From assembly GCF_002243045.1 (NCBI RefSeq), contig NZ_MBKP01000013.1, forward strand, positions 1 through 51,315: a stretch of DNA of 51,315 nt, written 5' to 3'. The translations under genes and the position numbers were made by a program. Source of the stretch: Methanolobus psychrotolerans. GTDB lineage: Archaea > Halobacteriota > Methanosarcinia > Methanosarcinales > Methanosarcinaceae. This document shows, in pieces, positions 1 through 51,315 of this stretch; the stretch's first letter is position 1, and the number at the start of each line of letters is the position of its first letter. Below the pieces are notes generated by a model, which worked only from the letters and a program-made list of their open reading frames with translations, was not told the DNA's origin and made no database searches.

Positions 1-216
1 TTGTTCATTTCGTTCCTATCACTTTATGGATATGCAAAAATTGAGAATTGCATACGCAATGCCTCCCTTACAAAGAAGTATTCTCCAAGGGATTTAATTG
101 AAATGTTCGGTAAAGTCTATATGATGGATATTGATGGACAGATGATGTTGACTGAAGTACCAAAAAAGGTAGAGGATTTAGGAAAGAAGTTAAATCTTGG
201 GTTATTCCCTAAATGA
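1..216 (+). pseudogene. 3' end of IS1634/IS4-type transposase (partial, cut by window edge)
   Basis: The frame is open from base 1 and ends in a stop at 214-216, so only the C-terminal 71 residues are present. The tail, with FLSLYGYAKIENC, then KKYSPRDLIEMFGKVYM and the end EVPKKVEDLGKKLNLGLFPK, has the form I know from the C-terminus of IS1634-like DDE transposases common in Methanosarcina (from memory, not searched). The matching N-terminus of such a transposase, on the same strand, occupies the last bases of the window. Whether the complete gene lies intact outside the window cannot be seen; it is typed as pseudogene only because it is incomplete here. Confidence 0.6.
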
Positions 217-250
217 GCAGAGTTAAGGTTTAATAATAATAGTATCTACA

Positions 251-1075
251 TTGATTGGAATTGTGGCAACCAATCTGAATTATCTTGTAAATATTCAATA
301 TGAAAAAAATAAGTATTTCGGGTTTTTCAAAAAGAATGATGCTATTTATAATGTATTATCAGAAGTAGGTCGAATAGAAAGTATCAACCGATATGCAATA
401 TCACACTTTTTTACCGGGTGGTTTTTAGGATATATATATTTCAATTTTGTTATGATTTACATAATTAAAACCTTAGTATTTATGAGTACAAACAACTTCT
501 CTTTATTTTATTTTGACATTGATCCCTATGTTGGAATAAATGGAAAATTAATCGATGCAGCTTATTTTAATTTGACTATATTCTTACTAGCAATTTTTTG
601 GTACATTATATATAAGCATGTGAAATTAAACGTTATTCCTGGTCAATCTGTATCACGGAAATCTAAAGGATTATTATACACATTATGCATTTTAGCAGGT
701 GCTATATTCATATCTATATTTTTAATTTTTATATATATCATTAAATCAATTATCCCAGAATTTATATTTTCAGAACTTACTTATGACCTTTTTTTCTTAG
801 TTCCTTTCTTCATTGGTGGATTTCTGGTAAGTTATTTTTGTATTAAATTGTCGTATAGTAAAGTTATAAATGCTAAAAAAACAGCAGAAAATAATATATC
901 AGAATTCTATAAAAAAGGTTATCCGTATGTAACAATAAGCACATCTTCAAAAAAAATAGAAGGAAAAATTATAACAGTTCATGACAAAAATGTAATTATA
1001 CTTGAAGAAGACCCTAATAAAACAGTAGCAATCCCGTGGATTAATATTATATTCATTGAGGTATTAGATTATTAA
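251..1075 (+). CDS. Hypothetical multi-pass membrane protein
   Basis: A 274-residue frame with about four to five hydrophobic segments (roughly residues 55-80, 100-120, 140-170 and 180-200) followed by a soluble C-terminal domain of about 70 residues rich in beta-type sequence (ITVHDKNVIILEEDP). I do not recognise a family. The only in-frame start before residue 60 is TTG at 251 (or GTG at 260), with no clear ribosome binding site, and the frame opens only at 227, right behind the transposase tail. The N-terminus may therefore have been cut by the insertion sequence. Codon use is very A+T rich compared with the metabolic genes downstream, as expected of an accessory gene. Confidence 0.5.
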   Translation: MIGIVATNLNYLVNIQYEKNKYFGFFKKNDAIYNVLSEVGRIESINRYAISHFFTGWFLGYIYFNFVMIYIIKTLVFMSTNNFSLFYFDIDPYVGINGKLIDAAYFNLTIFLLAIFWYIIYKHVKLNVIPGQSVSRKSKGLLYTLCILAGAIFISIFLIFIYIIKSIIPEFIFSELTYDLFFLVPFFIGGFLVSYFCIKLSYSKVINAKKTAENNISEFYKKGYPYVTISTSSKKIEGKIITVHDKNVIILEEDPNKTVAIPWINIIFIEVLDY

Positions 1076-1453
1076 TATGGCATCTCCTCTTCCAAAGCTT
1101 GATTTATTATGGGATTCCGGTGGTTATTTCCTTCACTTGGCGAAATTGGATAAGCTCATTCAACATATCTTAGCTCTACGTCCTCATTTAGATTTTTTAA
1201 ACTCTGGAGATTTTAGGGAAACACGGAAATCCCAATTTAATTTATTTTTATTTACAGGTGAGAATCCACATCTGACCATCGCTTCTTTAAACTGCTTATT
1301 CGTGATAAAGGAACCATCTGGTGATTCCTCAAAAAGAAGTTTAAGCGCATAACTGGCGTAAGCCTTCTCTGGTGTTTTTTGTGGGAGTATATTTGCCGTT
1401 ATTCAATTATCCAGGGCTTTTTCTTGAATGTCGGGTAATTCGTATTCACTCAT
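1072..1453 (-). pseudogene. Decayed small gene, unknown family
   Basis: On the minus strand a reading frame starts with ATG at 1453 (MSEYELPDIQEKALDN), meets TGA at codon 17, continues (ITANILPQKTPEKAYASYAL and onwards) to a TGA at 1186-1184, and looks continuous with another frame (LNEDVELRYVE, TGA, AYPISPSEGNNHRNPIINQ) ending in TAA at 1074-1072. A one-base shift in an A-rich run near 1190 joins the two frames. The translation is protein-like (charged, no low complexity), which the plus-strand frames here are not. Two internal TGA codons plus one frameshift indicate decay. I do not recognise the family. It converges with the membrane protein gene ending at 1075 and overlaps it by four bases. 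Confidence 0.4.
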
Positions 1454-1459
1454 TTTCAC

Positions 1460-1576
1460 TCACTCATATCTGTCATCATTTATCACTAAAGTATCAAGCG
1501 CTTCGTTTACACCGGGATCATGAATGTATATCAATACATTCATTCTATCTTTTATTCTCTCCAATAAATCAAACAT
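1460..1576 (-). pseudogene. Small 38-codon frame, probably part of the same decayed locus
   Basis: ATG at 1576 opens a frame beginning MFDLLERIKDRMNVLIYIHD and ending ALDTLVINDDRYE, with the stop at 1462-1460. The next ATG (1453, the preceding entry) is in the same frame nine bases from this stop, and a still earlier piece (ATG at 1675, MTNARIGDGRARVNDLNHQV, stop at 1609-1607) is also in that frame, separated by TAA codons. Three protein-like pieces in one frame separated by stops suggest one longer ancestral gene or a tight small-gene operon. Function unknown; a real small protein is possible. Confidence 0.3.
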
Positions 1577-1835
1577 CAACACAACTATTAACTCATATTA
1601 TTTGTTTTATACATTTACTTGGTGGTTTAGGTCATTTACCCGGGCTCTGCCATCACCAATCCTTGCATTTGTCATATCGTATAACCAACTGTTTCAGAGA
1701 TTTCTGCAGAACGTGATTTTAACAGCTAAATGGGCACATTACATAATCATTTAAACTAACAACTATTAGTATAACCTTAATTTTTATTATCTATAATTAC
1801 ATTACTAGTTCTAGAGTTTAGAAAGAGGCTTAAAA
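1577..1835. other. Intergenic, A+T rich, coding remnants only
   Basis: Apart from the 22-codon minus-strand remnant at 1607-1675 I see no gene. Minus-strand text near 1690-1730 can be read as a broken helix-turn-helix-like stretch (SAEISETVGYT) in a shifted frame, which fits a decayed upstream part of the same locus but is weak. The plus-strand open frames through here have no protein character. Confidence 0.4.
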
Positions 1836-2033
1836 ATGATTTGTCAAATTACAGATTATAGAGGTTTCGGCTATGAGCTACACAAAAATGGGCTGTTTTG
1901 GAACACCTATATTTACAAAAGAGAACTCGGGTTCAACTATCGGCTTATAAACATCATTCGATTTCTGGTTGAACCCAAAATTGAAATCATCTATGAAACT
2001 ATTGACAGAACAGTTGCTGATATTGGCAGCTAA
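1836..2033 (+). CDS. Small hypothetical protein (65 aa)
   Basis: ATG at 1836 preceded at 1821-1827 by AAAGAGG, a plausible ribosome binding site. The product (MICQITDYRGFGYELHKNGL to TIDRTVADIGS) is rich in aromatic and beta-branched residues, has no signal peptide or membrane segment, and matches no family I recognise. It stands alone in a region of decayed genes, so it may itself be a fragment. Confidence 0.35.
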   Translation: MICQITDYRGFGYELHKNGLFWNTYIYKRELGFNYRLINIIRFLVEPKIEIIYETIDRTVADIGS

Positions 2034-2193
2034 CTCCCTTTTAACACATCATTGAATTTTCTAAGTATTGAATATGATCAGTTGGGACATTATGATTATA
2101 ACTACTGTATGTGCTCCGAACTATATTCTAAACTATCAATATCAATACTTTTGGATCAGTTTCATTTAAAGCAGCAACATAAGGAGGGATGTT

Positions 2194-2805
2194 TTGCGTT
2201 CATTGATAGCTAAAAAAGCCATAGACATGCTTCGCGTTACAAAAGGAGTCGAAAATGCTTTTCTTCTTAACGAACAGGATATCGGACAAATAAGAAAACT
2301 CGAAGAAGAAGATGAGCAAATGAACTCGCGATATTTTGGTAGAAAAAACAATATAGGTGTCAAGAGAGTCCTTCAGGCAGAGATATTAATAGCTTTTATA
2401 ACAAATAGAGAATATGACTGGCCAAAAGATAACTTAAAGATCACATATCAAGGAGAGGTTATTGGAAAAGATGTCAGTGATATATTGGAAATAAACAGAT
2501 ACAAAAATTCAAAAGACTATTGTGTCTGTGGAAACATAGTAATTAACCATAAAAAAATGAAGGGATTCAGAGACATCGACGAACCACCCATGATGATAAT
2601 ATATGCAAAACCTTGGATCGAAATTGAAAACATGGCCTTCATTTCTGAAGCTTTGATAGCTTCGCCTTCAAGATTAACTGATAATTACATCAAATCAAAG
2701 GTCACTTTCAAGAGTAAATTGCATATTGGTACATTTCTTGCAGGAATGAACCTCATTAAGAACATTCAAGAAGAAACTAAAATCACATACACAGTCGAAA
2801 GCTAA
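2194..2805 (+). CDS. Hypothetical soluble protein (203 aa)
   Basis: A 203-residue frame starting at TTG 2194, chosen because a strong Shine-Dalgarno AAGGAGG lies at 2181-2187 with six bases of spacing and no ATG competes nearby. The protein is charged and soluble, with an acidic patch near residues 29-42, a CVCGN motif near residue 110 that is too short for a zinc site by itself, and a C-terminal half ending IKNIQEETKITYTVES. No family recognised. Composition is A+T rich like the rest of this accessory stretch. Confidence 0.55.
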   Translation: MRSLIAKKAIDMLRVTKGVENAFLLNEQDIGQIRKLEEEDEQMNSRYFGRKNNIGVKRVLQAEILIAFITNREYDWPKDNLKITYQGEVIGKDVSDILEINRYKNSKDYCVCGNIVINHKKMKGFRDIDEPPMMIIYAKPWIEIENMAFISEALIASPSRLTDNYIKSKVTFKSKLHIGTFLAGMNLIKNIQEETKITYTVES

Positions 2806-3225
2806 AAGCATATAATCCCGCATGTTGAACGTAAATGAATGTCATGTGGATGAATATATGATAATTCGCTTATGTCACTGGCACCCTCAAACATTTGAGT
2901 TTAGTGATTTCACAACTGTGCTCTTCTTGAAGAAATAGCATACCGTTTTCATGATCTGACCTTCCTTTACTTGTTAATCCGTGTGCTCTTAATTATCCCG
3001 ATGAAATCAAAATACACCAAAAGATCACCGAGTTCGCTCTCTTGTCCTGTCAAAAGAACATCCTATCCCGGCATGGTTAAATGATTGTGTCCTGTCAAGA
3101 ATTGAATAGCTATCTATTATAGCGTAAAATGATATCTCTTAGGTATTTCTGTATTTCTCTCCTATAATGTCAACTCTTCTCACACTACACAATTTAAATA
3201 TCATATAAATGCCATATTTACTAGA
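2806..3225. other. Intergenic region without a clear gene
   Basis: About 420 bases with no convincing frame. An 11-base direct repeat, TGTCCTGTCAA, occurs near 3046 and again near 3091. A minus-strand ATG with an AAGGAAGG leader opens only 21 codons and was not called. The downstream end holds the probable TATA element of the gene at 3226. Confidence 0.5.
3191..3208 (+). promoter_or_regulatory. Probable TATA box, short-leader promoter
   Basis: The A+T run AATTTAAATATCATATAA lies about 18-35 bases before the ATG at 3226. With the usual archaeal TATA-to-start distance of about 25 bases, transcription would begin at or very near the ATG, so the mRNA may be leaderless; consistent with this, no ribosome binding site precedes the ATG. 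Inference from spacing only. Confidence 0.35.
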
Positions 3226-3636
3226 ATGAGTTCCATAGTTGATAGAATAGTCCCAAAGCAGCGAAAAATGTCAACAAAAGTTGGCGGGTTGCTGATAATC
3301 GTGGGAGAGACTATGTTCCTTTTCTCCCTGCTGAATTTCCTGATGATAACAAGGCTCCAGTACTATAGTTCCGGGGACAGTTTCATGAGGCAGTTATTTC
3401 CCCATTATCTCTTCTTCCTTGCAGCATTATTCATTGCGGCATTCATAGGCATGTGGCTGACCTACGTTTACGTTTTCCCAAGCAAGCAGCGCTTTGCACA
3501 GGAACAGGCTATTAAGGATGACAGAAGTCCTCTGTTCAATAAGGTGCTTGAGATCGAGAGTGAGCTATCAGAACTGAAAAATGCTGTAAATGAGATATCA
3601 AAAAAGATAGACAGCATGGCTGAGAAAAAGGACTGA
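3226..3636 (+). CDS. Two-TM membrane protein with C-terminal coiled coil
   Basis: A 136-residue protein. Residues about 19-45 and 61-87 are hydrophobic membrane segments joined by a short exposed loop; the C-terminal 45 residues (LFNKVLEIESELSELKNAVN and following) have heptad character typical of a coiled coil. It resembles small conserved hypothetical proteins of Methanosarcinales; no function is known to me. The gene lies 50 bases upstream of the phosphoesterase gene in the same direction, but with its own promoter-like element. Confidence 0.6.
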   Translation: MSSIVDRIVPKQRKMSTKVGGLLIIVGETMFLFSLLNFLMITRLQYYSSGDSFMRQLFPHYLFFLAALFIAAFIGMWLTYVYVFPSKQRFAQEQAIKDDRSPLFNKVLEIESELSELKNAVNEISKKIDSMAEKKD

Positions 3637-3686
3637 AAAACGGCTGAAGAAACAGCTAAAAAAAGACTGATTATTTAACAGTTAAA

Positions 3687-4535
3687 ATGACAATCGAGAT
3701 AGACCCGCTTTTCGATGAACCTGCAATTGTAGTAAGCAATGAGACAAAGGCATTGGTAATTGCCGATATACACCTGGGGATAGAGTGGGATCTGTACAGG
3801 AGTGGTTTTTCCATTCCAAGCCGCATGAAACACGGTCTTGAGCGGATTCTCGGATACATTGAAAAAGTATCTCCTGACAGGATAATCCTGCTGGGTGATG
3901 TGAAACATAATGTGCCCCAGATATCCTGGCAGGAACGAGATGAGATCCCCTATTTTCTTTCAGCGCTCTGTGATCATGCAACAGTGGACATTTTCCCGGG
4001 AAACCATGATGGTGGTATCGAATTCCTGCTGCCTGAGGGGAAGAATATAAACATTCATCCGGTGCGTGGTTCTGTTATTGAGGGCGTGGGTTATTTCCAC
4101 GGGCATACATGGCCTGACCCGGCTCTGCTTGCAGCAAAATACATGATCGCTGCCCACAATCATCCAACTATCCGTTTCACCGATTCCCTGGGATATGCCA
4201 CAGTGGAGCAAAGCTGGATAAGGACACACCTTAACCTTCAGGTGCTGAGGGAGCATTTTGCAAGCCTGGACCTGAAGGAGGAAAATGGTAACTGGGGTGA
4301 CCCTGAGCTTATAGTCGTACCGTCGTTCAATGAATTATGTGGTGGCGTTGCTTTCAATGAATCACTTCATGATGACCTTCTCGGACCTTTGTTCTCTTCA
4401 AAGAGCGTTGATATCGACAATGCAGAAGCCTATCTTCTTGACGGGACAAAACTCGGGAAATTAAAGAACATAAGGAAACTGGAAGAGAGCAGGATGCGTC
4501 CTTCTAAAAGAAAACGCAAGGGGACTAAAAAATGA
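3687..4535 (+). CDS. Metallophosphoesterase, COG1407 (ICC-like) type
   Basis: Calcineurin-like phosphoesterase of 282 residues. The metal-binding motifs are in order: ADIHLG (about residue 27), GDVKHN (about 70), GNHDGG (about 107) and AHNHP (about 155). This matches archaeal COG1407 proteins, which are often encoded beside Lhr-type helicases and are suspected to act in nucleic-acid repair or processing; the substrate is unknown. The C-terminal tail is very basic ([14 protein letters not shown]), consistent with nucleic-acid contact. Its last four bases, ATGA, contain the start codon of the helicase gene, so the two are translationally coupled. Confidence 0.85.
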
Positions 4536-7363
4536 GTTTTGGCAATCTTTTTGATTTATTTGATCAGAGGATACAGGATTCCCTTGAAAAGCAGGGTTTT
4601 AAGGCTCCCACTGAACCTCAGGAAAAGGCATTTCCATATATCCTGAAAGGCGATCATACATTCCTTATTGCTCCTACAGGGTCGGGTAAGACTGAATCCG
4701 CAGTCCTTCCTATATTTAATAGTATACTCTCCAAGACAGAGGAGCAGAGAAAAGGGATCTCTGCCCTTTATATAACTCCACTCAGGGCGCTCAACCGTGA
4801 TATGCTCTCACGTATCCAGTGGTGGGGAAAGGAACTTGGAATTGATGTGCAGGTGAGGCATGGGGATACTTCCCAGTATGAGAGGCAGAAACAATCCCGC
4901 AAGCCGCCTGATTTCCTGATAACGACTCCCGAGACCTTGCAGGCAATGTTCACGGGGTCACGCCTGCGGAAGAATCTGGAATCAGTTACCCATGTTGTTG
5001 TGGATGAGATCCATGAGATGGCCTCTTCAAAGAGAGGTACCCAGCTTGCAGTGGGTCTTGAAAGGCTTGTGGAACTTGCAGGCGAGTTCCAGAGGATTGG
5101 TCTTTCGGCAACAGTTGGCAATCCTGAGGAGGTTGCGAAGTTCCTTGCAGGAACTGACAGGGATGTTTCCATTGTTTCAGTTTCCCTGCTAAAACTTCTG
5201 GAATTCAGGGTAATGAGCCCACAGGTCACCGATGAGGATGTGGAAATTTCAAAGAGGCTGGCATGTGATGTGAACTTCGCTGCACATATTCGTTGTGTCA
5301 GGGACATTGTCATGGATAATGTTTCAACTCTTGTTTTTGTAAATACGAGACAAAGTGCTGAAGCACTTGCAGCGGGTTTTAATATGCTGGAGCTTCCGGT
5401 TGGTGTTCATCATGGTTCTCTCTCAGTGGATTCACGTATAGAGGCAGAGGAATCATTCAAGAACGGAGACATTCGTGGTCTTATATGTACTTCATCAATG
5501 GAACTTGGTATTGATATTGGAAACGTTGACCATGTGGTACAGTATGGTTCCCCTCGTCAGGTTTCAAGGCTCCTGCAACGTGTAGGTCGTGCAGGGCACA
5601 GGATACATGAGATCTCCAGGGGTACTATAATTGCCATGGATGCAGATGATGTTGTCGAGAGTATGGCAATTTGCAGGCTGGCCATGGACGGGAAGGTTGA
5701 GTCGATATCTCCGCATATGAATTCCCTTGATGTGATAGCCAACCAGCTTTCAGGAATGGTGCTTGATTTCGGAGAGATCGGGATTGACTGGATACACAGT
5801 ATCCTGAAACGTGCATATCCTTTCAAAGACCTGCGAATAGAAGTGCTCAGGAAGGTTATCAGCCAGATAGCGGATTATCGGATGGTCTGGCAGGAAGAAG
5901 GTTCAGATTCAATAAGCCGCAGAAAAAAAAGCTGGCAATACTATTATGAGAACCTCTCTATGATACCGGATGAGAGGAAGTATGAGATATTTGATATTGT
6001 CACCGGCAGGCCGGTGGGTGTGCTTGATGAGGCTTTTGTTATTAATTTTGCAACCCCCGGAGCTGTGTTTATTACTAAAGGTGACATGTGGAGGGTCATT
6101 GAGATGGTCAGTGACCGCAACAGGATCAAAGTGGAACCTGTAAGGGGTATGGGGGAGATACCAAGCTGGGTCGGTGAGGAGATACCTGTACCGTTTGAGG
6201 TTGCTCAGGAAGTAGCCAGTATTCGTTCCTTTGTCGCAGGTATGATCCATGAGGAAAAAGAAGATGATTTCATAGCAAAAGAGGTGTCCTCTGTTTATCC
6301 TATCGATTCCGAAGATCTGATTGAATTGCTTACAATACTGAGGGAGCATGTTGAAGGGGGTTATCCGCTACCTGATCAGCATATGTTCGTTATTGAGAAC
6401 GATGGCGACGCTGTTCTTATTAACGTTTGCCTTGGACATAATGCAAATGAAACGCTGGCAAAAGTTCTCACTTCCCTGCTTGCTGCAAGATATGGAAGCA
6501 GCGTTGCACAGGAGATAGACCCTTACAGGATACGACTGACACTTCCACGCAGGATAAAGGCAAAGGAGATCGAAACCCTTCTGAGGGATATACAGCCTGA
6601 GCATATCGAGCCTATCATTGAGATGACTTTGAAGAATACTTCCCTGATGAAGTGGAAAATGGTGCATGTTGCCCGGAAGTTTGGTGCTCTGAGCAAGGAT
6701 CTGGATTATGACAGGATAAGCATGAAGAAACTTCTTGAGATATATCGTGATACTGCAATGTACGATGAGGTCATAAGGGAGATATTTCACGATATGCTGG
6801 ATGTTAAAAAGGTCACGGATATCCTTACTAAATTGGCTGCCGGGGATATTCATCTTGTTGTCAGCACTTCAACACCTATCGGTCGTTCCGGCTTTTCTAT
6901 GAAACGTGACCTTGTTGCTCCTGAAAAGGCTGACAGGTCAATTGTGATGGCGCTGAAGGAACGTATCATGAATGATAATGTGATACTTTTTTGTGTTCAT
7001 TGCAAGAAGTGGACATCAAAAAGACAGGTTAAGAATGTTCCTGAAAATATTATATGTCCGGTGTGTGATTCGGGAATGGTGGCCGCCCTGAAACCATGGG
7101 AAGAAGAAGAGATCAAGCTTGTGAAGAAGCAGGGTAGCGCCACTTCTGCAGAGGATATAAAACGTATACGGAAGGTTTACAGGAATGCGAATATTGTGAT
7201 GACTCATAGGAAAATGGCAGTGATAGCGCTTGCAAGCAGAGGTGTCGGGCCAGAAATGGCAACCAGGGTGATACAAAAAATGCGTCATGATGAGGAAGCT
7301 TTCTATCGTGATATACTGATTGCTGAAAGGAATTATGCAAAGAATAAGAAATTCTGGAGCTGA
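4532..7363 (+). CDS. Lhr-type superfamily 2 ATP-dependent helicase with C-terminal zinc ribbon
   Basis: A 943-residue DExH helicase. Visible motifs: [10 protein letters not shown] (Walker A, residues 47-56), TPLRAL (Ia), DEIH (158-161), SATVGNP (III), a second RecA domain with [18 protein letters not shown] and QRVGRAGHR (VI). The long C-terminal part ends in a probable zinc ribbon, CVHC and CPVC at about residues 821-844. Lhr-family proteins unwind DNA or RNA-DNA hybrids in repair; some archaeal relatives act in RNA metabolism, and the subgroup cannot be decided here. Its start overlaps the end of the phosphoesterase gene, indicating a two-gene operon. Confidence 0.85.
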
Positions 7364-7474
7364 TGTACTATTATGTGTAAGGCTATTTGGGTAGATAATC
7401 TTAATATAAAAACAAGTACAAATTTTATATGGTAAGAATTTTTGATCGATACTAAACAGGCTAGGGGGCTGAAA

Positions 7475-7660
7475 ATGCAATCATTTATAGTTGAACATTA
7501 CCTGAACAAGAAGATCGATATTTATTGTGGTGGACCTGACAGGTTCTACGGGTTTGTTGAAGCATGTGCCGATGGGGTACTGACGATCAAGGACAATGAT
7601 ATGTATACGCATATTTCCATTGACAAGATCATAGCAATCTGGAGCGATGGTAAAAAATAA
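7475..7660 (+). CDS. Small Sm-like beta-barrel protein (61 aa)
   Basis: The start is set at ATG 7475, preceded by AGGGGG (7463-7468), not at the upstream TTG. The product (MQSFIVEHYLNKKIDIYCGG, ending KIIAIWSDGKK) has the alternating pattern of a short five-stranded Sm/LSm-like barrel: a basic helix, then strands around IDIYCG, YGFVEAC, GVLTIKD, THISIDKIIAIW. Such small proteins are conserved in methanogens without a defined role. The fold assignment is inference; it could be any small SH3-like barrel. It follows the helicase gene by 111 bases. Confidence 0.55.
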   Translation: MQSFIVEHYLNKKIDIYCGGPDRFYGFVEACADGVLTIKDNDMYTHISIDKIIAIWSDGKK

Positions 7661-7916
7661 GTGGAAAGTAGGTTTAACTTGTATTCGGAATTTCCGGCAA
7701 GTTTTTTCTTTAAATTTGTAAGATACTTATTAATATTTATATTTAAACATTTTTGTGTTATTTTGTTTCTGCCAATATATGTGAACATGCCTTATCATGC
7801 TCATTACTTCTCTTTTTTCTTTTTTTATGTTCTTCTCTGCTTTAATCCAATAGTTTTATATCTGATGTAACTCAAATCAGGGTGATTAAAATCTACTCAA
7901 CAGAGAAGGATTCATT

Positions 7917-8927
7917 ATGAACATGAAAGAAAGATTACTCAAAGCATTAAAAGGTGAAGAAGTCGACAAAGTTCCAGTTCTGACCGTTACTCAGTCCGCT
8001 ATTGTTGAGCTCATGGACATGACAGGCGCAGCATGGCCAGAGGCACACAGTGACGCACAGAAGATGGCAGATCTTGCAATCGCATCATACGAAGTATGTG
8101 GTCTTGAAGGTGTAAGGGCTCCATACTGTCTTACAGTACTTGCAGAAGCAATGGGCTGTACAGTCAACATGGGTACAAAGAACAGGCAGCCTTCAGTTAC
8201 CGATCACCCATATCCAAAGGGCGTAGAGGACCTTAAGATGCCAGAGAATCTCCTTACAATAGGCAGAATTCCTGTTGTACTTGAAGCAATGAAGCTCATC
8301 AGAGATAAGGTAGGAGATGAAGTACCTATAATTGCAGGTATGGAAGGCCCCGTAACCCTTGCATCTGACCTTGCAAGCGTAAAGAAGTTCATGAAATGGT
8401 CCATCAAGGCACCAGAAGACTTCAATACAATTCTTGACTTCGCATGTGATGCATGTATCGAGTACGCAAACGCACTCTTCGCAGCAGGAGCAGACGTTGT
8501 CAGTGTACCAGACCCAGTAGCATCACCTGACCTCATGTCACCTGATACATTCGACAAGCAGCTCAAGCCATTCCTTCAGAAATTTGCAGATGGTGTCAAG
8601 GGCCCAATGATTCTCCACGTTTGTGGCGATGTTTCACCCATCCTTGAAATGATGGCAGACTGCCACTTCCCATCAATCAGCATTGAAGAGAAGGTAAAGG
8701 ACCTTAAAGGTGCAAAGGCAAAGGTTGCTGGAAAGGTAACAATCTGCGGTAACGTTTCAAGCCCCTTCACACTTCTTGCAGGCGACGAAGCAAAGGTCAA
8801 GGCAGATGCAACAAAGGCTCTTGAAGACGGCGTCGATGTCCTCGCACCAGGCTGCGGGATTGCACCTGACACTCCAGTTGCAAACATTAAGGCAATGGTC
8901 GAAGCAAGAGACGAATTCTACGCATAA
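7917..8927 (+). CDS. mtaA: Methylcobalamin:coenzyme M methyltransferase, methanol-type
   Basis: A 336-residue member of the uroporphyrinogen decarboxylase-like methyltransferase family that moves the methyl group from methyl-MtaC to coenzyme M. It aligns by eye along its whole length with MtaA (GTKNRQPSV, MEGPVTLASDL, DPVASPDLMSPD, APGCGIAP, end ARDEFYA). The zinc ligands that activate the coenzyme M thiol are present: His234 and Cys236 in HVCGD, Cys313 in APGCG. Usual family length is about 339. The ATG at 7917 has an AAGGA site upstream. Its closeness to mtaCB favours MtaA over the methylamine isozyme MtbA, but the two are similar. A terminator hairpin follows. Confidence 0.9.
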   Translation: MNMKERLLKALKGEEVDKVPVLTVTQSAIVELMDMTGAAWPEAHSDAQKMADLAIASYEVCGLEGVRAPYCLTVLAEAMGCTVNMGTKNRQPSVTDHPYPKGVEDLKMPENLLTIGRIPVVLEAMKLIRDKVGDEVPIIAGMEGPVTLASDLASVKKFMKWSIKAPEDFNTILDFACDACIEYANALFAAGADVVSVPDPVASPDLMSPDTFDKQLKPFLQKFADGVKGPMILHVCGDVSPILEMMADCHFPSISIEEKVKDLKGAKAKVAGKVTICGNVSSPFTLLAGDEAKVKADATKALEDGVDVLAPGCGIAPDTPVANIKAMVEARDEFYA

Positions 8928-8936
8928 AATTTTTAC

Positions 8937-8981
8937 ACAGGTATGCCATAGTTTTACTATGGCCCTGTAACATCTTTTTTT
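8937..8981 (+). terminator. Hairpin plus T-run after mtaA
   Basis: A stem CCATAG/CTATGG (8946-8951 and 8957-8962) with a five-base loop is extended by ACAGG/CCTGT (8937-8941 and 8964-8968) and followed by seven Ts at 8975-8981. It sits ten bases after the mtaA stop codon and probably separates mtaA from the next gene. Confidence 0.6.
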
Positions 8982-9056
8982 GGATTTGTTCTTTGTTTTT
9001 GAGGTAACTTTCTTATTGTTGTAATTATTTATATAAAATTAAAATGGAGCGTTTAT

Positions 9057-10988
9057 ATGCACTTTAGTCTTGGAATTGATGCAGGTGGTACGTATACGGA
9101 TGCTATTCTGGTAAGGGATTCGGATGGTTCTGTACTGGGCTCAAGTAAAGCACTTACAACATATCCCGATCTTGTTGTGGGCATCAGGAATGCGATTGAA
9201 GGGATAGATCCAAAATACTATAAAGACATAACTCTTGTGTCTGTTTCCACGACTCTTGCTACCAACACTGTACTTGAAGGTACTGGAAGTCCTGTGGCAT
9301 TGATTCTGGTGGGTGAGCATCCTACTAAGGGTGAGTTTCCCGCAAGATATGTGCTTTCAATTTCCGGTGGTCATGGTTACAGCGGTGAAGAAATTGAAAA
9401 ACCAGATATCAATGCTGTCAGGAAATTTGTTGAAAAGTTCAAAGACGATGTTGCTGCATTTGCAGTTTCTTCTGTTTTTAGTATTCGAAATCCTGAACAT
9501 GAGCTGGCTATTACTGGGGTCATACATGAACTGACCGGATTGCCAGTGGTCTGTGGTCATGAACTGTCCCAGGATCTCGGTGCATATGAGCGGGCAGTCA
9601 CTGCTTCTTTAAATGCCCAGTTACTTCCTATCACTCATAAATTCATCCGTTCTGTTATGGATGAGATAAAAAGAAGAGATATAAATGCCAGATTACTGAT
9701 GCTGAAGTGTGATGGTACTGTTGTAGGTCTCAAAGACGCACTGGATAAACCTGTGGAAACTATTTTTTCCGGTCCTGCTGCAAGTCTTGTGGGAGCTTCT
9801 TTCCTTTCCGGTCTAAAAACATGTGCAGTAGTTGATGTTGGTGGGACAAGCACAGATGTTTCTGCAATAATAGGAGGAATACCGGAGTTATCTGAGACAG
9901 GTGCAATTGTTGGTGGATGGAAAACCAAGGTTCGTGCAACAAGGATGGAAACTTCTGCCATGGGGGGGGACAGTCATGTATGGACGTGTTCTAAGTCAAT
10001 ACACATAGGCCCAAGGAGAGTTATTCCTCTTTGTCTTGCTTCTTCTAAATATCCGGGCTTTCTGGAGAAATTACAAACCAGCAGGATTCCTTTGAGAAGC
10101 GTCCTTGATAGGAATGTCCAGCCGACTAAATTTTTTATGCGGTCTGGTTTTGAACCTGGTAGTCTTGATGAGTCGGAAAATGAGGTATTCAATACAATTG
10201 GCAATGAGCCGATGAGCCTCGATGAGATCTCAAAGCTGTCAAAAAAAGTTCCTTCTACTATTGTTCTTGATTCCCTTATTCAAAAAAGGCTTATTCAGGC
10301 AATTGGTTTCACGCCTACTGATGCTCTCCATGTAGTTGGGGACTATACTTTTTGGGATATTGAGGCATCAAAAGCAGGAGCTGAAAAGCTTGGAAAACTT
10401 AATGGTATGGAGGGCCTTGAATTTTGTAATAAAGTCAAGGATGTTGTAGCCCGGAATATGGCTTTCAACTTAATGTCTTATATTTTACCAGGTATTGATG
10501 TTTCAGGAATCAGAAAAATTGTTGAGGGACAATTTAATGCAAGATTTAAGGTGGACATTCCTGTTGTTTTGCTTGGTGGCCCGGTTGCTGCTTATCGGGA
10601 GAATATGGCAGATATAATCGATGCAGATATAATCATTCCTGAGCATGCGGAGGTTGGGAATGCTGCAGGGGCCCTCTTTGGTAAAGGCATTAAAAGAGTC
10701 GAGCTAATTATAAGGCCAATTTCGGTTGCAGACCCTGATGGGGGTTATCTGGTATTTTCTCCGGATGGAAGAAATAGTTTTGAGAAATATCATGAAGCAG
10801 TGGAATATGCTAAAGAGCATGGTGTGAAACTGGTTTTTGATTACATGGGTGAATGTGGTGTAAGTAAGGATAATATTGATATTAATACTACAAAAAAGAC
10901 CTTCTCGCCGGAAGATTGGAAACATGATCCTCTTGAAACCACAATTATAATCATGGGTGTAGGTTATCCTAAAAAATTCAATATATAA
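9057..10988 (+). CDS. Hydantoinase/oxoprolinase (HyuA)-family ATPase
   Basis: A 643-residue protein of the ASKHA-fold hydantoinase A/5-oxoprolinase family. The N-terminal phosphate motif is GIDAGGTYTDAIL (residues 6-18), followed by STTLATNTVLEG, and the second phosphate motif VVDVGGTSTDVSAI lies near residue 258. Family members use ATP to open cyclic amides. This one lacks a HyuB partner and sits between mtaA and mtaCB, so a hydantoinase role is doubtful. ASKHA ATPases also include corrinoid-protein activases, so a service role for methyltransferases is a reasonable but untested guess. It has its own 130-base upstream region with an A+T-rich promoter-like stretch. Confidence 0.75.
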   Translation: MHFSLGIDAGGTYTDAILVRDSDGSVLGSSKALTTYPDLVVGIRNAIEGIDPKYYKDITLVSVSTTLATNTVLEGTGSPVALILVGEHPTKGEFPARYVLSISGGHGYSGEEIEKPDINAVRKFVEKFKDDVAAFAVSSVFSIRNPEHELAITGVIHELTGLPVVCGHELSQDLGAYERAVTASLNAQLLPITHKFIRSVMDEIKRRDINARLLMLKCDGTVVGLKDALDKPVETIFSGPAASLVGASFLSGLKTCAVVDVGGTSTDVSAIIGGIPELSETGAIVGGWKTKVRATRMETSAMGGDSHVWTCSKSIHIGPRRVIPLCLASSKYPGFLEKLQTSRIPLRSVLDRNVQPTKFFMRSGFEPGSLDESENEVFNTIGNEPMSLDEISKLSKKVPSTIVLDSLIQKRLIQAIGFTPTDALHVVGDYTFWDIEASKAGAEKLGKLNGMEGLEFCNKVKDVVARNMAFNLMSYILPGIDVSGIRKIVEGQFNARFKVDIPVVLLGGPVAAYRENMADIIDADIIIPEHAEVGNAAGALFGKGIKRVELIIRPISVADPDGGYLVFSPDGRNSFEKYHEAVEYAKEHGVKLVFDYMGECGVSKDNIDINTTKKTFSPEDWKHDPLETTIIIMGVGYPKKFNI

Positions 10989-11291
10989 CTCTTCACTCCA
11001 TTGTTTTATTATGCAGAAAAATCTTATTGATCTGTATATTTTGAGTTACCGATAAACGTAGGTATGGATTTTATCTGTGTTTATCTATTTACTTACTAAT
11101 AAATTCTAATATTACTCAATAATTTGGGAGTGAGTATCTTAGGTTTAATATAATGTATAAGAATACACATACACACACACATATATATATACATATATAT
11201 AAATAAAAAGCTCTACAGAGCCGATTCTTATTTTTTATAAAAACCCTAAAATAAGATATACTTAAAACTACGGAATCATTATATTATATAA
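10989..11291. other. Convergent intergenic region, no gene
   Basis: About 300 A+T-rich bases between the 3' ends of the HyuA-type gene and mtaB. It contains the dinucleotide tract at 11165-11204 and T/A runs, but no coding frame. Confidence 0.6.
11165..11204. repeat. Dinucleotide tract (AC)n(AT)n
   Basis: About 40 bases made almost only of alternating AC and then AT units with one interruption, in the convergent intergenic space. Alternating purine-pyrimidine tracts melt easily and are prone to slippage. Nothing suggests a coding role. Confidence 0.85.
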
Positions 11292-11331
11292 TAAAAAGAA
11301 AAAAAGAACAAGTTCTAGATTTAGAACTTGT
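11292..11331 (-). terminator. Terminator hairpin of mtaCB
   Basis: A perfect ten-base inverted repeat, ACAAGTTCTA at 11308-11317 and TAGAACTTGT at 11322-11331, with a four-base loop, overlaps the mtaB stop codon. On the minus strand it is followed by a U-rich tract (complement of the A-run at 11292-11307), the layout of an intrinsic terminator or 3'-end processing signal. Confidence 0.6.
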
Positions 11332-12715
11332 AGTTTGCGTCTGGTCTGAATACTGCAACTTCTGCCTTGTACTTCTCAAGACAGTCGCTCATGAATGTTT
11401 CAGATTCATCTGTCATTGCATCGAGTGCTGCCTTTGCATCTGCAAGTGCATTCTTCTCGAACTTGGACATGATGAGTTTCTTGCTGTCTGCTGCGTTGAG
11501 TATGTCGACACAGGATATTGCTGCGTTCTTTGCACGGAGGTAGAGGTCGTCACCGTTCTTTACGATTGCCTGTCCTACCTTGTATGCGTTGTCGTATGCA
11601 AGGACGTATCCCTGTGGGTCTCTGTATTTGTCAGAGAGTACGAGCATGTCACGGAGGAGCTTTGCGTTTCCGGTCTCTGTTGCTACGTTAAGCATTGCTG
11701 CATCGTAGTTAAGGGTCTCTGACCAGCACTGGACAGATGTACCACCGAATTCACCGTGGTATTCTACGGACTCGTTTGACCAAAGGTCACAGCACTGCAT
11801 GACGAGGTTACCCATTACGTCAGAGTGAGCACAGGTTGAGGTCTTTCCTTCCTGAGCGATTGGACATCCTGTGATGGACTTTACGATTGTGTTCTCGTAT
11901 CCACAGTCTTTTCCTGGGCCCTGGGCACCTGCTTCATATCCGGCGAGTGTCCTTGGTGCGGAAATTGCTCTTGCAATGATTGCAATGGTGTGTGCAAGGT
12001 TCTTGTCGAGGAGACCACCAGCAATGAACATTGCGGTGTTTGCCTGTGCACAGTCTGTGTCACCAGCTGCAATTCTGCCTTTCTTGTCTGCGATCTTCCT
12101 GATGTCTGACCAGATCATGGTCATGTCAATTGAACCGAGGCAGCCAATTGAGTATACGAGACCAGGGATGTCGTTCCTGAGAATTGCGTAGTCGAGGATT
12201 TCCTTGCCGCCCATTGTTTCGATGGACAGGAAGTCTGCTCCTCCGTCTGCTACTGCTTCAAAGGATTCCATGAGTACATCGTACTTGTCACCGATCAGTG
12301 CAAGAAGGTCACGGTTTTCACGGACGTCACCAGGGGTGTGCCTGAGAGCAGTTTTGATTCCGTATTCTTCGTGGTATTCTTCGAGAATTGTCTTCTGTAC
12401 GTGAGCGATTTCTCCTCCCCAGGTTGGGTTGTTGGTCATCTGCTCTACGTGCTCTGTCTCAAGTGATACTGCTGGGAAACCGACCTGTACAGCTCTTGCC
12501 ATGATGTCGGTTGTAAGTCTGCGGTATTCGGAAACGAGTTTCTCCTTGGAGACACCTGCTTCTGGTCTTGGTGCATAGTTAACTTCTGCTGTTACGTATC
12601 CAGCACCAACTTCTAATCCGAGTTCTGCTTTGACTGGGTAAATTGACTTACCGAAAATCATGTCGTCAGCAGCTTTGTATGCCATTGATGTGTATCTTTT
12701 TACCATTTGACTCAT
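11321..12715 (-). CDS. mtaB: Methanol:corrinoid methyltransferase, subunit MtaB
   Basis: A 464-residue zinc enzyme that activates methanol and methylates the corrinoid of MtaC. The zinc ligands known from Methanosarcina barkeri MtaB (Glu164, Cys220, Cys269) have clear counterparts two residues later: Glu166 in SIETMGG, Cys222 in GDTDCAQ, Cys271 in KDCGYEN. Length and whole-protein similarity (APRPEAGVSKEKL, TWGGEIAHVQKT) agree with the family. It starts five bases downstream of the mtaC stop codon with the ribosome site AAGGAG between them, so mtaC and mtaB form one operon and a tight complex. Confidence 0.95.
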   Translation of the reverse strand: MSQMVKRYTSMAYKAADDMIFGKSIYPVKAELGLEVGAGYVTAEVNYAPRPEAGVSKEKLVSEYRRLTTDIMARAVQVGFPAVSLETEHVEQMTNNPTWGGEIAHVQKTILEEYHEEYGIKTALRHTPGDVRENRDLLALIGDKYDVLMESFEAVADGGADFLSIETMGGKEILDYAILRNDIPGLVYSIGCLGSIDMTMIWSDIRKIADKKGRIAAGDTDCAQANTAMFIAGGLLDKNLAHTIAIIARAISAPRTLAGYEAGAQGPGKDCGYENTIVKSITGCPIAQEGKTSTCAHSDVMGNLVMQCCDLWSNESVEYHGEFGGTSVQCWSETLNYDAAMLNVATETGNAKLLRDMLVLSDKYRDPQGYVLAYDNAYKVGQAIVKNGDDLYLRAKNAAISCVDILNAADSKKLIMSKFEKNALADAKAALDAMTDESETFMSDCLEKYKAEVAVFRPDANYKF

Positions 12716-12719
12716 CTCC

Positions 12720-13481
12720 TTAGTGTTTGTGGAAGGTCTCCTTCAGCTGTGCAAGACCTTTTCCTGCAAGTATTGCATTTGCCATCTTTGGTGCATCTGC
12801 TGCTTCTTCACCATATACTCCGAGTTCGTATGTGGTTACGAAGTCCTGGTTTACTGCTCCGCCACCGCACTGGAATGGTATCTTGATACCTGACTCGAGG
12901 AGCCTGTCATTGACTTCCTTGAATGCATACATTGTTGTTGTCATCAATGCTGTACCAGTAAGCATCATTGGGCTTTCCTTCTTTACAGCTGCGATAACTT
13001 CATCAACTGGGCAGTCACGTCCAAGGTCAACTACTTCAAAGCCAGCTGCTCTGAGGAGTGCTGCTACAATGGTCTTACCGATGTCGTGTACGTCACCTTC
13101 TGCTACGTGGCAGACAACCTTTCCTTTTGGTTTAGGTGCAGATCCGCCCTGTTCTTTACAGAATTCGATACCTTCTAACATTGCATCTGCTGACATCATA
13201 ACGTTTGGCAGGAAAATTACACCCTGGTCGTACATGTCAGTGACGATCTTCATTCCGACCATCAGCACATCGTCGATGAGTTTTATTGCATCTGCTCCGC
13301 CTTCGATTGCCTTCTCAAGACCTTCGATAACGTCGTCTTCTTCTCCCTCAAAGATTGCAGCACAGATTGTTCTTGCTGGTTCTGCTTTTGGGTACATCTC
13401 AGCTGCCATGTCTTCAGGTGTCTGTGCTTTTTCTTTCTGCACATTGTACCTAATTAATATTTTACTTGGGTCTATATCCAT
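12720..13481 (-). CDS. mtaC: Methanol corrinoid protein MtaC
   Basis: A 253-residue corrinoid protein that carries the methyl group between MtaB and MtaA. A helical cap domain (about residues 25-115) precedes a Rossmann-like cobamide domain with the signature GDVHDIGK, where His132 is the lower cobalt ligand (His136 in M. barkeri), and GTALMTTTM and QCGGGAV downstream. The ATG at 13481 follows a strong AAGGAGG at 13491-13497. First gene of the mtaCB operon, preceded by a very long untranslated and regulatory region. Confidence 0.95.
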   Translation of the reverse strand: MDIDPSKILIRYNVQKEKAQTPEDMAAEMYPKAEPARTICAAIFEGEEDDVIEGLEKAIEGGADAIKLIDDVLMVGMKIVTDMYDQGVIFLPNVMMSADAMLEGIEFCKEQGGSAPKPKGKVVCHVAEGDVHDIGKTIVAALLRAAGFEVVDLGRDCPVDEVIAAVKKESPMMLTGTALMTTTMYAFKEVNDRLLESGIKIPFQCGGGAVNQDFVTTYELGVYGEEAADAPKMANAILAGKGLAQLKETFHKH

Positions 13482-14330
13482 CTAATTCTACCTCCTTAGA
13501 TCTAGATTCCTTCCTGCCACTTCATACATTCAAACGAAGTATGTTGCTAAGCAGCAGATGGATCTCTGTTAACTCATAACTTTGAACGATGCAGCAAAAG
13601 TCTCCACAACCGTTTGCTAACAATCTTTAGTCATTCGTTAACTTCATCTTTCCACATAACCACTTATTCGGGACAGCTATATAAACATAGCGGTTTTATC
13701 AATTTATAATAATAGTGATATATATCACGAACGTATGTTTTTATACAGTACTCACTGTTTTATGTTTTAGCTAGGTATTCTCTCTTTAGTATCTGATTAT
13801 ATTTATACAGTATGCACCCTTCTTTTTGTATTTATTCATAAATTCATATCAAAAAAGCACGAATGTATCGGTTAACTTTAAATACAACTGTCTTTTTTGT
13901 CGTTTTTAAGTCTCTAACTAAACTTTGCTTGTTATTTCTTAATGAATCAAATAAAAAATATATTTATTTAACTTGAGTTTCTTTTCTACAATTCTTTACA
14001 ATTATTTAGTACAGTTAGTGTGATCATCCTTTTTTTTTCATAATTTTTAGATCATTCTCTATTTTTTTTATTAATTGTTAACCGTTCGATTTAAGTATCG
14101 TCAAAAGTCGAAGTATACATTACATCTTCAGTTATTTTTATCGTCTGTTTCGGTTTAGCTTACATATGCGTTACACTTATATAACGTATTATTTCAAGGA
14201 GATTTCACGCAGATACAAATGATGTGTTTAATTTTTTTGATCACATGTATTGTAAACAATCTGCTCAGAGAACACAAATTTTAATAAAAAAAGGAAGTGC
14301 AGGCTTTATTAGATTAAAGCTGCATACTAA
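13482..14330 (-). promoter_or_regulatory. Long mtaCB upstream region
   Basis: 850 bases with no gene on either strand between the cobW-type gene and mtaC. Reading toward mtaC it is strongly A+T rich, then becomes a mixed-composition stretch of about 170 bases that is probably the transcribed leader. Methanosarcina mtaCB operons are known to have long leaders and to be controlled by Msr regulators, so this space is likely regulatory. No tRNA or other RNA gene was seen in it. Confidence 0.6.
13678..13728 (-). promoter_or_regulatory. Candidate mtaCB core promoter and palindromic operator
   Basis: On the minus strand TTTATATA (13685-13678) is a good TATA box; a start about 25 bases later, near 13652, would give a leader of about 170 nt. 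Thirty bases upstream of the TATA lies a perfect 14-base palindrome, GTGATATATATCAC (13715-13728), in the place expected for an activator or repressor site. The assignment is from pattern and spacing only. Confidence 0.4.
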
Positions 14331-15467
14331 TCAATTGTTATTGATTAGGTCAATTGGTTTTTGGTTACCATGATCATGATTATGTCCATGTGGTTTGTTG
14401 TGCGTGAATTTAATCATCTGGGCATCCAGTTTGTATGAAATAGTCTCATTTACGATTTGTACAAGCTTTTCACGATCGATGCTTGATGCGGCAGACAATA
14501 TTTTAAGTCTGGGCGTTTCCTTGGTCAAGCTATCTATGACCTCCATTGTTATGTCCTGATCAAATGCTGTAAGGTTTGTCTTTATGGTATTGGAATCAGA
14601 TTCTATGAACAACTTGATGTGTCCTACAAATTCAGGACTTAGCTCAATAACCTTTGATTTTATAGATTCCATTATCTCGTTTGCAACGACCCGTGCAAGT
14701 TCGGTTTTTATCCCCTCGTTTAGCAGGTACTCAGTAGCGTAGCTGGATATACCAGATGCTTCTATTGAATCAAGACTCTCAACAAGTGGTTCTCCTGTTC
14801 TTTCATCAATCACCAGCGTATCCTTGCTTGTTGTTTTCAACTCGCGAACTTCCTTTTTGGCGGATATCTCTTCATCCATTGCAAGTTTCACAAAGTTATG
14901 CCAGTGGTCATCATCTTTGGATGCAGAAAGCAGGACGACCTTTGCCTTTGGATTCAATTGCTGTACAGAAGTCTCAATGATGGGTATTCGTATCTCATCT
15001 ATCAAATCAATCTTGTTGATGCCCAATATCTCTGCATCAATTATTTGGCGCATGGCAAAATTCTTAGCTTCTTTCATCAACTGTTTGAATCTGCTACCGT
15101 CTATCAATGTGACAAGGGGTTGTATGGTTGTGTCCTTCAGATCCATCAGGCTGATTTCATTCTTGATTATCTGAGGGAATGCTATTCCTGTGGGTTCTAT
15201 AAGGACGATGTCAGGATTATAATCTCTTTTCAGGATGGTCAATGTTATTTTCATATTGACTTTAAGTGAACAGCAAATGCAGCCACTTGTGAGTTCTGTC
15301 ATATCCAGCCCATATTTAGAGATGACATCTCCGTCAATACCGACTTCACCAATCTCATTCACAATGACAGCAACTTTCTTACCAGTTTCACTGAACTCCT
15401 TCCCCAGTCTTATAATAGTGGATGTCTTGCCACTACCTAAGAATCCACCAACTACAAGTATTTTCAT
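14331..15467 (-). CDS. CobW/G3E-type GTPase with His-rich tail
   Basis: A 378-residue SIMIBI-class GTPase. Walker A is GGFLGSGKTS (residues 7-16), the metal-binding GCICC is at 62-66, and NKID gives guanine specificity. The C-terminus carries a histidine cluster (HNKPHGHNHDHG). The family contains metallochaperones for zinc, cobalt and nickel. It lies 35 bases behind the RamA-type gene in the same direction and upstream of mtaCB, so a likely job is metal handling for corrinoid or zinc methyltransferases; this is inference. The ATG has a GAAGGT site before it. At 378 aa it is slightly longer than typical CobW proteins because of a variable middle section. Confidence 0.8.
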   Translation of the reverse strand: MKILVVGGFLGSGKTSTIIRLGKEFSETGKKVAVIVNEIGEVGIDGDVISKYGLDMTELTSGCICCSLKVNMKITLTILKRDYNPDIVLIEPTGIAFPQIIKNEISLMDLKDTTIQPLVTLIDGSRFKQLMKEAKNFAMRQIIDAEILGINKIDLIDEIRIPIIETSVQQLNPKAKVVLLSASKDDDHWHNFVKLAMDEEISAKKEVRELKTTSKDTLVIDERTGEPLVESLDSIEASGISSYATEYLLNEGIKTELARVVANEIMESIKSKVIELSPEFVGHIKLFIESDSNTIKTNLTAFDQDITMEVIDSLTKETPRLKILSAASSIDREKLVQIVNETISYKLDAQMIKFTHNKPHGHNHDHGNQKPIDLINNN

Positions 15468-15502
15468 ATCAATTACCTTCTTAAAAAAAATAAATAAGGA
15501 GA

Positions 15503-17125
15503 TTATGCTGATTGTTCCAGCACTTTAAGGTTCTCCCACTGGAATTTATCCTTTGGACATGCGTTAATGCATCTCTTGCAGTTTGCACCGTCACAGAGGT
15601 CTGAACTGATCATAACGATACCTTCCTCATCGATGGTAATCGCGTCATTTGGACAGACCTTAATGCATTTTGCACACTCCGGACAATCTACTTTCATTGT
15701 AAGGAAAGTACCGACGCGCTCTAGTACTTGAAGTCCTTCTGGGCCAAGTACGGGTATATCCCTTTGCACAGTCTTTGTGACAGTTGTGGTTTTCTCGGGC
15801 AGGTCTATCTGTGGAAGTCCTTTCTTCTTAAGGAATTTCTTCAGCATCTTGAAAGGCATTCCTTCGGTCCAGTATGATATCTCCTGGATGTATGCTTCCT
15901 TGAATGCAGGGTCAGTTGCAAACATAACGTGGTTGCTTACAATCCTTGAGGCAATTTCCTGGAGTTCCCACAGCCTTTCCTCGGCCAGGAGGATCTCCCT
16001 TGCAACTATCAATGATGTGTTACCGATCTGAATAACCTCATCGACATTAAATGGGACCATACCCACCTGGTGTGCCTTCATAGCATCCATGTAAGTGCCC
16101 GCAGCACCGGACATATATGCTTTCTTAACATCAGCAACTTCTATTCCTGCGGCATTACAAAGTGCAAGGTGGCCTGCACGAATGGCACCCATTGCGAGTC
16201 CTGCTGCTTCAACATCTTTCTCAAAGAACTTAATCTTGTCCTGCAAATAGAGTATATGGTCAGGAGTGTTGATCTTGGGGAGCTGAATAATTCCATTCTT
16301 CATTCCTGCTTCGATGATAGCAATGACACCCGTTCCTGTAATTCCTTTTGCTTTAATAGTGTCATCTTCGATTATATCTCCATTGTTTGGATTTATGAGT
16401 TTGCCCTTGACAGTGTTCATCTCTTCGTCAAGTACATAGTTGCGTATGTTCCCACTCTCAAATTCAACATCTGATATGACAAAAGGTGATGCAAGGTTTC
16501 CGTACTTTATCTGCTGGCCTTCAAGTGCAGGACCTGCAGCAGCAGAACCTGTATAGATCGTACCTTCATGAATAAGGGCCATCTCTGCATTGGTCCCGTA
16601 GTCAGTTGCAATAGCTGTTTCCTTTGTGTCCAGGAAACCGGATTTGATGATAAGCGCAAGTGCATCGGCACCAACCTCGTGTCTGATAGCCGGTGGTACT
16701 ACAAGTTTTGCATTAGGGTATACTTCAAGTCCCTTGATCTCAGAACAGTCTACAATTCGTGCACTTCTGTCAGATTCCTTGATGTTCAGTTTTTCTTTCT
16801 TTCTTTCACCTGCATAGGCAAGGTCATCTATCGGGATTCCCTGGAATATTGATAGCTGTATCGGGTTTCCACAAATAGCCATTCTTTCCAGTTCATCTGG
16901 TTTTACTCCCAATGTTTCTATAACGTGCTTAACGGCATTAACATGCAGTCCCTGAGCAAGGTTCAGCCCGTAAGTGATGGCAAAGTCCAGATGGTCCATT
17001 ACATTAGCTCCCGGAAGCGGATTACGGAGAGTAATAACGGTTTTCTGAATCTCACCGGTTTCCAGGTCTATTTTCTGTGCTCTTATTCCACTGGTTCCTA
17101 TATCTATTGCAACTCCAAGTTTCAT
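15503..17125 (-). CDS. RamA-type corrinoid protein reductive activase
   Basis: A 540-residue iron-sulfur ATPase that uses ATP to return inactive Co(II) corrinoid proteins to Co(I). The ASKHA motif AIDIGTSGIRAQK opens the protein (residues 5-17), ATDYGTNAEMAL and ITGTGVIAIIEAG follow, and the C-terminus holds two four-cysteine clusters, CPECAKCIKVCP and CDGANCKRCINACP. RamA was defined for methylamines; close homologs serve other corrinoid proteins. Its position near mtaCB suggests MtaC as the target. ATG at 17125 is chosen over an upstream TTG because AAAGGG precedes it correctly. Confidence 0.85.
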   Translation of the reverse strand: MKLGVAIDIGTSGIRAQKIDLETGEIQKTVITLRNPLPGANVMDHLDFAITYGLNLAQGLHVNAVKHVIETLGVKPDELERMAICGNPIQLSIFQGIPIDDLAYAGERKKEKLNIKESDRSARIVDCSEIKGLEVYPNAKLVVPPAIRHEVGADALALIIKSGFLDTKETAIATDYGTNAEMALIHEGTIYTGSAAAGPALEGQQIKYGNLASPFVISDVEFESGNIRNYVLDEEMNTVKGKLINPNNGDIIEDDTIKAKGITGTGVIAIIEAGMKNGIIQLPKINTPDHILYLQDKIKFFEKDVEAAGLAMGAIRAGHLALCNAAGIEVADVKKAYMSGAAGTYMDAMKAHQVGMVPFNVDEVIQIGNTSLIVAREILLAEERLWELQEIASRIVSNHVMFATDPAFKEAYIQEISYWTEGMPFKMLKKFLKKKGLPQIDLPEKTTTVTKTVQRDIPVLGPEGLQVLERVGTFLTMKVDCPECAKCIKVCPNDAITIDEEGIVMISSDLCDGANCKRCINACPKDKFQWENLKVLEQSA

Positions 17126-17381
17126 ATTAATCCCTTTCAAATCTTTTTAAATTTTAATAACGCAGTATCTGTGTCCGAACTTAAAAATATATGTTGCGGT
17201 ATTTTTTCTCTCTTTGTGTCATTATTTAAACTGATTGAAGTACATTCGAAAACCGCCGTAATTTAACAGTACCTGTTTGCTGTCTTCCAGAAATGGCGGT
17301 GGTCTAATTAATTAAAGGAAGTCTCAATATATCGGTTTATGGCTTTGTTTATTGAAAAGTGATTATGGATTTAGGCTGCAT

Positions 17382-17654
17382 TTACTTGTAGCACATCCTT
17401 TTTCCCTTTTCAGTAAGCTGGTATGCCTTTCCTTCAAAACTTCCGGTTTCGGTATGGCAGGCCGGTGCCGCACTGCATGAACAGCATGCAGATGTTTTAG
17501 GTCCGGAATTGTTGCATAGTTCCTGGACGTAACCCATATGTTGCAGCATTGCAAGCCTGTCCCTCATGCTGCTCTGGCTTATTGCAAGCTTTTCTGCCGC
17601 TTCCTGCATTGTGCAGTTATCAATAAACAGGATTTTTAGTGTCTCTATGATCAT
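17382..17654 (-). CDS. feoC: FeoC-like winged-helix protein
   Basis: A 90-residue protein: a winged helix (TMQEAAEKLAISQSSMRDRL is the recognition region, residues about 15-34), then a cysteine-rich wing CCSCSAAPAC that could bind an iron-sulfur cluster, then a strand-rich end YQLTEKGKRMCYK. Such small FeoC proteins accompany FeoB and modulate its stability or activity. It begins two bases after the stop codon of the preceding membrane protein gene, so it is the last gene of the feo operon. Confidence 0.75.
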   Translation of the reverse strand: MIIETLKILFIDNCTMQEAAEKLAISQSSMRDRLAMLQHMGYVQELCNNSGPKTSACCSCSAAPACHTETGSFEGKAYQLTEKGKRMCYK

Positions 17655-17656
17655 TT

Positions 17657-18154
17657 TTATAACCTGCTTTCATTTATTGGCTCGAACATATTCTTCCATT
17701 TTATGAATGCAAATAACGGAAGGATGGCAAGATATATTCCGGGTCTCAGGTCGCTGGCAGGTGTCCATCCTATAAAGTCTTCATTTTTAAGAAGGTATGC
17801 TTCAAGCATATTCCCTGTGCTTACAAGCATGTATATTGCTGCAAAGATCAGTGATATCAGGATGCCGACATAGGCGTAGGATATGCCCTCAAATATTCCG
17901 GAATGCATCTCAATCACGCCGTAAATAAATACTGTTCCAATCAGCAGCAAGACGAATGCCCCAATGATGTCGGCAGGTATGAACAGCAGGTTAGTTAATG
18001 GTACCTGCACATCAGGTCCTATGAGGATCCTGATTGCTCCTGCAGATAACTGTAGCAGTCCCAGCAGGACATAAAGAGAGCCGGTAACTGTCGAAAAAAC
18101 CATTGGTGTACTAGTGTCTTGCACATCGTTCCCATTTTCTCTTTTAATATCCAA
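17657..18154 (-). CDS. Four-TM membrane protein in the feo operon
   Basis: A 165-residue protein with four predicted membrane segments (about residues 20-45, 55-82, 90-112, 138-155) and a short charged N-terminus. I do not recognise the family. Its first 11 bases overlap the end of feoB and its stop is two bases before feoC, so it is cotranscribed and probably works with ferrous iron uptake, but its part is unknown. Confidence 0.65.
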   Translation of the reverse strand: MDIKRENGNDVQDTSTPMVFSTVTGSLYVLLGLLQLSAGAIRILIGPDVQVPLTNLLFIPADIIGAFVLLLIGTVFIYGVIEMHSGIFEGISYAYVGILISLIFAAIYMLVSTGNMLEAYLLKNEDFIGWTPASDLRPGIYLAILPLFAFIKWKNMFEPINESRL

Positions 18155-20141
18155 GCAGTCTCCCTCCCTGATAAATTAAGAACGCTATTATCCATGCTAC
18201 AACAATTCCATAGACAATCGCAAAGATTGTCCATTTCCACGAACCTGTTTCCTTTTTGATAACTCCTACGGTTGCCACACAGGGCATGTATAACAAACTA
18301 AAAGCCATCAGGCTAAGTGAAGAGAGCGCTGTGACCCCCGAATCTGCCAGAAGTCTTTCACTAAGGGCTTCAGAGCTATCTCCTGTGCCATAAAGTACTC
18401 CAATAGATGCCACAACTATTTCTTTAGCAACAAGTCCGAATATGAGCGCAACTGATATTTTCCAGTCAAAACCAAGAGGTTTCATCAGTGGTTCCACAGC
18501 ATGTCCTATGCTGCCAACGTAACTTGCCTCGCTTCCATATTCAACGCCCCATGGGAATGAAGCCAGCACCCATATAACAACAACACCTGCTAATATGATA
18601 GTGCCGGCTTTTTTGATGTACATAAATCCATTGTCCCACATGTGTATAAGACTTGTCTTAAGGGTTGGGACACGGTATGGTGGCAGTTCCATTATGAATG
18701 GTGCTGGTTTTCCTTTGACAATTGTTTCTCTAAGTATCTTTGCTGATACTATCGCAATAGCTATGCCCAGTATGTACATTGCAAATATGACGGTTCCTGC
18801 CTGCCTGCCAAAGAAAGTGCCTGCAAACAGTACATATATAGGTAGTCTGGCTCCGCAGGAAATGAATGGTACTATAAGTATAGTTATAAGCCTGTCCTTT
18901 TCGTCCTCTATGCTTCTTGCAGCCATAATGGCAGGTACATTACATCCAAAACCCATGAGCATGGGTATGAATGACTTTCCATGCATGCCGATTTTATACA
19001 TTAGCTTATCCATGATAAATGCGGCTCTTGCAAGATAACCACTGCCTTCCAGTAAAGATAACAGGAAGAACAAAATGAATATATTAGGTACAAATACAAG
19101 CACAGCACCCACACCGCCGATAATTCCATCTCCCACAAGAGATGCAAGCCAGTCTGGGTGAATACTTGATGACACATACTCTGAAGCCCATGTGGCCGCG
19201 AGGTCTATCATATCCATAAAAGGGGTTGCAAAGGCGAATGTAAGTTCGAATGCCCCCCACATCAATGCAAGGAATATAGGAATACCCAGATATTTGTTAG
19301 TGAGTACCCGGTCTATCATATCAGATTTGGTCAAAGTGTCATTGGCACGGGTACACATCTGTGGAAAAATGGTATTGATGGCAAGGTAGCGCTTGTCGGC
19401 AATTTCAGCTTCATATTCTTCCTGGTCAATTGAATCAATTATTGCCATGACCCTGCCATATACGGGACTATTTACAATTTTCCCCTTTACGTTATCATCA
19501 CCTTCAAGCAGGCGAATGCTCACCCATCTCAGAGGATATCTCTTATCGCGTTTTTCATCTTCAATAAGCACCTTCTCTATATCAAGGATCTTCTCTTCGA
19601 TCTCATTGCCATATCCGATCTCATGGCCATGATGCTGTTTTAATTCTTTTTGTTCGATTACTTTGTCAAGAAGGTCACAAAGACCTTTTTTCTGGGTTGC
19701 GACAGTTCTTATTACAGGTGTTGCAAGAAGTTCCTGCATTTTGTCGATGTATAGCCGGTCCCCCCTATCTTCTGCAATGTCGCACATGTTAAGGACAATG
19801 AGTATTTCCGAACCAAGCTCCATGAGCTGTGTAGTAAGGTAGAGATTCCTTTCAAGGTTGGAAGCGTCCACGACCTGGATGACAATGTCCGGTTTTTCCT
19901 CTATTATAAAATCTCTTGCAACTATCTCATCCATGGAATATGCGGTAAGGCTGTATGTGCCTGGCAGGTCTATAACTTCAATGTTATACCCTTTATACGC
20001 TACTCTGCCACTTTTCTTCTCAACGGTGACGCCGGGCCAGTTACCAACGTGTTGTCTGGAGCCTGTAAGTGCATTAAAAAGAGTTGTCTTTCCGACATTA
20101 GGGTTTCCTGTAAGTGCTATCTTTATCTCCCTGTCTTCCAT
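18144..20141 (-). CDS. feoB: Ferrous iron transporter FeoB
   Basis: A 665-residue Fe(II) transporter. The N-terminal GTPase has GNPNVGKTTLFN (residues 12-23), DLPGTYSL and NMCD; the membrane part has the Gate motifs around SGYLARAAFIMD and GFGCNVPAIMA, with about eight membrane helices. The cytoplasmic region after the G domain is of usual size. The order feoA-feoB-membrane protein-feoC with 66 bases between feoA and feoB supports one operon. Confidence 0.95.
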   Translation of the reverse strand: MEDREIKIALTGNPNVGKTTLFNALTGSRQHVGNWPGVTVEKKSGRVAYKGYNIEVIDLPGTYSLTAYSMDEIVARDFIIEEKPDIVIQVVDASNLERNLYLTTQLMELGSEILIVLNMCDIAEDRGDRLYIDKMQELLATPVIRTVATQKKGLCDLLDKVIEQKELKQHHGHEIGYGNEIEEKILDIEKVLIEDEKRDKRYPLRWVSIRLLEGDDNVKGKIVNSPVYGRVMAIIDSIDQEEYEAEIADKRYLAINTIFPQMCTRANDTLTKSDMIDRVLTNKYLGIPIFLALMWGAFELTFAFATPFMDMIDLAATWASEYVSSSIHPDWLASLVGDGIIGGVGAVLVFVPNIFILFFLLSLLEGSGYLARAAFIMDKLMYKIGMHGKSFIPMLMGFGCNVPAIMAARSIEDEKDRLITILIVPFISCGARLPIYVLFAGTFFGRQAGTVIFAMYILGIAIAIVSAKILRETIVKGKPAPFIMELPPYRVPTLKTSLIHMWDNGFMYIKKAGTIILAGVVVIWVLASFPWGVEYGSEASYVGSIGHAVEPLMKPLGFDWKISVALIFGLVAKEIVVASIGVLYGTGDSSEALSERLLADSGVTALSSLSLMAFSLLYMPCVATVGVIKKETGSWKWTIFAIVYGIVVAWIIAFLIYQGGRLLGY

Positions 20142-20207
20142 GGAACAGTCCTCTGGGAATAATTATTATGTGCCAGGATATCTAAAAGGTTTGGAAAAAG
20201 CCCCAAA

Positions 20208-20450
20208 CTAAAGTTTTTGGATAAATATCTGTCTTGCTTCTTCTTTCCTGATTGACAGGTGATACCCTTTTATCCTGTACTCCATGGGGTCCCCAAGTGG
20301 TGCATTTCTGATAAGTTCAATTTCAGCACCAGCAACCATTCCCATGTCAAAAAGTTTCCTTCTTGCAGAGCCTTTGACACGAACTTTTGTGATACTGGCC
20401 TTCTCACCGGGTTTTAGTGTGTCAAGTGTGGTATCCTGGATATCGAGCAA
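20208..20450 (-). CDS. feoA: FeoA, SH3-like partner of FeoB
   Basis: An 80-residue SH3-fold protein (KVRVKGSARRKLFDMGMVAG, GDPMEYRIKGYHLSIRKEEA) typical of FeoA. No ATG is available in the right place; TTG at 20450 with AGGG a few bases upstream is the best start. It heads the feo operon. Confidence 0.9.
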   Translation of the reverse strand: MLDIQDTTLDTLKPGEKASITKVRVKGSARRKLFDMGMVAGAEIELIRNAPLGDPMEYRIKGYHLSIRKEEARQIFIQKL

Positions 20451-20498
20451 GTAATTCCCTGTCCTTTTTAATGATAGCTGTAATCAATTTTTTAATAT

Positions 20499-20520
20499 TT
20501 AGCAATTTCGCATTAGCTAA
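20499..20520 (-). promoter_or_regulatory. Candidate iron-regulator operator before feoA
   Basis: An imperfect 22-base palindrome bounded by TTAGC and GCTAA lies 49-70 bases upstream of the feoA start, close to an A+T-rich TATA-like stretch (about 20488-20500). Its TTAG...CTAA ends resemble DtxR/IdeR boxes, and a DtxR-type gene is adjacent. About 16 of 22 positions are symmetric by my count. Binding is inferred, not shown. Confidence 0.35.
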
Positions 20521-20622
20521 TATGTTTCTGTATACAAAACAAACCCCTGTCAACTTCAATTTTCTGCCTGTTGCACAGGGTAATTTTTACAATATCGCAA
20601 ATAAGCAAAATAAAGCTATAAT

Positions 20623-21108
20623 CTATGCTTTCTTTTTTCCATGTATGGGACAATTATCTTTCGCAGAAGGATGGCAATTAATGTATTCTCCCGTTTCATG
20701 GTAGTGATAAAAGTGGTCAAGCCAGTATGGCCACTCTTCTTTCATATTCATGAATTCTACAAATTTGGTGAGGAGTTCAAAGGTTTCAGGGGCGAGTACG
20801 TGTTCTATCTTGCAGGCATCATGGTCTGCAATTTCTTCATCAAGGCCGAGTATCTGTAAAAAGTCCCTGATGACACTATGTTTCTCCATGGTGCATTTTG
20901 CAATTCTCTCACCTTCGGGAGTAAGGGTGACACCACCATATTTCTCGTAGTTGATGAATCCCATCTGGGTGAGCTTTTTGAACATGCCGGTAACACTTGG
21001 GGAACTGAGCTCCAGCTCTCTTGACACATCCTTTACCTGGGCATAGCCTTTTCTTTCAATGATCTTCTCGATCACTTTAAGATAATCTTCAGTTCTCTCA
21101 GTCGTCAT
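20623..21108 (-). CDS. DtxR/IdeR-family metal-dependent regulator
   Basis: A 161-residue repressor. The N-terminal winged helix (AQVKDVSRELELSSPSVTGM) is followed by the dimerisation and metal domain with KHSVIRDFL, HDACKIEHVLAPE; cysteine at the position that is Cys102 in DtxR suggests iron rather than manganese specificity. There is no SH3 domain; instead a short tail with CHPS and CPIHG. ATG 21108 (MTTERTEDY) is preferred over ATG 21138 because AAAGGTAG precedes it. It lies upstream of feoA in the same direction, probably transcribed separately, and is the likely regulator of the feo genes. Confidence 0.85.
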   Translation of the reverse strand: MTTERTEDYLKVIEKIIERKGYAQVKDVSRELELSSPSVTGMFKKLTQMGFINYEKYGGVTLTPEGERIAKCTMEKHSVIRDFLQILGLDEEIADHDACKIEHVLAPETFELLTKFVEFMNMKEEWPYWLDHFYHYHETGEYINCHPSAKDNCPIHGKKKA

Positions 21109-21212
21109 GTAAAAACTACCTTTATTTGGTTTGTCCATTATTATTTTATGGCAATATCCGGATTAGTGGATTTATTTATGCAAATCCTATATCTCATAAA
21201 TTTGTATGCTAC

Positions 21213-21257
21213 AGGTACTATTTTAAGTTTACCTATTTTTCCTACATTATATAGGTA
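21213..21257 (-). promoter_or_regulatory. Promoter with repeated AGGTA/TACCT half-sites before the DtxR gene
   Basis: Three half-sites, AGGTA (21213), TACCT (21230) and AGGTA (21253), lie in alternating orientation; TACCTAT (21230-21236) and ATAGGTA (21251-21257) form a seven-base inverted repeat. They overlap a TATA-like TATATAA on the minus strand. This could be an autoregulatory operator; it also lies just after the aminotransferase stop, so part could serve as its terminator. Confidence 0.3.
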
Positions 21258-21290
21258 TTATAAAAAAAAGTAGATAATTGAGGATCAATA

Positions 21291-22442
21291 CTAATTTCTA
21301 AGATACCTTTCCAGCCTGTCCATACCTTCCTTGATATTACTCATGCTATTAGCATACGAAAAGCGCAGATGTCCTTCTGCCCCATGGCCAAAATCGATTC
21401 CTGGCGTGATGGCGACTCCTATATCTTCTAGGATCTGCCTGCTCATATTAAGGGAATCTGTGCCGAACTTGCGGGCATCGGCAAGTACGTAGTAGGCGCC
21501 TTTTGGCTCGATCATGATTTCAAAACCGATATCTTTCAACCGATCTATAAGATATATGCGCCTCTGATTATAAATCTCGACCATCTTTTTTATTTGGTCC
21601 TGTGGCCCTTCGAGGGCTGCTATCCCTCCGTACTGTACAAAGGAGTTGGTCGAGATGAACAGGTTCTGCTGGACCTTTTGCAGTGTCCTTACATGTTCTT
21701 TTGGAGATATGAGGTAGCCGAGCCTCCATCCGGTCATAGCATAAAGTTTTGAGAATCCATTAAGTACGAAGGCATTTTCTGTGTACTCTAATATAGTATG
21801 GTCTTCACCTTCATAGACAAGTCCCTGATAGATCTCATCCGAGATTATGGGCACATCGCCGGCGATCTCTGCAATCCCTCTTAATGTCGCGCCGGGCAGT
21901 ACCTGGCCTGTGGGATTGGAGGGTGAGTTGATTAGTATTGCCTTTGTTTTGGTGTTTATGTGTGCGGCAACCTCCTCCGGCTGGAGCATAAAGCCGTTGT
22001 CCTCGTTGGTGTATATAAAATCCGGAACTCCTCCTGTAATTGTTACAAAGTTAGGATAGCAGGCATAGTGTGGATTGGACATGATAATCTCATCCCCTGG
22101 TTCAATGAGTGCAATAAAAAGTAAAAGCATTGCAGGGCTTGTGCCGGATGTCACTATTATCTGTCCGGGGTCGATATCCACGCTAAATCTATCCCGATAG
22201 TTCTTAGCGATTGCATGCCTGAGCTCGATAAGGCCCTGGCTATGGGTGTATTTGATGTTGCCCATGCACATGGCATTTTTTGCTGCATCGCAGATGTGTG
22301 GGGCGGTGGGAAAATCAGGCTCTCCTATTTCCAGGTGGATTATACTTTTGCCCTGTTCTTCTAGCTGTTGTGCCCTTTCAAGTACTTCCATCACATAAAA
22401 AGGCGGAATATTTGCAACTTTATTAGATAACATGATACTCAT
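21291..22442 (-). CDS. Class I/II PLP-dependent aminotransferase
   Basis: A 383-residue fold-type I aminotransferase of the aspartate/aromatic group. PLP residues are visible: SPSNPTG with Asn177, SDEIYQGLVYEG, and Lys232 in NGFSKLYAMTGWRLGY, with the substrate-carboxylate arginine near LRFSYANS. Members of this group handle aspartate, alanine or aromatic amino acids; the substrate cannot be fixed from sequence alone. The leader contains several hairpins, listed separately. Confidence 0.85.
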   Translation of the reverse strand: MSIMLSNKVANIPPFYVMEVLERAQQLEEQGKSIIHLEIGEPDFPTAPHICDAAKNAMCMGNIKYTHSQGLIELRHAIAKNYRDRFSVDIDPGQIIVTSGTSPAMLLLFIALIEPGDEIIMSNPHYACYPNFVTITGGVPDFIYTNEDNGFMLQPEEVAAHINTKTKAILINSPSNPTGQVLPGATLRGIAEIAGDVPIISDEIYQGLVYEGEDHTILEYTENAFVLNGFSKLYAMTGWRLGYLISPKEHVRTLQKVQQNLFISTNSFVQYGGIAALEGPQDQIKKMVEIYNQRRIYLIDRLKDIGFEIMIEPKGAYYVLADARKFGTDSLNMSRQILEDIGVAITPGIDFGHGAEGHLRFSYANSMSNIKEGMDRLERYLRN

Positions 22443-22472
22443 CGTTAGTAAAAATTATAGTTAAGGATTGAG

Positions 22473-22646
22473 CCGGAACAATAAAAGATTTTTGTTCCGG
22501 GAAGACTCAGTGGTAAAAAAGTGACAAGAAAAACCAACAGTGTTTATTATAACCTCTGTCTGGTATAACCAGGTCCAATATTTTCTTGCCGTGGGTATGC
22601 CAGAGGTGCATCCTTGATGCACCATCGAAATGCCATTACCAAGGCA
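22473..22646 (-). ncRNA. Hairpin-rich leader or candidate structured RNA
   Basis: Four inverted repeats stand in a row: CCGGAACAA/TTGTTCCGG (22473-22481, 22492-22500), CTGGT-ATA-ACCAG (22559-22571), GGTGCATC-CTT-GATGCACC (22605-22623) and TGCC/GGCA (22631-22646), and ACCTCTG/CAGAGGT (22552-22558, 22601-22607) could close a long stem around the second. No protein frame covers them. They lie upstream of the aminotransferase start and may be its regulatory leader or an independent small RNA; the strand is assumed from that gene. Confidence 0.35.
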
Positions 22647-22724
22647 ATTCCCTATGAAAGCAGACCAATGAGTATGCAGAATGCGCTTGGGTTAATATGC
22701 AGTATATCCTGTAACAGAAGGATA

Positions 22725-22910
22725 CTATGGATGTAAGGAATTCCCGGATGCAGGTATCCATAGATTATTTTCCTGCACATTCATATTCCCAAACATGCTT
22801 TCCATATAGTCTGCAAACAGGTAAATAGGTAACAAGGCCCAAAGAACAATAACTACTGCACTCATTGTTATCAGGATATGGTTTTCATTGAGTCTGACAT
22901 TATCATGCAA
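22725..22910 (-). CDS. Small single-TM protein (61 aa), doubtful
   Basis: A 61-codon frame starting at TTG 22910 with one clear hydrophobic segment (TMSAVVIVLWALLPIYLFAD, residues 15-34) and a polar tail, ending in TAG. An in-frame ATG lies at codon 16. No ribosome site or homology is evident, so it may be chance; the clean membrane segment is the only support. Confidence 0.3.
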   Translation of the reverse strand: MHDNVRLNENHILITMSAVVIVLWALLPIYLFADYMESMFGNMNVQENNLWIPASGNSLHP

Positions 22911-23033
22911 GCAATAATGGACAAATGTACATATCTCTATGGCTGAAGTGAAACAGATGTGGCAGAAAGATGTAGAGGTAATGAACGTGCAATTATCCCC
23001 TTCCAGAAAAGGTGGAAGTGAACAGGGAACTAA

Positions 23034-24764
23034 TTATCCCTTTTTTAGAATGCATATCCCGTGAGGATCAAGCGGGACCTTTACTACTTTCCTGGAACCA
23101 AAATGCTCTACAAATACCTCATTTTCGGGATTGAGAAGATCGACCATTCTCTGGCCACTGATGTTGAGATTTCCGTCTATGGCAACATAATCATCCCGGG
23201 GTTCAGAATCAAGGTTAAGGGTTACAAGTATCTCACTGGTATCCAGTATCCTTGAATATGCAAGGGTGCTTTTCCCGGTGCATGGGAACGAAAAATCTAT
23301 TCCGTCACCGGATATTTCCCTGAAATACTGTCTGCCGTAACGTAGTACAGGCTCTGTTCTTCTTATTTTGGCTACTTCTGCGATTCCTGAATAGACAGGA
23401 TGCCACGGATCAAAGAAATGATGGCATGTTGTGCCAAAAGCACCCCAGCTCCCTCCAAACATACACTCCCTTATGTATGCATCATCCTCGCCGCCTCCAT
23501 TGAAGCCCTGCTCGGTCCCATAATATATGCATGGAATACCCTGGCTGGTGAGCAGGTAGGCTATGGCAAGGACTGCCTGCTGCGGGAAAGCATTGCCATG
23601 CATGAAGCGTCTGTAGGGTCTTATCATCTGGTCATGGTTGTCTACAAAAGTCACAAAATATCTGCCTGCTTCTCCATGGTCTGTATAAAGGTTCCTGAAT
23701 GCCTCATACCTTTCCCGAAGAGCAACCGGATTGCTGAATCCTTTGATTACATCCTCAAGCACGAAATAAAGAGGAAAATCCAGTGCGGCATCCAGGGATG
23801 GAAAACGTTCGTTTGTTCCTGGAATACGGCTGTTGCGCCCGATATAGTTCTGTATTGTGGTGTCATCGCCTACAATTTCCCCGAAGATGAAGAAATCATG
23901 CTTGCCAATTGACTTGGCGTATTCTTTTAAGGCATTACAGAATATGGCTGTAGAACTGGATTCAAGGTGTTTTACGGTGTCTACTCTAAACCCGTCAACA
24001 TCTGTCATCTTTATCCAGTACTTGTAGATCTTTATAAGAGTATCAAGAACCTCTGGTTTTCTGATATCAAGCTCTTTCAGTGAAAAGAAGTCACCGTTCA
24101 CCGCCTGTTCATGGTCATTCCAATCCCATATCTGCCCTCTTCTCTTGTAGCATTCCGGTTGCTGCAATTCTTTTGGCCAGACCCCATCACTATCGTTCAG
24201 AACCTTGTCAGGTTTCTTTGTCGGTCTGAATGTCCTCCATTTTCCAAACTTAAAGGGATCTGTGGCATCTTTCCAGTAGTAATAAGGGTAATCCCCAGGA
24301 TAATCCCAGTTGTCACCTGTATGATTGATCACGATATCAAGGATAACATATATCTCATGACTATGGGCCTCCTTCACAAGCTCCTGAAGATCTTCCATGG
24401 TTCCAAACCTTTCGTCAACCCTCAGGAAATCCTGTATGCCATAACCATGATAACTGTCATCCATCTCCTGCCGGTTCCTGAAGACAGGACTTAGCCAGAT
24501 GGCATTGGCACCCAGGCCTTTGATGTACTCAAGCCTTCTGTTCACTCCTTTTATTTTTCCTCCCTGGAACTTTTTCCCCTGGGAAATGTCAGGTTTCTGC
24601 GACTGTGCTGATGGATCATAGAGTTCAGGATCTTCTGCATTGTTGTCAAAACGGTCCACCAGCAAAAAATAGATGAACACATCCCTCCAGTCCGGAGGGG
24701 AAGGAAAAACATCATTCGTTGGTGTAAAATCTATATCTGTAATTGATCTGATATTATCTCCCAT
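23034..24764 (-). CDS. GH13 alpha-amylase-family glycosidase, cytoplasmic
   Basis: A 576-residue alpha-glucan enzyme. The four GH13 regions are visible: DIVINHTG (143-150), DGFRVDTVKH with the nucleophile Asp262, FGEIVG with the acid/base Glu296, and FVDNHDQ with Asp378. There is no signal peptide, so it acts inside the cell, presumably on stored glycogen or malto-oligosaccharides. The C-terminal beta domain (EILVTLNLDSEP, HFGSRKVVKVPLDPHGICIL) is present. It stands alone, with no other sugar genes nearby. Confidence 0.88.
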   Translation of the reverse strand: MGDNIRSITDIDFTPTNDVFPSPPDWRDVFIYFLLVDRFDNNAEDPELYDPSAQSQKPDISQGKKFQGGKIKGVNRRLEYIKGLGANAIWLSPVFRNRQEMDDSYHGYGIQDFLRVDERFGTMEDLQELVKEAHSHEIYVILDIVINHTGDNWDYPGDYPYYYWKDATDPFKFGKWRTFRPTKKPDKVLNDSDGVWPKELQQPECYKRRGQIWDWNDHEQAVNGDFFSLKELDIRKPEVLDTLIKIYKYWIKMTDVDGFRVDTVKHLESSSTAIFCNALKEYAKSIGKHDFFIFGEIVGDDTTIQNYIGRNSRIPGTNERFPSLDAALDFPLYFVLEDVIKGFSNPVALRERYEAFRNLYTDHGEAGRYFVTFVDNHDQMIRPYRRFMHGNAFPQQAVLAIAYLLTSQGIPCIYYGTEQGFNGGGEDDAYIRECMFGGSWGAFGTTCHHFFDPWHPVYSGIAEVAKIRRTEPVLRYGRQYFREISGDGIDFSFPCTGKSTLAYSRILDTSEILVTLNLDSEPRDDYVAIDGNLNISGQRMVDLLNPENEVFVEHFGSRKVVKVPLDPHGICILKKG

Positions 24765-24922
24765 ATAATCCCCAATGGATCATTCTTTTCTGACAGATAT
24801 ATGTTTTTGCATTGAAATAAAAGAATAAGGATTAATTATCAGAAGATTTATTATACCAATCGTATATATAAATATATATCTCTCTATATAAAAACCTATC
24901 TCAGAATCACAATCGATTCGAT
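24765..24922. other. A+T-rich intergenic region with promoter for the GH13 gene
   Basis: Holds a TATATATAAATATATAT-type run near 24865-24885 on the way to the GH13 start at 24764, suitable as its TATA element. No coding frame of quality. Confidence 0.35.
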
Positions 24923-25147
24923 TCATTTTTTTGCAGTACTGAAGCCTATCAAATAATAAGGAGTACAGTGCCGCATGAGGGCTGAGAACAGTCCCGCAAA
25001 AGCAATGATAGCAAGCACCCAACGCCAGATACCTGGATCCACAAGGTCAAGTGCCAGGACAGTTATTGCTATTGATCCGAAAAGCGCCCTGAAGAGGAGG
25101 TCAAATCCTCCTACGTTCTCCTGAAGGAATAATTCTTTTATATCCAT
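24923..25147 (-). CDS. DUF2892 small membrane protein
   Basis: A 74-residue protein with ENVGGFDLLFRALFGSIAIT near the start and two membrane segments, ending HCTPYYLIGFSTAKK; the N-V-G-x-x-D-R/L pattern and CxxY(Y)P(L)IG-like end are those of DUF2892 (YgaP-like) proteins. ATG 25147 is preferred because GGGAGTGA precedes it; a longer frame starting at 25195 is less likely. Function unknown. Confidence 0.7.
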   Translation of the reverse strand: MDIKELFLQENVGGFDLLFRALFGSIAITVLALDLVDPGIWRWVLAIIAFAGLFSALMRHCTPYYLIGFSTAKK

Positions 25148-25358
25148 ATCTTCACTCCCAATGACGAACTGAAAGATTGTTTGTTCAGTCAGCAATGAAA
25201 CTTATAGACAAGACTACAGATAAATTTGCCTGTAAGGCAGCAGGATACGAGTATTTATCATCACATCAAAGCATAAACCTCATGTAATATTATTCCAGTC
25301 TATTTATGGAGTCAAACCGTGCTTCATCTGCACTTGACCCGCCGGGAGAATAGATCAC

Positions 25359-26051
25359 ATGATACAGGATTTTAAAGAAACGTTCAAGGAGGTAGTCCAG
25401 GCAGTATTGCCGTTAACGCTAACGGTGCTTCTGTTAATGCTGGTCATTGGCCTGAATTCCGATATGATCCTGTCGTTCTTCACAGGGGCTTTTATGGTGA
25501 TCGCAGGTATGGTACTTTTCCTTATGGGTGTCAAGCTGGGAATGCTGCCCATCGGTGAGTCCATTGGTTCGGAACTGCCAAAACACAATTCATTGCTGTT
25601 CATTGTAGCAGTTGCTTTTGCCCTGTCTTTCATGGCAACCCTCGCAGAGCCTGATGTAAGGGTGCTAAGCACCATGATCGATTCTGTCTCAGATAATAAC
25701 ATATCCCGCAATACACTGATATTTTCCATAGCCATGGGTGTAGGGTTCTTTGTATCTGTTTCCATGCTCAGGATTGTCTATGGTATTCCAATAAAGTACC
25801 TGTTGACGGTGAGTTACCTGGTCGTTATAGTACTATCATTTTTCACAAACCCCGAATACCTTGCAATAGCCTATGATGCAGGTGGTGTGACCACGGGGCC
25901 CATGACAGTGCCTGTGATCCTTGCACTTGGTATAGGTACTGTGTCGGTGCTGGGGGAGAAATCTGAGCTGTCCGAAGGCTTTGGACTCATTGGTCTGGCG
26001 TCCATAGGTCCGATAATAAGTGTGATGCTGATAGGGGTGTTTTCACCTTGA
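25359..26051 (+). CDS. DUF1538 integral membrane protein (first paralog)
   Basis: A 230-residue protein with about six to seven membrane segments. The family signatures are ATLAEPDVRVL (about residue 91) and AYDAGGVTTGPMTVP (about 172-186), which look like conserved polar elements inside the membrane. The family is unannotated. It heads a three-gene operon with a second DUF1538 gene (overlap of four bases) and a PII-like gene. The pairing with PII implies a transporter or channel tuned by cell energy or nitrogen state; the substrate is unknown. Confidence 0.75.
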   Translation: MIQDFKETFKEVVQAVLPLTLTVLLLMLVIGLNSDMILSFFTGAFMVIAGMVLFLMGVKLGMLPIGESIGSELPKHNSLLFIVAVAFALSFMATLAEPDVRVLSTMIDSVSDNNISRNTLIFSIAMGVGFFVSVSMLRIVYGIPIKYLLTVSYLVVIVLSFFTNPEYLAIAYDAGGVTTGPMTVPVILALGIGTVSVLGEKSELSEGFGLIGLASIGPIISVMLIGVFSP

Positions 26052-26782
26052 GTGGTGTTGAGCATGGTCAGGGTCTTTTTTCCATCGTTTTTGAGGTATT
26101 AGAGGCTTTACTGCCTCTTGTATTGTTTTTCATTGTGTTCCAGCTATTGTATCTCAGGTTCCCTTCTTCGCAACTTATAAAACTCTTCCTTGGGATATCG
26201 ATGACAGCCGCTGGAATGATATTATTCCTTTATGGGGTGTACAATGGTTTCTTTCCTGTGGGACTGGAAATCGGACGTTTTTTCGGGAAAATGGAACATA
26301 AATGGCTAATGATACCGGTAGGATTCCTTCTTGGTTTCCTGGCCACATTTGCAGAGCCTGCAGTAAGGGTATTGTGTTACCAGATTGAAAAATCATCAAG
26401 CGGTTACATAAGGTCAAAACTGATGCTTTACACTTTGTCTTTCAGTGTTGCCGTATTTGTTGCCATCGCAATGGCCAAGCTCGTCTATGGCATCCCCTTC
26501 ATGTACATAATAGTTCCCGGATATCTGTTTGCCCTTGTACTGATGTGGCTGTGCGACAAGGACTTCATAGCAATTGCCTTCGATGCAGGAGGGGTGGCTA
26601 CAGGTCCGATGGCTGTCACTTTCCTCATGTCAATGGCCGTGGGCGTGGCTTCATCCCTTGAGAACAGAAATCCTGTAATCGACGGTTTTGGCATGATAGC
26701 AATGATAGCTCTGGCACCAATAATCTTTGTAATGATTTTAGGCGTATATATGCGTTATATAGGAGGTAAGGATAATGTATGA
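26048..26782 (+). CDS. DUF1538 integral membrane protein (second paralog)
   Basis: A 244-residue paralog of the preceding protein with the same two signatures, ATFAEPAVRVL and AFDAGGVATGPMAVTF, at matching spacing. The start is TTG 26048, which overlaps the TGA of the first gene (TTGA), so translation is coupled. The two proteins probably form the halves of one complex. Its final codons overlap the PII-like gene by eight bases. Confidence 0.75.
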   Translation: MSGVEHGQGLFSIVFEVLEALLPLVLFFIVFQLLYLRFPSSQLIKLFLGISMTAAGMILFLYGVYNGFFPVGLEIGRFFGKMEHKWLMIPVGFLLGFLATFAEPAVRVLCYQIEKSSSGYIRSKLMLYTLSFSVAVFVAIAMAKLVYGIPFMYIIVPGYLFALVLMWLCDKDFIAIAFDAGGVATGPMAVTFLMSMAVGVASSLENRNPVIDGFGMIAMIALAPIIFVMILGVYMRYIGGKDNV

Positions 26783-27170
26783 TGTAACTGATCTGGTCCT
26801 GATAGTGACCATAGTAAAAAAAGGCTGGGGTGACAAGGTTGTAAATGCATCCCGAAAAGCAGGTTCCAGGGGAGGAACTATTATTTACGGGCGCGGTACT
26901 GGGGTGCACGAGAATAAGAGCCTTCTTGGAATGTTGATAGAGCCGGAAAAGGAGATCGTGCTCACGTTATCGGATTCTCCAAATGCCGATAGCATCATAG
27001 AGTCCATCCGTGAAGATGTAGGTCTTGATAAACCAGGGTGCGGACTGGGATTTGTAGTTCCGCTTGAGAAAGTGTTCGGAACTGCTCATATACTATGCGA
27101 ACTGCACCAGAATTGTGATCTGCACTCACTGGAAGGTAATGATCCAAACGGGGACAGTAATAAAAAATAG
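26775..27170 (+). CDS. PII-family (GlnB-like) signalling protein
   Basis: A 131-residue PII-fold protein: beta strand LVLIVTIVKKGWGDKVVNAS, glycine-rich start of the T-loop GGTIIYGRGTG, and VLTLSDSPNADSIIESI; the B-loop is DKPGCGLGFVV, which differs from the classical nucleotide loop. There is no tyrosine at the uridylylation position. GGAGGTAAGG gives a strong start at 26775. Being in an operon with two DUF1538 genes, it probably gates or senses for them rather than controlling glutamine synthetase. Confidence 0.8.
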   Translation: MYDVTDLVLIVTIVKKGWGDKVVNASRKAGSRGGTIIYGRGTGVHENKSLLGMLIEPEKEIVLTLSDSPNADSIIESIREDVGLDKPGCGLGFVVPLEKVFGTAHILCELHQNCDLHSLEGNDPNGDSNKK

Positions 27171-27228
27171 ATTTTGTAAATAAAATTATTTTGTTACATT
27201 TATGTCCATTATTTTTGATTTCCTTTTT

Positions 27229-28644
27229 TTATTTCCGGCCGAAATAGAATATGCCAAGCCCTCCCCAGAATAGCATGATAATTGCTGCAAGGATGAGTAT
27301 AGGTACCGGACCGAAGTAGAATATGAGGGGGACAGATGCTGCTGTAAATATACCGCCTCCTACAATTGGTTCAAAAAGCAGTTGCTTATAGCCAAATCCC
27401 TCAAGGGCCGGAGATCTGTTTCCAGGGTCAGCGATTCTCATAAGAAGGAGTCCGCTTGCTGTCATTCCCATGGACTGTCCGAAATTACCTATGCTCTTTT
27501 CGAACCAGTAAGAAGGCATCATCCTTGGTCCCAGGAACATGAACGCCACAAGGTTCCAGACAATACCCACCGTTGCAAGGATCAGGAAAGGCATCAGGTT
27601 ATTCCCAATGACTGTCAGCGAGAGCGTCGCTATCGCGCTGGTTATCAGTATATCGAGCGATAAGCCTTGTATCCTCATCATGAGGTCCCTGTCAAGGGTC
27701 TGATGCGCGTCGAACCTGTCCAGGAACATCTGAAGAATGATGCCACCTATCATTGCTAAAGGAAAGAGCGGGATATGGGCCAGTAGATATATGCCTGTAG
27801 TCTGGGCCCATACGATCTCTTCTATCAGTATAAGTGCCTGAAGGATCAGATATCCTATTCCTATAGCAACTCCAACGTAGGCGAAATGGAGTGAAAGAGG
27901 TTCAATGGATTCAGGTCTTGTAGTGATCTTCCCGGCAGACTCCCGGGCATCAAAATCAATGATACCGCTCTGATATCTTTCATTGAGGGATATGTGGTCC
28001 TTATTTGTCAACACTTCTGTTTTACCTGTTCTTACACCGTAATTAAGGAGCACGATCCCCAAGACGACACCAAAAAGTATTCCCACCGTCGCAAGACCAA
28101 GTGCTAAGTCTGCTGCATCTGGAAAACCCAGCTCTTCAAAGGTAGCAGCCATGCCAGCTGCAGTACCATGTCCGCCTTCAAAAGATATCTCTATAAGGGC
28201 ACCTGCCATGGGATCAATTCCAAAAAAAGGAGTCAGAATGAGAATTGTCACAAGTATCCCGAACACATACTGCCCCCATGCTATGGTCTGTCCGTGGGCT
28301 ATCTGCGGCCCTGCCAGAAGCCATATTTCACGGAGACCTGGAATTTTCTTTCCAAGAAACAATGTGGCAAATATTATACTTATGAACAGTCCCGGGAGAG
28401 TCTTCCATACGTCAAGCATCTCTTCGGGAAATATTCCTCCTGAAAGGAATGTATCCTGGTAACCTGTCCACGAAGCCACATGTCCCAGAATCTCCGGGCC
28501 AAGGAACAAGGCCAGGAACCCTCCAATAAGCGAGCTTGGGATAAAGAGCTTCTGAAGTGAAGGGGACATGACTCGCATCCATTTTCCAAGGAGCAGGATA
28601 GTGCCAAGTACAAGAAAACTCATTCCGACCATAGAGACAGACAT
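27229..28644 (-). CDS. Sodium/glutamate symporter (GltS)-type transporter
   Basis: A 471-residue membrane protein with about ten to twelve helices in two halves. GltS-like marks include the N-terminal GKWMRV segment, FIPSSLIGGFLALFLGP, EGGHGTAAGMA and, in the second half, GQSMGMTASGLLLMRIADPG. GltS proteins import glutamate with sodium. It is longer than enterobacterial GltS (about 400) because of a hydrophilic middle loop (residues about 205-250). It converges with the PII operon, and a nitrogen link between them is suggestive only. Confidence 0.75.
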   Translation of the reverse strand: MSVSMVGMSFLVLGTILLLGKWMRVMSPSLQKLFIPSSLIGGFLALFLGPEILGHVASWTGYQDTFLSGGIFPEEMLDVWKTLPGLFISIIFATLFLGKKIPGLREIWLLAGPQIAHGQTIAWGQYVFGILVTILILTPFFGIDPMAGALIEISFEGGHGTAAGMAATFEELGFPDAADLALGLATVGILFGVVLGIVLLNYGVRTGKTEVLTNKDHISLNERYQSGIIDFDARESAGKITTRPESIEPLSLHFAYVGVAIGIGYLILQALILIEEIVWAQTTGIYLLAHIPLFPLAMIGGIILQMFLDRFDAHQTLDRDLMMRIQGLSLDILITSAIATLSLTVIGNNLMPFLILATVGIVWNLVAFMFLGPRMMPSYWFEKSIGNFGQSMGMTASGLLLMRIADPGNRSPALEGFGYKQLLFEPIVGGGIFTAASVPLIFYFGPVPILILAAIIMLFWGGLGIFYFGRK

Positions 28645-28849
28645 TGGATTAACTCCTATTACTACAAGAACATAATATGCAAAGGCGACAGTTTCGATTT
28701 GTCAGGAACAGTATATACCTCTTTGCCTTATTTGCGATAGCTTCGTATATTCTTAAACAGATACCAAATAAACCTATATCACAATTATACTAAATTGTCT
28801 GAGGCATACAATAATAAGATATTTATCTATTTGGTCATCTCTCTTCTTT
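28645..28849. promoter_or_regulatory. Divergent promoter region of the GltS-type and cation ATPase genes
   Basis: 205 A+T-rich bases between two divergent starts. ATAATAAGATATTTATC near 28810-28826 is a fair TATA candidate for the ATPase gene. No palindrome stands out. Confidence 0.35.
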
Positions 28850-31495
28850 ATGGCAGAGGAACAGTGGTGTGGCATCCCTTCAGAGGATGTGTTTACTTTA
28901 CTTAACAGTCATCCTGATGGTCTGAGTCAGGAAGAAGCAGAGATAAGACTTGTGCGTGATGGGTATAATGAGGTGGCTTCCAAACAGGAGCATGGATCAA
29001 TATATCGTTTTCTGAAACAGTTTGCAAGTCCTCTGATATACCTGCTGCTTGCAGCTGCTGTTATCACTTTTTTCCTGGGGCTACATGTCGATACCATAGT
29101 CATTTTGTTCGTTGTGCTGGCAAATGCTATAATAGGCTTCATACAGGAAGGAAAAGCACAAAATGCTCTTGAATCCCTTTCAAAACTCCTTGTGCCTGAA
29201 GCAAGGGTTCTTAGGGGTGGAGTAAGCACCATGCTCCCAAGCAGGGAGCTTGTTGTCGGTGATGTTGTACTGCTGGAAGCGGGGGACAGGGTCCCTGCAG
29301 ATATGCGCTTCTTTTATGCTAAGAACTTGAGGGCCGACGAATCTATACTGACGGGAGAGTCTGTACCTGTTGAAAAAAATATTGCCCCCATTAGCACGGG
29401 ATGTGCTTCTTTTGGTGAGCAGAAGAACGTATCCTTTGCTGGGACACTGATAAACCAGGGGCAGGGCCGTGGCATCGTGGTGGCTACAGGTAATGCGACT
29501 CAGATTGGCAAGATATCCGAATTCATCAGGGAAAGTAAGGAGATATCCACTCCTCTTCTGCGTAAAATAGCACGTATGAGCGTTGTACTTTCGGTTGTTA
29601 TCGTAATCATATCTGCCCTGACCTTCGCTATAGGTGTGGTGAGGGGATATGACGCCGTAGAGATATTCATGGCTTCAGTAAGCCTTGCTGTTGCAGCAAT
29701 CCCGGAAGGGTTACCTGCAGTCATAACCATATCCATGGCCATCGGAGTTAACCGGATGGCTGCAAAGAATACTATTATTCGTACAGTACCTGCAGTGGAG
29801 ACGCTTGGCAGTGCCACTGTCATCTGCACTGACAAGACCGGCACCCTCACAAGAAATCAGATGACTGTGACCCAGGCATATGCGGCAGGGAACTTGTATG
29901 AACTCACAGGTACAGGCTATATTCCCGAGGGTGATTTCCTGCTGGATGGAATAAAGGTTGACCCGCTGGAGGATAATGTCCTTACAGAAACCCTCCGGGC
30001 AGGTGTTTTGTGCAATGATGCTTCTTTCAAAGGAGTGGACAATATTGACGGAGACCCTACGGAAGGTGCCTTGCTCATCTCAGGCATGAAAGCCGGGAAA
30101 TTCTATCTGCCCAGGAAGGATATAGTGCCCTTTGAGCCAGAAGAAAGGTTCATGGCAACCCTTCATGAGAATGAGGATGGTTCAAAGGTCATTTATGTAA
30201 AAGGCTCTCCGGAAAAGATAATGAGCATGTGTGTTTCCCAGTTCGACGGACAGAGTACAGGTCCGGTGGATGTGGAAGGTATTACACGTGCCGCTGAGCA
30301 GATGGCCTCAGGTGCTTTGCGAGTGTTAGGTATGGCTTACAGGAATGTACCTGTGGATGTGGAAAGAATAGAAGCTCCGGATATAAAGGACCTTGTATTT
30401 GTTGGTTTGCAAGGTATGATGGATCCGCCTAGGGAAGGGGTGATGGAGGCCATTGGAAAATGCAAGACGGCAGGAATCCGGGTCATAATGATCACAGGGG
30501 ACCACCTGAAAACAGCTTATGCCATAGCCACGAAGATAGGCATTGAAACAGAAGGTGCACTTTCAGGGAAGGATATTGAAGAAATGTCAGATGGGCACCT
30601 TAAAGAGCGCCTGGAATTGACCTCGGTGTTCGCAAGGACATCTCCGGAGGACAAGCTGAGGGTTGTAAAACTCCTCCAGGAGATGGGAGAAGTGGTTGCA
30701 GTTACCGGGGACGGTATCAATGATGCACCTGCCCTGAAAACGGCCGATATAGGTATATCCATGGGTATTACAGGTACTGAGGTTGCAAAGGAGGCTTCCG
30801 ATATGGTGCTGGCGGATGATAACTTCTCTTCCATCGTAGCGGCCATTGAGGAAGGCAGGGATGTCTACAGCAAGATACAGAAGATTCTGCTCTGGACACT
30901 GCCTACTAACGGAGGACAGGCTCTATCTATAGTGCTTGCGGTACTTTTAGGCATCACACTGCCTCTGGTGACCCTGCAGATATTGTGGCTTAACACTGTC
31001 ACAGCCATTGGATTGGGAGTTCCTATTACTATGGAGCCAAAGGAAAGGGGTATTTTGAAAAGATCACCCAGACCCCCGAAGGAGCCAATACTCATTCCGC
31101 TCATTAAGAGAAGGGTTATATTCGTCTCACTGCTTATCGTTGCAGGCGCATACATCAACTTCTTCATGAAACTCGAAAACGGAGGTAGTCTGGATGCTGC
31201 ACGCACTATCGCACTGAACACCATAGTATTCTTCCAGATATTCTATCTCTTCAACTCTAAGTCCATGTATGAATATGTGTTCAGGGACCTGCTGTCAAAC
31301 AGGATAATGCTATTGGGTATAGCTATTGTGATCTTGCTCCAGATGATCATCACCTATGTACCCGCCATAAACTCCATCTTTTCCACTGCTCCCATACATG
31401 CAGCGGACTGGCTGATGATAGTACTCGTTTCCAGTTCAGTGTTCTTCCTGATAGAGTTTGAGAAATACATGTATAAGAAGGGGTGGTTGTCTTAA
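28850..31495 (+). CDS. P2-type cation-transporting P-type ATPase
   Basis: An 881-residue ATPase. The cation N-terminal domain, TGES (A-domain), PEGLPA in TM4, CTDKTGTLT with the phosphorylated Asp, KGSPEK in the N-domain, and GDGINDAPALK hinge are all present, with ten membrane helices. TM4 is of P2A type, but TM6 reads WLNTVTAIGLG: the aspartate that SERCA uses for calcium (NxxxD) is alanine, and TM5 has NGGQ. Calcium specificity is therefore doubtful; sodium, proton or another cation is possible. It is divergent from the GltS-type gene. Confidence 0.85.
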   Translation: MAEEQWCGIPSEDVFTLLNSHPDGLSQEEAEIRLVRDGYNEVASKQEHGSIYRFLKQFASPLIYLLLAAAVITFFLGLHVDTIVILFVVLANAIIGFIQEGKAQNALESLSKLLVPEARVLRGGVSTMLPSRELVVGDVVLLEAGDRVPADMRFFYAKNLRADESILTGESVPVEKNIAPISTGCASFGEQKNVSFAGTLINQGQGRGIVVATGNATQIGKISEFIRESKEISTPLLRKIARMSVVLSVVIVIISALTFAIGVVRGYDAVEIFMASVSLAVAAIPEGLPAVITISMAIGVNRMAAKNTIIRTVPAVETLGSATVICTDKTGTLTRNQMTVTQAYAAGNLYELTGTGYIPEGDFLLDGIKVDPLEDNVLTETLRAGVLCNDASFKGVDNIDGDPTEGALLISGMKAGKFYLPRKDIVPFEPEERFMATLHENEDGSKVIYVKGSPEKIMSMCVSQFDGQSTGPVDVEGITRAAEQMASGALRVLGMAYRNVPVDVERIEAPDIKDLVFVGLQGMMDPPREGVMEAIGKCKTAGIRVIMITGDHLKTAYAIATKIGIETEGALSGKDIEEMSDGHLKERLELTSVFARTSPEDKLRVVKLLQEMGEVVAVTGDGINDAPALKTADIGISMGITGTEVAKEASDMVLADDNFSSIVAAIEEGRDVYSKIQKILLWTLPTNGGQALSIVLAVLLGITLPLVTLQILWLNTVTAIGLGVPITMEPKERGILKRSPRPPKEPILIPLIKRRVIFVSLLIVAGAYINFFMKLENGGSLDAARTIALNTIVFFQIFYLFNSKSMYEYVFRDLLSNRIMLLGIAIVILLQMIITYVPAINSIFSTAPIHAADWLMIVLVSSSVFFLIEFEKYMYKKGWLS

Positions 31496-31738
31496 TATGG
31501 ATTCGTAATGGAATAGATATGGATTATACCTATAGATACGGATTTGACATGAATGTGGAAAGAAATACCAGAACTTCTTGGGTATCTCTCTATGAAATGT
31601 TTTTGCGTTGATGCACAAAAGAATTAAGGTTCAAGCTATGTAATCGGTGTTAATCAGTGTCTGGGAAATAACTGACGCAACGCAGGCGATACCGCTCTGA
31701 TTACATGGTGCATAAAAAAGAAGAAGTACATCTGCCGG
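31496..31738. other. Intergenic between the cation ATPase and the integrase remnant
   Basis: No gene. This is where an attachment site of the former mobile element would be expected; no repeat of the tRNA 3' ends was found in it by eye. Confidence 0.4.
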
Positions 31739-32983
31739 GTGTATATAACGATAGTTTATACACCTAAAACACATATTAAAGAGTATATAACTCGCAATGT
31801 GGACGACGTACACTCTTTTGATACTGGTTTTTTAAAGGCAATGGAAAGGTTGGATGAACTCGACACCTCAGATGAGAACAAGGCCACCGTTAAGAAGTTC
31901 ATCAAAAGCTGCAGGCGGGATGGCTTGGCAAAAAGTACCCTTACTCACTATACCAACCAGCTGAAGAGAATGATTCAAAGACTTCCGGAAAGTGGTTTTG
32001 AGGGCACAATTGACAAGCTCGACGAGGATGCTTTCTATGACTTCATCATCTACTTGGAAGATGAAGCGAAGTTATCACACAATGAGATACGGAATTACAA
32101 GAAGGTCGTGAGGAAGCTCTACAGGCACATCCATGGAGATGATGTTCCCGGTGGGTAGAGAAGATGAGGTTGGGGACTGTAGAAACGTATGTGCAGCCCC
32201 AGGACCTGCCTGAAAAGGATATGATAGACAAGATGATCAAGGTCTGCACAAATGCTCGTAACAGGGCCCTTGTGGCAACCTTCTATGACGGTGGGTTCCT
32301 TCCGGGGGCCCTGATCTCATGTAGGGTTGGGAATGTCGAGTCAAACGATTATGGATCAATCGTATATCTCTCAAAAACATCGAGATCAAAGAAGACCACT
32401 CCAGCAAAAGGCATTCCTCTTACATGGTCTTCGGGTTACCTGCAGTAATGGTTGGCTGTGCACCCTCTCCGAGACGACCCAGAAGCACCTCTGTGGGTTA
32501 CTCTAGACAAAAACCACACAGCAATGAGATTATAAGACGTTCTGCGTAACCATCCAGAAGATAGCAAAGGACGCAGGTATCAAGGATTTCTATCCTTACC
32601 TGTTGCGGCACAAGGCAATAACCGACTGGATTCTGCAGGGGTTCAATGAGCAGATAATTAACTATCATGCGGGATGGTCCAAGGGTAGCACACAGATGTA
32701 CAAGGTCTACGGCAATTTCACGGACTAGGAAATGAATGATGTGGTCTATGAGAAGTATGGCCTCAAGAAGGATGACAAGAAGCAGGTCACATTGAGCAAT
32801 TGCCCGCGATGCCACAACATCCTCCGGCCCGAGGACAAGTTCTGTTCGCAGTGTTCTCTTGTACTGGATAGGCAGGCACTTGATGATATTGGGAAATTTG
32901 AAGCCAAGATTCCGGAGATATTGCAGCTGGTGATGAAGTCAGAAGAAGCTAGAAGGTTATTGAGCAAAATGGAGACAGATTAG
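31739..32983 (+). pseudogene. Broken tyrosine recombinase (integrase) with zinc-ribbon tail
   Basis: Piecewise reading gives one archaeal integrase. The SAM-like core-binding domain (31739-32158) ends at TAG after a one-base loss near 32148; the frame resumes as RWVEKMRLGTVETYVQPQDL. A TAA at 32446-32448 interrupts it before WLAVHPLRDDPEAPLWVTL; another stop/frameshift lies near 32534; then come KTFCVTIQKIAKDAG, catalytic LLRHKAITDW, NYHAGW and QMYKVYG; TAG at 32727-32729 precedes a zinc-ribbon end with CPRC and CSQC (about 32800-32850). At least four lesions show it is dead. Confidence 0.8.
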
Positions 32984-33237
32984 CTTTTTGTATCAATGTT
33001 TTAAAGTGGCTATTTATCATTGTTTTAACTGTAGTCTTGTGGTCCGTGCATAAACAGATCCAAAGATTCAGTGCTCTTTCCATTCCACATAGAATAAAGA
33101 GAAAAGAGGATGGAAGGTTAAAATGGCAAACTATCGTTAGTAGATGATTGGATGGCTATCGGAACTCACGGGAATATCAGCGTGAACGAGTTAAAAAATA
33201 TGATAATGATATATGGTGACTAACCTAAAGGCAATGT
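32984..33237. other. Intergenic, no gene seen
   Basis: A+T-rich space between the integrase remnant and the small ORF. I looked for attachment-site repeats matching the tRNA genes downstream and found none by eye. Confidence 0.4.
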
Positions 33238-33330
33238 ATGAAAACATATTTCAAAATAGTCACAGGCATTCTGACAATGCTGATATTGCTGTATATAATC
33301 CTCCTTTTCCTTTTCATGAGGTACAAATAA
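33238..33330 (+). CDS. Small single-TM protein (30 aa)
   Basis: ATG at 33238 with AAAGG at 33227-33231. The product is MKTYFKIVTGILTMLILLYI followed by ILLFLFMRYK: a basic start, one long hydrophobic helix and a basic end. It precedes the AI-2E-type transporter gene by about 100 bases in the same direction. Small membrane proteins of this sort exist, but homology is unknown to me and chance is possible. Confidence 0.4.
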   Translation: MKTYFKIVTGILTMLILLYIILLFLFMRYK

Positions 33331-33434
33331 TGTGCGGGCTCTTGCAAAGTGTATGGAAAACATGTAGATAGAGACTTATAGAATAATAGAATAAGAGATA
33401 GTAGATATTGATGAAGACCTAAGAGGTAGTGTGT

Positions 33435-34475
33435 ATGAAGAATTTACAAACTGACACATTTTCCGCGCCCACAAAGCTTCTATTCGTTATAGTTGCCGTG
33501 GTACTTCTGACAATTGGAATGCGGGAGATCGCATCAATATTGATTCCCATCCTGTTCTCACTCTTTGCAACACTCATATTTGCTCCTTTGATATACAAGC
33601 TCCAGAAAAGAGGAGTACATCCTGTGATCAGTATCGCCCTTGTCATCCTGCTGTTCCTGGTGATTGTTGTGGTTGTCAGCATCTTTACAGTCAGTGTTAT
33701 ACTGCAGTTCAATGAACTGACCCCTGCTTACCAGAGCAACCTGGAAGAAAGAGTTGACAGCCTTATGGAATATATTCCATACATAGAGAATCTTGATATC
33801 TCCCTGGGGTCTATCGCCCGCGATGTGGGAGTTTTCCTGCTGGCTTCTCTGGCATCGATATTTTCAGGAACTGTGAGTGCTGCAACAACAGTCGGTCTCA
33901 TCATAATCACAACTGCGTTTCTGTTGTTAGACGCGGTAGGAATTTCGAAGAAGGTCCAAAGAGAAACCGAAGAGCGTTTTACACTTGCAGTAAACATCAA
34001 GAATTTAGGCGGCCAGGTAATGGACTATGCGGTGATACGTACAAAAACCAATCTTGTGATGGGCATTGGAACTACTATTATTCTACTCATCGCGGATATT
34101 GAATTTGCCTTCCTTTGGGGTTTTTTGGCATTCCTGCTAGGCTATATCCCATATATCGGCCTGGCACTAGCCGTTATCCCTCCGGCGATCCTTGCGCTGC
34201 TGCAGTACAGCCCCTTGGGTGCCCTGGCTATTGTAGTGGCCGTATTGATCGTAAACGGTCTTTCTGATATCCTCCTGTTCCCCTCACTTGCAGGGAAAGG
34301 ACTGGAAATATCGCCATCTGTCGTATTCCTGTCCCTTATATACTGGGGTTTCGTATTAGGGCCTGCAGGAGCACTCATCAGCACCCCCCTTACAATGGTG
34401 GTGCGAACCGTCTTGGGAAGTTTTGAAGACACACACTGGATAGCTGAGCTTATGGGAGAGAGCAAAAGCAAATGA
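33435..34475 (+). CDS. AI-2E-family membrane transporter
   Basis: A 346-residue protein of the AI-2E/PerM family (PF01594-like) with about eight membrane helices. Recognisable are the N-terminal pair of helices, the soluble middle with VDSLMEYIPYIENLDI, and the conserved C-terminal GYIPYIGLALAVIPPAILAL and ISPSVVFLSLIYWGFVLGPAGA. Family members export varied substrates or sodium/protons; no specific substrate can be given. ATG 33435 is preferred to the upstream GTG because AGAGGT at 33422-33427 fits it. Confidence 0.8.
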   Translation: MKNLQTDTFSAPTKLLFVIVAVVLLTIGMREIASILIPILFSLFATLIFAPLIYKLQKRGVHPVISIALVILLFLVIVVVVSIFTVSVILQFNELTPAYQSNLEERVDSLMEYIPYIENLDISLGSIARDVGVFLLASLASIFSGTVSAATTVGLIIITTAFLLLDAVGISKKVQRETEERFTLAVNIKNLGGQVMDYAVIRTKTNLVMGIGTTIILLIADIEFAFLWGFLAFLLGYIPYIGLALAVIPPAILALLQYSPLGALAIVVAVLIVNGLSDILLFPSLAGKGLEISPSVVFLSLIYWGFVLGPAGALISTPLTMVVRTVLGSFEDTHWIAELMGESKSK

Positions 34476-34496
34476 GGATGCCTATCTTAATGGCAT

Positions 34497-34776
34497 CTAT
34501 CTGCACGGAACAAAAGATTTTGTCTCCAAATCATCCAGGGAAATATTAACGAGACTTGAATTTTTATCGAATTCCATATGACATAAATCTTTGCTAAGAA
34601 CCCATAGGAAAATACCGTAAAAAAGTTGTTGCGCACGACTTATTGAGTACATCTGGATATTCATATTCCAAGAACATGCGAATATCACTCATGAACAAAT
34701 CATGGAAACCATTCTTATACAATTCCCTTAGATAAGGGATCATTGTCGTAAAAATCCCGTCAATCCCTGAAAAATA
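34497..34776 (-). pseudogene. C-terminal remnant of a regulator-like gene (TetR-like?)
   Basis: On the minus strand, from about 34776, a protein-like frame reads IFSGIDGIFTTMIPYLRELY and onwards through FLEYEYPDVLNKSCATTFFT and VFSYGFLAK, then a one-base shift near 34600 is needed to continue as DLCHMEFDKNSSLVNISLDD to the TAG at 34499. The helical pattern resembles the ligand-binding half of a TetR-type regulator. No start or DNA-binding half is left. The family call is weak; the decay is well supported by the frameshift. Confidence 0.35.
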
Positions 34777-35173
34777 TCATATGCGCGTGTCCTCCCTATG
34801 ATCGAGAACTAATTTTCGTTGTCAAAAACTATTACCAACATTCTCTCCATTGTTTGTTCTCCCCCTTGTGCACTATATTCACTGGATCATTCGCTCCAGT
34901 GGTATCTATGCGACATAGCTTTTTTTGATAAATGAAACTTTGGGAGTCCTATCAATAAAAACTTTGCGAAACATTCAGGCTATCTACAGAGCCTTAATGA
35001 GCCTATTTCATAACCTCTCTGAACCCATTTTCAAGGTAATGTGATATGATGAGTTATACCCTACTTTTGCTCTACCTATGGATCGAAAAACGATAGTATC
35101 CTCTTTTTTAGTGCTAGAAAATAAGAAAAAAAATCACTATCTATTAATGACGGTGTATAAAAAATTTACTAGT
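34777..35173. other. Intergenic, no intact gene
   Basis: About 400 A+T-rich bases. On minus, GGGGGAGA at about 34860 precedes an ATG at 34850 that opens only 13 codons (MERMLVIVFDNEN) before TAG. This looks like the cut-off start of another gene (compare DUF1269-type beginnings) but is too short to call. Includes the 3' flank of the tRNA cluster. Confidence 0.4.
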
Positions 35174-35244
35174 ACATCAGCCGGGATTCGAACCCGGGTT
35201 CGAGCGTTGGCAACGCCCGGTGATGACCGCTACACTACTGATGT
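35174..35244 (-). tRNA. tRNA-Gly (GCC)
   Basis: On the minus strand the acceptor stem ACATCAG/CTGATGT, D arm GTGTAGCGGTCATCAC, anticodon stem GGGCG/CGCTC with loop TTGCCAA (anticodon GCC), and T arm with GGTTCGAATCC form a full cloverleaf of 71 bases. No CCA is encoded. Confidence 0.92.
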
Positions 35245-35257
35245 TCTTTGCTTAGGT

Positions 35258-35330
35258 GCCCAGACCCGGATTTGAACCGGGGACAACTGCCTCTTCAGGG
35301 CAGCGCTCTCCCAAACTGAGCTACCTGGGC
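35258..35330 (-). tRNA. tRNA-Phe (GAA)
   Basis: Acceptor GCCCAGG pairs with TCTGGGC (one G-U), D arm AGCTCAGTTTGGGAGAGC, anticodon stem CTGCC/GGCAG with loop CTGAAGA (anticodon GAA), T arm with GGTTCAAATCC; 73 bases, no encoded CCA. It lies 13 bases upstream of the tRNA-Gly gene. Confidence 0.93.
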
Positions 35331-35398
35331 ATAATGACCCGAAGCACCTAATTGTTGCTTTTAGATTTAAATTTATCTGCCAGCCAACTGTTTATGGT

Positions 35399-35471
<73 letters not shown>

Positions 35472-35763
35472 ATTAACAGTTAGCAAATGCCTGTAAACAC
35501 CTTACTGCTTAACAGCACTTGAGTACTATTAACGCAAGCCTTGGCGCTTATCAGCACCCCACATAATGCATAATGGTTGATAAATCTTTTGGGTAAACAG
35601 GTATACAATATCATTTACCATATAAAGAGCATTTACGATGATGTTCATCAGGGAACATTTCTTTTATTGCATGTCCTTCATCGCAAACGGGCAATGTGGG
35701 TTGCGTTTCATTTTGATCTATCGAATATCACATACAGTGTATCATAATACACTATGCATATCA
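35472..35763. other. Intergenic; contains a short hairpin
   Basis: No gene. A seven-base inverted repeat AGTGTAT/ATACACT with a four-base loop (35736-35753) lies just after the stop of the frameshifted gene on minus and may be its terminator. A promoter for the tRNA cluster is expected near 35500-35530 but no clear TATA stands out. Confidence 0.4.
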
Positions 35764-36050
35764 TCATTTATCAACAATGTCCAGCAAGTACTTGATAATC
35801 GTTATTGCCAGAATACTGTCCATAACGCCCCGGCAGCACATCCCTAACATCTGCATTGAGTCATGTCCTGACAGAGGATTTCGGGCAAGTACACAGGCAT
35901 CATTGACAATGTAGCGGGTAACACACGTATCCGGACAATCAATGACAATACCATAATCCTAATCCTAATGGTCTTGGATATATTCTTTAATCTCAGGGGT
36001 ACCTGTTCATTGCAGGCCTTAACCCTCACACAGTTCACTATTTTCTGCAT
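35764..36050 (-). pseudogene. Frameshifted small protein gene, unknown family
   Basis: From ATG 36050 the minus strand reads MQKIVNCVRVKACNEQVPLR, then NISKTIRI; within a short tandem ATTAGG repeat near 35955 one base appears lost, after which the good frame is DYGIVIDCPDTCVTRYIVND, VLARNPLSGHDSMQMLGMCC and RGVMDSILAITIIKYLLDIV to TGA at 35766-35764. The joined product would be about 95 residues with five cysteines. I do not recognise it. It could be a pseudogene, a sequencing error or programmed frameshifting. Confidence 0.45.
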
Positions 36051-36118
36051 GTGATCACTGTTTCTTTAAAGATTCATACAGAACTTTAAATGGAGCCGTA
36101 AAATGCATTTATGTCTCA

Positions 36119-36562
36119 TTAGTTGTAGAAAGTATCAGGTGTTTCGCTCGCATCCAAAATAGTTCGTGAGGATCCATCGGGGTACACAATTGTTAAAATA
36201 TCTACAGTATCCCCCAGTTCATGGGAATCATGAAGATAGTATTCATCATTCTTACGTGATACATCCTTTACAAAAACAACTGCATTATCCTTTCCAATAT
36301 CAAGAACCTCCATGTCATCAAAATCCCAGAAGAGATCACCAATTGCAGGTTCCAGGTTGTAGGCCCCCATTAAAAATATATACATACTTGAAAACATATC
36401 CAGACTGTATGACATAGAAATCACGGCATCTGTTCCTTGAAATTTAATGGAAACCTGATTAAAGTGAATATATTCCTCACCATTTGAAATGATATTGCTA
36501 CTGGTTGGGAAAGATGACAGAGAGATAATCAACGCAAAGACTAGAAAAACTGCCAACCTCAT
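36119..36562 (-). CDS. Secreted protein of unknown function (147 aa)
   Basis: Begins with a signal peptide (MRLAVFLVFALIISLSSFPT, cleavage likely near residue 20-24). The mature part is beta-rich with many acidic residues (FWDFDDMEVLDIGKDNAVVF, LGDTVDILTIVYPDGSSRTI) and no cysteines, suggesting a cell-surface domain. No family recognised; similar small exported proteins occur in Methanosarcinales. Confidence 0.6.
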   Translation of the reverse strand: MRLAVFLVFALIISLSSFPTSSNIISNGEEYIHFNQVSIKFQGTDAVISMSYSLDMFSSMYIFLMGAYNLEPAIGDLFWDFDDMEVLDIGKDNAVVFVKDVSRKNDEYYLHDSHELGDTVDILTIVYPDGSSRTILDASETPDTFYN

Positions 36563-36698
36563 TTATATCCTACCCTGAAATATCATACTCTGAATGAAGA
36601 AATGCATAGATTCTTATATTGAGATGTCACTTTGTTCATATTAACTTTACTCACAAGTTAAATTTAATAAATTTGAGTTACATAATTATAAAAACCGT

Positions 36699-36711
36699 TA
36701 AGTATATATTT
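36699..36711 (+). promoter_or_regulatory. Probable TATA box of lonB
   Basis: AAGTATATATTTT lies 45-57 bases before the lonB ATG at 36756, giving a leader of roughly 20-30 nt with the normal archaeal spacing. Confidence 0.4.
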
Positions 36712-36755
36712 TGTACGCACAACTGTGAACAAACCGCAAACCTTGTGAGAAGACT

Positions 36756-38657
36756 ATGGAAAAAGAGATTACTACTTCTAGCGAAGAGATTGAACTATAC
36801 GAGGACAATTTCGAAACCACGGACTCCATAGATGTTCCCGAGCTTTTGATAGATCAGATTATCGGACAGGAACATGCAGTGGAGGTGGTTAAAAAAGCAG
36901 CGAGCCAGAGACGGCATGTCATGATGATAGGCAGCCCAGGTACAGGTAAATCCTTACTTGCAAAAGCAATGGCTGAACTTCTTCCAAAAGAAGAGTTGCA
37001 GGATATAATGGCATATCCTAACCCGGAGGATAATAATAATCCCAAAATACGTTCAGTGCCAGCCGGAAAAGGCAGGGAGATCGTCATGGCGCATAAACTG
37101 GAAGCTCAGAAAAAAGTCCAGTCGCGCAACATGCTGATGATGATACTGATATTCGGTATCATTATCTATTCATTCTACGTAAATGAGCTCTTATGGGGGA
37201 TCATAGCTGCGATCATGATATTGCTCCTGACACGCCAGTTCATGCCTAAAGAAGAAATGATGATTCCAAAGCTTATAGTTTCAAACTATCAGAAGGAGCA
37301 CGCACCTTTTCTGGATGCAACAGGTACCCATGCAGGTGCGCTTCTTGGTGACGTAAGGCATGACCCGTTCCAGTCAGGAGGACTTGAAACTCCGGCACAT
37401 GACAGGGTTGAGAGCGGTGACATTCACAAATCGCACAAAGGCGTACTCTTTATAGATGAGATCAACACCTTGAACCTTGAATCTCAGCAGAGTATGTTAA
37501 CAGCACTTCAGGAAAAGGAGTACCCCATCACCGGCCAGTCAGAAAGGAGTTCCGGTGCACTTGTGAAGACAGAACCTGTACCTTGCGATTTCATCATGGT
37601 AGCTGCAGGTAACCTTGATGCGATGGAAAAGATGCATCCGGCACTCAGGTCGCGTATAAAGGGTTACGGATATGAGCTGTTCATGAGAGATTCCATGGAG
37701 GACACACCTGAGAATCGTAAGAGCCTGGTTAGATTCGTAGCACAGGAAGTTCTCAGAGATGGGCACCTTCCACCGTTTGACAAGGAAGCTGTGGATGAGG
37801 TCATCCGTGAAGCCCAGAGAAGAGCAGGACGAAAAGGACACCTCACACTGAAACTTCGTGACCTTGGAGGGCTTGTTAGGGTTGCAGGCGACATTGCACA
37901 CTCAGAAGATGCTGCGGTCACAACTGCAAAACACGTGCTTGCAGCAAAGAAGATGGCAAGGTCCATAGAACAGCAACTTGCTGACAGTTACCTTGAACGC
38001 AAGAACGATTACCAGCTTTTCAAGAAAACAGGTAGTGCTGTTGGAAGAGTTAACGGTCTTGCAGTAATGGGAGGAGATTCAGGTATCGTTCTGCCTATAA
38101 TGGCAGGAGTGACGCCATCACTTTCCAACTCAGAAGGAAAAGTAATTGCCACAGGGATGCTAAAGGATATAGCAAAGGAAGCTGTGCAGAATGTCTCTGC
38201 CGTTATCAAGAACATAACAGGTAACGACATCACAAATCATGATATCCACATCCAGTTCATAGGTACATACGAAGGTGTGGAAGGGGACAGTGCATCCATA
38301 TCCATAGCAACCGCTGTAATATCAGCCCTTGAGAACATTCCTATCGACCAGTCCGTAGCCATGACAGGTTCATTGTCTGTCAGAGGGGATGTACTTCCAA
38401 TAGGAGGTGCAACCTATAAGATCGAAGCTGCAGCCAGGGCCGGCATCAAGAAAGTCATTATCCCAAAATCAAATGAGGATGATGTGCTAATCGAAGAAGC
38501 ATATAGGGATAAGATCGAGATCGTTCCGGTAACTAATATTATTGAAGTCATCGAACACAGTCTGGTTGGTCCGGATAAAAACAGGATCGTTGAGAAGCTC
38601 AAGAGCCTGAGCAGTTTCAAAATGAGTTCCGAACTGCCGGAGATAGTCCCTGTATAA
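36756..38657 (+). CDS. lonB: Membrane-anchored ATP-dependent protease LonB
   Basis: A 633-residue archaeal Lon protease, the main ATP-driven protease of the archaeal membrane. Walker A is GSPGTGKSLL (59-68); a two-helix membrane anchor sits at about 126-158, inserted in the ATPase domain as in archaeal LonB; Walker B is LFIDEIN (231-237); the protease dyad is Ser512 in EGDSASIS and Lys555 in GGATYKIEA. It lacks the long N-terminal domain of bacterial Lon, as expected. Confidence 0.95.
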   Translation: MEKEITTSSEEIELYEDNFETTDSIDVPELLIDQIIGQEHAVEVVKKAASQRRHVMMIGSPGTGKSLLAKAMAELLPKEELQDIMAYPNPEDNNNPKIRSVPAGKGREIVMAHKLEAQKKVQSRNMLMMILIFGIIIYSFYVNELLWGIIAAIMILLLTRQFMPKEEMMIPKLIVSNYQKEHAPFLDATGTHAGALLGDVRHDPFQSGGLETPAHDRVESGDIHKSHKGVLFIDEINTLNLESQQSMLTALQEKEYPITGQSERSSGALVKTEPVPCDFIMVAAGNLDAMEKMHPALRSRIKGYGYELFMRDSMEDTPENRKSLVRFVAQEVLRDGHLPPFDKEAVDEVIREAQRRAGRKGHLTLKLRDLGGLVRVAGDIAHSEDAAVTTAKHVLAAKKMARSIEQQLADSYLERKNDYQLFKKTGSAVGRVNGLAVMGGDSGIVLPIMAGVTPSLSNSEGKVIATGMLKDIAKEAVQNVSAVIKNITGNDITNHDIHIQFIGTYEGVEGDSASISIATAVISALENIPIDQSVAMTGSLSVRGDVLPIGGATYKIEAAARAGIKKVIIPKSNEDDVLIEEAYRDKIEIVPVTNIIEVIEHSLVGPDKNRIVEKLKSLSSFKMSSELPEIVPV

Positions 38658-38715
38658 ATCGGGGACTCTCATTTATTTAAACTTTTATTTTATTAATACT
38701 GGGAGGAGCAAAATT

Positions 38716-40047
38716 ATGCATAGTGTAGACTTTTTTGATACAAGGATCATAGAGGGGACTACTACTTCCGTTGTCCTCGATAATGGCAAGATAGAGCAGA
38801 TATCGGTCAATTTTACAAAAGGAGCTGCTGTACGTGCGTTAAAAAGGGGTTCCTGGGGATTCACTTCCGCAGATGGGGATTTCGATATTGAAAAAGCAAT
38901 AAGGGCCGCTACAGAACTTGCCATAAGCATGGATGAGAAATCACCTAAAGACAAAGTTAGGATGAAGGAAATAGCAAAACCTGTTGTCACGAACCTCCCA
39001 AAAGTAAAAAAGAACCCACTTGATATATCTCTTGAAGAGAAGGTCCAAAACCTGATTGAATTCGGCAAACATGCCAAAATGGACAGCATCAGCAGTACAA
39101 GTGCAGTATACAGTGAGTCAGCTTATAAAATACAGTATACAGACTCCACGGGCATAGAAGGGGAATATGAAGTCGTACGCACTGGTTTTGCCATAAGTGC
39201 CGTAGCATCAAGGAATGGTATCTACCAGGCAGGCAGAGAAAGTCGTTTTGGTGTTACGGGCTACGAAATATTCGATACATATAATGCATCCGAACTTGCA
39301 GAGGCTGCCGCAAAAAGCGCATTGCAACTCCTCGATGCAAAACCTGCCAAAGGTGGAAATATGCCTGTGATCCTTGACCAGGAACTTGCTGGTGTTTTTG
39401 CCCATGAGGCAGTAGGTCATGCATCAGAAGCTGACCTTGTACTTGAAGGAAGTTCGGTCCTAGAGAATCGCATTGGAGAATGCATAGCATCTCCTCTGGT
39501 CACAATTGTTGATGACCCCACACTTCATGAATATGGATATTTCCCTTTTGATGACGAAGGCTCACAGTCAGAGAAAACAACCCTCATAGAAAATGGTATA
39601 CTTAAGTCATATCTGCATTCTAGGGAAACTGCCGCAAAACTTGGAGGAACGCCAGGACATTGTCGAGCACAGGGTCATTCCAGACCCATCGTACGTATGA
39701 GCAATACCTACATAGATAACGGGAATTCCAGGTTTGAGGAAATGCTTGAGGAAATAGGTAACGGAATGTATTTGATAGGTTCACGGGGTGGACAGGTAAA
39801 TACCGGTGAAGGTGTTTTCCAGTTCAATGCTGAAAAAGGATATCTCATTGAAGATGGAAAACTAACAACACTCATTAGGGATGTTTCACTTTCCGGCAAG
39901 ATCCTTGAAATACTGAATAACGTGAAAATGGTCGGTAATGACCTGAAAATGAATTCAGGAAGATGTGGGAAAGGTGGTCAGCTTGTGCCTGTTACAGACG
40001 GTTCCCCACACCTGATGATATCCCAAGCCATGGTCGGAGGTGTATAA
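38716..40047 (+). CDS. tldD: Metalloprotease TldD
   Basis: A 443-residue PmbA/TldD-family protease subunit. The metal motif HEAVGH (His230, Glu231, His235) marks the catalytic subunit; SEADLVLEGSS and the C-terminal GGQLVPVTDGSPHL follow. TldD acts with TldE on unfolded peptides. GGGAGGAG precedes the ATG. The stop is directly followed by the tldE start. Confidence 0.9.
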   Translation: MHSVDFFDTRIIEGTTTSVVLDNGKIEQISVNFTKGAAVRALKRGSWGFTSADGDFDIEKAIRAATELAISMDEKSPKDKVRMKEIAKPVVTNLPKVKKNPLDISLEEKVQNLIEFGKHAKMDSISSTSAVYSESAYKIQYTDSTGIEGEYEVVRTGFAISAVASRNGIYQAGRESRFGVTGYEIFDTYNASELAEAAAKSALQLLDAKPAKGGNMPVILDQELAGVFAHEAVGHASEADLVLEGSSVLENRIGECIASPLVTIVDDPTLHEYGYFPFDDEGSQSEKTTLIENGILKSYLHSRETAAKLGGTPGHCRAQGHSRPIVRMSNTYIDNGNSRFEEMLEEIGNGMYLIGSRGGQVNTGEGVFQFNAEKGYLIEDGKLTTLIRDVSLSGKILEILNNVKMVGNDLKMNSGRCGKGGQLVPVTDGSPHLMISQAMVGGV

Positions 40048-40048
40048 T

Positions 40049-41359
40049 ATGTATGATCTTGCTGAAAAAGCCCTGAAAGCAGTGACAAAATACGGTGCAA
40101 AAGAAGCTGAAGTCTACATCATTGAAAGTCAGAAGACGTCTGTAAGCATACAGAAAGATGTTATAGAAGGGGCAAAGGAAAATATAATAACAGGTATCGG
40201 TATCCGTGCTGTTGTAAACGGTGCTGTAGGTTTTGCAAGCACCAACATCATGAGCCTTATTGATGAGGCCGCAAAGAATGCGGTCAGCTCTGCAAATATA
40301 CAGGACAGTGACCCGGACTGGAGATCATTGCCGTCGAACCAGAAATATCCGGCTGTTTCCGGAATAATGGACCAGCAACTTAAGAACATGGAACTCGATG
40401 ACTGTATCGCTCATACTATGGAAATGATAGAAGGAACAAAAACCGTACCTGGAATAATAGTTACATCCGGCAGCTTTGGACGCAGTTATGGAAAGAGACT
40501 CATCCTGAATACCAACGGAGTTGAAGTATCAGAAGAAGGAACCGGAGTTTCCGGGTTTGTCGATGTCATCACTAATTCCGGTGAAACATCCACAGCCTAT
40601 GATTTTGCAATATCCAGGAACAATGATATTGATTTTATTTCCATAGGGAAGAATGCTGCAGAACTTGCAAGGATGTCCCAGGACACCATATCAATTGAGC
40701 CTCACAGAACAGAGGTAATACTCCACCCATTTGCATTCTCAGACCTGATCGAAAATACATTCATGTCATCAATAGATGCCGATAATGTTCAGAAGGGGCG
40801 TTCAAGCCTCATCGGAAAGAAGGGCGAAATCATAGCAAATGAACAGCTTTCAATCTACGATGACGGATTGCTTGAAGGTGGTATCGAAACGGGGATCGCA
40901 GATGACGAGGGAGTTGCTTCACAAAGGACCACTGTCATTGAAAACGGGACATTCATGTCATATCTATATGATACCTACACAGCAGGAAAAGATTGTGTGG
41001 AAAGTACTGGAAACGCATCCAGGAACTCATATCTTTCAACACCTTCTGTGGGAACCAGGAATTTCATAATAGATTTCCCCAAATGTGATGTTATAGATGA
41101 TACTGATTCTGGTGTTTATGTAAATACAGTGATAGGTGCACATACAGCAAACGGCATATCCGGTGATTTCTCAGTAGAAGCAAGGAACGCCTTTACTATA
41201 AAAGATGGAAAACTGGACAAACCCATTGCATCTCTCATGATATCAGGTAATATATTCGATATGCTTAAGAATATTAATGGGGCAGGCACAGACGTACGGA
41301 AAGTTGGTGGTACCATTACCCCCTCTATAAGAGTTTCGGACATCAGTGTAATAGGCTGA
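40049..41359 (+). CDS. tldE: TldE/PmbA, non-catalytic partner of TldD
   Basis: A 436-residue PmbA-family subunit lacking HExxxH, as expected of the partner. ATG 40049 lies one base after the tldD stop with GGAGGT at 40036-40041, preferred to the GTG at 40040. Family regions include ITGIGIRAVVNGAVGFA near residue 45 and the C-terminal IGAHTANGISGDFSVEARNA. Co-transcribed with tldD. Confidence 0.88.
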   Translation: MYDLAEKALKAVTKYGAKEAEVYIIESQKTSVSIQKDVIEGAKENIITGIGIRAVVNGAVGFASTNIMSLIDEAAKNAVSSANIQDSDPDWRSLPSNQKYPAVSGIMDQQLKNMELDDCIAHTMEMIEGTKTVPGIIVTSGSFGRSYGKRLILNTNGVEVSEEGTGVSGFVDVITNSGETSTAYDFAISRNNDIDFISIGKNAAELARMSQDTISIEPHRTEVILHPFAFSDLIENTFMSSIDADNVQKGRSSLIGKKGEIIANEQLSIYDDGLLEGGIETGIADDEGVASQRTTVIENGTFMSYLYDTYTAGKDCVESTGNASRNSYLSTPSVGTRNFIIDFPKCDVIDDTDSGVYVNTVIGAHTANGISGDFSVEARNAFTIKDGKLDKPIASLMISGNIFDMLKNINGAGTDVRKVGGTITPSIRVSDISVIG

Positions 41360-41636
41360 GAATATAAATTACATGGGAACATTATCATTCTCATGAGAAT
41401 CGATCTCTTTTTTTTTATATGTTCTCTTATATGCAGAATTGTACATCATATCTTTTTTATATGTGTATTCTTGCAGTATATTAACAATGATTATAGGCAA
41501 TAACTATCGATTTTAAACTTATTACTTCTCAAATGTGCGCACATATTAGAAACAATTATATATACATCTAAATTATAAGAGAGTTATATTTAATTAAAAA
41601 CAATGCTAATTGTACAATCATTTGTTAAGGCAGATA
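41360..41636. other. Intergenic, promoter of the two-component pair
   Basis: A+T rich. Contains the ten-base palindrome TGTGCGCACA at 41535-41544 and a TATATATACATCTAAAT stretch shortly after it (about 41558-41575), a reasonable operator and TATA pair for the kinase gene. Confidence 0.35.
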
Positions 41637-43679
41637 ATGGTTACATTACACAAAAAAACATTTGGCATCATTGGTGCAACTCTTGTAGGAATGATTTTGA
41701 TCATATACCTGAGTTCACATGTTATTATTTTAAAGAGTTTTGATAAACTTGAAGAGCAGGATGCAAATAAAAATGCCATTTGCCTTAAAAATACGTTGTT
41801 GTTCGAAACCCTGGACCTTGAAAAAAAAACATCTGACTGGTCTGTCTGGGATGAAACGTATCAATTCATTCAGGATAATAACAGCATTTATATTGAAAAT
41901 TACTTGATGGATGATACTTTTTTTAACCAGAGGCTGGATTTTATGCTATATTATAATGAAGCGGGGGTTTTGGTCTATAATAAAATTGTACATTCCGGAG
42001 AAGATAATTACCGGATAATTCATGAACTGGAAGATCATCTGGGACAAAGAAATGATCTTCTGGAGCATGATAATGAGAATAGCAGAAAGACAGGTTTTTT
42101 GGTATTTGCAGGCAAACCTATAATGTTAACTTCCCAGCCAATTGTAAAAAGTGATAAAAGCGGACCAATTGTGGGAACTGTACTTATGGGGAGATTTCTT
42201 GATACTGACGAGATCACAAGGTTAGAAGAAACAATAAACCTCAAAATAAAAATTACAAATCTTCGGAATTATAATCCGGAGGGTAACAACAAAAACACTC
42301 CTTATGGCGATAAAAATGAAACTATAACTACAAGTATCCTCTACGATGATACTCATATTTATTCATATGTGCATTTCAATGATATCTATGGAAATGAAGC
42401 ATATTCTCTGGAAACCAGTATGTTTCGGTCCATACACCAACATGGAATTAATGCTATAAACTATTTCCTTCTTATTTTAGTCCTTACAGGAATTATTTTT
42501 GGTATTTCTGTGGCTACACTGCTGGAAAAATCACATCTTTCCCGCCTCAAGAAGCTTCAGAGTGAAGTGAAGGATATTGGTGAACGGGAAGATTTCTCCA
42601 GGAGAGTCCATCATGAAGGTACCGATGAAGTCGCCAATCTGGGAGAATCCGTAAACAAGATGCTTGAATCACTTGAAAGATCACAGGAACTTGTTTTAAG
42701 AAGGGATACAACCATTAATGCTATTTTGCAGGCAATGCCTGACATGATGTTCAAGATTAAAAGGGATGGAACGATTTGCAACTACAAACTCTCCACGGAT
42801 AACTGCATCTATGAGTCCCCTGATACAGAACTAAATCTTACTCTGGATGATGTTCTTCCTTTTCATATTGCAGAGAGAGAACTGAAATTGATAGAGCAGG
42901 CCCTTTTGACAAATACGATCCAGACTATGCAATATACAATGCATGTGAAGGGCCAAATGAGGGATTTTGAGGTGCGGGTAATCGTTAGTGGTGAAGATGA
43001 GGTAATGGCTGTTGTAAAGGATATAACTGAAATAAAGCAGGCAGAAGAAATGCGTAGAAAGGATCTGCTTTTAAAGGAGATACATCATCGTGTAAAAAAT
43101 AACCTGCAGATAATATCAAGCCTTCTCAGACTCCAGTCAAGAAAATTCACTGATAAAGAAACCATCGAAGCTTTCCGAAAGAGCCAGAATCGTGCAAAGA
43201 CGATGGCTATAGCACATGAGAAACTATATCAGTCCCGTGATCTTGAGAATATCGAACTTGGAACTTATATTGAGACACTTATTAAATATTTGCTTAATGC
43301 CTATGCATGTGACCCGGAAGATATCAAAATTGATATAAAGATTAAAAACGTAACACAAGGCATTGATACAGCTATTTCACTTGGGCTTATCATTAATGAG
43401 ATCGTGTCAAATGCCTTGAAGCATGCTTTTAAGGAGCACAAAGGGGAAATACTCATAGAGGTAAACCACGAGAATGATGGTAGTTACGTGCTTTATATAA
43501 AAGATAACGGAATAGGATTCCCTGAAGATATTGATTTCATGAATACAGATTCATTAGGAATGCAGCTTGTTGTCTCACTGGTAGAACAAATAGAAGGATG
43601 TATAGAACTTAAAAGAGGCAATGGTACGGAATTCAGGATCACATTTAAAGAATTATCCTACAAGAGAAGGGACTACTGA
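41637..43679 (+). CDS. Sensor histidine kinase with CHASE4, HAMP, PAS and HisKA_2 domains
   Basis: A 680-residue membrane kinase. TM1 (about residues 8-28), an extracellular CHASE4-type domain (KKTSDWSVWDETYQFI), TM2 (about 275-295), a HAMP linker, a PAS-like domain (INAILQAMPDMMFKIKRDGT), the HisKA_2 phospho-acceptor EIHHRVKNNLQIISSL and an HATPase domain with NEIVSNALKHAF and DNGIGFPED. ATG 41637 with AAGG upstream is preferred to TTG 41610. The stop overlaps the response regulator start. The extracellular signal is unknown. Confidence 0.85.
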   Translation: MVTLHKKTFGIIGATLVGMILIIYLSSHVIILKSFDKLEEQDANKNAICLKNTLLFETLDLEKKTSDWSVWDETYQFIQDNNSIYIENYLMDDTFFNQRLDFMLYYNEAGVLVYNKIVHSGEDNYRIIHELEDHLGQRNDLLEHDNENSRKTGFLVFAGKPIMLTSQPIVKSDKSGPIVGTVLMGRFLDTDEITRLEETINLKIKITNLRNYNPEGNNKNTPYGDKNETITTSILYDDTHIYSYVHFNDIYGNEAYSLETSMFRSIHQHGINAINYFLLILVLTGIIFGISVATLLEKSHLSRLKKLQSEVKDIGEREDFSRRVHHEGTDEVANLGESVNKMLESLERSQELVLRRDTTINAILQAMPDMMFKIKRDGTICNYKLSTDNCIYESPDTELNLTLDDVLPFHIAERELKLIEQALLTNTIQTMQYTMHVKGQMRDFEVRVIVSGEDEVMAVVKDITEIKQAEEMRRKDLLLKEIHHRVKNNLQIISSLLRLQSRKFTDKETIEAFRKSQNRAKTMAIAHEKLYQSRDLENIELGTYIETLIKYLLNAYACDPEDIKIDIKIKNVTQGIDTAISLGLIINEIVSNALKHAFKEHKGEILIEVNHENDGSYVLYIKDNGIGFPEDIDFMNTDSLGMQLVVSLVEQIEGCIELKRGNGTEFRITFKELSYKRRDY

Positions 43680-44485
43680 TGGCTAATGAACGGATAATGA
43701 TAGTCGAAGATGAAAAAATAGTCGCTCTGGATATCAAAGATAGTCTGGAACATTTAGGATACTCTGTGCCATGTATGACTTCCAGTGGTGAGGAAGCTAT
43801 CAAAATCGCTAATCAATGCCATCCTGACCTTATATTGATGGATATAGTCCTTAAAGGAAATATAGACGGTATAGATGCTGCAAAGGTCATACGTGAAAAT
43901 TATGATATACCTGTCATTTACCTCACAGCATATTCTGATGAGAGAACACTTCAAAGGGCAAAACTCACAGAACCTTTTGGACATATCCTGAAACCCTTTG
44001 ATGAAAGAGAGCTTCGGACAAATATTGAAATTGCTCTCTATAAAAGGGAAAAAGAAAAAGAAAAACTTTTCGATCATGAAAAGTGGATTACTTCATTGCA
44101 CAATAACTTTGGTGATGCAATTATATCCACTGATAACAACGGCGTAATTAAATATATGAATCCATTTGCGCAGGCACTTACCGGATATACGAAGGAAGAA
44201 GCCATGGGCCGGCAAATCTGTCAGATTTTTAAAGTTGTTTGTGAGGGCAACCGGTGTGCAGAGGACCCCACAACAAAAATACTGAGGGAAGGTGCTTTCT
44301 TTGGCCTTGATGATAACACTACACTCATTTCAAAAGACAACACCCACATACCACTTGATGTGATCGGCTCTCCTATTACCAATAAGAAAAATGAGATCAT
44401 AGGAACTGTTGTGATTTTCTATGATATCACTGACCGGAAAAAGATAGAAAGATCATTTCGCAGCTTTGAGGTGGCCTATAGTTAA
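43679..44485 (+). CDS. Response regulator with REC and PAS domains
   Basis: A 268-residue protein. The receiver domain has the acidic pair in VEDEK, phospho-acceptor Asp55 in ILMDIVL, the switch Thr in YLTAYSD and the Lys in ILKPFDE. A PAS domain follows (DAIISTDNNGVIKYMNPFAQ) ending DITDRKK. There is no DNA-binding or enzyme output, so it passes the signal by protein contact, as is common in methanogens. Its ATG overlaps the kinase stop by one base. Confidence 0.85.
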   Translation: MANERIMIVEDEKIVALDIKDSLEHLGYSVPCMTSSGEEAIKIANQCHPDLILMDIVLKGNIDGIDAAKVIRENYDIPVIYLTAYSDERTLQRAKLTEPFGHILKPFDERELRTNIEIALYKREKEKEKLFDHEKWITSLHNNFGDAIISTDNNGVIKYMNPFAQALTGYTKEEAMGRQICQIFKVVCEGNRCAEDPTTKILREGAFFGLDDNTTLISKDNTHIPLDVIGSPITNKKNEIIGTVVIFYDITDRKKIERSFRSFEVAYS

Positions 44486-45705
44486 GTGGGCTTATTATTA
44501 GTTTTTAATTTTAAGGGTTCTTTAATGCCTGCCAGCACAAGCAGTAATGACAACAACAACATGGTTGCACATATATAGAAAGGCATTTCAAATGAGATAT
44601 AACCGGCAAGAAGTCCTCCCATAATAGGACCAAGGGCCATTCCGGCTGCCTGGGAAGCTGTTATAGTACTTACTCTGGAACTGACAGAAACCCCTGCCAG
44701 ATCAACCGCAAGAGCCATCACAGGAGTTTCCACAGCAGCCATGGATATTCCCTGTATCGAACGCAGTACTATCAGCTGGCTAACGTTTTCAACATGGCCA
44801 AGACCAATTACAATAGGAATGTTCAGGAGCAGGCCCATTGCTATTATCCTTTTCCTTCCTAAACGATCAGATATTAATCCCATCGGGGTCTGGAACAATA
44901 CCCTTACTATCACGTAGGCAGAGACTGCAATACTAAGAGATATTTCACCTGTGTTGAGCCTTGTTTCATATTCAGGCAGGAAAGCAAAGATTATCATAAT
45001 TCCTGCCATCATCATGAACATGGCAACTGCAAGAATGAAAAACTGGAGTCCATGTTCCGGCTTTGATGTACTTTTTTTATTAGGCGTACCATCATGGGTC
45101 TCAGATACAAAAAAAGAGATTAATATCAGGCTTGCAAGGCCCAGTAAAGTGCTTACATAAAACGCTGTGGCAAAACCATAATAACTTGCCACAACACCAC
45201 CTATTATAGAACCAATGCCAAAACCAAATCCCCGCACCGTGGAATACATTCCAATGGCAATACCTCTTGTGCCAGTTGTCGACATATGGGTCACCATTGC
45301 AACAATAGCAGGAACTGTTGCACCTGCAGTAATTCCCTGCACCATACGCAGCATTACCAGATGATCGAAATTGTGGGTATTTGCATACATGAAGGAAATC
45401 AGAGTAAACCCGATCATGCCTATGACAACAAAAGGCTTTCTTCGGTCAAGGGAATCTGACAACCGGCCAAGGAATGGCTGCGATATAGCATTTGACAGTC
45501 CGAAAACAGTAGCTATTATACCTGCCCTGACCACAATAGGAATATCTGAGAAAATATCACTATCCATCCCAATTATGTACAGGGGAAGCAGGAATGCAAG
45601 CATCCCGGTACCAAGATCCTTGAACAATTTGGAAAGAGAGAGAATATAAAGGGCAGGGTCCAGTTTCTGCTTATTATTTTGAAGTACCGGAGCATCAGAG
45701 TTCAT
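44482..45705 (-). CDS. Major facilitator superfamily transporter
   Basis: A 407-residue protein with twelve membrane helices. The loop 2-3 motif GRLSDSLDRRKP and its repeat GLISDRLGRKR are standard MFS signatures, and a GxxGxxxG-type motif C lies around GFGFGIGSIIGG, which points to an exporter. The substrate is unknown. It converges with the response regulator gene (3' ends overlap by four bases). Confidence 0.85.
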   Translation of the reverse strand: MNSDAPVLQNNKQKLDPALYILSLSKLFKDLGTGMLAFLLPLYIIGMDSDIFSDIPIVVRAGIIATVFGLSNAISQPFLGRLSDSLDRRKPFVVIGMIGFTLISFMYANTHNFDHLVMLRMVQGITAGATVPAIVAMVTHMSTTGTRGIAIGMYSTVRGFGFGIGSIIGGVVASYYGFATAFYVSTLLGLASLILISFFVSETHDGTPNKKSTSKPEHGLQFFILAVAMFMMMAGIMIIFAFLPEYETRLNTGEISLSIAVSAYVIVRVLFQTPMGLISDRLGRKRIIAMGLLLNIPIVIGLGHVENVSQLIVLRSIQGISMAAVETPVMALAVDLAGVSVSSRVSTITASQAAGMALGPIMGGLLAGYISFEMPFYICATMLLLSLLLVLAGIKEPLKLKTNNKPT

Positions 45706-45785
45706 TTTAGGACCTGTGTAATGTGATTATTTGTCAAAGCGTAAAGCCTAAGAATCAATGAATAAACATCCTGAGGACGAACCGG

Positions 45786-46631
45786 TCATCTATCATCGCG
45801 GTCATATGAAACACGAACTTTACCTGGAATCCAGTAACTGTATCTTGTAGCAACGTGAAAACTAAAGATAGCAAGTATAATGCCGCCAACAAAATCAGTT
45901 ATCCAGTGTATCCCAAGATAAAATATTGTGAACTGGATAGCCAGAGTTATAATAACTGCAAACATCTTGAATCTCTTCAGATCTGTCCTGAAAACGATAA
46001 AGAGCATTGCAAGGATGGAAAGGGCTGCATGAAGACTTGGAAAACAGTTGTCAAAAAAAGGGTCCACGGTCTTCAAGCCTTCATATACTATAGGACTTAA
46101 ATTGTACAGCAGCGGCATTACTTCTGGCAAAGTATGGCCAGTGACCTTTACAGGAGTGAAGATGTAGAACGGAAAAGCAGTCATGTAAATAATGGCAATT
46201 GCAATGGCATACTCCCGCAGTGCCTGGGAATGTCTGGTAAATATGAGTGCTACAAAAGTGAATATAAGAAGGAAAGAAAATCCAAAAATGTAGATAAATG
46301 AACTTACATATGTCAACAAAGGATGGGTAAAAGCCTGGAACATACTCACACTGCTGCCTTCCATATGGAGTATGTATTGTGCAAGGTCATAATCAGGGGA
46401 AATTTCGAATATGCTTACAATCACGCCCTGGGATTTCACTAGAATATAGATGAACGAAACCAACAGCAAATGTGGCAGTATCTCCGATGTGAATGTTTGC
46501 ATGCTTCTGTAATCTGCTGCGGAAATTCTGTTTTCGATCCTGTATCTGTGGGGTATGAATACAAAATAAGCTATAAGGTTCATAAGGAAAACTACAGGAA
46601 CAATTATCGCTATTAGATGAATACCTTCCAT
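45786..46631 (-). CDS. PAP2-type membrane phosphatase / inositolphosphotransferase-like protein
   Basis: A 281-residue protein with six or so membrane helices. The PAP2 motifs NCFPSLHAAL and FYLGIHWITDFVGG carry the catalytic histidines, and the arrangement with a cluster of N-terminal helices resembles the Aur1/Ipt1-like PAP2_3 group. It probably acts on a lipid or polyprenyl phosphate at the membrane. The first PAP2 motif (KxxxxxxRP) is not obvious. Confidence 0.75.
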   Translation of the reverse strand: MEGIHLIAIIVPVVFLMNLIAYFVFIPHRYRIENRISAADYRSMQTFTSEILPHLLLVSFIYILVKSQGVIVSIFEISPDYDLAQYILHMEGSSVSMFQAFTHPLLTYVSSFIYIFGFSFLLIFTFVALIFTRHSQALREYAIAIAIIYMTAFPFYIFTPVKVTGHTLPEVMPLLYNLSPIVYEGLKTVDPFFDNCFPSLHAALSILAMLFIVFRTDLKRFKMFAVIITLAIQFTIFYLGIHWITDFVGGIILAIFSFHVATRYSYWIPGKVRVSYDRDDR

Positions 46632-46829
46632 TGTATCATTCAGTTGTTTTTCAATGCATAAAGATATGATTTAACAAATTTACCTTTAAAGATAAAGATT
46701 GTGCCTGAACATATGTTCCTAAAATGCTATCAGAAGATACCAAACGATCATTTGCCTGCAATCTTATTTTACGAAAAAGCAATCAGATTGGTAAAAAATG
46801 CAGGATTTAAGGATGTCCTGCTTTGAAGT

Positions 46830-47240
46830 TCACTCCACGACAATGAAGCCGCCCTTTGTCCAGGGGTGGGTCATAAGCTCGTATTTATAACTGCCCGCGT
46901 CTTCGAATACATAGGTAAATGTGTCACCTTTCCGGAGTGTTGGAGACTGGAAACTGTCGCCTCCAACAAGATTGCCTTTTATGATAAAGGCTACAGAGTC
47001 ATTATTAACCCAAATGACAGTATCTCCAGGCGTGATTGTGGCTGAGTATGGATGGAACTCATAGTTCTCAATGTATATGACAGCATCTGCTTCAATTGCC
47101 TGTACATCTGAAGAATGTTCCTCTATACAACCTGAAAAGAATAATACCATCAGGGATATCAGTATGGTCAGGAATACAAGGTTTCTTACTCTCATATTCT
47201 TAGAACAATTGCTATTTGCTAATAACACTTTTGATGGCAT
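46830..47240 (-). CDS. Cupredoxin-fold lipoprotein without copper ligands
   Basis: A 136-residue protein. A hydrophobic stretch ends in a lipobox FFSGC (Cys near residue 39), then a cupredoxin-like domain: NYEFHPYSATITPGDTVIWV, NNDSVAF, YKYELMTHPWTKGGFIVVE. Where copper proteins have His (NNDSVAH), Cys (YxYxC) and Met (PWMKG) this protein has Phe, Leu and Thr; only the His before PW stays. Copper binding is thus unlikely. ATG 47240 follows AAAGGA and overlaps the ligase stop region, so it is coupled to the ligase gene; ATG 47195 is an alternative start. Confidence 0.65.
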   Translation of the reverse strand: MPSKVLLANSNCSKNMRVRNLVFLTILISLMVLFFSGCIEEHSSDVQAIEADAVIYIENYEFHPYSATITPGDTVIWVNNDSVAFIIKGNLVGGDSFQSPTLRKGDTFTYVFEDAGSYKYELMTHPWTKGGFIVVE

Positions 47241-47241
47241 C

Positions 47242-48933
47242 TCAGTTCCTTTCACGCTGCAAGAGGTACATTTCCTCAAGATGTCCGATAGTCTCAACAT
47301 CTTCAACAGATTTGTCAGACCTTACATTTACCAGTCGAGGGAAACGAAGTGCATAGCCTGATTCGTAGTTCACACTTTTCTGGATCTCTTCAAAAGCAAC
47401 CTCAAAGATTACCTCGGGTTTAATTTCAACCTCTGTTCCGGATTCCACTACAATGAGTTCAGAGAACAGTTCCGTCAGTTCTGCAAGCTGCTCGTCAGAA
47501 AAACCAGTGGCAACACGCCCGACTGGCAGGAAACGTCCTGTGTCGGGGTCATGGCATGCAAGTGCATAAGAACCGAGGAAACTTGTACGCCTGCCATACC
47601 CCCATTCTGCCCCGATAACGACCAGATCAAGGGTTTCCATAACCGGTTTTTTCTTGAGCCAGTTCTTACCTCTTTTCCCGGGAGAATATGGTGACTCAGG
47701 GTTTTTTATCATCACACCCTCATGACCTGCCTTTAAGGCATCATTGTATATCTCCAGGATCTTTTCTGGATCATCGGTGAGATACTGTGTATCAACTTTG
47801 ATCGTCTCACCGTTTCTCACACATCCGGCAAGTTTCGCCCTTCTCTGAACAAGAGGGTGATCAAGCAGTTCCTCACCATTGAGGTACATAATATCAAAAA
47901 GATTGAGTATGAGAGGAATTTCGCGTGCAGTAGCCTGGACATCGTACTTTCGTCTGAAACGTTTCAGTATGTCCTGAAATGCCCTGGGCCTGCCGTTCTC
48001 ATCTATAGCCACCGCTTCACCATCAAGTATTGCAGATCCGGCAGTGACGTTTTCCTTTACCGCTTCCACTATGTCCGGAAGTGATTCCGTAATATTTTCA
48101 AGCCTGCGGGAGAATAGTGTAACGTTGTCTCCTTCTTTGTGTATCTGGACCCTGGCGCCATCAAATTTCCATTCTACTGCGGCAGTGCCGATGTCTGAAA
48201 GAGCTGCATCCAGGCTTGGAGTGACCTGAGCAAGCATCATACGTATTGGACGATTGAGCTCAAGCCCAAGAGATACTACCGCATCCCGTCCACCATTCTT
48301 CGCGGCACTTGCAACAAGCCCAAGATCATTGGTAAGCATGAAAGCCCTTTCAACTTCTTCTGCCGTAACATCAAAGGCTTTGGAAATGGCATCCCTTACA
48401 ATTCCCTCGCCAACTCCGATTCTCAGCTCTTCAACTGCAAGGCGTGCAATGTAACTAACCTCTTCAGGCGAGGATGAATTAAAAAGATATTGAAGATTCT
48501 TTATTTTAGATGTCTGGGAGCCTTTGCCTGAAGATTTGGAGATAGACCTGAACCTTTCAAATACTTCCAGAATAGAAAGGTCATTAGATTCTTCAAGGAA
48601 AGAAGAGAATGTTGCCTGGCCCCCGGAACTTTTTTTTAAAGCTCTTGATGCGGTTTCACCGATATCGCCAGTCTCTTTCACAAGTTCCTTGATGTCAGTT
48701 ACAGAAAGCCCAGCTGACTTTGCAAGGGCATTGTAGAGAATACCTGCACCAACACCTATTTCTTCACTGCTCCAGGCAGGAAAAACCTCACCCATCACAA
48801 AGTGAGTGACAACAGGAAGTTCCTCATGAGTGACCTTTTTGAGCAAGTCGGCGACCAGAGAGGCCATATCAAGCGAACCGGAAGTACCTTCGATGACCTT
48901 ACAGGCGTAAGCGAATTCTCTGAAACTTGTCAT
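47242..48933 (-). CDS. lig: ATP-dependent DNA ligase
   Basis: A 563-residue archaeal DNA ligase I. The start MTSFREFAY (ATG 48933, with GGAAAGG upstream) matches archaeal ligases; an upstream ATG at 48978 is less likely. The N-terminal DNA-binding domain is followed by EWKFDGARV with the adenylated lysine (about residue 256), [17 protein letters not shown] and the OB-domain motif near the end. It seals nicks in replication and repair. It lies 41 bases after hom in the same direction. Confidence 0.93.
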
Positions 48934-48974
48934 AATGCGCCTTTCCTTAAAAATATAAGACGATAGAGGCCTTT

Positions 48975-49970
48975 TCATTCCCTGTAAATAGAGATTATAT
49001 CACTGAGGATCGCACTTGCAGTTTCAATAGAGCCTGCCCCGCGTCCTGTTACAGTGATAGGGCCGGCCAGTTCTGTCTGCATGGATGCAACATTGAGAGT
49101 ACCGCCCACTGCCAGTGGATGATCTGTCGGCACCAGTTTAGGGGCTACATTTATCCTGCTGTCATTGACCTCACCTATGAGTTTTATGACATACCCGTCA
49201 TTCTGGGCCAGAAGCAGTGCCTCAGGTGTTATCTTTGTAATACCTGTGATCGTGACATCCTCATGGGTTGCATTCATTCCAAATACACTGTTTGCAAGTA
49301 TGACCAGTTTACAGGCAGTATCAATTCCCTCTACATCGTAGGTAGGGTCAGTTTCTGCATATCCGAGCTCCTGTGCTTCTGCAAGCATCTGTTCATACGG
49401 GGCATGCTCCTCCATCATGCGGGTAAGAATATAATTACAGGTACCGTTGAAAATACCTTCCACATTCGTGATCTTATTACCTGCCAGAACATCTCTTGCC
49501 AGGTTCAGTACAGGCATTGCACCACCTACGGTTGCCTCGAACTTGAACTTTGAACCATTTGCAGCGGAAGTCTCCATAAGTTCCCCGTATTTCATTGCAA
49601 GAGGACCTTTATTGGAAGTCACGACATCCCTTCCATGCTTAAAAGCCATAAGCATGTTCTTAAGGCCGGCGCCACCAGTTACTATGTTAGTAGGAGTGGT
49701 CTCAACCACAAGTTCATGATCAATGTTTTCTATGATCTCAAGTCCTGTGACCTTTTCAAAGCCTACTTTCCCTTCAGTCTTCTTCCTGAAAAGCACAGCG
49801 GCAAGGTCCACGCCATCATGATCAATAACAGCTGTTCTTGAGTCCGCAACAGCAACGACCTTAAAATCAAGGCCGATACTGTCAAGATAGTCTTTCTTAT
49901 CCAGAATAACTCTTGCAACACCCTGTCCCACTGCACCAAATCCTATAATGGAGATACGTATTGTTCTCAT
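48975..49970 (-). CDS. hom: Homoserine dehydrogenase
   Basis: A 331-residue NAD(P)-dependent enzyme that reduces aspartate semialdehyde to homoserine on the path to threonine and methionine. The Rossmann motif is [10 protein letters not shown] (8-17), followed by VTSNKGPLA, and the catalytic domain has [26 protein letters not shown] and [11 protein letters not shown]. There is no C-terminal ACT domain; the preceding gene supplies one. ATG 49970 overlaps the TGA of that gene by one base. Confidence 0.93.
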
Positions 49971-50482
49971 CAAACTGCCCCCAATTCGCTTTTAATAGGT
50001 TCGATGACAAGCAGGTCTTTCTTTTTGGCAATTTCCTTTAGTAGCTCAATAGCTGATGCGAGATGTTCCTTGCTGACAGCATCTATTTTTAAAGATGCTG
50101 AAGATGGCATTTTGATCTTTGGCATTGAAAGGTTAAGGTCAACAACTTCTGCATAGCCGGTATTATCAATAGTATCTATTGTATCCTGGATATCCGTGTG
50201 GACGATATGTCCGATAAGAATTACCGCACCGTGCTCAAAATATCTTTTCTCATCGATACGTGCAATACCAATTTCACTCTCTTCAAGGCTGGAAATGATA
50301 TTACAAAGGTTGTCCGGTTTAGTCTCAAACACTACCTGAACCGGGATAGTGCCACGGGGAGTCCTTTTCTCATGATGGTGGACCACCGAAATCAAATTTC
50401 CTTTGAATTCGGATACAGGTCTTAAAGCCAGAAGTAACTGCCCGGGGATATCTTTCAACTCAATGTCCATGGAAACTCGCAT
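49970..50482 (-). CDS. ACT-domain protein coupled to homoserine dehydrogenase
   Basis: A 170-residue protein with an ACT domain at the N-terminus (MDIELKDIPGQLLLALRPVS, GNLISVVHHHEK) and a second strand-helix unit behind. ACT domains bind amino acids. Its stop codon overlaps the hom start, so it is probably the detached allosteric subunit of homoserine dehydrogenase, sensing threonine or a related amino acid. GAGGGT precedes the ATG. First gene of the ACT-hom-lig-cupredoxin run. Confidence 0.8.
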   Translation of the reverse strand: MRVSMDIELKDIPGQLLLALRPVSEFKGNLISVVHHHEKRTPRGTIPVQVVFETKPDNLCNIISSLEESEIGIARIDEKRYFEHGAVILIGHIVHTDIQDTIDTIDNTGYAEVVDLNLSMPKIKMPSSASLKIDAVSKEHLASAIELLKEIAKKKDLLVIEPIKSELGAV

Positions 50483-50808
50483 GTATACCCTCGTAATGTG
50501 TAAATAGAATTATTTATGAACGCTTAACCTCATACACATTAAATGTAGATATATTCTACGTACAAACTTTTTGCTTGTTTGCTACAAATGTGTTAAGATT
50601 TAGTTGCAAATCAGTGCTAGATACACTTAAATAGTACTTAAATAATTACATTTATAATTAATTCTATATGAAGGCAGGGATATTATTTCAGTGCTGTAAG
50701 AGTATAACAGACAATATCAATTAACAATCTTTAAAAATATAGCAGAAATTGGGCTTTGTAGAAATCCTCAATATTCGAACAACAATTTGATTAAAAATAT
50801 TATTTAAT
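50483..50808. other. Intergenic; promoter of the ACT-hom operon
   Basis: A GAATATATCTAC element on minus at about 50543-50554, roughly 60 bases from the ACT gene, is a likely TATA box. The rest is A+T rich with no gene seen. Confidence 0.4.
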
Positions 50809-50967
50809 GTGTTGCAAGATATTGGATTACAACCTCATCTCCAGTCTATGAATTTTGATTTTGATAGGTTCTACAGAGCAAAAATAAGAAATGTATTTAG
50901 TGTATCTGTCGTTGTTCCAGCTATAATAGGTGTTACAAGTATCATAGGAATAATTATTATGTCCTGA
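50809..50967 (+). CDS. Small single-TM ORF (52 or 39 aa), doubtful
   Basis: The frame from GTG 50809 or ATG 50848 reads MNFDFDRFYRAKIRNVFSVS then VVVPAIIGVTSIIGIIIMS: a charged start and one hydrophobic helix, stop TGA at 50965. It lies in IS-flanking DNA and may be a fragment of a larger lost gene. No ribosome site is clear. Confidence 0.3.
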   Translation: MLQDIGLQPHLQSMNFDFDRFYRAKIRNVFSVSVVVPAIIGVTSIIGIIIMS

Positions 50968-51187
50968 AATATGAGTATGAAAAGTCATTTTTTCAATGTG
51001 GTATAAATTTCTCCTTTTTCCTGAGTGATCGGAGAACTATGGCAGTGCTGCTCAAAGACAAAAGGAATCCCATAAATAACGATGTACCCTACATTCCCGC
51101 TTACTCATAACGTGTCCATAAATTCCTCCTTTGATGTGCCTTAAAATCTCCAAAACCTCTTCCATATCGGAGCGAAAGCTTTATCAT
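50968..51187. other. Intergenic, probable left end of the insertion sequence
   Basis: No gene. The IS terminal repeat should lie in this stretch, but the element's other end is outside the window so it cannot be matched here. Confidence 0.35.
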
Positions 51188-51215
51188 CGTTATGTATCAT
51201 ATGTAATACATAACG
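51188..51215 (+). promoter_or_regulatory. Hairpin before the transposase start
   Basis: A perfect ten-base inverted repeat, CGTTATGTAT and ATACATAACG, with an eight-base loop, ends 14 bases before the transposase ATG; the ribosome site GAGGA (51215-51219) begins at its last base. Hairpins in this place often limit transposase translation, which is an inference here. Confidence 0.5.
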
Positions 51216-51229
51216 AGGAACTGATACAC

Positions 51230-51315
51230 ATGACTGCAATTGTCTATCAAACAGACAACCGATCCGGGATAACCTATGCCTATGAATCCGTATCATACTG
51301 GGATAAAGAAAAGAA
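51230..51315 (+). CDS. 5' end of IS1634/IS4-type transposase (partial)
   Basis: ATG at 51230 begins MTAIVYQTDNRSGITYAYES and continues VSYWDKEK to the window edge. This start is typical of IS1634-like transposases of Methanosarcina relatives, from memory. GAGGA lies ten bases upstream. It has the same orientation as the transposase tail at the left edge, so the window is bracketed by the head and the tail of one element type. Confidence 0.65.
   Translation, partial: MTAIVYQTDNRSGITYAYESVSYWDKEK

Follow-up and report, generated by a model that had tools for sequence, protein, structure and literature searches.

A DUF1538 gene pair with a dedicated PII-superfamily gene in Methanolobus psychrotolerans: a candidate regulated cation/proton exchanger

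PII proteins are small switches, which usually signal to transporters that they should stop. Within the 51,315 nucleotide stretch of Methanolobus psychrotolerans DNA analysed here (contig NZ_MBKP01000013.1; referred to as the window), part of a 3.16-Mb archaeal genome, a gene for a PII-like protein follows two genes for DUF1538 membrane proteins, raising the question of whether the three encode a single regulated transporter and, if so, what is transported. The genes, here named A, B and PII, overlap one another on the plus strand at 25359-27170 (A/B by 4 bases; B/PII by 8 bases; Table 1). An initial annotation had described two DUF1538 paralogs and a PII gene with these overlaps, and both the coordinates and the Pfam matches bear this out, with A and B exceeding the curated PF07556 cut-off of 22.6 bits and thus belonging to DUF1538. 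The two proteins share 36.5 % amino acid identity over 230 positions and carry the only DUF1538 domains encoded in the genome, while five PII genes are present. Two tandem PII genes of this genome resemble NifI1/NifI2 (G000:C47:15955-16632; L004, L006).

The convergent GltS-type symporter gene described in the same annotation is real, as judged from its PF03616 match, but a link to the system is not supported: it is retained in only 2/46 related loci, both from close Methanolobus relatives, and was rejected as a part of the system. A PMR1/Ca2+-type P-type ATPase is encoded beside the locus (28850-31495, plus strand), and is also kept in L008 and L011. An alpha-amylase-like protein of a methanogen was recognised by eye at 23034-24764 on the minus strand.

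Table 1. Features of the DUF1538-PII locus in the window, and CPA-type genes near related loci
Feature	Position	Strand	Basis
DUF1538 subunit A	25359..26051	+	ATG, 230 aa; PF07556 E 1.8e-72, 243.5 bits
AEPDVRVL signature of A, at helix 3 break	25644..25667	+	Sequence; AEP helix break in L157 model
AYDAGGVTTGPM signature of A, at helix 6 break	25869..25904	+	Sequence; helix break at motif in L157 model
DUF1538 subunit B	26048..26782	+	TTG, 244 aa; PF07556 E 3.3e-72, 242.6 bits
AEPAVRVL signature of B	26351..26374	+	Sequence; L157 model
AFDAGGVATGPM signature of B	26576..26611	+	Sequence; L157 model
Probable dedicated PII-superfamily protein	26775..27170	+	ATG, 131 aa; PF00543 25.7 bits; AlphaFold2 model; adjacency 208/214
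Shortened T-loop region GRGTGVHENKSLLGMLIEPEKE, without uridylylation tyrosine	26889..26954	+	E. coli GlnK alignment; low-confidence loop in model
Altered B-loop LDKPGCGL, GlnK Lys90 replaced by Leu	27024..27047	+	Alignment
GltS-like gene, convergent	27229-28644	-	PF03616 E 2.9e-13
CPA-type genes	L010:6938-8965, L014:2794-4818, L021:7621-9321		PF00999 confirmed
CPA-type genes	L018:587-2644, L022:7623-9323, L035:1693-3357		By similarity

Linkage of the PII gene to DUF1538 across genomes

Searches were made with DUF1538 alone, in 46 loci of named genomes and three PF07556 genome sets, and PII was therefore not selected for. PF07556-positive genomes make up 126/398 of the sampled Pseudomonadota, 84/249 of the genomes sharing a phylum with a clostridial genome and 46/295 of the Halobacteriota. 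After removal of duplicates, 214 distinct DUF1538 clusters had at least 400 bp of downstream sequence, and in 208 of these a PII gene directly follows on the same strand, usually overlapping the upstream DUF1538 gene (median 4 bases). The linkage spans the Halobacteriota, Clostridia and other Bacillota, Aminicenantes, Actinomycetota, Spirochaetia and Pseudomonadota, and the same gene order occurs in plasmid records with RefSeq-type annotation (Methylocystis, Chelativorans, Vescimonas, Peptoclostridium and Paraclostridium). Since a genome of such size carries approximately five PII genes, adjacency by chance would be expected far below 1 %. A profile of the PII subfamily detected members in 44 of the 295 Halobacteriota genomes, all of them DUF1538-positive, and no case of the subfamily without DUF1538 was found among these 295 genomes. 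Two DUF1538-positive Halobacteriota genomes had no PII match, namely G906, in which the locus is truncated by a contig end, and G674, whose weak DUF1538 match lies below the cut-off and in which no DUF1538 open reading frame was found. Both proportions (208/214; 44/44) show transporter and PII genes linked in the conserved manner that characterises AmtB-GlnK-type systems. The genomic pattern strongly supports the view that PII is dedicated to DUF1538, and the adjacency test suggested together with this claim in the initial annotation was passed. Adjacency by itself is evidence of shared use, not of binding, and the correlation between the PII and DUF1538 distance matrices (r 0.89 and 0.91; 90 loci; 0/999 permutations as high) indicates shared inheritance, not contact. 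No mention of PII with DUF1538 was found in the literature searched, from which subscription journals were mostly missing.

Several clusters appear exceptional. In L053 the DUF1538 copy is frameshifted, with PII following the last fragment. For locus L184 of genome G813, a PII-less reading was rejected, as PII is located about 2.7 kb downstream of DUF1538 B, behind a TnpB/GNAT-type insert. TnpB-like and GNAT-type toxin-antitoxin-like genes can be seen between the two (L272:2181-4302). Likewise, a PII-less reading of L188, L211, L222 and L223 was rejected at the genome level, with a PII of the same subfamily encoded elsewhere in all four genomes (G624, G130, G125 and G093). The unlinked PII of G093 and G125 (L270, L271) lies between malic-enzyme-like and CBS-domain genes, assigned by eye. 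A CBS gene is also found 3' of PII in L021/L022.

Co-transcription is therefore not essential, and these few Pseudomonadota lend some weight to the alternative that PII is co-inherited with DUF1538 but acts on another target, to which it would relay the state of the transporter or the ion status rather than gating transport. Ammonium transporters with GlnK can also act as such a relay. Such a role appears improbable, however, considering the near-universal adjacency in every architecture and, in the 295 Halobacteriota genomes, the absence of this PII whenever DUF1538 is absent.

Architecture, fold and orientation of the DUF1538 proteins

DUF1538 occurs as single genes, as split A,B pairs and as fused AB proteins, with PII kept in each. 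Apart from single DUF1538 genes with PII, the architectures include split A,B with one PII (96 clusters, among them the window), two PIIs (5 clusters) or a PII-PII fusion (12 clusters), and fused AB with a PII-PII fusion (37 clusters), two PIIs (29 clusters) or one PII (12 clusters). Where two PIIs are encoded, a typical copy is accompanied by a divergent one; the strong divergence of the second PIIs of L032-L050 and of the N-terminal PII domain of the L157 group suggests that these may constitute a pair of unlike regulators. Two near-identical DUF1538-PII operons occur in L163 (G915, same genus), one with an extra A copy upstream. When 79 domains were placed in a tree, separate branches were formed by the main A and B groups, by the UmpAB-type pair of Pseudomonadota and by the fusions of gammaproteobacteria. 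Duplication and fusion of DUF1538 have therefore taken place more than once, with the exact number unsure as the branches are long.

Both signatures which the initial annotation ascribed to the two paralogs are present in A and in B (Table 1), and their AEP and D-x-GG cores are common to the whole DUF1538 family. A model of L157, a fused clostridial homologue, was obtained from 47 sequences (pLDDT 87.7; pTM 0.87), the alignments for structure models having been rebuilt leaving out three plasmid-record rows each. It comprises two units of seven helices each, and the AEP and D-x-GG motifs coincide exactly with helix breaks. Comparison of the DUF1538 model with the PDB, including SbtA, CPA/NhaA and other folds, gave no clear match (best Foldseek E 0.03; best VIA-align Z 5.8 over 85 residues), and a sequence search gave no relative with a convincing E-value (best 0.58).

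The orientation of the subunits was assessed by the positive-inside rule, as the number of Lys and Arg residues on the N-terminal side minus that on the other side, a single model (L157) having served to delimit the loops. This bias is positive in 132/132 first members (window A, +3) and negative in 131/132 second members (window B, -3), the lone outlier being a duplicated A gene counted as B through a mis-assigned open reading frame. When long termini are trimmed, the mean bias is +3.95 for first and -5.08 for second members. The halves of fused proteins are oppositely biased (47/47 and 47/47), while the eleven single-copy members are near-neutral (mean 0.18; range -3 to 2). Oppositely biased pairs, near-neutral singletons and fusions are the pattern of dual-topology families (PMC3962082, PMC4067407), and all three are found here. 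The charge bias makes an antiparallel A/B pair well supported; from this bias and the loops of the L157 model, A would have seven helices with the N-terminus inside and the C-terminus outside, and B its N-terminus outside and C-terminus inside. Given the opposite bias, the near-neutral singles and the 7+7-helix fusions, DUF1538 looks like an antiparallel dual-topology family of singles, pairs and fusions in which PII is kept throughout. Antiparallel pairing, singles and fusions go beyond the initial annotation.

Transport and the role of PII

Transport has been reported for UmpAB of Halomonas zhaodongensis, a DUF1538 heterodimer described in 2017 as a Na+(Li+,K+)/H+ antiporter, and active in E. 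coli although no PII had been co-cloned (PMC5484666). DUF1538 is widespread, yet this sole experimental paper makes no mention of the accompanying PII gene (PMC5484666). The initial annotation had regarded the family as having no known substrate, a statement which the published antiport contradicts, though in a distant relative (PMC5484666). Against the UmpA/UmpB models (NF041627, NF041628; cut-offs 490/500 bits) A scores 127.6/94.3 bits and B 120/84.9 bits, and the two pairs fall on supported separate branches instead of showing one-to-one orthology of A with UmpA and B with UmpB, the Halomonas type being represented by relatives (416 bits vs 490 in the best genome searched for Halomonas umpAB). 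The motifs differ as well (AEPxVRVL and TGPM in the window vs AEPALIAVA and TSTV in the UmpAB type). Considering the unmatched cut-offs, the separate duplication and the motif differences, the activity of UmpAB may be transferred to the window pair with only moderate confidence, and since the pair is a distant relative its substrate, probably a monovalent cation, is only inferred. As a raw count, without a background rate, genes for CPA-type cation/proton antiporters lie at most 5 kb from DUF1538-PII in 6/46 loci (Table 1).

The same low scores, separate duplications and motif differences would also fit a PII-gated transporter of cargo other than Na+, K+ and H+, such as an anion, organic or inorganic, or a nitrogen compound, with the antiport of UmpAB a side activity or limited to its branch; several unrelated families have, moreover, been reported as Na+/H+ antiporters by the same screen. 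This we consider unlikely, though a serious contender, as the AEP and D-x-GG motifs are common across the family, DUF1538 counts among the most informative genes with respect to growth pH, and cation/proton antiporter genes are found near some loci.

The PF00543 match of the window PII barely clears its cut-off (25.7 vs 25 bits), while the AlphaFold2 model has the PII fold (pLDDT 85.8), and together these place the protein in the PII superfamily. The best PDB structure match of the model is Methanocaldococcus GlnK1 (2j9d, E 4.7e-7); by profile, the nearest PDB sequences are the P-II protein of 9p1x (E 9.8e-11), which from our own reading of the entry we take to be NifI of methanogens, and then archaeal GlnKs. 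Residues were compared with the PIIs of the host genome and with E. coli GlnK, whose sequence served for the numbering. Of the canonical GlnB/GlnK residues, Thr83, Lys90 and Tyr51 are each replaced by Leu, Arg101 by Gly and Arg103 by Ala, with the B-loop reading LDKPGCGL vs TGKIGDGK in GlnK. The altered B-loop and missing uridylylation tyrosine noted in the initial annotation are thus confirmed by alignment. Among the 71 members of the PII subfamily, Thr83 is replaced by Leu, Phe or Ile, Lys90 by Ile, Val or Leu (Lys being absent from the commonest residues listed for this position) and Tyr51 by Phe or Leu; Arg101 is Gly in 62/71, Arg103 is variable and the T-loop has become shorter. Near Lys58 a basic residue, Lys or Arg, is retained at a position whose correspondence an insertion makes uncertain. 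With the canonical ligand residues and Tyr51 lost, classical ATP/2-oxoglutarate sensing and uridylylation by this PII appear unlikely.

Such losses, together with translationally coupled genes and PII-PII fusions beside fused DUF1538 proteins, might also be expected if PII were a structural part of AB or a factor in its assembly, exerting no ligand-controlled switch. That role is hardly probable: complementation of E. coli by Halomonas UmpAB needed no co-cloned PII, which makes a regulator the better reading of PII than an essential subunit, and the cleft glycines of PII (G41 and G90 in the window) are nearly invariant, which suggests a retained ligand site.

We consider it probable that A, B and PII form one regulated transporter, an antiparallel dimer for monovalent cation/proton exchange with a PII switch. 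A and B, each a 7-helix member of the DUF1538/UmpAB family, would pair in inverted orientation and most likely carry Na+ or K+ in exchange for protons, and the third gene would yield a dedicated PII-superfamily trimer. The latter would most likely use its short T-loop to dock on the cytosolic side of the AB dimer, made up of the N-terminus and loops 2-3, 4-5 and 6-7 of A and of loops 1-2, 3-4 and 5-6 and the C-terminus of B. A small cytosolic ligand in the altered PII cleft would then switch transport, in place of uridylylation or an ATP/2-oxoglutarate read-out. Beyond linkage, co-occurrence, correlated distances and charge bias, this reading is favoured by the antiport reported for the Halomonas heterodimer and by the CPA-type genes near 6/46 loci, and GlnK-AmtB and SbtB-SbtA may serve as precedents. 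The analysis establishes the genes themselves, their linkage throughout the family, the shared phyletic distribution, the opposed charge bias of A and B and the loss of canonical ligand residues; the orientation itself, the docking and switching by PII, its ligand and the substrate of this pair are what we infer. Against this, Halomonas UmpAB is active without a co-cloned PII, making PII dispensable there, with the caveat that GlnB and GlnK of the E. coli host were present; the substrate derives from the E. coli KNabc screen of one laboratory, using a pair from a different duplication; and known PII-bound secondary transporters are trimeric, while DUF1538 is expected to be dimeric. Of the initial reading of a PII-linked transporter, the dedicated PII stands, the lack of a known substrate does not, and a GltS link is not supported. 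Should PII gate the exchanger, a cytosolic metabolite would bear directly on ion and pH homeostasis, and transporters under PII control would come to include one that is not a trimer.

Comparison with known systems

The window pair resembles UmpAB in its Pfam family, in the overlapping adjacent gene pair, in the predicted heterodimer with seven predicted helices each, and in the AEP and D-x-GG motifs, seen in Pseudomonadota relatives. It differs in lying far from the curated cut-offs, in its separate duplication and motif variants, and in its PII, which is absent from the UmpAB paper. As in GlnK-AmtB and SbtB-SbtA, a transporter gene is linked to a dedicated PII-superfamily gene. However, the AmtB and SbtA trimers bind a trimeric PII, while an antiparallel dimer is predicted for DUF1538, and unlike GlnK the window PII lacks the ATP-site residues and Tyr51. 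Those secondary transporters for which control by PII is known to date are trimers (PMC10710835), and the combination of a 3-fold regulator with a 2-fold transporter would therefore be new. NifI1/NifI2 of methanogens are the nearest PII sequences by profile and comprise two unlike PII subunits, as do the two-PII DUF1538 systems, but their target is nitrogenase and Lys90 is kept in the copies of the host genome. A PII (COG0347) is likewise encoded at the 3' end of the operons of YbcC/NuoL-type membrane ion complexes (PMC5700660), whose membrane proteins are unrelated to DUF1538.

DUF606 and UPF0016 (also SMR and Fluc) share with DUF1538 the near-neutral singletons, opposite pairs and fused two-domain proteins. 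Unlike DUF606 and UPF0016, DUF1538 has seven helices per unit and a near-constant PII; the comparison concerns the pattern of occurrence and charge bias. We tentatively suggest that DUF1538 may be the third known family, with DUF606 and UPF0016, of singles, opposite pairs and fusions, and the first whose antiparallel dimeric cation/proton exchanger is controlled by a trimeric PII with a non-classical ligand site, in both archaea and bacteria. The family provides a 7-helix test case for the evolution of inverted-repeat transporters, from singles to pairs to fusions.
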